Positions 1 to 35,115 of a stretch of 35,115 bases of DNA are shown here, in pieces. Under the pieces are notes generated by a model, which worked only from the letters and a program-made list of their open reading frames with translations, did no database searches and was not told the origin of the DNA. A program made the translations under genes and the position numbers. The stretch comes from Candidatus Omnitrophica bacterium CG1_02_40_15 (lineage in GTDB: Bacteria > Omnitrophota > Gorgyraeia > Gorgyraeales > Gorgyraeaceae), in assembly GCA_001871815.1 (NCBI GenBank), contig MNVP01000085.1, positions 1 through 35,115 of the forward strand, in the 5' to 3' direction. Each line of letters begins with the position of its first letter. The stretch's first letter is position 1.

Positions 1-101
1 ACAGTAAGGCCTGTTTCCAGGTACCCTTCCAGCCTGTACCTGTCCCTTTCAGTTAGATGTTTATATTTACCGGCTTTAGTGGTACAATTTACCTGCTCCA
101 T
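1..101 (-). CDS. IS30-family transposase, N-terminal fragment (runs off the left edge)
   Basis: Minus-strand reading from ATG at 101: MEQVNCTTKAGKYKHLTERDRYRLEGYLETGLT...; 'YKHLTERDRYRLEGYLETGL' resembles IS30 transposase N-termini; GGAG SD-like sequence just upstream. Not in the ORF track because it is truncated. Confidence 0.75.
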   Translation of the reverse strand, partial: MEQVNCTTKAGKYKHLTERDRYRLEGYLETGLT

Positions 102-234
102 AGACTCTCCTTCTGTTTTTTTTGTTGGTTTTATCACCTTACAAAATAACAGATTTTAAGAGCTATGGGGCATTTTTATTTAATTATTTTTCGCACTTAC
201 GATTACAATCTACTCTACCCCACAACGATATCCT

Positions 235-263
235 GTAGGGACAGGACAATGTCCTGTCCCTAC
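235..263. repeat. Perfect 14+1+14 palindrome overlapping the greA stop codon
   Basis: GTAGGGACAGGACA-A-TGTCCTGTCCCTAC; the minus-strand TAG of greA (260-262) lies inside it. Confidence 0.9.
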
Positions 264-733
264 CTTGATATTTCTAGTATCTTATATTTCAATACACCCG
301 CAGGAACCCTGATATTGGCTATATCCCCAATTTTACAGCCTAAAAGGGCTTTTCCTACAGGAGAAGAAATAGAAATCTTGCCCTTTTCGTAATCAGCCTC
401 ATCTTCGGTTACCAGCATATAAACTACCTCTTCTTTTGAATCTATATCCACTAATTTTAATTTAGCTCCGATGTACGCCTTATCCGAAGATATATTTTCA
501 TTATCCAGGATCCTGGCTGTCAGGATCTTCTCCTCAAGTTCCCTTATCCTTTTTTCATTTATTGCCTGCGACTGCTTCGCAGAATCATATTCTGCGTTTT
601 CGCTTAGATCGCCCATTTGCCTTGCCTTTTCAAGGGCATTTGCTATTTCCTTGCGTTTTACGGTTTTCAGTATTTTTAATTCCTCTTTAAGTTTGTTACA
701 GCCATCTTTTGTCAAAAAAGTGCCTTCAGACAT
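260..733 (-). CDS. greA: Transcription elongation factor GreA
   Basis: GreA coiled-coil 'LEKARQMGDLSENAEYDSAKQSQAINEKRIRELEEKI' and C-terminal 'SPVGKALLGCKIGD'; start refined to MSEGTF. Confidence 0.95.
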   Translation of the reverse strand: MSEGTFLTKDGCNKLKEELKILKTVKRKEIANALEKARQMGDLSENAEYDSAKQSQAINEKRIRELEEKILTARILDNENISSDKAYIGAKLKLVDIDSKEEVVYMLVTEDEADYEKGKISISSPVGKALLGCKIGDIANIRVPAGVLKYKILEISR

Positions 734-788
734 ATTCCCTCCCAAATTTTGCGAAGCAAAATTTGATCCCGAGCCGCCTTAGTTTTTA

Positions 789-1919
789 CTATCGAGCGGC
801 GAGGGACCTTTTATAAATCCTTGGAACGCGGTGGCCTATATTGCATAACACCTCGTAAGGTATCGTATTTATAAGCCTGGCCAGTTCTTCCGCTCTTATG
901 ATCTCATCACCCTGGCTGCCTATGAGAACCACCTCATCGCCTACTCTTACATTTTCTAAATGCCCCACATCTACCATGCACATATCCATACAGACCCTGC
1001 CCACTATTGGACAACGACTTCCACGTATTAAAACTTGAGCTTTATTTGAAAAATGCCTTGAATACCCATCGCCATAACCAACAGGTATTGTAGCTATCTT
1101 TGTAAGCTTAGAGGTCATATAAGTCATGCCATAACTTATACTGCGGCCCTTTGGCATTGATTTCAGATAAGTGATCTTTGTTTTTAAAGCGAGGGCCGGC
1201 TTTAAAAGTATATTTTTCATGAGGCTTTCTTTAGGGTATATGCCGTACATCATAAGGCCTGGCCTGACCATATTCATATGGCTATCTTTAAAATTTATAA
1301 GGGCAATGCTATTTGCAGTATGTTTTATAGGTATATATATGTTATTATCCCATAGCTTTTCTATAAGCCGCTTAAAATTCCCTATCTGGTTATAGGTGAA
1401 AACCTTGTCAGCCTCCGCATTTGGAAAATGCGTAAAAATCCCATCTATAATAATATTTTTTAACCCGGCTATTTTTTTTATAAATCCTATTGCCTCCTCG
1501 TGCCAGAATCCAAGACGGCCCATGCCCGTATCTATCTTCACGTGCACCTTTACTTTTTTATTCCTGGACTGGGCAAGCTTGGAAAGCCTCCTAGGGATAT
1601 CCATGTCAGAAACTGTCTGGATTACGTTGAACCTAAGAACGCCTTCTATTTCTTCGGGCAAAATAGCGCCTATGACAAGTATCGGTTTTTGTATCCCTAT
1701 CCTGCGCAATATAGCTGCTTCATCAAGAGATGCAACGCCAAAATAATCAATATAATCCTCAATTGTCTTTGAGACTTCCTTTATCCCATGGCCGTAAGCA
1801 TCTGCTTTTACGACCCCGAGTATCTGGGTATCGCTCTTAACAATATGTCCGACTATCTCCAGATTATGGCGGATGGCATCGAGATCTATTTCTGCAAATG
1901 TAGGCCTGTAGTATTTCAT
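789..1919 (-). CDS. alr: Alanine racemase
   Basis: PLP motif 'VVKADAYGHG', 'KIDTGMGRLG', 'VGRVCMDMCMVDV'. Confidence 0.95.
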   Translation of the reverse strand: MKYYRPTFAEIDLDAIRHNLEIVGHIVKSDTQILGVVKADAYGHGIKEVSKTIEDYIDYFGVASLDEAAILRRIGIQKPILVIGAILPEEIEGVLRFNVIQTVSDMDIPRRLSKLAQSRNKKVKVHVKIDTGMGRLGFWHEEAIGFIKKIAGLKNIIIDGIFTHFPNAEADKVFTYNQIGNFKRLIEKLWDNNIYIPIKHTANSIALINFKDSHMNMVRPGLMMYGIYPKESLMKNILLKPALALKTKITYLKSMPKGRSISYGMTYMTSKLTKIATIPVGYGDGYSRHFSNKAQVLIRGSRCPIVGRVCMDMCMVDVGHLENVRVGDEVVLIGSQGDEIIRAEELARLINTIPYEVLCNIGHRVPRIYKRSLAAR

Positions 1920-1935
1920 GTTTATAGCATTGTTT

Positions 1936-1990
1936 TAGCATATAGCGTTTAGCGTATAGAGAAACTAAACGCTATACGCTATCCGCTATA
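1936..1990. repeat. TAGCGNN heptamer inverted element (H1a), alr/tsaB gap
   Basis: tagcata tagcgtt tagcgta tagagaa / ctaaacgctatacgctatccgcta; overlaps the tsaB stop. Confidence 0.85.
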
Positions 1991-2809
1991 TTTTACTTGA
2001 CAATCTTCTGGATACAGATATAAAGGACTGAGTTTATCCAGATTTGTTTTTTTAGCTTTTTTGATACTTCGACGGCGCCAAACCGCAGTCTTTAGGCCGC
2101 GAACAGAAGCGCCGCTCAGTATCAACCCTGAGCCTGTCGAAAGGTTGATTTTCGAGAAACCAAGCTTTATAAGATTCCCAGCTCCTGGATACCAGTATTC
2201 TTCAAGCAAAAATGCCGACTGGCGTTTATTTTTTGCCTGCCTGCCGGCAGGCAGGCTTAATTCCGCAAAGGCTTTTACGGAATCTTGATTAATATAATTT
2301 GCTATTTTGTCTCCATAAAGACTTAGCCCATCCCCTAGAAAAACAGAATCTCTTTTTACTTTCTTCAAAAACTTTTCTATGGGCAATAGCAAATAATCTG
2401 ATAACCTCGCTACCTTGCTGCCTTTTCTCCTGTAAATAGCAGCATAAACCTGGCCCCTTTTTGCATCTATTATAGGAATAATATATCTGTCTTTTCCCTG
2501 GGCATTACAAGCAATGGAATCCATGCTAGCCACGCCGATGCATGGCTTCCCTGAGGCTATGCCAAAACCTTTTATCGTGCTGACACCTATCCTTAGCCCG
2601 GTAAATGAGCCTGGGCCAAGGCCTATTATAAAAGCGCCTATCTTATTTATAGGCGTTCTGGATTTTTTTAGGAGCTCTTTTACCTTTGGCACCAGCTGGC
2701 TGGCTTGCCTTCTATCAAGTAAATGAGATTCTTCTCTTATTATATCTTCATCTTCGCTCAATGCAATGCTCAGAAATTTTGAACTTGTATCAATGCCTAA
2801 GATCTTCAA
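1979..2809 (-). CDS. tsaB: tRNA threonylcarbamoyladenosine biosynthesis protein TsaB, with two repeat-derived in-frame insertions
   Basis: 'MKILGIDTSSKFLSIAL', 'GLGPGSFTGLRIGVSTIKG'; adjacent to tsaE. C-terminal half carries SLPAGRQA and a 28-aa repeat-encoded segment. Confidence 0.9.
   Translation of the reverse strand: MKILGIDTSSKFLSIALSEDEDIIREESHLLDRRQASQLVPKVKELLKKSRTPINKIGAFIIGLGPGSFTGLRIGVSTIKGFGIASGKPCIGVASMDSIACNAQGKDRYIIPIIDAKRGQVYAAIYRRKGSKVARLSDYLLLPIEKFLKKVKRDSVFLGDGLSLYGDKIANYINQDSVKAFAELSLPAGRQAKNKRQSAFLLEEYWYPGAGNLIKLGFSKINLSTGSGLILSGASVRGLKTAVWRRRSIKKAKKTNLDKLSPLYLYPEDCQVKYSG
2061..2149. repeat. Two-hairpin GCTCA/TTCGAC-type element inserted in tsaB
   Basis: ttgatac-TTCGAC-ggcgc...gcgcc-GCTCA-gtatcaa followed by atcaacc-CTGAGC-ctg-TCGAA-aggttgat; TTGAT direct repeats at 2061-2065 and 2145-2149. 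Confidence 0.8.
2235..2256. repeat. Perfect 22-bp palindrome inserted in tsaB
   Basis: GCCTGCCTGCCGGCAGGCAGGC, 11+11 with no loop; encodes SLPAGRQA on the tsaB strand. Confidence 0.9.
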
Positions 2810-3209
2810 TGATTACCTTTCTCTTGTTATCGCCTTTTATCTTTAATCTCACAGATATATGCTTTTCTGGCAAAATGGATTTTATCTTTTCCGCCCATTC
2901 TATTACAGTAACGCCGTTTCCATAAATATATTCTTCTATGGCCAGATTTTCTATTTCCTTTAAATCATCCAGCCTGTATAAATCAAGATGGTATAGCGGA
3001 ATTCTTCCATTGTATTCCTTTATCAAAACAAATGTTGGGCTATTTATGCGCTTAGGATCTTTCACGCCAAGGCCTTTTCCAATGCCTTTTGTAAAAGTAG
3101 TCTTGCCGCTTCCCAGATCGCCTGAAAGCGCAATTATATCCCCTGGTCTCAGTTTCCTTGCCAGCTTCTCGCCAATTAACATTGTTTCCTTAGCGCTATT
3201 CGTTATCAT
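2790..3209 (-). CDS. tsaE: tRNA threonylcarbamoyladenosine biosynthesis ATPase TsaE
   Basis: Walker A 'LSGDLGSGKTTFTKGIGKGLG', 'INSPTFVLIKEY', 'VTVIEWAEK'. Confidence 0.95.
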   Translation of the reverse strand: MITNSAKETMLIGEKLARKLRPGDIIALSGDLGSGKTTFTKGIGKGLGVKDPKRINSPTFVLIKEYNGRIPLYHLDLYRLDDLKEIENLAIEEYIYGNGVTVIEWAEKIKSILPEKHISVRLKIKGDNKRKVIIEDLRH

Positions 3210-3224
3210 GCTTCAATATCATTC

Positions 3225-3296
3225 TTCTCGAATTCGCTCGAAGAATAATATTGTTCGAGCGAATATCCTGACTATACATGTAAGCCCAGTCGAGAA
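3225..3296. repeat. TTCTCGACT-type palindromic element, copy E1
   Basis: ttctcga...agtcgagaa ends; core attcgctcgaa-gaataatattg-ttcgagcgaat. Confidence 0.85.
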
Positions 3297-3299
3297 CTA

Positions 3300-4202
3300 T
3301 TAGAAATGAGTAAACCCACTAGGTTTAATTTTCTCTAATTTCCCATTCTTTCTTGCAAGAAAAAACCCTTTATGTATATCGCGTATTTGACCAATTCTAG
3401 AAAGCCTTGTTTCAAACGGCCATATATCCTCCAACCTATCTGCATGCTTCTCAGGTAATGTGAAAATTAATTCGAAGTCTTCGCCATCCCTCATAGCTGA
3501 ATTAAAATCTATGGCATCCTTAGAAACAGGCATTGTTTTTTCATAGATCACTGCGCCTTTATCGCTTTCTTCTAATATATGCCCCAGGTCAGCTAAAAGG
3601 CCGTCGGATATATCTATCATTGAATTAATCTTAAAATTTTTTACTAAAAACCTCGCTTCTTCAAGCCTAGGAGTAAAATTAAGGTGCTTAAGCTTTATTG
3701 AACCGCCTATATTTCCGGTAACAAATATAGCGTCTTTTTCCTTAGCCTTGCTTCTTAACGTTAAATTTTTTATTTCTACTTCTCCGATAAGCGCAATATT
3801 AATAATTATCTTGTTAGAACCAACTGTATCCCCGCCTACTAAATCAACGCTAAACCTGTCTGCAACTTTTCTTATACCCCTATATATCTCATCAGCGTAT
3901 TTTAAATCCAGAGACCCTGGAAAACCTATTGAAATAACTGCAAATTTAGGTATGCCTCCCATTGCTGCAATGTCGCTTATATTTGAAGAAAGGGCTTTTT
4001 TCCCCACCAATCTAGCCGAAGAACCTTTATAAAAATGTTTCCCCTCTAAGAGCATATCTGTTGTAAAAAGCAGGTATTTATCTTTTGTATATTTTAAAAC
4101 AGCTGCATCATCGCCTATGCCTTTTACAACCCGGTTGGACAATCTTATTGCCTTGCTTATCCTGTTTATAAAATTAAATTCTCCTAAATCTTTTAATCTC
4201 AT
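3300..4202 (-). CDS. thiL: Thiamine-monophosphate kinase
   Basis: 'GIGDDAAVLKY', 'LLFTTDMLLEGKHF', 'NISDIAAMGGIPKFAVISIGFP', 'MIDISDGLLADLGHI'. Confidence 0.93.
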   Translation of the reverse strand: MRLKDLGEFNFINRISKAIRLSNRVVKGIGDDAAVLKYTKDKYLLFTTDMLLEGKHFYKGSSARLVGKKALSSNISDIAAMGGIPKFAVISIGFPGSLDLKYADEIYRGIRKVADRFSVDLVGGDTVGSNKIIINIALIGEVEIKNLTLRSKAKEKDAIFVTGNIGGSIKLKHLNFTPRLEEARFLVKNFKINSMIDISDGLLADLGHILEESDKGAVIYEKTMPVSKDAIDFNSAMRDGEDFELIFTLPEKHADRLEDIWPFETRLSRIGQIRDIHKGFFLARKNGKLEKIKPSGFTHF

Positions 4203-5277
4203 AAATGCCTTTTTCAGTTATTATGCCGGAGATCAAGCTGTGAGGAGTAACATCAAACGCGGGATTATAAACCTTTGAATCGATCGGCGCAGTCTGTTTT
4301 GAACCTGTATAAATAATCTCATCTCTATTCCTTTCTTCAATCGGAATATCCTTTCCTGATTTTATATCCTTATCTATAGTAGAGCTCGGGGCTGCTACAT
4401 AAAAAGGGATGCCGTGGTACTTTGCAAGAACTGCAAGGCCATATGTGCCTATTTTATTAGCAGCGTCTCCGTTCCTGGCAATCCTGTCTGCGCCCACTAT
4501 AATTTTTGTAACGCCTTTATTTTTTATGGCGCTGGCTGCCATATCATCGCATATGAGAGTAGCGTCTATGCGCTTCTGGATTAATTCCCACATGGTAAGG
4601 CGCGAACCCTGCATGAGAGGCCTTGTCTCATCAGCGTAAACCTTGAATCTTTTACCCTGTTTCTTAGCTTCATAGATTATTGAAAGAGCTGTGCCCTGTC
4701 CAGCTGTAGCCAGTATCCCGGCATTACAATGTGTTAATATTACATCTCCGTTTTTTATTAATTTGGCGCCGTTTTTTCCTATGGCAACGCACATCAATTT
4801 ATCTTCTTTTAAAATATCCAATGCCTCTTTTAAAATAGCTTTCTTGATTTGCGCTATTGCGTTCCTATATTCTCGACTAGCTTCGTTCACTCGAACAACA
4901 TGTCCCGAGTGAAGTCGAGGGATATTCTTCGAGCGAGGCCAAAGGCCAAGTCGAGAAGTATCAAACCTTTTCTCCATCCTATCCAGAGCCCAGAATAGAT
5001 TTACTGCCGTAGGCCTTGTAGCTCTTAATTTCAAAGAAGCCCTGGCTAAATCTTTTTTAAAACCTCTGAATGTTTTTTCTTTTGAATTAATACCAGCTAA
5101 TGCATATCCCAGGCCAACTGCCACTCCTATTAGAGGAGCGCCTCTTATCTTGAGTTTTTTTATTGCCCCGCATAATGTGTCAATATCCCTGCATTTCACA
5201 TACTTAAGTTTTACAGGAAGCTGTGTCTGGTCTATAAAAACTATATTATTATCTTTCCATTTAATGGGTTCTATCAT
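4174..5277 (-). CDS. mtnA: S-methyl-5-thioribose-1-phosphate isomerase-like (MtnA/aIF2B family), with an in-frame repeat insertion
   Basis: 'IRGAPLIGVAVGLGYAL', 'LRATRPTAVNLFWALDRM', 'ILTHCNAGILATAGQGTAL', 'VYADETRPLMQGSRLTMWEL', 'IVGADRIARNGDAANKIGTY'. Confidence 0.93.
   Translation of the reverse strand: MIEPIKWKDNNIVFIDQTQLPVKLKYVKCRDIDTLCGAIKKLKIRGAPLIGVAVGLGYALAGINSKEKTFRGFKKDLARASLKLRATRPTAVNLFWALDRMEKRFDTSRLGLWPRSKNIPRLHSGHVVRVNEASREYRNAIAQIKKAILKEALDILKEDKLMCVAIGKNGAKLIKNGDVILTHCNAGILATAGQGTALSIIYEAKKQGKRFKVYADETRPLMQGSRLTMWELIQKRIDATLICDDMAASAIKNKGVTKIIVGADRIARNGDAANKIGTYGLAVLAKYHGIPFYVAAPSSTIDKDIKSGKDIPIEERNRDEIIYTGSKQTAPIDSKVYNPAFDVTPHSLISGIITEKGIYEIKRFRRI
4870..4957. repeat. TTCTCGACT-type element, copy E2, inside mtnA
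   Basis: ttctcgact ... agtcgagaa; encodes ~TSRLGLWPRSKNIPRLHSGHVVRVNEASRE on the mtnA strand. Confidence 0.85.
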
Positions 5278-6377
5278 AATCCAAAAACCTTTGCTAAAAA
5301 ATTACGCTTCAATTCTATTGCCTTATGCGGACAAACCTCATGACAGCACATGCACTTGATGCATTTTTTCAAATCTATGCTTGAGTTTTTAGGCTCTATA
5401 GTTATAGCTAGAACTGGACAGCTGTCTTGGCATATCATGCATTTTTTGCAGAGTCCTTTATCTATATGCGGCCCAAATTTTATAAATCTTGCTGCAAATT
5501 TAGCGCAAGGCCCAAGAATGGTTATTAATCCATTCTTTCCTGGAATCTCAAAATCTTTTATTAAATTCTCTTTTACGCTTTCTCCTAATATCTCAATATT
5601 TTTTAAATCAGCTTCTCCAAGTTTTTTTGCATAAGCTTCTCTTGTTGTAATGATACTAAGAGGTTCTATGCCTGCGAGTCTCGCAAAAACAGCATCAATG
5701 GTTACGCTGTCTTCTCCTGCTATTAAAAGTCCTGGATTCCTCAATCTCCCTGAAGAAGGGCCATCCTGATCCATGGCAACTATACCATCCATTAAAACAA
5801 GGTTAGGTTTTACTATCTTAAAAGTATCTATTAAAACCTTTACAAACTCTTCCGGGCTGGGAAATTTTTTATGAAGTTCGCTTTTATGAAGCCCTGCCAC
5901 TGCGCCATACATATTCTTAATAGCTCCTGTGAGCCCCATCAGGATGTGGGTTTTCATCTTGGGTAAACTTATAATCTTATCGCATTCAAAAAAATAGTTT
6001 GCTATTGGGATACCATTAACTACTTTTATACCCTTTACATCTTTCAGCTCTACCCCAATTTCCTTTGCAAGAGACAAAATGCCGGAACCTTCATATGCTT
6101 TGGCAGGGCTAAGCGAACCGCCTGGATTATCGCCTATACAAGGCACAGCCCCGCAATCCCTGACTGATTTAACAACAGCTCTTATCACTTCGAGATGCGT
6201 GCATATCCCATCTTCAGGCAAGCGGGCTGAAAGCATATTAGGCTTAATGAGCACTTTTTCGCTTCTTTTTATAAAAGCATCCATCCCTCCTAAAAGATCG
6301 AAAGCTTTTTTTACAGCCTGCTCAACTTTAACTCTTTCATAATCCTTGCATTTTACAATCGCGATTTTTGTCTTCAT
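5274..6377 (-). CDS. DUF362 domain protein with C-terminal 2x[4Fe-4S] ferredoxin domain
   Basis: 'LIKPNMLSARLPEDGICTHLEVIRAVVKSV', C-terminal CKKCMICQDSCPV and CIKCMCCHEVCPHKAI clusters; start refined to MKTKIAIVKC. Confidence 0.85.
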   Translation of the reverse strand: MKTKIAIVKCKDYERVKVEQAVKKAFDLLGGMDAFIKRSEKVLIKPNMLSARLPEDGICTHLEVIRAVVKSVRDCGAVPCIGDNPGGSLSPAKAYEGSGILSLAKEIGVELKDVKGIKVVNGIPIANYFFECDKIISLPKMKTHILMGLTGAIKNMYGAVAGLHKSELHKKFPSPEEFVKVLIDTFKIVKPNLVLMDGIVAMDQDGPSSGRLRNPGLLIAGEDSVTIDAVFARLAGIEPLSIITTREAYAKKLGEADLKNIEILGESVKENLIKDFEIPGKNGLITILGPCAKFAARFIKFGPHIDKGLCKKCMICQDSCPVLAITIEPKNSSIDLKKCIKCMCCHEVCPHKAIELKRNFLAKVFGL

Positions 6378-6393
6378 CTCTTTGCCAAGTTCA

Positions 6394-6434
6394 AACAACT
6401 TTACAAACCAACAATGTCAAAATGTAAAGTTGTT
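6394..6434. repeat. 12-bp-stem hairpin between the DUF362 and CPBP genes
   Basis: aacaactttaca-N17-tgtaaagttgtt; overlaps the CPBP stop codon (6433-6435). Confidence 0.8.
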
Positions 6435-7458
6435 AGCGGAGTAACTCCTTTATAAAGAATACAAAACCTACGATAATTGAATTATGCAATATATGAATAG
6501 ATATAGATGCGATAAGCGAGCCTGTTATTTCGTACAAAAATGCCATTAAAACGCCCAGTATCATTATCGGGAGAAAACCTACGATATTAGTATGCAGCAC
6601 GCTGAATAAAGCGCCGCTCAATAACATTCCAAGAAGCGCTCCAAAGCGCTTTTTTACAGCGTTATATAAAAATCCTCTGAAAAATATCTCCTCTATTATA
6701 GGCCCAAATATAGAAACAAATATTGTCAAAAATAAAATTACACTGCTTCTCTTTTCTTCAAAAAACATATCAAATACAGGTTGCGTTGGAGGTTTATAGC
6801 CTATTGCATCCAGAAACAGCATAGATACTATAAGAACCAAGATTAAAATAGGCATTATGAAGATATACGCGGCAATCCCGGATAAAACATTTTTATAAAA
6901 ACTCTCGAACGCAATCCCAAGACTGGATAGCTTTTCTCTGTATTTTACTAAGACAAAATACAATATCACAGCCCCTGCAATTATATCTATAAAAAATGTG
7001 CCAAACATCATACGCAGGTTAACATCCATATTAAAATGAGGCGGTTTCAAAATAAAAGAGCCTACTGTGCCAAATATATATCCTGAAAATATCACTATAA
7101 TAGCAACCCTGGCTATATCCATGATACCCCATGATACTGATTTTTTTTCTGGAATTTTATTAGGCAGTATTTTCCCCCTGCCAAAAAGGAAAAGAATATT
7201 CATCGCAATGCCCGCCATAAGCATAAGAAATCCCGCAAAAAGGCTATATCTGAAAAATATTGCGCTTGGTTTTTTTGATTCAAAAAATAATCTTATTTTT
7301 CCCTCTGTAACTCCCATATCCTTAAAGGTCATTAACGAAATGGTTTTTTTATCCGGGAGGTCTTTTTTGCGCATATGCCCTATGCTAAGCAAATTGATCC
7401 CAAATATAAAAATAACCATCCAGATATATATTCGTTCGCGTCTAATAAAATCGAGCAT
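6433..7458 (-). CDS. CPBP-family intramembrane metalloprotease
   Basis: Multi-pass protein with 'GPIIEEIFFRGFLYNAVKKRFG' (EExxxR) and 'LLSGALFSVLHTN' motifs. Confidence 0.85.
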   Translation of the reverse strand: MLDFIRRERIYIWMVIFIFGINLLSIGHMRKKDLPDKKTISLMTFKDMGVTEGKIRLFFESKKPSAIFFRYSLFAGFLMLMAGIAMNILFLFGRGKILPNKIPEKKSVSWGIMDIARVAIIVIFSGYIFGTVGSFILKPPHFNMDVNLRMMFGTFFIDIIAGAVILYFVLVKYREKLSSLGIAFESFYKNVLSGIAAYIFIMPILILVLIVSMLFLDAIGYKPPTQPVFDMFFEEKRSSVILFLTIFVSIFGPIIEEIFFRGFLYNAVKKRFGALLGMLLSGALFSVLHTNIVGFLPIMILGVLMAFLYEITGSLIASISIHILHNSIIVGFVFFIKELLR

Positions 7459-7463
7459 AATAA

Positions 7464-7497
7464 TATAGCGTATAGCGGATAGCGTTTAGCGTATAGA
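7464..7497. repeat. TAGCGNN heptamer array, single arm (H1b)
   Basis: tagcgta tagcgga tagcgtt tagcgta tag, with no matching inverted arm before the tatD stop. Confidence 0.8.
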
Positions 7498-7499
7498 AA

Positions 7500-8264
7500 T
7501 TAAAATTTAAATAGCTTAATTGCATTTTCTGTAGTTATTTTTGCCACTTTTTCAAAGCTAATCCCTTTTATCCTTGCAACTTCTTCTGCAGCATATTTAA
7601 CATACATAGGTTCATTACGTTTCCCCCTGAAATCCTGGGGGGCCAGAAACGGCGCATCTGTCTCAATAAGAAGCCTGCCCATAGGGACCAGTTTTACAAT
7701 TTCCCTGAGCTTATCAGAATTTTTATAAGTGATATTACAGGTAAAAGATATAAAAAATCCCATATCCAAACATGTTTTTAGAAATTTTTCATCTCCTGAA
7801 AAACAGTGCATTACTCCGCTGACTGAACTGCCTATGACATCTTTTAAGATATCAATAATATCCATATGAGCATCGCGATTATGTATTATCAAGGGGAGAT
7901 TTGCGGGTTTTGCAGTTTCAAGAAGCCTGATAAATAGTTTCTTCTGATTTTCGCGAGATGAAATATTTTTATAATAATCAAGCCCGATTTCACCTATTGC
8001 CACAACTTTCGGCTTATTAAGAAACTTCGCGAAAAGTTTAATATCATTTTCGGTTACGCTATCAGCTTCATGGGGATGAATGCCTATAGCCGCATAAATA
8101 AAATCATTCTCCCCAGCAATCCTTATAGACCTAACTGTCCCTTCCATGCTGGAACCAACATTTATGATAAACCTTATGCCGCTGTCTATGGAACGCTTTA
8201 AAACAGTGCCCATATCATCTTTAAAATCCTTAAAGTCCAGATGGCAATGCGTATCTATCAGCAT
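7500..8264 (-). CDS. tatD: TatD-family metal-dependent hydrolase
   Basis: 'MLIDTHCHLDFKDF', 'AIGIHPHEADSV', 'IGEIGLDYYKNISSRENQKKLFIRLLETA', 'LIETDAPFLAPQDFRGKRNEP'. Confidence 0.95.
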   Translation of the reverse strand: MLIDTHCHLDFKDFKDDMGTVLKRSIDSGIRFIINVGSSMEGTVRSIRIAGENDFIYAAIGIHPHEADSVTENDIKLFAKFLNKPKVVAIGEIGLDYYKNISSRENQKKLFIRLLETAKPANLPLIIHNRDAHMDIIDILKDVIGSSVSGVMHCFSGDEKFLKTCLDMGFFISFTCNITYKNSDKLREIVKLVPMGRLLIETDAPFLAPQDFRGKRNEPMYVKYAAEEVARIKGISFEKVAKITTENAIKLFKF

Positions 8265-9415
8265 AGAGGGGACATTTTCCTGAGTTTTTCTACTATAGGC
8301 GGGATTTCAACCAGGCAATAATCTACATCCTCTTCTTGGTTCTCGTAGCCAAAAGAAAATCTCACAGATGCCTGGGCCATATCAGGAGGAACGCCCATTG
8401 CTTGTAACACATGCGATGGTTCAAGGGACCCCGAAGTGCAGGCAGAGCCTGTTGAAGCACATATTCCTTTCATATCAAAATTCAACACCATTGATTCGCC
8501 TTCTACATACCTGAAACTAATATTCAATGTGTTTGAAAGCCGATTCTCAGGGTGTCCGTTAAGATATATCTCTTTTAAACTTTTATTTAGCCCTTCCCAC
8601 ATTTTTTTTGTAAGCTTTTTTAAATGAGAGTCATTCTTTTTCATATCCCTATGAGCTATCTCAACAGCTTTTGCAAAACCAACAATGCCAGGGACATTCT
8701 CTGTGCCTGCCCTTTTATTTCTTTCGTGATGGCCGCCATGTTGAAAAGGAGTTATCTTCACGCCTTTTCTAAGATACAGGGCGCCTATGCCTTTTGGCCC
8801 ATAAACCTTATGGCCTGAAAAAGAACAAAGGTCAATCCCAAGCTCTTCCACATCTATCGGCAGTTTACCCAGGACCTGAACGCTATCTGTATGAAAATAT
8901 ATTTTATTTTCGGCCGCTATTTTAGCAATCTCTTTTATAGGCTGTATAGCGCCAGTCTCATTATTTGCAAACATAATAGATATAAGAACCGTATCCTTTC
9001 TTATGGCATCTTTTAATTTATTAAGGTCTACTATGCCCTGCTTATCTACAGGGAGATATGTGACATCAAAGCCTAATTCTTTTTCTATAAATCTGCATGG
9101 CTCTAAAATTGCCAGATGTTCTATGCTGGATGTTATTACATGCCTTCCTTTATTTAGATTCGCCATTGCAATGCCTTTTATGGCAAAATTATTTGCTTCT
9201 GTGCCGCCCGAAGTAAATATAATATCAGTGGCCTCTGTGCCTAGCGCATCCCCTATCACTTCTCTTGCCTCATCTATTGCATGCCTCGCTTTCTGGCCCA
9301 TGGAATACACGCTTGAGGCATTTCCATAATCTTGTGTAAAATACGGCATCATTGCTTCTAATACTTCTTTGCGAACAGGTGTCGTGGCATTATGGTCAAG
9401 ATATATTTGTTTCAT
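8258..9415 (-). CDS. Cysteine desulfurase (NifS/IscS family)
   Basis: 'IYLDHNATTPVRKEVLEAMMPY', 'CSFSGHKVYGPKGIGALYLRKG', 'CASTGSACTSGSLEPSHVL'. Confidence 0.95.
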   Translation of the reverse strand: MKQIYLDHNATTPVRKEVLEAMMPYFTQDYGNASSVYSMGQKARHAIDEAREVIGDALGTEATDIIFTSGGTEANNFAIKGIAMANLNKGRHVITSSIEHLAILEPCRFIEKELGFDVTYLPVDKQGIVDLNKLKDAIRKDTVLISIMFANNETGAIQPIKEIAKIAAENKIYFHTDSVQVLGKLPIDVEELGIDLCSFSGHKVYGPKGIGALYLRKGVKITPFQHGGHHERNKRAGTENVPGIVGFAKAVEIAHRDMKKNDSHLKKLTKKMWEGLNKSLKEIYLNGHPENRLSNTLNISFRYVEGESMVLNFDMKGICASTGSACTSGSLEPSHVLQAMGVPPDMAQASVRFSFGYENQEEDVDYCLVEIPPIVEKLRKMSPLC

Positions 9416-9430
9416 ATTTTGCTCCTCCTT

Positions 9431-10963
9431 CTATCCGATTCGAGGGAACAACGGCGTTCCCTTGTTAATCTTCGTGCCTGGTTTCAATAAACCCCATTTT
9501 AAATCGCTGAAATTCCTCTTTTCTGTATTCTCAAGGCCAAGCTGCCCTGCTATCTTAACGGATGTATCCGGCATGAACGGCATCAATGCTACTGACACCA
9601 TCCTCAAGATTTCGCAAAGGTCGTACATCATATCTTTTAAATCATCCTGCTTATCTTCCTTTGATAGTTTCCACGGCGCTTTCTGCTCTATGAATTTATT
9701 TGCCATATTTATTAGGTCCCATATGCTGTTTAGGCCATAGCTGAAATCTATGCTATCCATGCCTTTTTTGATTTCAGAATCAAGGCCGCAAGCTTTATCA
9801 ATAAGCGCCTTAGTAATTTCGCCGGAATACTTTAAATCCCTTCTTTTAGGCACAAACCCAGCGAAATATTTTTCTACCATTGTCAAAGTCCTGTGCAAAA
9901 GATTGCCCAGGTCATTTGCGAGATCGCTATTAATCCTAGCGATCAGCGCTTCTTCTGAAAACGACCCATCTACGCCAAACTGCGCCTCTTTTAGAAGGAA
10001 GAATCTATAAGCATCCACGCCGAACATGGAAACCATATCTCTAGGGTCTACAACATTGCCTTTTGACTTGGACATCTTGTCTCCACCCACCTTCCACCAT
10101 CCATGGGCAAACACTGTCATGGGCGGCTCCAGGCCTATTGCATGAAGCATTATGGGCCAGTAAACAGTATGCGGCCTAAGAATATCTTTACCTATCATAT
10201 GCATATCAGCTGGCCAGAATTTTTTAAATTTTCCAGGATTATCTTTATAACCGCAAACGCTTATATAATTTATCAGGGCGTCAAACCATACATATGTAAC
10301 ATGATCTTTGCTGAACGGGATATCAATGCCCCATGAAAGCCTTGAGGCCGGCCTGGATATGCACAGATCGTTCAAAGGATTTTTAAGAAAACTCAGCATC
10401 TCGTTTTTCCTTATAGCAGGTTTTATAAAATCCTCATGCGAATTTATATAATCTATAAGCCAGTTCTGGTACTTGGAAAGCCTGAAAAAGAAATTCTTTT
10501 CTTTTATCTCTTCTACCTTGCGCTTGCAATCAGGGCATAGATCATCTGCTAACTGGGCCTTTGTCCAGAAACTTTCGCATGGCGTGCAATACCAGCCGCT
10601 GTATTCGCCTCCATAAAGATCCCCCTTTTTGTAAAGTATATTAAGGATATCCTTTACTACATCTTCGTGCCTTTTTTCCGTAGTGCGGATAAAATCATCA
10701 TAGGATATATCCAATCTTTTCCAGAGGTCTTTAAATATAGGCACAACGCTGTCCACAAATGCCTTGGGCTCCATGGCTTTTGATTCAGCTACATCTTTTA
10801 TCTTCTGGCCATGCTCATCAGTGCCTGTAGTAAATAAAACTTCATAGCCCATAAGCCGTTTATATCTTGCAAGGGTATCGCAGGCTATGTTTGTATAAGA
10901 ATGCCCTATGTGAGGCGTGCTATTTACATAATATAATGGCGTAGTAATGTAAAATTTATCCAT
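9431..10963 (-). CDS. metG: Methionyl-tRNA synthetase
   Basis: 'YYVNSTPHIGHSYTNIACDTLARYKRL', KMSKS motif 'GDKMSKSKGNVVDP'. Confidence 0.96.
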   Translation of the reverse strand: MDKFYITTPLYYVNSTPHIGHSYTNIACDTLARYKRLMGYEVLFTTGTDEHGQKIKDVAESKAMEPKAFVDSVVPIFKDLWKRLDISYDDFIRTTEKRHEDVVKDILNILYKKGDLYGGEYSGWYCTPCESFWTKAQLADDLCPDCKRKVEEIKEKNFFFRLSKYQNWLIDYINSHEDFIKPAIRKNEMLSFLKNPLNDLCISRPASRLSWGIDIPFSKDHVTYVWFDALINYISVCGYKDNPGKFKKFWPADMHMIGKDILRPHTVYWPIMLHAIGLEPPMTVFAHGWWKVGGDKMSKSKGNVVDPRDMVSMFGVDAYRFFLLKEAQFGVDGSFSEEALIARINSDLANDLGNLLHRTLTMVEKYFAGFVPKRRDLKYSGEITKALIDKACGLDSEIKKGMDSIDFSYGLNSIWDLINMANKFIEQKAPWKLSKEDKQDDLKDMMYDLCEILRMVSVALMPFMPDTSVKIAGQLGLENTEKRNFSDLKWGLLKPGTKINKGTPLFPRIG

Positions 10964-10971
10964 TTCTTTGG

Positions 10972-11019
10972 CAAGACCAGGTCTTGGTCACAGTTTACTG
11001 TGCTCAAGACCTGGTCTTG
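10972..11019. repeat. Nested palindrome between metG and the PSP1 gene
   Basis: caagaccaggtcttg-gtcacagtttactgtgct-caagacctggtcttg: each 15-mer is itself near-palindromic and the two are exact reverse complements; the spacer contains cacagt/actgtg. Confidence 0.9.
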
Positions 11020-11022
11020 ATC

Positions 11023-11808
11023 TCACTTGTTGTAATCTAGTTCTATATGTTTTCCTTCTTCTAATTCAATGGTAACCTTTCGCTTCAATGCATTTACGCT
11101 TATGACCTTGCCTTTGCCTTCAGGTAAAGTTATTTTTTCGCCTTCTCTCGGCAGGCCTTTCAAATATTTCTTATAATTTTCATATTCGTAAGAGAGGCAG
11201 CACATGAGCCTGCCGCATACGCCAGAAATCTTAGTGGGGTTCAGAGACAGATTCTGTTCCTTTGCCATTCTGATGGTCACTGCGTCAAAACCTTTCAAAA
11301 AACTGGCGCAGCAGAGAGGCCTTCCGCAATGCCCGAATCCCCCAAGCATCCTTGCCTCGTCTCTCACGCCTATTTGTTTCAGCTCTATCCTGACTTTGAA
11401 GATATGCGCAAGGTCTTTTACCAGCTCCCTGAAATCAACCCTGTCCTCAGAAATGAAATAAAAAATAAGCTTTGTTCCATCAAATGAATACTCGGCGTCG
11501 ATAAGTTTCATATCCAGCTTCCGTTCCTGTATTTTTTTAACGCATATCTGGAACGCGTCTTTAGTGCGCTTTTTATTTCCCATTATCTGATTTATATCTT
11601 CCTGAGTAGCGACGCGTATAATCTTTTTTAAAGGCTTCTTAAGCTCTTCATCGGGAACCTTTTCAGGCATACTTATAACCTGCGCATAGTCCTGGCCTCT
11701 TTCAGCGTCTATTATCACATAATCGCCTACCTTGGCTTCCAGGCCATTCGCATCATACAAGGCTATATTGCCTGATTCCCTTATCCTCAATTCTATAATT
11801 CCATGCAT
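11023..11808 (-). CDS. PSP1 domain protein (RicT/YaaT-like)
   Basis: 'GGFGHCGRPLCCASFLKGFDAVTIRMAKEQNLSLNPTKISGVCGRLMCCLSYE'; likely start MHGIIELRI. Confidence 0.92.
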   Translation of the reverse strand: MHGIIELRIRESGNIALYDANGLEAKVGDYVIIDAERGQDYAQVISMPEKVPDEELKKPLKKIIRVATQEDINQIMGNKKRTKDAFQICVKKIQERKLDMKLIDAEYSFDGTKLIFYFISEDRVDFRELVKDLAHIFKVRIELKQIGVRDEARMLGGFGHCGRPLCCASFLKGFDAVTIRMAKEQNLSLNPTKISGVCGRLMCCLSYEYENYKKYLKGLPREGEKITLPEGKGKVISVNALKRKVTIELEEGKHIELDYNK

Positions 11809-11839
11809 ATCTATTGCCTTTCTAACTGAAACCACCAAT

Positions 11840-11945
11840 GCATTTTAACATATCGAGAGTGGTTTCAGTTACCCCGAGCAAGCGAAGCGCGTCGAGGGGT
11901 TACCCTTCGACTACGCTCAGGGTAAATGCGCCATATGTTAAAGTG
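11840..11945. repeat. Composite palindrome spanning the PSP1-gene 5' side and the holB stop
   Basis: gcattttaacatat ... atatgttaaagtgc outer stem enclosing gttacccc-GAGC...GTCGA-ggggttac and ttaccc-TTCGAC-tac-GCTCA-gggtaa hairpins. Confidence 0.8.
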
Positions 11946-12921
11946 CAATTGTGGGCGCATTTAACTCAAGCGCCATATTGAAAAGCGCCATCTTTGGGTT
12001 TATATTTCTCCTTACATAATTTATAGTATTCATGACACTGGAGATATCCCTCCCTAGCTTATCTGCGGAAAACCTGGCAGAATAAGAAAATATCTCCTCC
12101 ATCCTGTCCACATTCAGAAAAAGGGCTTCCTCTTCTGTAAATTTTGCCACAAGTAAATCCCTGTACCAGAATAAAAGCATCTGGAGAGATTCTTCCATGT
12201 CAGAGTATTTTTTATCATCGCAAACTTCTTCCCTAAAGATGGCCCTCTTTCTGAAGAAAAAATCATTCAACATTCTGTCCCTTTCTCTGATCCTATCCTT
12301 ATCTTTAAAGGCTATGGCCCTGCCATGGCTTCCAAGCGCCATATGCGAAAATAAGACAGCTTCACTTTCATTAAAACCATGCCTTTTAATGAGAAGCTCC
12401 TGAATCTGAGCCTGCCCTAAAAGATTGAATTTCACTGCCTTACACCTGGAAATAACAGTCGGCAAAATTCCGGAAACGGCCGAAGTAGTCAATATAAATA
12501 CCTGGTTTTCGCGAGGCTCTTCCAGAATCTTTAAAAGGGCATTCTGGGATTCTTCATTCATGTCCTCTGCTTCAGTTATTATAAAAATCTTTTTCCTGGC
12601 TTCATACGGTTTCAGGCTCGCCTGATAAATTATATCCCTTATTCTATCTATCTTAATGAAACTGGATTCTTTTTCTTTCTGGATAACAAAGAGATCCGGA
12701 TGGTTCAAAGATTTTATTTTTCTGCACGAAATACATTCTTCGCACGCATCCAACCCTTTCTTTTCGCAATTAATAGCCTTGGCAAATTCTATGCTTACAG
12801 CCTGTTTTCCAACGCCCATGGGGCCGACAAAAAGATATGAACCATTAACCTCATCTTTTCTTATCATGCCCTGCAATAATCTTATTGCCCTGTCTTGGCC
12901 TACAATATTTTTTAATGACAT
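11938..12921 (-). CDS. holB: DNA polymerase III delta prime subunit
   Basis: 'IVGQDRAIRLLQGMIRKDEVNGSYLFVGPMGVGKQ', 'CEECISCRKIKSLNHPDLFVI', 'NALLKILEEPRENQVFILTT'. Confidence 0.93.
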   Translation of the reverse strand: MSLKNIVGQDRAIRLLQGMIRKDEVNGSYLFVGPMGVGKQAVSIEFAKAINCEKKGLDACEECISCRKIKSLNHPDLFVIQKEKESSFIKIDRIRDIIYQASLKPYEARKKIFIITEAEDMNEESQNALLKILEEPRENQVFILTTSAVSGILPTVISRCKAVKFNLLGQAQIQELLIKRHGFNESEAVLFSHMALGSHGRAIAFKDKDRIRERDRMLNDFFFRKRAIFREEVCDDKKYSDMEESLQMLLFWYRDLLVAKFTEEEALFLNVDRMEEIFSYSARFSADKLGRDISSVMNTINYVRRNINPKMALFNMALELNAPTIAL

Positions 12922-13532
12922 ATTTTTAAAGCAGCTTTTCTTATTTCTTTTTGTACCTGTCCTATTTCGCCGGTTGAAGACAAAACTTTTACTCTTTTGG
13001 GCTCTTTTTTTGCAATAGAAAGATAACCGTTTCTTACCTTATTGTGATAGAGAATTGATTTGCGCTCCATCCTGTCTTTGGACCTGCCAGCCCTTAAAAG
13101 CCCTTGCTTGGCGTCTATATCAAGTAAAAAGGTTATGTCAGGCTTCAAGCCTTTTGTAACAATGCTTGTTATGTTATCTATAACCTTCAGATCCATACCT
13201 CCGGCATATCCCTGGTAAGCAAGAGTGGCGTCGGTAAATCTATCGCATATGACAATCTTCTTTTGTCCAAGGCTAGGCAAAATCTTTTGTTTTACTATCT
13301 GCGCTCTGGCTGCCATATATAAGAGCATCTCACAGCCTACATCCATGCCTTTATTCTTTGGGTCCAATAGGATATTGCGTATCTTTTCGTTGATCAGAGT
13401 GCCGCCTGGTTCGCGCGTATGTAAAACTTTAAAGCCCTTTTTACGCAAAAACCCGCACAACAGTTTAGAATGCGTTGTCTTTCCGCTTCCTTCCGGGCCT
13501 TCGAATGTTATGAATAATCCGCGTTTTAGCAT
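12912..13532 (-). CDS. tmk: Thymidylate kinase
   Basis: 'LFITFEGPEGSGKTTHSKLL', 'HTREPGGTLINEKIRN', 'DRFTDATLAYQGY'; start refined to MLKRGLF. Confidence 0.95.
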   Translation of the reverse strand: MLKRGLFITFEGPEGSGKTTHSKLLCGFLRKKGFKVLHTREPGGTLINEKIRNILLDPKNKGMDVGCEMLLYMAARAQIVKQKILPSLGQKKIVICDRFTDATLAYQGYAGGMDLKVIDNITSIVTKGLKPDITFLLDIDAKQGLLRAGRSKDRMERKSILYHNKVRNGYLSIAKKEPKRVKVLSSTGEIGQVQKEIRKAALKICH

Positions 13533-13580
13533 AATATCTGATTTTGTGCTGGGGCCATTCGGCACAGAGATGGTTTCGCC

Positions 13581-13662
13581 GTGCGCTACGGTTTACGGTT
13601 CGTTTTTTATACTGTAGGTAGCCTTGACAGTATAAAAAACTTCGCCGTAACCCCTTGCGCAC
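13581..13662. repeat. 82-bp imperfect palindrome in the tmk/cysS gap
   Basis: gtgcgc-tacggt-ttacgg-ttcg-ttttttatactgt ... acagtataaaaaa-cttcg-ccgtaa-cccctt-gcgcac. Confidence 0.85.
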
Positions 13663-13725
13663 CTATATTTAAAGAATCCATTATGCCGAAACCTCTCAAA
13701 TGTGCCTCAGGCCCCAGCGCAAAGC

Positions 13726-15132
13726 CTATCTCCTTCTCCATGTTGTTCCATTTTTTGTATCTTCTAAGATAATCCCTTTTTCTTCTAATTCTTTTCTGAT
13801 CCTGTCAGCCTCTTTAAAATCTCTATTTTTCCTAGCCATATTTCTTGAATTAATCATATTTTCTATTTCTACTTCCTTCGACGAATCTATGCCGCTAACC
13901 TTTTGCTCAAACAAACCAAACACATTGCCCAACTCCATCAAAACATCTTTTGCATTATTTAAATCTATTTCTGTAAAATTTTTGTTAATATACGTAACTA
14001 AATCGAACAGCGCTGCAAGCGCTTCGGGCATATTAAAATTATCATCCATTGCTTCTTCAAATTTTTTGCGAAATTCTCCTATTTCTTTTTTATTTGTCTC
14101 TTTTAACTTTTCACCTTTAACCTTAAACCTTAAACCATCTATTTTCTGTAAAAGTATACTAAACCTCTCCCACGCCTTTTTTACCTCATCCATCTTTTCC
14201 CACGAAAAATCAACTGGATGCGAATAGTGCGTTTGCAAAAATAATATTTTAAGGGCATCGGCAGGATATTTTGCCAAAATATCCTCAATAGCAATAAAAT
14301 TCCCCAGACTTTTGGCCATCTTTTCTTTATTAATAGTCAAAAGGCCGTTATGTATCCAATAACGGGCAAATTTCTTTCCTGCGCCTTCTGACTGGGCTAC
14401 CTCATTTTCGTGATGCGGAAAAACAAGGTCTATCCCGCCTCCATGTATGTCAAATTCATCCCCTAAAATATCAGAGCTCATAACAGAACATTCTATATGC
14501 CAGCCAGGCCTGCCATTTCCCCAAGGGCTAGGCCATGAGGGTTCATCTGGTTTTACTGATTTCCATAAAGCAAAATCTAGAGGGTCAATTTTATTTTCTC
14601 CCTGGATAACCCTTGCGCCTGATCCCAGCATTTCAAAACTTTGATTGGACAATTTCCCATAACCATTGGCTTTCCGCACATTAAAATATACATCGCCGGC
14701 CGATGCATAAGCCACTCCGGCCTGTATCAATATTTTTATAAAATTTTCCATCTCCTCTATATATTCTGTGGCCTTTGGCTCTTTATCAGGCTGCATAATG
14801 CCAAGCTTTTCCATGTATTCATGATAAATTTTAAGATATTTATCTGAAATATCCTTTACTGCGATATTTAAATCTTCCCCTTTAAATTCCTCTTTTGCCT
14901 TATTGATTATTTTATCGTCAACATCTGTAACATTTCTGACAAACTTAACTTTATAATCTTTATATATAAAATAACGGCGGATAACATCGAATGCGTAAGC
15001 GCTCCTTGCATGGCCTATATGAGGCGCATCATAAACAGTAGGCCCGCATACATATATCCCAACATTGCCTTCTTTTAGAGGCTTAAATTCTTCTTTTTTT
15101 CTTGTAAGGGTATTGTATATTTTTAAGCTCAT
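13726..15132 (-). CDS. cysS: Cysteinyl-tRNA synthetase, containing a heptamer-repeat-encoded segment
   Basis: 'VYVCGPTVYD'-like 'IYVCGPTVYDAPHIGHARSAYAFDVIRRY', 'WHIECSVMSSDILGDEFDIHGGGIDLVFPHHENE', 'KMAKSLGNF'. Confidence 0.96.
   Translation of the reverse strand: MSLKIYNTLTRKKEEFKPLKEGNVGIYVCGPTVYDAPHIGHARSAYAFDVIRRYFIYKDYKVKFVRNVTDVDDKIINKAKEEFKGEDLNIAVKDISDKYLKIYHEYMEKLGIMQPDKEPKATEYIEEMENFIKILIQAGVAYASAGDVYFNVRKANGYGKLSNQSFEMLGSGARVIQGENKIDPLDFALWKSVKPDEPSWPSPWGNGRPGWHIECSVMSSDILGDEFDIHGGGIDLVFPHHENEVAQSEGAGKKFARYWIHNGLLTINKEKMAKSLGNFIAIEDILAKYPADALKILFLQTHYSHPVDFSWEKMDEVKKAWERFSILLQKIDGLRFKVKGEKLKETNKKEIGEFRKKFEEAMDDNFNMPEALAALFDLVTYINKNFTEIDLNNAKDVLMELGNVFGLFEQKVSGIDSSKEVEIENMINSRNMARKNRDFKEADRIRKELEEKGIILEDTKNGTTWRRR
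14102..14136. repeat. GGTTTAA-type heptamer array (H4), five units, inside cysS
   Basis: Reverse complement: GGTTTAA GGTTTAA GGTTAAA GGTGAAA AGTTAAA (35 nt, 5x7); encodes LRFKVKGEKLK. Confidence 0.8.
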
Positions 15133-15599
15133 GCTGTTAAACACGCAATCGCGTATGCCGCAAGCGCTTCGCCTCTTCCGATTGCTCCAATGCCTTCCTG
15201 CGTTGTAGCCTTTACGCTTACGCTATCCATAGCTATGCCTAGCGTTGCTGATATTTCTCTTCTCATTCTGTCTTTGAAAGGCGCTATCTTCGGCTCTTCC
15301 AGTATAATCACAGAATCCACGTATTCCACCTTGAAGCCTTTTTTCTGTATCTTTTTTGAAACCTCTTTTAAAAGTTCTGCGCTGGATATATTCAGGTACC
15401 TGTCATCATTCACTGGAAATTGATGGCCTATATCATCCATGCCTCCTGCCCCTAAAATCGCATCGCATATTGCATGAAGAAGCGCATCTCCGTCAGAATG
15501 GCCTTCCAGGCCTTTTATATGAGGGATTTCAACGCCTCCCAGCATAAGAGGTTTTCCTTCTACGAACCTGTGAATGTCATAACCAATGCCAACTCGCAT
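15129..15599 (-). CDS. ispF: 2-C-methyl-D-erythritol 2,4-cyclodiphosphate synthase
   Basis: 'MRVGIGYDIHRFVEGKPLMLGGVEIP', 'GLEGHSDGDALLHAICDAILGA', 'ATTQEGIGAIGRGEALAAYA'. Confidence 0.96.
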   Translation of the reverse strand: MRVGIGYDIHRFVEGKPLMLGGVEIPHIKGLEGHSDGDALLHAICDAILGAGGMDDIGHQFPVNDDRYLNISSAELLKEVSKKIQKKGFKVEYVDSVIILEEPKIAPFKDRMRREISATLGIAMDSVSVKATTQEGIGAIGRGEALAAYAIACLTA

Positions 15600-15624
15600 A
15601 TGTACCTCCACTAGAACAGCATGT

Positions 15625-15713
15625 TATAGCGAATAGCGTATAGCGGATAGCGGATAGGTCTTTTTGCATGGAATTTTTTCTATACGCTATCCGCTCTACG
15701 CTAAACGCTATAA
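15625..15713. repeat. TAGCGNN heptamer inverted element (H1c), ispF/ispD gap
   Basis: tagcgaa tagcgta tagcgga tagcgga taggtctttttgcatggaatttttt ctatacgctatccgctctacgctaaacgcta; supplies the ispD stop. Confidence 0.88.
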
Positions 15714-16405
15714 CACTTATTTCTTCTTTTTTCAATAAGTATCTTTGCTAACTCTAAATCTTCTCTTGTCGTAATTTTTATATTGCTGTAAGAACCCATT
15801 ACAATCTTTGGTTTCACCCCGATTCTTTCTACAAGGCTAGAATCATCTGTTGCAATAATTTTTTTCTTCCTGGCAATTTTATACGCCTTTTCTATCAGAT
15901 CCTTTTTGAAAACCTGAGGCGTCTGAGCTTCCCAAAAATATTTCCTTAAAGGGGTATTTTTGATAAAACCATCTTTGCCTACAAATTTCAAAGTAGGCTT
16001 CACAGGAACAGCTGCTACCGCAGCCCTGAACATGGACGCCTCTCTTAATAACGTTTCGATAAGTTCATTTGTAATAAAAGGCCTTATGCCGTCATGGATT
16101 AAAACATAATCTATATTTCCTGAAACAGCCCTTAGCGCGTTGTAAACAGAATCGCTGCGTTCCTTGCCTCCGATCACAAGCCTTGCCTTTTTAATATTAT
16201 ACTTCTCGATTATTTCTTTCCGGGCTTTATTTAATTTATCTTTTCCTACGCTGACCCATATCTCGGCTATATCTTTGTTTTTGGAAAGCGCTATTAAGGT
16301 GCGAGCAAGTATGGGTTTATCGCCAAGAGTTATGTAAGGTTTTTGTATCCTTGATCTTAATCTGGCGCCTGTACCTGCGCTCGGGACAATAGCTGCTACT
16401 CTCAT
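15701..16405 (-). CDS. ispD: 2-C-methyl-D-erythritol 4-phosphate cytidylyltransferase
   Basis: 'AAIVPSAGTGARLRSRIQKPYITLGDKPIL', 'VLIHDGIRPFI', 'EAQTPQVFKKDLIEKAYK'. Confidence 0.95.
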   Translation of the reverse strand: MRVAAIVPSAGTGARLRSRIQKPYITLGDKPILARTLIALSKNKDIAEIWVSVGKDKLNKARKEIIEKYNIKKARLVIGGKERSDSVYNALRAVSGNIDYVLIHDGIRPFITNELIETLLREASMFRAAVAAVPVKPTLKFVGKDGFIKNTPLRKYFWEAQTPQVFKKDLIEKAYKIARKKKIIATDDSSLVERIGVKPKIVMGSYSNIKITTREDLELAKILIEKRRNKCYSV

Positions 16406-16414
16406 AAATTCAAA

Positions 16415-16475
16415 AAGCTATAAGCCGTAAGCTATAAGTTTTAAGCTTAAAACTTATAGCTTATAACTTAAAGCT
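16415..16475. repeat. AAGCNNN heptamer inverted element (H2a), ispD / PIN-TRAM gap
   Basis: aagctat aagccgt aagctat aagtttt aagctta ...; contains a perfect 34-bp palindrome at 16429-16462. Confidence 0.88.
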
Positions 16476-16490
16476 AAATTTTTTGACTTT

Positions 16491-17504
16491 TTACTTCCTT
16501 GCGTTTTCCAAAAGTTTTGCAAAAATCATCCTGCCTGCTGCTGTCTGAAGCACGCTGCCTACAACCACATTCACGTTTTGGCCTATTAATCTCCTGCCGT
16601 TATCCACGACTATCATTGTCCCATCTTCCAGATACCCAACTCCCTGATTATACTCCTTGCCTTCTTTAATAAGCCTTGTTTCAAGCATCTCCCCTGGCAA
16701 AACCACAGGCCTCAAGGCATTGCTAAGTTCATTTATATTCAATACCCTTATGCCCTGTATCTCTGAAACCTTATTCAGATTATAATCATTGGTAAATATT
16801 TTTGCGTCAAGCACCTTGGCCAGTTTTACGAGTTTCAGGTCAACCTCTTTTATATCCGCAAAATCTTCATTGTGTATTTTAATATCGATATTTTGGCTCT
16901 TCTGAAGTTTCCCAAGTATATCTAGGCCTCTTCTCCCCCGCTCGCGTTTCAGGGAATCAGAAGAGTCGGCTATCTGCTGCAATTCCTTTAACACAAAACG
17001 CGGCACTATAAATTTTCCGTCTAAGAAACCTGTTTTACACACATCAGCAATTCTGCCGTCTATGATAACGCTTGTATCCAAAAGTATCATTTCATCCTTC
17101 TGATCCTGCCTTGAAAATTTAACATAGGGCACTATTATATTAAATTCATCCCTGCCGCGCATTGCCATGATCATGCCAAGATAACAGAATATAAGCGTAA
17201 GGATAACGCGCAGAGAATACACCAGATTCTTGTCCATAGAAATAAGCGCCATGGTATCAGATACCAGTTTCGCCATTATAAGCCCGAACAATAACCCGAA
17301 AACAGCTGACGAAAGGCCTCTTACAGACACCTTTCTCATGGTAAATTCAAAAATAATTATGAGTACAGCTGCTAAAAAACCTATCGAAGCGCCCAATACG
17401 CTGAAATCAGAAGAACCTATCTGCGCAAACGACCCTACCTGAAAGCCTATTATCATGCTAAGTATCACAAAAAATATCCGTATAAATATTAAGGTCATAT
17501 ACAA
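16491..17504 (-). CDS. Membrane-anchored PIN/TRAM domain protein (YacL-like)
   Basis: N-terminal TM helices, PIN domain 'ILLDTSVIIDGRIADVCKTGFLDGKFIVPRFVLKELQQIAD', 'IFTNDYNLNKVSEIQGIRVLNINEL', C-terminal TRAM-like 'GVGYLEDGTMIVVDNGRRLIGQNV'. Confidence 0.9.
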   Translation of the reverse strand: MYMTLIFIRIFFVILSMIIGFQVGSFAQIGSSDFSVLGASIGFLAAVLIIIFEFTMRKVSVRGLSSAVFGLLFGLIMAKLVSDTMALISMDKNLVYSLRVILTLIFCYLGMIMAMRGRDEFNIIVPYVKFSRQDQKDEMILLDTSVIIDGRIADVCKTGFLDGKFIVPRFVLKELQQIADSSDSLKRERGRRGLDILGKLQKSQNIDIKIHNEDFADIKEVDLKLVKLAKVLDAKIFTNDYNLNKVSEIQGIRVLNINELSNALRPVVLPGEMLETRLIKEGKEYNQGVGYLEDGTMIVVDNGRRLIGQNVNVVVGSVLQTAAGRMIFAKLLENARK

Positions 17505-17523
17505 AGCTCCCTTCTATGGTATA

Positions 17524-17579
17524 ACAGCTGGAAGTTTTAAGCTGTAAGCTTTAAGCTTATGGCTTATAACTTAAAGCTG
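17524..17579. repeat. AAGCNNN heptamer inverted element (H2b)
   Basis: cagctggaagttttaagctgtaagctttaagcttatggcttataacttaaagctg. Confidence 0.82.
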
Positions 17580-17583
17580 ATTT

Positions 17584-18315
17584 TTATTTCTTTTTCTTGC
17601 TCTCCCTAGGCTTCGGTGGTTTAAACAAAAGCTTCCACGGATTCTGTTTAATATCCAATATCATTTCGTCAATATGATTGTACAGCGTGTCATCAGACAT
17701 AAGCCTTCCGATTGTGCCCTTACCCTGCTTGGCATAAGATAAAAAATCCCTTAGGTCTCCGCTCAACGCCTCCATATTATTAACTGTATTTTTTAAAGAC
17801 ACTCTTAAACTATCGTCTCCTACAATCTTATTCACGGATTCTGTAAGAGCGCCTATTTTCCCTATAAGTTCCTTAGTGGACCTGGCAATTTCTTCTGTTG
17901 ATATAGGGTCACATCCTCTAAGAGTGTCTCCTTTTTGCAGAAGCCTTGCGTCCCTGGTGCCAGGGGAAATTTCCAGATATTTTTCTCCCAGAAGCCCCAG
18001 CGTATTAATAGATGCCTTTGCGTTTTCATTAATCCATGTATTCTGAGATACCCACACAGTTAGCTTAACAAAGGGCTTATTTTCCTTTTCATCAAAATAA
18101 ATATTTATCTCCTGCACCTCGCCCACCTGAACCCCTGAATAACGCACAGGCGCGCCTATGCCTATGCCATTTGCAAAGCTGAAGACTACATTAAGGGTAT
18201 ATCCGCGCTTGACGCTGTAAAAATTTCCTATAGAAAATATTATTACGGACAATATAACTATCCCTATGAAAATAAATATACCCACTTTCAGCTCAAAATT
18301 CATGCGTGTAAACAT
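17584..18315 (-). CDS. mlaD: MlaD/MCE-domain protein of a lipid ABC transporter
   Basis: N-terminal TM then 'YTLNVVFSFANGIGIGAPVRYSGVQVGEVQEI', 'ASINTLGLLGEKYLEISPG'. Confidence 0.9.
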   Translation of the reverse strand: MFTRMNFELKVGIFIFIGIVILSVIIFSIGNFYSVKRGYTLNVVFSFANGIGIGAPVRYSGVQVGEVQEINIYFDEKENKPFVKLTVWVSQNTWINENAKASINTLGLLGEKYLEISPGTRDARLLQKGDTLRGCDPISTEEIARSTKELIGKIGALTESVNKIVGDDSLRVSLKNTVNNMEALSGDLRDFLSYAKQGKGTIGRLMSDDTLYNHIDEMILDIKQNPWKLLFKPPKPRESKKKK

Positions 18316-18340
18316 TTTACCCCCTTTATATTACATGCTA

Positions 18341-18465
18341 TCGCTGAACTACGCAGAACTTAACGCGGAATTACGCTGAAACTACATGCTAATTTCCGCG
18401 TTTTTCCGCGTCTGCTCCGAGTAAAACTAGGAGCAGCTTCTGCGTTATTCCGCGATTATTACGCG
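18341..18465. repeat. ACGCGGAA-type composite hairpin element, copy F1
   Basis: Shares cgctgaactacgc..., tttccgcgtttttccgcgtc-[stem]-gagtRaaacKa-[stem']-gcttctgcgt...ttccgcgatt with 31030-31180. Confidence 0.82.
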
Positions 18466-19208
18466 TCTTCTGTAATCGGCCCTTTTGCCGCTCCTGTTAT
18501 AAACTGTTTTACTATCGGATCTTTTGTATTCTTAATTTCATCAGGCGTCCCAATAGTTATAATCTTCCCTTTATATAACATCGCTATCCTGTCAGCTATT
18601 TTAAAAGCGCTGACCATGTCATGAGTTACAACTATGGATGTTACGTTCAATTTATTATTCAAATCTACGATAAGGCCATTTATCGCATCAGCCATTATTG
18701 GATCTAATCCTGTAGTCGGCTCATCGTATAATATAATCTTTGGGTTATTGCAGATCGCTCGCGCAAGCCCTACCCTTTTTTTCATCCCTCCGCTTAGCTC
18801 GCTAGGCATCAGATTCTCTATGCCCTTTAAACCCACAAGCTCCAGAGCATCTGCAACTTTTTTCCGAATCTCTGAGCCTGAAATAACAGTATGCTCTCTT
18901 AATTTAAATCCTACATTCTCTCCCACTGTCATTGAATCAAATAAAGCAGCGCCCTGGAAAAGCATTCCGAAGCTAAGCCTAAGCTTATCCATCTCGTATT
19001 CTTCAAGCCTTGTCATATCGTTCCCATCTATAATAACCTGGCCCATATCAGGTTTTATAAGCCCTATTATATGCTTTAATAGCACGCTTTTCCCGCAGCC
19101 TGAACGGCCTATTATAACAATTCTCTCGCTTGAATTTATAATAAGATTCAGATTATCTAATACCTTTGAGCTAGTGAATGATTTGGAAAGATTTATGATT
19201 TCTATCAT
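18459..19208 (-). CDS. mlaF: MlaF-like ABC transporter ATP-binding protein
   Basis: 'IIGRSGCGKSVLLKHIIGLIKPDMG', 'PSELSGGMKKRVGLARAICNNPKIILYDEPTTGLDPIMADAI'. Confidence 0.93.
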   Translation of the reverse strand: MIEIINLSKSFTSSKVLDNLNLIINSSERIVIIGRSGCGKSVLLKHIIGLIKPDMGQVIIDGNDMTRLEEYEMDKLRLSFGMLFQGAALFDSMTVGENVGFKLREHTVISGSEIRKKVADALELVGLKGIENLMPSELSGGMKKRVGLARAICNNPKIILYDEPTTGLDPIMADAINGLIVDLNNKLNVTSIVVTHDMVSAFKIADRIAMLYKGKIITIGTPDEIKNTKDPIVKQFITGAAKGPITEDA

Positions 19209-19212
19209 ATTC

Positions 19213-19291
19213 TTAGCGTAGAGCGTTTAGCGTATAGCGTATAGGGATAATAGCTATTATTATCCGCTATACGCTCTACGCTATCCGCTAA
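19213..19291. repeat. TAGCGNN heptamer inverted element (H1d), mlaF/ruvB gap
   Basis: tagcgta gagcgtt tagcgta tagcgta taggga ... tatccgctatacgctctacgctatccgcta; supplies the ruvB stop. Confidence 0.88.
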
Positions 19292-20328
19292 AACAACTCT
19301 TTCTGCGCTTCCTTTTTATACGGCACCTTTAAATGATCGTATGCCAGTTTTGTAACTTCCCTGCCCCTTGGCGTCCGCTTAAGAAATCCTATTTTCAATA
19401 AAAACGGCTCCACGACATCTACTATGGTATCGCTCTCTTCATTCAGGGTTGCGGCAAGCGATTCTATGCCCACCGGCCCACCGTCATAAAAATCAATTAT
19501 TGCTTTCATGACTTTTCTATCTATGTCATCCAGGCCCGCGTTATCTATCCTGTGCGACGCAAGGCCGGCAATAGCAATCTCCTTGTCTACCTTCTTATTG
19601 CCTTTTACTTCGCTGTAATCCCTTACTCTTCTTAAGAGCCTGTTGGCTACGCGGGGCGTGCCGCGCGAACGGCTCGCAATCTCAATAGCTGCGTCTTCAT
19701 TAAGAGGTATATTTAAAAGTTCTGCGGACCGCTCTATTATTTTTACCAGGTCATCCGCCTCATAAAATTCAAGGTGGTAAAACATGCCGAACCTGCTTCT
19801 TAAAGGCGCGCTCAATAATCCTGCGCGGGTTGTAGCGCCGATAAGCGTAAATCTTTTTAAATTGAACTTTATGGTCTTTGCGTAAGGCCCTTTATCTATA
19901 AGAAAATCTATCTGAAAATTTTCCATAGCAGGGTATATAAATTCTTCTACAACCTTTGACAGCCTGTGAATCTCATCGATAAAAAGTATATCTCTCTCGC
20001 CAAGATTAGTAAGAATCCCTATAAGATCTCCTGCCCTTTCTATAGCGGGCCCTGAGGTAGCGGTAATCTTGGCTCCCATCTCGCGGCTTATGATATGGGC
20101 AAGCGTTGTCTTTCCCAACCCAGGGGGGCCTGAAAGCAGAATATGCTCAAGGCCTTCTTTTCTTTTTTTTGCCGCCTTTATTGCGATATTTACATTTTCG
20201 ATTACATGCTTCTGGCCTATAAAATTCTTGAAACTGTCAGGCCTCAAGGAAATATTACATACTGCCTCTTCCTCTGCTTCCTGGCCGGTAATCAGTCGTT
20301 CGCGATCGTCTTTATTATTTTCTATCAT
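19288..20328 (-). CDS. ruvB: Holliday junction branch migration ATPase RuvB
   Basis: 'LRPDSFKNFIGQKHVIENV', 'HILLSGPPGLGKTTLAHIISREMG', 'LFIDEIHRLSKVVEEFIYPAMENF', 'RTPRGREVTKLAYDHL'. Confidence 0.97.
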   Translation of the reverse strand: MIENNKDDRERLITGQEAEEEAVCNISLRPDSFKNFIGQKHVIENVNIAIKAAKKRKEGLEHILLSGPPGLGKTTLAHIISREMGAKITATSGPAIERAGDLIGILTNLGERDILFIDEIHRLSKVVEEFIYPAMENFQIDFLIDKGPYAKTIKFNLKRFTLIGATTRAGLLSAPLRSRFGMFYHLEFYEADDLVKIIERSAELLNIPLNEDAAIEIASRSRGTPRVANRLLRRVRDYSEVKGNKKVDKEIAIAGLASHRIDNAGLDDIDRKVMKAIIDFYDGGPVGIESLAATLNEESDTIVDVVEPFLLKIGFLKRTPRGREVTKLAYDHLKVPYKKEAQKELF

Positions 20329-20338
20329 ATACCTTTAT

Positions 20339-20416
20339 TAGCGTATAGCGTAGAGCGTTTAGCGGATAGGTCTTTTTGCATGGAATTTTTTTTATACGCT
20401 CTACGCTAAACGCTAT
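20339..20416. repeat. TAGCGNN heptamer inverted element (H1e), ruvB/ruvA gap
   Basis: tagcgta tagcgta gagcgtt tagcgga taggtctttttgcatggaatttttt... tatacgctctacgctaaacgcta; supplies the ruvA stop. Confidence 0.88.
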
Positions 20417-21042
20417 TTTTTAGACTTCTGTTTGTACACCTCATTCAGAAGATCCTCTGCTGTCTTTATCTCCGGATTGCGTTTTAATGCTTCATCCAGC
20501 ATATTTTTGGCTTCGAATTTTTTATACTGTAGCTGCAATAAAACGCCCATTGCCTCTTCTTCTATCCCATGCTTGAGCGTAAAGGCTCTAGCTCCATTTC
20601 TAGTATCCTGGATAAGCCCGAATTTTCCCACCTTACCCTGAAGTTTTGCCACAATCTCTCTTGCTCTCTGCTCTCCAATGCCGGGCAGGGACTTTAAAAA
20701 AGGCACATCGGCCGTATCGATTGCCTGGGCAATCATGGATATAGGCATCTTCAATGCCCTTACAGCAGCCTTTGGCCCGATACCTGACACTGTTATAAAC
20801 TTTTCAAAAAATTCTTTTTCTATTTCATTCAGAAAACCTATCAGGCATTGGAACCCTTTGGATGGTTCCAGCTGAAAATAATGGTATGTGATAAGAGAAA
20901 TAACCCCATCCGGTTGTACGCTATTTTCAAGGCATTGCATCACAGCGCCTGGAATAAATACTTCATAACACATCCCATTTACATCCAGCAATATTGACTC
21001 TTCTTTTTTTTCTAATAACTTACCTGTAATTCTGCAAATCAT
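20413..21042 (-). CDS. ruvA: Holliday junction DNA helicase RuvA
   Basis: Start refined to MICRITGKLLEKKEESILLDVNGMCYEVFIP; 'SGIGPKAAVRALK', 'SLPGIGEQRAREIVAKLQGKV'. Confidence 0.94.
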   Translation of the reverse strand: MICRITGKLLEKKEESILLDVNGMCYEVFIPGAVMQCLENSVQPDGVISLITYHYFQLEPSKGFQCLIGFLNEIEKEFFEKFITVSGIGPKAAVRALKMPISMIAQAIDTADVPFLKSLPGIGEQRAREIVAKLQGKVGKFGLIQDTRNGARAFTLKHGIEEEAMGVLLQLQYKKFEAKNMLDEALKRNPEIKTAEDLLNEVYKQKSKK

Positions 21043-21520
21043 TTCTATGCCCCCATATATTGGCATGCGTAATTGCAAGAGCCAGAGCATCTGTAACATC
21101 AACTGGTTCAGGTGGATTCTTTAACCCCAATAAACTTGTAACAGTTCTCTGCACCTGTTCTTTTGAAGCTCTGCCGCGTCCAGTAATCGCTTTTTTTATC
21201 TTCGTAGTAGGGTAATTCACAAGCAAGACATCCTGATGCTCAACTGCAAGGCATATCGCGCCCCGCGCGTGAGCCATCAGTATGGAAGTCTTCGGATGTT
21301 TGTAATGAGAATACAGCTCTTCCAAAACCACTGCCTCAGGCAATGTATCTTTTATTAAGTTCATGACTTTTTTATAAATACTGGCCAGTCTTTTTTCCAT
21401 CTTATCTTTTGCATTAGACCTTATAATGCCAGCTTCCATCAATTTGACATTATTGCCGCATGCATCTATGAGGCCGTAACCTGTAATTCCAAGACCTGGA
21501 TCTATCCCCAGAATTCTCAT
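21020..21520 (-). CDS. ruvC: Crossover junction endodeoxyribonuclease RuvC
   Basis: 'MRILGIDPGLGITGYGLID', 'VVLEELYSHYKHPKTSILMAHARGAI', 'VDVTDALALAITHAN'. Confidence 0.96.
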   Translation of the reverse strand: MRILGIDPGLGITGYGLIDACGNNVKLMEAGIIRSNAKDKMEKRLASIYKKVMNLIKDTLPEAVVLEELYSHYKHPKTSILMAHARGAICLAVEHQDVLLVNYPTTKIKKAITGRGRASKEQVQRTVTSLLGLKNPPEPVDVTDALALAITHANIWGHRNDLQNYR

Positions 21521-21528
21521 TATGCCTT

Positions 21529-22311
21529 TTACGGAAATATAAAATAAAATAGCGCGGTGAAAAGACAGTCAGCCGCGATTATTAAAATAAACGAAATAAC
21601 AACAGAGCGGGTTGTGGCCTTTCCTACTCCCTCGGCCCCGCCCTCTGTAATAAAACCTTCATAGCATGAAACTATGCATATAATTATTGCGAATATAAGC
21701 GACTTAAAAAGCCCTGTGAATAAATCCTTGAACGCAAGCGTATCGAATGTCATTTTCCAGTATATGGTAGAACCTATCAGAAGCTTATAAACTCCTATCA
21801 TATATCCGCCTATTATACCTATAAAATCTGCGTAAACTGTAAGCAAGGGGAGCATAATACATAGCGCGAGAAACCGCGGCACAACAAGGTATTTCACGGG
21901 ATTTGCGGCAAGGGTCTTCAAAGCATCTATTTGCTCGCTCACCTTCATTGTCCCGAGTTCTGCAGTGATACTGGCCCCTACCCTGCCCGCAATAACAAGC
22001 GCTGTCAAAACAGGCCCGAGTTCCCTGAGCATAGAAAGCGCCACAAGGCTTGATATATACATCTGAGCGTTCATTTTTGTCAACTGATACGCGCTCTGAA
22101 GCGCCAGCACCATTCCTGTGAATAGCGCAACCATAAAAACTATAGGAAAACTCATGACGCCTATCTTGTGCATCTGTATAATCCATTCTTTTTTTCTGAA
22201 AGGCAGGACAAATACCTGAAATATCGTGCCGACCATCAGAGTAAATGTGCCGCCTATATAAATAAAAAAATTCAGCGCTTTTTTACCCAGATTATTTATC
22301 CACTCTTTCAT
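21529..22311 (-). CDS. mlaE: MlaE-family ABC transporter permease
   Basis: 'SFPIVFMVALFTGMVLALQSAYQL', 'LRELGPVLTALVIAGRVGASITAELGTMKVSEQIDALKTLAANPVKYLVVPRFLA'. Confidence 0.94.
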   Translation of the reverse strand: MKEWINNLGKKALNFFIYIGGTFTLMVGTIFQVFVLPFRKKEWIIQMHKIGVMSFPIVFMVALFTGMVLALQSAYQLTKMNAQMYISSLVALSMLRELGPVLTALVIAGRVGASITAELGTMKVSEQIDALKTLAANPVKYLVVPRFLALCIMLPLLTVYADFIGIIGGYMIGVYKLLIGSTIYWKMTFDTLAFKDLFTGLFKSLIFAIIICIVSCYEGFITEGGAEGVGKATTRSVVISFILIIAADCLFTALFYFIFP

Positions 22312-22315
22312 AATT

Positions 22316-22492
22316 AATGAGCGCTTGACTTATGGAGCGAGTAAAACGAGCGAACATAAGTCAATGCGCGAATTAATCCCGCCCTTTTGAATAGCAAGCT
22401 GAGAAACCTTGCTAAAAGGGCGGGATAAGTTCGGACAAATAAGTTACGTCACATACTTCTTGGAATAGGGCTCCGTAACTTATGTCCTCACT
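22316..22492. repeat. Three-hairpin intergenic element, copy T1
   Basis: aatgagcgc-ttgacttatg...cataagtcaa-tgcgcgaatt; atcccgcccttttga...aaaagggcgggat; ttcggacaaat-aagttacg...cgtaactt-atgtcctca. Confidence 0.88.
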
Positions 22493-23484
22493 TAAAATCT
22501 CTTTTTATGCTCTATGCCAAAAAATTCTTCATTTTCTTTTAATTTCATCTGAAATACCTGGCCATTATCCAGCTTGTATTCCAGGCTCATCTCGTCCAGA
22601 TTGTCCCTTTTTTTATAAGGGGGCAATTCTTCTCTAGCGAATGTCTTAAACCCAACTGATACCTTGTCGCCGATATCCTTAACCATCTTAAGGCTATCGT
22701 AGCCATCTTTACTTATATCCCAGCCGTCCCATACTATTGTTTTCATATCAGACTTCAGTTTTATGTAACTCAGGAGATCAGAGCCCACAACATTTCTCAG
22801 GTCTATATAACCTTCCATTGTAAAAGTAGCCTGAGCCTGCTTGATCCTGGAAGCCACTATGTTGATTATAGGCCCTATGCCCTGTATTCTTATATCAGCG
22901 GAATCATACCATATAGGGCCTATCTTCCCAGATCTAGAGCTTATAAAACCGCTTGATTGGAGGTTATTGAGCGGGCCTTTTATATTGAAAAGTCCGTTCA
23001 TGACGCCAGTCACAACGCCTGGCCTTTTTGCCTTTGTCATTATTGCAATATCTTTTAAGTTCGCCCTGAGTATTTCAAAATATATATTTGTTTCAAACTG
23101 CTTTTTTAATCTTACAGTGCCTTTTAAACGATATGCATTTCCAAAATTCAGAGAATAGGCCTCAAACTTATCTTTTGTAAGCTTGAAGAATACCTTTAAA
23201 TCCGGCAACGCGCTTGAATTTATGGTCATATTGCTGGAATAAAGTTTCCCAGTCAGGCCATTATCTTTTAACACCTTGGCCTTTAAAATAAAATTGCCGG
23301 ATAGGATCGCGCCTTTAATATCCAGATTGTCTATTTTTAATTCTGAAACCAACTCTTTATTGTCAAAGAGATAAAGATTCAGAGAAACTGCTTTATCGAT
23401 TCCTAAATCTATCGCTCTGGCGCTGGCTGTAACAACAAAGATTGAGCTTGCAGCCAATGCTATGATCTTTAAATTATATTTCAT
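22492..23484 (-). CDS. Exported protein with AsmA/TamB-like repeats, function unknown
   Basis: Signal peptide MKYNLKIIALAASSIFVVTASARA; beta-rich 'GVMNGLFNIKGPLNNLQSSGFISSRSGKIGPIWYDSADIRIQGIGPIINI' reminiscent of AsmA/TamB domains; upstream of mlaE. Confidence 0.6.
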   Translation of the reverse strand: MKYNLKIIALAASSIFVVTASARAIDLGIDKAVSLNLYLFDNKELVSELKIDNLDIKGAILSGNFILKAKVLKDNGLTGKLYSSNMTINSSALPDLKVFFKLTKDKFEAYSLNFGNAYRLKGTVRLKKQFETNIYFEILRANLKDIAIMTKAKRPGVVTGVMNGLFNIKGPLNNLQSSGFISSRSGKIGPIWYDSADIRIQGIGPIINIVASRIKQAQATFTMEGYIDLRNVVGSDLLSYIKLKSDMKTIVWDGWDISKDGYDSLKMVKDIGDKVSVGFKTFAREELPPYKKRDNLDEMSLEYKLDNGQVFQMKLKENEEFFGIEHKKRF

Positions 23485-23498
23485 ATATAAACATGTAC

Positions 23499-23595
23499 TT
23501 CTCGACTCTGCTCTCTTGATATGCTATCGTGACCGCTCGAAGAATAATATTGTTCGAGCGGACGTCATTGCCATACTTGTAAGTTCAGTCGAGAA
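23499..23595. repeat. TTCTCGACT-type element, copy E3
   Basis: ttctcgact...; core ccgctcgaa-gaataatattg-ttcgagcgg; ...agtcgagaa. Confidence 0.85.
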
Positions 23596-23605
23596 CTATC
23601 TGTAA

Positions 23606-26062
23606 TTATTTTAATACAAGCTTCCCGTTCTCTGCAGTCACCTTTACAGGTTTCCCTTTTTCAAAACGTTTTGAGATAATTTCCTCTGCCAAAGGATCTT
23701 CCAGAAATCTTTGTATAGTACGCTTCAAAGGCCTTACGCCAAAAATAGGGTCAAAACCTTTCTCTATCAAAAAGTCTTTTGCCGACTGGTCAAGGCTTAT
23801 ATCCACAGACTGCTCTTTCAGCCTGGCCTTAACCTCTTCCATCTCTATTTCTATAATCTTATAGAGATCCTCTTTTGTAAGCGGATGGAATACTATTATA
23901 TCGTCAATCCTGTTTAAAAATTCAGGTTTAAATGTTTTTTTAACCTGATCCAGAAGCCTTTCTTTCATATCCTTGTAAGTGACTTCCTGGGATTCTGATT
24001 TAAAACCAAGGGAACCCTGTTTCCTGAATATCTCTGCTCCAACATTGGATGTCATGATAAGTATTGTATTTCTAAAGTCCACTTTTCTGCCGAAACTATC
24101 TGTAAGGCGCCCGTCTTCCAGAACCTGAAGCAGTATATTAAACACATCAGGGTGAGCCTTTTCTATTTCATCCAAAAGTACGACTGAGTAAGGCCTGCGC
24201 CTGACTTTTTCTGTAAGCTGTCCGCCTTCTTCATAGCCTACATATCCGGGAGGCGCTCCTACAAGCCTCGACACATTAAATTTTTCCATGTACTCAGACA
24301 TATCAAGTTGTATGAGCGCATCTTCATTGCCGAACATGAATTCTGCAAGGACTCGCCCCAAATGGGTTTTGCCTACGCCTGTAGGCCCAAGGAATATAAA
24401 AGAGCCTATCGGCTTCTTTGGATCCTTTATGCCCGCGCGCGAACGCCTGACTGCATGGGCAATAGCGCTTATAGGCTCATCCTGGCCAATTACCCTATTG
24501 TGCAGCTCTTCTTCCATCTTCATAAGCCTTTCAGACTCTTTTTCTTCAAGCCTGAAAATGGGTATGCCTGTCCATTTTGAAACTATATTGGCGATCATTT
24601 CTTCGTCAACCTTTGGCCTGGCTTCCATCCTGGATTTTTTCCATTCCTCGCGCGTCTTGTCTAGCCTTAGCCTGGCTTTCTTCTCCTCATCCCTCAGATT
24701 AGCGGCTTTTTCAAAATCCTGGTTTTTTATCGCAGAATCTTTTTCTTTATGGATATTCTCTATCTCGCTCTCCATATCCTTTATTTCCTTAGGAGCAGTC
24801 ATAATGGAAAGCCTGGCCTTTGCGCCTGCTTCATCTATCAAGTCTATAGCCTTGTCAGGTAAAAACCTTCCTGCGATATACCTGTCCGAAAATTTGGCTG
24901 CAGCATCTACCGCAGAATCCGTAATCTCAACTCTATGATGAGCTTCATACCTGTCCCTGAGGCCTTTTAGTATTTCCACTGTTTCATTGACACTGGGAGG
25001 TTCAACCATAATTGTCTGAAAACGCCTTTCAAGCGCAGCGTCTTTTTCTATGTGTTTTCTGTACTCATCCAAGGTAGTTGCTCCTATACACTGTATCTCG
25101 CCTCTTGAAAGAGCGGGTTTCAGTATATTTGAAGCGTCTATTGCGCCTTCTGCGCCTCCGGCCCCAACCAGAGTGTGTAATTCATCAATAAAAATAATCA
25201 CATTTTCAGACCTCTTTATCTCATCCATTACTGCTTTTATTCTCTCTTCAAACTGGCCTCTATATTTTGTGCCAGCTACCATAAGCGCAAGATCCAGGAT
25301 TATCACCTTTTTATCCTTTAATATTTCAGGCACATCGCCTTTCACTATATTTTGCGCAAGGCCCTCTACTATTGCTGTTTTCCCGACACCTGCCTCGCCT
25401 AAGAGCACTGGATTATTTTTTGTGCGCCTTGAAAGTATCTGGATAACCCTTTCTATTTCGTTCTCTCTCCCTATTACAGGGTCTAATTTATTGTCGCGCG
25501 CAAGTTGAGTCAGGTTTCTGCCAAACGCGTCAAGCGCAGGAGTTCTAGAGCCTGTTCTCTGCTGCGAAGCATGGCCTGCTACTTGAGCCTGTCCTTGCTG
25601 ATGGCCTCCGAAACCAGGCTGCATGTTAGAGCCTAAAAGCTCTGCTATCTCTTCTCTAACTTTATTCAGATCAAGCCCAAGATTTACCAGCACCTGAGAC
25701 GCAACGCCTTCACCCTCTCTTATAAGGCCTAATAAAATATGCTCTGTGCCTATATAGTTATGGCCGAGAGACCTTGCCTCTTCGCTTGAAAGCTCTATGA
25801 CTTTTTTAGCTGTAGGAGTGAAAGGTATGTCCCCTGAGACAACTGTAGGCGGGCCTGGTTTCACAATCTTTTCTATCTCCATCCTTATCTGCTGTAGATT
25901 TAGGCCCATTTTTTGAAGCACGACTGCAGCCACGCCTTCCCCTTCTCTTAAAAGCCCAAGCAATATATGCTCAGTGCCTATATAATCGTGATTAAACCTC
26001 TTCGCCTCTTCTTTTGCTAAAAGTATGACTTTCCTCGCGCGTTCTGTGAATCTGTTGAACAT
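23606..26062 (-). CDS. clpC: ATP-dependent Clp protease ATP-binding subunit ClpC
   Basis: Two Clp_N repeats, '[18 protein letters not shown]', UVR-like linker '[23 protein letters not shown]', '[18 protein letters not shown]'. Confidence 0.96.
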
Positions 26063-26076
26063 GATCAAACCCTCCT

Positions 26077-26139
26077 TATAGCGTTTAGCGTATAGCGGAT
26101 AGGAAAACTATACGCTAAACGCTATACGCTATCCGCTAA
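26077..26139. repeat. TAGCGNN heptamer inverted element (H1f), clpC/mcsB gap
   Basis: tatagcgtttagcgtatagcggataggaaaactatacgctaaacgctatacgctatccgcta. Confidence 0.88.
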
Positions 26140-26146
26140 TCATTTA

Positions 26147-27196
26147 TTACTTCCCCAACTTCTCCCTGATTATCTCCGCCCTTTTAACGTCTCTTTGATT
26201 AGGGCTGAGTTTTTTCTTTTCCAGTTTTTGAAGGTGCGCAGGCTGAGTTATCACAAAAAGTTCATTAATAAGAGTCCTGTCTGCCTGTTTTATTACGCCT
26301 AAATCAACTCCCAGCCTTGCAAGCGAAAGAAGATTTATGGTCTCTGTGCTTGTTATTATATGGGCGCTTTTCAATGTCCCATATGCCCTCCATATCCTGT
26401 CTTCCAAGGCTTCTCTATTTTGCGAAAGAAGCGTTTCTCTAGCGCTTTGTTCGTGATCGACTATCTGTTTTATAATCCTATCTATGTTATCGATTATATC
26501 GTCCTCTTTAGGGCCCAGAGAAACCTGGTTTGATATCTGGAAAAAATTACCGCTCGCCTCCGTACCCTCCCCGTATAGGCCGCGCGCAGTCAGACTTAAT
26601 TTTGTAATAGCCTGCAGCACTTTTCCGATCTGTTTCGTCATTACAAGCGACGGCAAATGCAGCATTACAGATGCCCTCATGCCGGTCCCTGTATTTGTAG
26701 GGCAGGCTGTGAGGTAGCCGAAATCCATGGAATACGCAAAATCCAGGGAATTCCCTAATTCAGTATCTATGTCATTTATTATCTGCCATGCATCTTTTAA
26801 ATTAAAACCTGATTTCATGACCTGCATGCGCAGGTGGTCTTCTTCATTGATCATTATGCTGATGACTTCATCCTGGCCCACAGACAGGCCTTTATTTTCC
26901 GCGTCTATCATATGTTCCTTGCTCATAAGATGCCTTTCCACAAGAAATTGCTTATCTATAGAGTCCAGCTTTCCTATTTCCACAAATAATGAGTCTTTTA
27001 ATTTTTTGAGCGACAAAATACTTTCTTTTGAAGTCCAAAGGACTGCCTCCTGTTCTTTCTTGCTTGCCCAGTGAGAAAAAGGATAATTCGCAAGATTTCT
27101 TGCCAGCCTTACGCGCGAAGACATCACTATATCACAGACAGGGCCTGTGCACCTGATCCACTCGCCGGTATTATTTAAAAGATCGTCTAAGGTCAT
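26147..27196 (-). CDS. mcsB: Protein arginine kinase McsB
   Basis: 'IVMSSRVRLARNLANYPFSHWA', 'SIMINEEDHLRMQVM', 'GYLTACPTNTGTGMRASVMLHLP', 'ARGLYGEGTEASGNFFQISNQVSLG'. Confidence 0.95.
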   Translation of the reverse strand: MTLDDLLNNTGEWIRCTGPVCDIVMSSRVRLARNLANYPFSHWASKKEQEAVLWTSKESILSLKKLKDSLFVEIGKLDSIDKQFLVERHLMSKEHMIDAENKGLSVGQDEVISIMINEEDHLRMQVMKSGFNLKDAWQIINDIDTELGNSLDFAYSMDFGYLTACPTNTGTGMRASVMLHLPSLVMTKQIGKVLQAITKLSLTARGLYGEGTEASGNFFQISNQVSLGPKEDDIIDNIDRIIKQIVDHEQSARETLLSQNREALEDRIWRAYGTLKSAHIITSTETINLLSLARLGVDLGVIKQADRTLINELFVITQPAHLQKLEKKKLSPNQRDVKRAEIIREKLGK

Positions 27197-27208
27197 GAAT
27201 CCTCCTTC

Positions 27209-27374
27209 AATGAGCACTTGACTTACGGAACAAGCATAGCGAGTGAACGTAAGTCAATGCGCGAATTGAATCCCGCCCTTTTGAATAGCAAGTTGAGAAA
27301 AATTGCTAAAAGGGCGGGATAAATTCGGACAAATCACTTACGGAAACCATAGGTTTCCGTAAGTGATGTCCTTA
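27209..27374. repeat. Three-hairpin intergenic element, copy T2 (mcsB/mcsA gap)
   Basis: Third hairpin cacttacggaaacc-ata-ggtttccgtaagtg (27335-27365). Confidence 0.9.
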
Positions 27375-27872
27375 TTTATTATTCTTCTTCTCTAATTCTC
27401 TTATCTTATCCCGCAGTTTCGCTGCTTCTTCAAAATCCTCTTTCTGTATTGCCTTCTGAAGTTTTTCCTTCAAGGCATCGAATTCATTCTTTGCCTTGAC
27501 TATCTTGACTATTTTTTTAGGGGATTTGCCATAGTGCTGCGTGGACCCGTGTATCCTTTTTAAAAGAGGGGCGAGCGCTTCTTTAAAAGCATTATAGCAT
27601 TCGCCGCAGCCAAGCCTTCCCACCTTTTTAAAATCTTCATAGGTAAGCCCACACTTAGGGCATTTAAGCTTAGGCTCTGTTTTTGTTTTATTGAACTGCG
27701 TGCCAAGATCAGCGAGGCCTGCCAAAAGATCAGAAAGCCCGAAATGGCTTTCCATTTGGGCGCCTTTTTTCTGAGCGCATTCTTCGCACAGATGCAGCTC
27801 TGTTATTTGTTCATCTATTATTTCTGTAAGATGCACTGTAGCCTGGCTCTTGCCGCATATATTGCAAACCAT
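27372..27872 (-). CDS. mcsA: McsA-like protein (CxxC zinc motifs plus UVR domain)
   Basis: 'MVCNICGKSQATVHLTEI', 'LHLCEECAQKKG', 'CPKCGLTYEDFKKVGRLGCGECYNAF', C-terminal UVR 'LQKAIQKEDFEEAAKLRDKIRELE'. Confidence 0.92.
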   Translation of the reverse strand: MVCNICGKSQATVHLTEIIDEQITELHLCEECAQKKGAQMESHFGLSDLLAGLADLGTQFNKTKTEPKLKCPKCGLTYEDFKKVGRLGCGECYNAFKEALAPLLKRIHGSTQHYGKSPKKIVKIVKAKNEFDALKEKLQKAIQKEDFEEAAKLRDKIRELEKKNNK

Positions 27873-27885
27873 TATTTCCTCCTTC

Positions 27886-28093
27886 AATGAGCACTTGACT
27901 TACGGAACAAGCATAGCGAGTGAACGTAAGTCAATGCGCGAATTGAATCCCGCCCTTTTGAATAGCAAGCTGAGAAAAATTGCTAAAAGGGCGGGATAAA
28001 TTCGGACAAATCACCCAGCACCTTTTTAATATTCAGCATCTTTTCTTTAAAAACTTTAAATACATAAAAGGTGCTGGGTGATGTCCTCATTTA
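27886..28093. repeat. Three-hairpin intergenic element, copy T3 (mcsA/ilvE gap)
   Basis: Same first ~129 nt as T2 with one mismatch; third hairpin cacccagcacctttt-N39-aaaaggtgctgggtg (28012-28080). Confidence 0.9.
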
Positions 28094-28963
28094 ATATTTT
28101 ATGCCATCCGTCTTTGTTAATTTTCTGAATTCCTTCATCAGATTTAATGTAATTTTCCCTGGTTTTCCGTCTCCGATAACCCTTTTGTCCACGCGCACAA
28201 CAGGTATGATCTCTGCCGCAGTGCCTGTAAGAAAACACTCGCTAGCCGTAAAAATATTATGCCTTGTAATTACTTCTTCTTTTACTGCCATGCCAATCTT
28301 CTTTGCAATATCCATCACGCACGCCCTTGTAATGCCTTTAAGTATCCCGAGATAAGCAGGCGGAGTGATCAGGTTATTATCTTTTATAATAAAAATATTA
28401 TCTCCTGTGCATTCTGCCACATATCCATGGGCGGTAAACATTAATGCCTCTTCATATCCGCAGTTTAATGCCTCTATTTTTGCAAGAATATTGTTAAGGT
28501 AATTCAGAGATTTAATCTGAGGATTTAATGCCTCTGGTATATTCCTTGGCGTAGGCACTGTAATAATGCTCAATCCTTCCTTGTACATCTTTTCAGGATA
28601 AAGCTTTATGTTATCTGTAATGATAATAATAGAAGCGGACTTGCACTTCCTTGGATCCAGGCCCAGATCCCCTATGCCTCTTGTAACAATAAGCCTGATA
28701 TAGGCATTGTCCAGCTGATTTAATTTAAGCGTTTCCACGATTGCCTTTATCATGTCTTCTTTGGAAAGCGAAATATTTAGCATGATGCCTTGACTAGACT
28801 CGTAAAGCCTGTCTATATGCTCCTTTAATTTAAAAATAAGCCCAGCATATGAGCGGATGCCTTCAAACACTCCGTCGCCGTACAAAAGCCCGTGGTCAAA
28901 AACAGAAATCTTTGCCTCGTTTTTCTCAAAATATTCACCATTAATATAAACCTTTAATCCCAT
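28091..28963 (-). CDS. ilvE: Branched-chain amino acid aminotransferase (class IV)
   Basis: 'VFDHGLLYGDGVFEGIRSYAGLIFKLKEHIDRLYESS', 'PQIKSLNYLNNILAKIEA', 'VAECTGDNIFII', 'FLTGTAAEIIPV'. Confidence 0.93.
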   Translation of the reverse strand: MGLKVYINGEYFEKNEAKISVFDHGLLYGDGVFEGIRSYAGLIFKLKEHIDRLYESSQGIMLNISLSKEDMIKAIVETLKLNQLDNAYIRLIVTRGIGDLGLDPRKCKSASIIIITDNIKLYPEKMYKEGLSIITVPTPRNIPEALNPQIKSLNYLNNILAKIEALNCGYEEALMFTAHGYVAECTGDNIFIIKDNNLITPPAYLGILKGITRACVMDIAKKIGMAVKEEVITRHNIFTASECFLTGTAAEIIPVVRVDKRVIGDGKPGKITLNLMKEFRKLTKTDGIKY

Positions 28964-28977
28964 ATCTCCTCCTAATG

Positions 28978-29093
28978 TTCTCGACTCGCTTCGTACATTC
29001 GCTTCGCTCAGTACTTCTTTCGGTCGCTCGCTCGAACAATATTAATATTCTTCGAGCGGTCACGAGAGCATATCAAGAGAGTAGAGTCGAGAA
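28978..29093. repeat. TTCTCGACT-type element, copy E4 (opposite orientation)
   Basis: ttctcgact...cgctcgaacaatattaatattcttcgagcg...agtcgagaa; right half matches the E3 left half in reverse complement. Confidence 0.85.
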
Positions 29094-29098
29094 GTAAA

Positions 29099-29773
29099 TT
29101 ATATTATTCTCCCATCCTTCATTTCTACAATTCTATCCGCTCTTCGCGCTATTTCTTTATCGTGAGTAACAATCACAATCGCTGTTTTATTCTTTTTATT
29201 AAGATTAAACAATATATTCAATATCTCCAGGCCCATTTCAGAATCCAGGTTACCTGTAGGCTCATCGCACAAGAGCACCTTTGGATTATTTATCAAGCCC
29301 CTTGCTATAGCAACTCTCTGCTGCTCTCCTCCTGAAAGTTCGCTCGGCCTGTGGCGCATTCTTTTCCCAAGCCCTACATCTTCCAGTAAAACCTCAGCTC
29401 TATTTTTCGTCGTTCGTCGTTCGTCGTTCGTGTTTCGTATGCCTATCAGACTAGGCAGCATTACATTTTCCAATGCTGTAAAATCAGGGAGCAGGTAATA
29501 AAATTGAAATACAAATCCTATTTTTTGATTTCTAAACCTGGCTCTTTTAATATCATCCAGGCTGTAAAAATCAGAGTTGTCCAGAAATACTTTACCCGAG
29601 CTTGGCTTATCTATGCCGCCCAATATATGCAAAAGCGTTGACTTACCGGCTCCTGAAGGCCCTACAATTGTAATTACTTCATCTTTTCTTAATTCTAAGC
29701 TAACCCCCCTTAAAACATGCAGCTCTCTTTTGCCATCTTTATATATCTTATGTACATTATCAGCTCGTAACAT
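29099..29773 (-). CDS. lolD: LolD-like lipoprotein-releasing ABC transporter ATPase, with heptamer-encoded insertion
   Basis: 'IVGPSGAGKSTLLHILGGIDKPSSGKV', 'LSGGEQQRVAIARGLINNPKVLLCDEPTGNLDS'. Confidence 0.92.
   Translation of the reverse strand: MLRADNVHKIYKDGKRELHVLRGVSLELRKDEVITIVGPSGAGKSTLLHILGGIDKPSSGKVFLDNSDFYSLDDIKRARFRNQKIGFVFQFYYLLPDFTALENVMLPSLIGIRNTNDERRTTKNRAEVLLEDVGLGKRMRHRPSELSGGEQQRVAIARGLINNPKVLLCDEPTGNLDSEMGLEILNILFNLNKKNKTAIVIVTHDKEIARRADRIVEMKDGRII
29408..29438. repeat. CGTCGTT heptamer array (H3) inside lolD
   Basis: cgtcgtt cgtcgtt cgtcgtt cgtgttt cgt; encodes RNTNDERRTTK on the lolD strand. Confidence 0.9.
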
Positions 29774-29778
29774 AATAT

Positions 29779-29832
29779 TAGCGGATAGCGGATAGAAAAA
29801 CTATACGCTATACGCTCTACGCTAAACGCTAT
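29779..29832. repeat. TAGCGNN heptamer inverted element (H1g), lolD/lolC gap
   Basis: tagcgga tagcgga tagaaaaa ctatacgctatacgctctacgctaaacgcta. Confidence 0.86.
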
Positions 29833-29835
29833 CTT

Positions 29836-31017
29836 TTACTCATATCTCAGAGCTTCCACTGGCTCCATCTTAGCTGCCTGCCATGACGGATAAAGCGTTG
29901 ATAATAAACTTATCAGTATTGCCGCAGCTATTACAATTATTGAATCCGACAGCTCCAGATTAACAGGCAGCCTGTCTATGTAATAAATGTCTTTTGGCAA
30001 TTTTATAAATTGATATGTCTTTAATAAGTAACATAGGCCAAAACCTCCTATGGCGCCAATAATCGTTCCTGCGAAACCTATCAGAAAACCATCCAGCATA
30101 AATATCTTTCTTATGCTTTTATTATTAGCTCCTATTGATTTAAGGATGCCTATATCTTTTGTCTTTTCCATAACCATCATGATGAGAGCGCTGGCTATAT
30201 TAAAGCACGCCACAACCACAATGAGCGCAAGTATTATGAACATGGTTATTTTCTCTAGTTTCAGGGCGCTGAATAGATTTTTATTCAACTCTGACCAGCT
30301 TCTTACCCAGTAATTAAACCCTATCTGCTTCTGAACATCTTTTTTTATGCGGTCTGCGCTGTTTACATCATCCACCCGCACGCCTATGCCGCCTGCTACA
30401 TTGCCGGTAGCATAAAAATTCTGGGCGCCTTCAAGATTTGTAAATATAAGGCTCATGTCATATTCAAACATGCCTGAATTAAAGACACCCGCTACTTTAA
30501 AAAGCTTTGGTTTAGGATCCGCGGCAGATATCAGGGAAATTGTATCTCCTATCCTTAAACCCAGCCTAGAAGAAAGCTCTTTTCCTATCAAGACTGTATC
30601 CTTTTTAAGATTGAGCGTTCCTGATTCCATGTATTTTTGTATATTAGTGACATCTTTTTCTCTCGCAGAGTCTATGCCTCTTAATATTACGCCAAGGACT
30701 TGTTCGTCCTGCCTTATTAGGGCCTGGCCGTTCAGAAAAGGAGAGCTTGCTTTTACGTGCTGTATCTTATTTATCTCGTTCACAAGGCCGTTATAATCAG
30801 GGATGCCGCCTTCTTTTTCAATTATTATATGCGAATTTGTGCCGACTATCTTTTCACGAAGGTCTTTGTCAAAGCCGCTCATAACAGCCAACACCACAAT
30901 AAGGGCTGTTACACCCACAGCCACGCCCATTATCGAGATAAAACTTATAATGGAGATAAATTTTTCTTTGCGCTTCGAGACTAGATATCTAAAACTAATC
31001 CACAATTCGTATGGCAT
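29836..31017 (-). CDS. LolC/LolE-type lipoprotein-releasing ABC permease
   Basis: 'MPYELWISFRYLVSKRKEKFISIISFISIMGVAVGVTALIVVLAVMSGFDKDLREKI', C-terminal 'LYPSWQAAKMEPVEALRYE'; ORF-track start lies in the upstream repeat. Confidence 0.93.
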   Translation of the reverse strand: MPYELWISFRYLVSKRKEKFISIISFISIMGVAVGVTALIVVLAVMSGFDKDLREKIVGTNSHIIIEKEGGIPDYNGLVNEINKIQHVKASSPFLNGQALIRQDEQVLGVILRGIDSAREKDVTNIQKYMESGTLNLKKDTVLIGKELSSRLGLRIGDTISLISAADPKPKLFKVAGVFNSGMFEYDMSLIFTNLEGAQNFYATGNVAGGIGVRVDDVNSADRIKKDVQKQIGFNYWVRSWSELNKNLFSALKLEKITMFIILALIVVVACFNIASALIMMVMEKTKDIGILKSIGANNKSIRKIFMLDGFLIGFAGTIIGAIGGFGLCYLLKTYQFIKLPKDIYYIDRLPVNLELSDSIIVIAAAILISLLSTLYPSWQAAKMEPVEALRYE

Positions 31018-31029
31018 CTTATAGTTAGC

Positions 31030-31180
31030 TTCCGTGTTTAATCGCGGAACCACGCGGAAGCTGGCCTTCACTTCGTTCAGGCCAGACGCTGAACTACGCG
31101 GAAATTCGAGTTCAGTTTCCGCGTTTTTCCGCGTCAGTTGCGAGTGAAACGAGCAACTGCTTCTGCGTATTTCCGCGATT
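31030..31180. repeat. ACGCGGAA-type composite hairpin element, copy F2
   Basis: ctggcct-tcacttcgttc-aggccag; ttccgcgtttttccgcgt-cagttgc-gagtgaaacga-gcaactg-cttctgcgtatttccgcgatt. Confidence 0.83.
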
Positions 31181-32623
31181 TCATGCTTCTGGTTTTAATT
31201 GCGGGAACAAAATCACATCCCGTATAGACGGCTGGTTTGCAAAAAGCATTACCATCCTGTCTATCCCTATACCAAGCCCGCCCGCGGGCGGCATTCCGTA
31301 TTCCATGGCCCTTACAAAATCCTCATCTATTTTCTTTACGCCTTCCTGGCCCACTAACTGTTCTTCAAATCTTTTTTTCTGCTCTATTGGGTCATTGAGC
31401 TCTGAATAAGCGTTTGCAATCTCCATGCCTCCCATGAAAAGTTCAAATCTGTCTGTTAAAAGAGGATTGTCTTTTTTCCTTTTTGCGAGAGGGCATAACT
31501 CTGCGAATAAGTCTATTACAAAAATAGGCCTATCGCCTGTCTCAGGCTCAAGCATTTCTGTTATGATATTGGCTATCTGCGAACGTGTAATGTCCTTGGC
31601 TTTAAAATCCACGCCTTTAGCATGAAGCTTTTCGATCCATTCCTTGGAAGAGTCATCAGGGTTAATGTCAAATCTCTTTTTGATCTCTTCTGCAAATGAC
31701 CATCTCGGCCATGGCGGAGTCAAGTCTATAACCACATCTGCGAATTTTATCTTATTAGTCCCCAGGACTTCGTTCGCAACAAAATTAAAAATCTCTTCTG
31801 TAAGCTGCATCATGCCCTGGCAGTCAGAATAAGCTTCATATATTTCTATCATTGTAAATTCAGGATTATGCCTTATTGAAATGCCTTCGTTCCTGAAATT
31901 CCTATTAAGCTCATAAACTTTATCAAATCCGCCAACTAATAATCTTTTTAAATATAATTCCGGCGCAAGGCGCAGAAATAAATCAATACTAAGAGCATTA
32001 TGATGCGTCTTAAAAGGCTCTCCTGCTGCACCTCCTGCCATTGATTGCATCATAGGGGTTTCAACTTCCAAAAATCCCTTTTTATCTAAAAGCTCTCTTA
32101 TTTTTGAGATGATGCGGCTTCGAACCTGGAAAACCTTGCGCACATCTTCATTTACTATCAAATCCACATATCTCTGCCTGTATCTTGTATCCACATCTTT
32201 CAAGCCATGCCATTTTTCAGGTAAAGGCCTTAGGCCTTTGCTTAGAATTGTAATCTTTTCTGCGTTTATAGTTATCTCGCCAGTATGTGTTTTAAAAATC
32301 TTTCCCTCAACACCTAATATATCTCCTATATCTAGTCTTTTAAATATATTAGCATATATATCCTTGCTTATAATATCTGCCTTAATATATACCTGAATCC
32401 TGGAACTTGCGTCTCTTAAATCAAAAAAACTAGATTTCCCATGTTCTCTTAATGCAGTGATGCGGCCTGCTGTCTGGACAGAATCGCCTTCTTTGGCATT
32501 CTTAAGCATTGTTTCTATACTGCAATGCTTATCAAATCTTCTCCCATACGGCTCAATGCCTATCTCTTTGAGAGCATTTAACTTATCAATGCGTTGTTTC
32601 ATGAATTCATTCATCTCTTCCAT
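31181..32623 (-). CDS. lysS: Lysyl-tRNA synthetase (class II)
   Basis: 'RYRQRYVDLIVNEDVRKVFQVRSRII', 'FLEVETPMMQSMAGGAAGEPFKTHHNAL', 'GLGIGIDRMVMLFANQPSIRDVILFPQLKPE'. Confidence 0.97.
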   Translation of the reverse strand: MEEMNEFMKQRIDKLNALKEIGIEPYGRRFDKHCSIETMLKNAKEGDSVQTAGRITALREHGKSSFFDLRDASSRIQVYIKADIISKDIYANIFKRLDIGDILGVEGKIFKTHTGEITINAEKITILSKGLRPLPEKWHGLKDVDTRYRQRYVDLIVNEDVRKVFQVRSRIISKIRELLDKKGFLEVETPMMQSMAGGAAGEPFKTHHNALSIDLFLRLAPELYLKRLLVGGFDKVYELNRNFRNEGISIRHNPEFTMIEIYEAYSDCQGMMQLTEEIFNFVANEVLGTNKIKFADVVIDLTPPWPRWSFAEEIKKRFDINPDDSSKEWIEKLHAKGVDFKAKDITRSQIANIITEMLEPETGDRPIFVIDLFAELCPLAKRKKDNPLLTDRFELFMGGMEIANAYSELNDPIEQKKRFEEQLVGQEGVKKIDEDFVRAMEYGMPPAGGLGIGIDRMVMLFANQPSIRDVILFPQLKPEA

Positions 32624-32886
32624 AGAGATCCTTCGTCGCGGAGTTTACACTGAGCGAAGCGAATGTGCTCCTCAGGATGAGCAGCCGACATTACAAGAAA
32701 ATCGCTTTCAGCGATAACCCTAATATACGATTTTCAGTGGTTAGGAAAGTGTTTTATACTTTCCTATACCATAAAAACTCCTCAACTCCTCAATTATATA
32801 TTATTATGCTATATAGTGTCAATAGAAATAGGGTAAAAATAGGGCGAGATCCTTCAGATGCTCCTGTTCGTCGCATCTTCAGGATT

Positions 32887-32942
32887 AATTCGCACTTATC
32901 AGTTACGGATTTCAAAGAAACCCGTAACTGATGTGCTCATTA
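32887..32942. repeat. Single-hairpin unit related to the three-hairpin element (T4, reverse orientation)
   Basis: aattcgcac-ttatcagttacgg-atttcaaagaaac-ccgtaactgat-gtgctcatt; its reverse complement has the AATGAGCAC...GTGCGAATT frame. Confidence 0.75.
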
Positions 32943-33000
32943 AAAAACCGCGTAGGCACCACATACATCCTATGCGGTTAGAATAATTAGAATAATGGAT

Positions 33001-33252
33001 TTAACGATACGCCTCTTTCCTATGCTCAATTCTATATATAAAAATCTCTTTTATTTTATCATTTATTCTATACAAAACTTTATAATCCTCTATTTTAATA
33101 CGATACCCTTCTTCATTGCTAAGTTTGATAGCGCCATAGGGCCTTGGATTTTTAGAGAGATTGATAATTTCGTTTTTTATCTTAGCAAAAATCCTATCTT
33201 CCAGTTGGTCTAAGTCTTTTTGAGCATGAGGAATTATTTTTATTTTATACAT
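33001..33252 (-). CDS. RelE/ParE-family toxin
   Basis: 'YKIKIIPHAQKDLDQLEDRIFAKIKNEIINLSKNPRPYGAIKLSNEEGYRIKIEDYKVLYRINDK'. Confidence 0.85.
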   Translation of the reverse strand: MYKIKIIPHAQKDLDQLEDRIFAKIKNEIINLSKNPRPYGAIKLSNEEGYRIKIEDYKVLYRINDKIKEIFIYRIEHRKEAYR

Positions 33253-33479
33253 TAACCTGTTCTTTTCTTCAGATATGCCTCAAAACTAATAGCATTGTCT
33301 TCCTGGGAATGTAGATCCTTAAAATCAAGCAAGTCCTCCTTAAGCTCTTCTTTTTCCAATTTCTCGCGCAATGCCTTTTCTACAAAAAAACCCTGCTTCA
33401 AGCCATGCCCTATACAATATTCTTTCACTTTATTTATAAGGCGAGGATCTACTTTTACTGCATAAGATATCTTATTCAT
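33252..33479 (-). CDS. Putative antitoxin partner
   Basis: Small charged protein immediately upstream of and abutting the RelE-like gene; start refined to MNKISYAVKVDPRLINKVK. Confidence 0.7.
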   Translation of the reverse strand: MNKISYAVKVDPRLINKVKEYCIGHGLKQGFFVEKALREKLEKEELKEDLLDFKDLHSQEDNAISFEAYLKKRTG

Positions 33480-33637
33480 ATTCTTATCCCTCCTTTTAAA
33501 ATATATCACATCCTATTATTCATGTCAAGAAATAAGTTTAAAAAAGTAAACTTTTGTTTTAACCGCGTAGGTCGAGAATAGGATTTAGCATTGTTTTACT
33601 CTGCATGGGCACTGTTTGGGCACTAGAATAATGGGCT

Positions 33638-33670
33638 TCTAACCTGGCAAATCTAACCAGGTTAGAAGTG
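33638..33670. repeat. 12-bp-stem hairpin between the TA pair and the PTP-like ORF
   Basis: cttctaacctgg-caaatctaa-ccaggttagaag. Confidence 0.8.
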
Positions 33671-33683
33671 AAAGAAAAGGCTA

Positions 33684-34196
33684 TTATATTTGGGTTCCAG
33701 TCTTCCTTTTGGTTCTGCGAGTATCATCTATGGGATGAGTATTTTGTATTTTTAAGACACATTCTGAAATAATAAGATAGAGAATCTGGTATGCATGTTC
33801 AGTAACCCTATTTTCAAATCTAACATATGCTTCGCGGCCTACGCCATCTGTATTTAAATTTTGGCCTTGCACAACCATCCTGACTTTCTGTCTGCCGCTA
33901 TGGTCAAAAGGGAATTTATCCTGAACTGTTTTCATCTGGCCTTCTGTCATTGTTAGGATCAGGTCTGCTATTGGAATGCCCTCAGGAATCTCGTTAGGAA
34001 TATGCCCTGGTATAGATACATTAACATAATCGCTGGTTGAATCCAGCCCATAACTTTCAATTTCAAAATATGATCGTAAATCTTTTGGAATATACTCTTT
34101 AATAACAGCTGCAACAATAGGGCTTCTTTCTCTATTCTCATTGCATATAACCCAGATTGTAAAAAATGGTTCTTTAAGCCTGCTTCTGGAAATCAA
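33684..34196 (-). CDS. Low-molecular-weight protein tyrosine phosphatase-like domain, possibly truncated at the N-terminus
   Basis: P-loop-like C-x5-R-S in 'WVICNENRERSPIVAAVIKEYI'; 'ADLILTMTEGQMKTVQDKFP' resembles LMW-PTP. Confidence 0.65.
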   Translation of the reverse strand: MISRSRLKEPFFTIWVICNENRERSPIVAAVIKEYIPKDLRSYFEIESYGLDSTSDYVNVSIPGHIPNEIPEGIPIADLILTMTEGQMKTVQDKFPFDHSGRQKVRMVVQGQNLNTDGVGREAYVRFENRVTEHAYQILYLIISECVLKIQNTHPIDDTRRTKRKTGTQI

Positions 34197-34323
34197 TGTC
34201 CTAAGCTGTGAAAATTTCTCTTCTAATGCTAACGCGGAAAATCTGCGATAATGTCATAAAAGGATAAAAGGAGTTGTGTTGAAATCCTCCCTCGTTTAGA
34301 ATAGAAAGGAAGGGGGAAATAAA

Positions 34324-34665
34324 ATGGAAGGATTAGGCACAATAGATAATAATAGTATTGGGAGGCGGCGAAAAAAATTAACCGCCATGGAAAAATTCCA
34401 GCTATATCAGGAGACAAGCGCCAAGGATGCCCCTATCGGCGAAATACTGCGCAGGCATGGGCTTTATTCTTCAGAGCTTACCAAGATACGTAAACAGGTG
34501 GAAGAAGGCGCCCTTAAAGAGCTTGGGCGGAGAAGATACTCCAGGAAGCCTGAAACAGTATCGTATGAAGAGTATGCGAGGTTAAAAACAGAACTGTCCA
34601 ATAAAGAAAAAGCCCTTGCTCAGATGGGCGAGGAGTATCTTATTTTAAAAAAAAAGACGGATTAG
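34324..34665 (+). CDS. IS3-type transposase OrfA (HTH)
   Basis: 'TAMEKFQLYQETSAKDAPIGEILRRHGLYSSELTKIRKQVEEGALKEL' HTH followed by a coiled coil; overlapping orfB in the -1 frame. Confidence 0.8.
   Translation: MEGLGTIDNNSIGRRRKKLTAMEKFQLYQETSAKDAPIGEILRRHGLYSSELTKIRKQVEEGALKELGRRRYSRKPETVSYEEYARLKTELSNKEKALAQMGEEYLILKKKTD
34650..34656 (+). promoter_or_regulatory. A_AAA_AAG slippery heptamer for -1 frameshifting (OrfA to OrfAB)
   Basis: Frame-0 codons AAA (34651-34653) and AAG (34654-34656) preceded by A; SD-like AGGAG at 34631-34635, 14 nt upstream. Confidence 0.75.
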
Positions 34666-35115
34666 GCTTAAGAGGCGAGTTATCGTATAAAAAGATAACC
34701 GAATCCGCACAGAACGAGCTAATCAACATGATGAAGAGCTTGAAAGAATTAACAATACAAAAAGGATGCGAGGTCTTAAGGCTTAAGGTAAGGCGCTATT
34801 ACCGCTGGTGTAACAAAAAGCCTGTTATGAAGAAAATAGCATGGAACAAGATAACCCCGGATGAAGAAGACGCTATTCTTAAAGCCGCCAAAGACGAATC
34901 CCTGTCTGATTTTAGGGCGGCTGAGCTTATGGTATACGGCCATGAGAGTAAGGAGTTTTACTCTAGCGTCTCAACTATCCAGCGAGTATTAAAAAGAAAT
35001 GAACTACAGGCTCCTTACGATATACCCAGAAGAAAACGCCCTAAAAAGCCTGATATCAGGCATCTCATGAGTGAGCCCAAGAGAATCTTCAGCTATGACG
35101 CAACAGACTTTTACC
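34653..35115 (+). CDS. IS3-type transposase OrfB, 5' part (runs off the right edge)
   Basis: -1 frame open to window end: ...KKDGLGLRGELSYKKITESAQNELINMMKSLKEL...RRYYRWCNKKPV...SVSTIQRVLKRNELQAPYDIPRRKRPKKPDIRHLMSEPKRIFSYDATDFY; 'YDATDFY' is a plausible first catalytic Asp of the DDE domain. Confidence 0.78.

Follow-up and report, generated by a model that had tools for sequence, protein, structure and literature searches.

A probable in-frame insertion of a short hairpin element in the tsaB gene of an Omnitrophota genome, with siblings in other genes

In tsaB, an essential gene of tRNA modification, the uncultured Candidatus Omnitrophica bacterium CG1_02_40_15 has an 84-bp segment bounded by two copies of the pentamer ATCAA. 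How did such a segment come to lie within a conserved reading frame, and what kind of element is it? The window analyzed here, to which all positions refer unless another locus is named, is a stretch of 35,115 nucleotides; the genome containing it is denoted G000. The product of the tsaB open reading frame matches the TsaB/YeaZ structures 3zet, 2gel and 4wq4 in sequence, and its predicted fold is YeaZ/TsaB-like. The features of the gene are as follows.

1979..2809, minus strand: open reading frame of tsaB (yeaZ), 276 codons, with two in-frame repeat insertions
2145..2149, minus strand: left ATCAA repeat (coding strand), present as one copy in empty alleles
2066..2144, minus strand: 79-bp hairpin element coding for most of INLSTGSGLILSGASVRGLKTAVWRRRS, not found in 17 relatives, its core TTCGACAGGCTCA repeated in the genome
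2061..2065, minus strand: right ATCAA repeat (coding strand), present as one copy in empty alleles
2136..2141, minus strand: outer stem arm TTCGAC, pairing with GTCGAA at 2068..2073
2128..2133, minus strand: inner stem arm GCTCAG, pairing with CTGAGC at 2114..2119
2121..2125, minus strand: central TTGAT (motif X), the reverse complement of the flanking ATCAA; the same relation is seen in coaE and in pheS of G002
2114..2119, minus strand: inner stem arm CTGAGC, pairing with GCTCAG at 2128..2133
2068..2073, minus strand: outer stem arm GTCGAA, pairing with TTCGAC at 2136..2141
2060..2124, minus strand: 3' half of the insert, homologous to a dispersed element, Q, by nhmmer and blastn (GATACTGAGCGGCC...GGCCGCGAATGTAT)
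2235..2256, minus strand: second tsaB insertion, a 22-bp perfect palindrome GCCTGCCTGCCGGCAGGCAGGC (LPAGRQ), recognized by comparison with relatives

The insert and its empty sites

On the coding strand the insert reads AAA-ATCAA-(79 bp, CCTTTCGAC...GTCGAAGT)-ATCAA-AAAAGC, with the internal layout ATCAA-CC-TTTCGACAGGCTCA-GG-GTTGAT-ACTGAGC...GTCGAAGT-ATCAA. It adds a net 84 bp (28 codons) in frame and spans 2061..2149 when both repeats are counted. The 84-bp gap slides by exactly 5 bp against the nearest relative, which sets the length of the direct repeat at 5 bp; a 5-bp match at the exact borders of an insert has chance odds of about 1/1024. With the insert collapsed, tsaB reads GFSKIKKAKKTNLDKLSPLYL, as compared to GFSKIKKAKKTNLDKLTPLYL in the relative L011. 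A sequence-only reading of this DNA had described an 84-bp in-frame insertion bounded by a 5-bp ATCAA repeat, whose removal leaves a plausible TsaB C-terminus, and this observation is confirmed.

We aligned the TsaB orthologs of 11 genomes of the same genus and six of the same family, and the segment was absent from all 17. At the DNA level the nearest relatives (L010, L011 and L015) have a single ATCAA at the insertion site, and the other relatives show small substitutions there. The allele lacking exactly 84 bp, for which that reading had proposed to look, was thus found. The insert was also not seen in the TsaB of more distant Omnitrophota and of Elusimicrobia.

Since none of the 17 relatives has the segment, it was gained on the branch leading to this genome. 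The converse, that it is an ancestral part of TsaB which the relatives have lost, is refuted by this distribution, from the genus and family out to distant Omnitrophota and Elusimicrobia; the core of the insert, moreover, recurs elsewhere in the genome, and we give this reading practically no credence. An artefact of metagenome assembly is also very improbable. The genome is a draft in 92 contigs and the element is repetitive, which would favor such an error, but typical reads are longer than the element, the tsaB frame is open across it, the tsaB copy is unlike every other copy found in sequence, and similar insertions occur in independently assembled relatives (in ValS of G002 and G008, and in pheS of G002).

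The second insertion in tsaB, the LPAGRQ palindrome, is absent from G008 (L010), which has the 13-codon extension surrounding it; most other relatives lack both the palindrome and the extension. A literature search returned no description of Omnitrophota repeats or of LPAGRQ. At its C-terminus the protein ends in VKYSG, as compared to VRKP or similar in most relatives. The stop codon of tsaB is overlapped (1936..1990) by a TAGCGKATAGCG repeat family, whose motif was matched 49 times in the genome sequence retrieved.

In a structural model of TsaB devoid of the insert (L143), whose mean pLDDT is 82, the element would enter between K198 and I199; this point belongs to the final turn of helix 188-201, right ahead of a stretch of lower confidence. 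The model of the insert-bearing protein has residues 224-276 under pLDDT 50 and is unreliable past residue 223. Judging from these models, the insert likely occupies a peripheral position. A surface loop, which the sequence-only reading had suggested checking for, is supported only in part, as in the insert-free model the insertion point is within the last turn of the C-terminal helix.

A folded element with siblings in other genes

The tsaB element folds better than its shuffled counterparts (RNA z = -3.45, 0/200; DNA z = -2.10). It had been described as a two-hairpin element; the two inner hairpins (GCTCAG/CTGAGC and CGGCGC/GCGCCG) are there, but the description needs correcting, as an outer TTCGAC/GTCGAA stem encloses both. 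The arms of this outer stem, although short, make up terminal inverted repeats. An alternative fold pairs TTGATACT with AGTATCAA arms, and no uninterrupted TTGATACT...AGTATCAA element was found by a simple pattern search of the genome.

This genome has 19 occurrences of the TTCGACARGCTCA core, and the counts in the rest of the genus range from 0 to 15 per genome. The 3' half of the insert was retrieved by a Q profile at E 2.2e-14 (nhmmer, the window copy being included in the profile), and the C58 copy of Q, used alone as a blastn query, returned the window copy at E 1.5e-6; further Q copies are found in C58, C62, C44 and C32. Because this half belongs to a second family, two events may have been combined in the tsaB copy. 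Comparison of the tsaB element and the Q copies with known structured RNAs (Rfam) gave no match near a family threshold, and a weak L20-leader match in L086 was far under the gathering score. An attC-like nature of Q was considered and dropped, the GTT/AAC core sites being missing.

Hairpin or palindromic inserts keep the frame in several conserved genes, namely tsaB, coaE, ValS and mtnA, and one family can enter unrelated genes: tsaB and coaE share core and frame, and the Q part is found in ValS. The coaE insert (C58) is 123 bp long, has the same center and reading frame (GSGLILSG) as that of tsaB, carries ATCAA at both ends and is absent in all 10 same-genus relatives with a coaE match. G010 has ATTAA at the empty site of coaE, and the site varies among the other relatives, which makes the duplication less certain in coaE than in tsaB. 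The ValS genes of G000, G002 and G008 (L226, L228 and L234) share a Q-type insert (SLGGILS...ECI) at one and the same codon, and the other seven sequences aligned are free of it. In mtnA (4174..5277, minus strand), a 28-codon in-frame insertion LGLWPRSKNIPRLHSGHVVRVNEASREY at 4867..4950 is built of CTCGAC/TCGAGAAC-type palindromic repeats and has matches at 13 other places.

A family member lies exactly at the start codon of pheS in G002, with ATGAA on both sides; all eight relatives aligned at pheS have ATGAA once, at the start codon. At a net 67 bp this element does not add a whole number of codons, but at a start codon that does no harm. In C52, the copy duplicates ATGAAGA, which G010 has once.

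Start-codon insertions were observed at two loci, pheS of G002 (L271) and an efflux adaptor-like gene of G005 (L267). In both, the 3' end of the element places GGAG a few bases ahead of the repeated ATG, so that an element of this kind may supply its own ribosome binding site.

Some further repeats were noted along the way. The ValS gene of G000 has additional in-frame repeats (RTTNDERRTTN, ITNDERQTTNDK). At 10796..10874 of L207, a GTCATTGCGAGGAGCGAAGCGACGAAGCAATC...GATTGCTTCGCTTCGCTCGCAATGAC repeat is inserted in frame in an ORF of 501 codons, which contains other insertions as well. A 74-bp hairpin repeat, AATCCCGCCCTTTTGAATAGCAAG...AAAAGGGCGGGAT, has three copies in the window (22375..22448, 27269..27342 and 27946..28019), two of which lie in a near-identical 138-bp direct repeat.

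The tsaB insertion is in fact one of dozens in the genome, a point that the sequence-only reading had missed. We compared 969 kb of G000, window included, with 586 kb of the same-genus genome G010; 612 ORFs of G000 had a match in G010, and antisense duplicates were removed from the resulting list. There were 39 in-frame insertions of at least seven codons in G000. Of these, 27 have a match at another place in the G000 sequence retrieved, and 12 exceed about 95% of length-matched random windows in palindromic character; the set includes a few ordinary indels in variable proteins. The reverse comparison (G010 against G000) gave five insertions, two of them palindromic and none repeated. Polarity was checked gene by gene for tsaB, coaE, ValS and pheS.

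For frame-breaking insertions, tblastn gave only 10 candidate HSP pairs, mostly near ORF ends, although the two counts come from different methods and their comparison is indicative only. Retention in frame is the outcome to be expected if purifying selection removes broken genes. The tsaB segment had been said to be 'selected to stay in frame': in-frame insertions do exceed frame-breaking ones, whereas the selection itself is something that we infer.

Target site and mode of insertion

The sequence flanking the element and the sequence at its center are related. The central TTGAT of the tsaB and coaE copies is the complement of their ATCAA flanks, the TTCAT at the center of the pheS copy in G002 complements its ATGAA flanks, and in C41 of G007 an ATCA flank is complementary to a TGAT center. 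The C52 copy agrees with its center (TCAT) over the first four bases of ATGAAGA, and the G005 copy has one mismatch at its center (TTAT). A pentamer such as TTGAT is expected in about 6% of shuffled 79-mers, so a single case means little and what matters is the recurrence at the same structural place. As far as can be told from sequence, this X'-X-X' pattern is suggestive of target choice by base pairing, in what are essentially two variants, ATCAA and ATGAA.

The best explanation, which we consider very probable, is a recent insertion of a short, non-autonomous MITE- or REP-like hairpin element at AT[C/G]AA, tolerated in tsaB in the manner of the Rickettsia palindromic elements. The element would have entered an AT[C/G]AA target in the gene, leaving or matching the 5-bp repeat; a transposase would have mobilized it in trans, with a Y1/HUH enzyme favored because the center of the element is complementary to the target. 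The insert would then be translated as a peripheral peptide of 28 residues, with the function of TsaB presumably retained; its length and frame keep tsaB open, which would account for its survival.

The sequence-only reading had proposed a transposition with target duplication. This fits, but a 5-bp duplication is inseparable from a target that already matched the element end, since the coaE copy is also bordered by ATCAA and the center of the element contains the complement of this pentamer. The single-copy targets in the empty alleles of tsaB (the 5-bp ATCAA) and pheS (ATGAA) are formally the same as a pre-existing end match.

Two modes of insertion come into question. With a Y1/HUH transposase (IS200/IS605- or RAYT-like), insertion would be site-specific and single-stranded, with no true target duplication: on the non-coding strand the element would lie 3' of one TTGAT and end, on its 3' side, in another, with the complementary ATCAA inside it as a possible guide. 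TTGAT is also the target of ISDra2. This mode is supported by the fact that end and center change together (ATCAA with TTGAT in two copies, ATGAA with TTCAT in pheS), by the Y1_Tnp genes found throughout the genus and by the precedent of IS608, which chooses its target by pairing with a guide in the transposon (PMC5934647). The resolved events, however, are few and represent essentially two element variants, one pentamer position apart; the 7-bp repeat in C52 is longer than such a target requires, the G005 copy has its mismatch, and the RAYT genes here are flanked by other palindromes. On balance the single-strand mode is quite possible, if somewhat short of an even chance. Under the other mode, a DDE transposase would have carried out a classical double-strand MITE transposition with a true 5-bp duplication and a preference for AT[C/G]AA, as the terminal inverted TTCGAC/GTCGAA arms and the 5-bp direct repeats of tsaB and pheS, single-copy in the empty sites, would suggest. 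This mode would leave the complementarity between center and duplication to chance every time. Repeats of both 5 and 7 bp occur, and a transposase search that covered Y1_Tnp genes revealed no parent insertion sequence having such ends; we see this mode as possible, and as only slightly less probable than the single-strand one.

As to a mobilizing enzyme, RAYT-type Y1_Tnp genes are present in all 12 genomes of the genus. When TTCGACARGCTCA or CTGAGCG..GTCGAA was sought near such genes in the 12 genomes, the TTCGAC repeat flanked none of 30 Y1_Tnp loci, and no RAYT dedicated to this repeat emerged. Accordingly, RAYT-like mobilization of the tsaB element in trans is a conjecture. Several Y1_Tnp genes are flanked by palindromes of other kinds, such as GTAGGGACAGCACAATGTGCTGTCCCTAC beside the gene in C63, and this palindrome family also occurs in frame in an ORF of C7 (L108).

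Two Y1_Tnp genes of G000, in C63 (L040) and C3 (L039), lie beside palindromes of their own, GTAGGGACAG...CTGTCCCTAC and CTGTGCTCAAGACC...GGTCTTGAGCACAG; in C63, one palindrome copy is inside the transposase gene.

A broader proposal would be that of an X'-X-X' hairpin family which selects its pentamer by pairing with the center, moves by a Y1 enzyme acting in trans and repeatedly enters essential genes of this Omnitrophota genus, both in frame and at start codons (where its 3' GGAG precedes the duplicated ATG). Taken as a whole, this proposal is speculative and, in our judgment, unlikely.

Kinship with known systems and significance

The closest parallel by behavior is with the Rickettsia palindromic elements (RPE; Ogata et al. 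2000), described in PMC10969869 and PMC3767692. As with RPE, short palindromes lie in frame in unrelated protein genes, belong to several families per genome and are tolerated as extra peptides. Differences are the phylum, the size (84 bp here vs 100-150 bp in RPE), the resolved 5-bp flanking repeat and its complement in the element center. With caution, and by its behavior as described for the named RPE families, the tsaB element may be called a new member of that kind.

Intragenic REPs with GTAG and CGTC tags have been reported in many cases in Opitutus terrae and Rickettsia conorii (PMC3733652). They too are hairpin repeats inside ORFs, and some REP families go with RAYT genes; in this genome a GTAG-type family, GTAGGGACAGNACAATGTNCTGTCCCTAC, neighbors a Y1_Tnp gene and has also entered another ORF in frame. 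The tsaB element, in contrast, is composite, 79 bp long and flanked by a pentamer repeat, and its own repeat flanks no RAYT gene. MITEs resemble it in being short and non-autonomous, with terminal inverted arms and direct repeats at their borders, but no parent transposon was identified here and the center of the element is complementary to the border repeat. With the ends of IS200/IS605 elements (IS608, ISDra2) it has in common the hairpins and, possibly, a short guide complementary to the target, although it contains no transposase gene and the likeness is known here at the level of sequence.

In-frame palindromic insertions have so far come mainly from Rickettsia and a few other genomes. 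Their rate here is high, with 39 sites among 612 matched ORFs in the comparison with one relative, and the phylum is known mostly from metagenomes. Empty alleles in close relatives make the target of each insertion readable, and the pairing between center and target, if true, would make target choice by small elements directly testable. Inserts of this kind disturb protein annotation and phylogenies in these genomes, and the load of 'selfish DNA inside proteins' that this Omnitrophota genome carries is unusually heavy.
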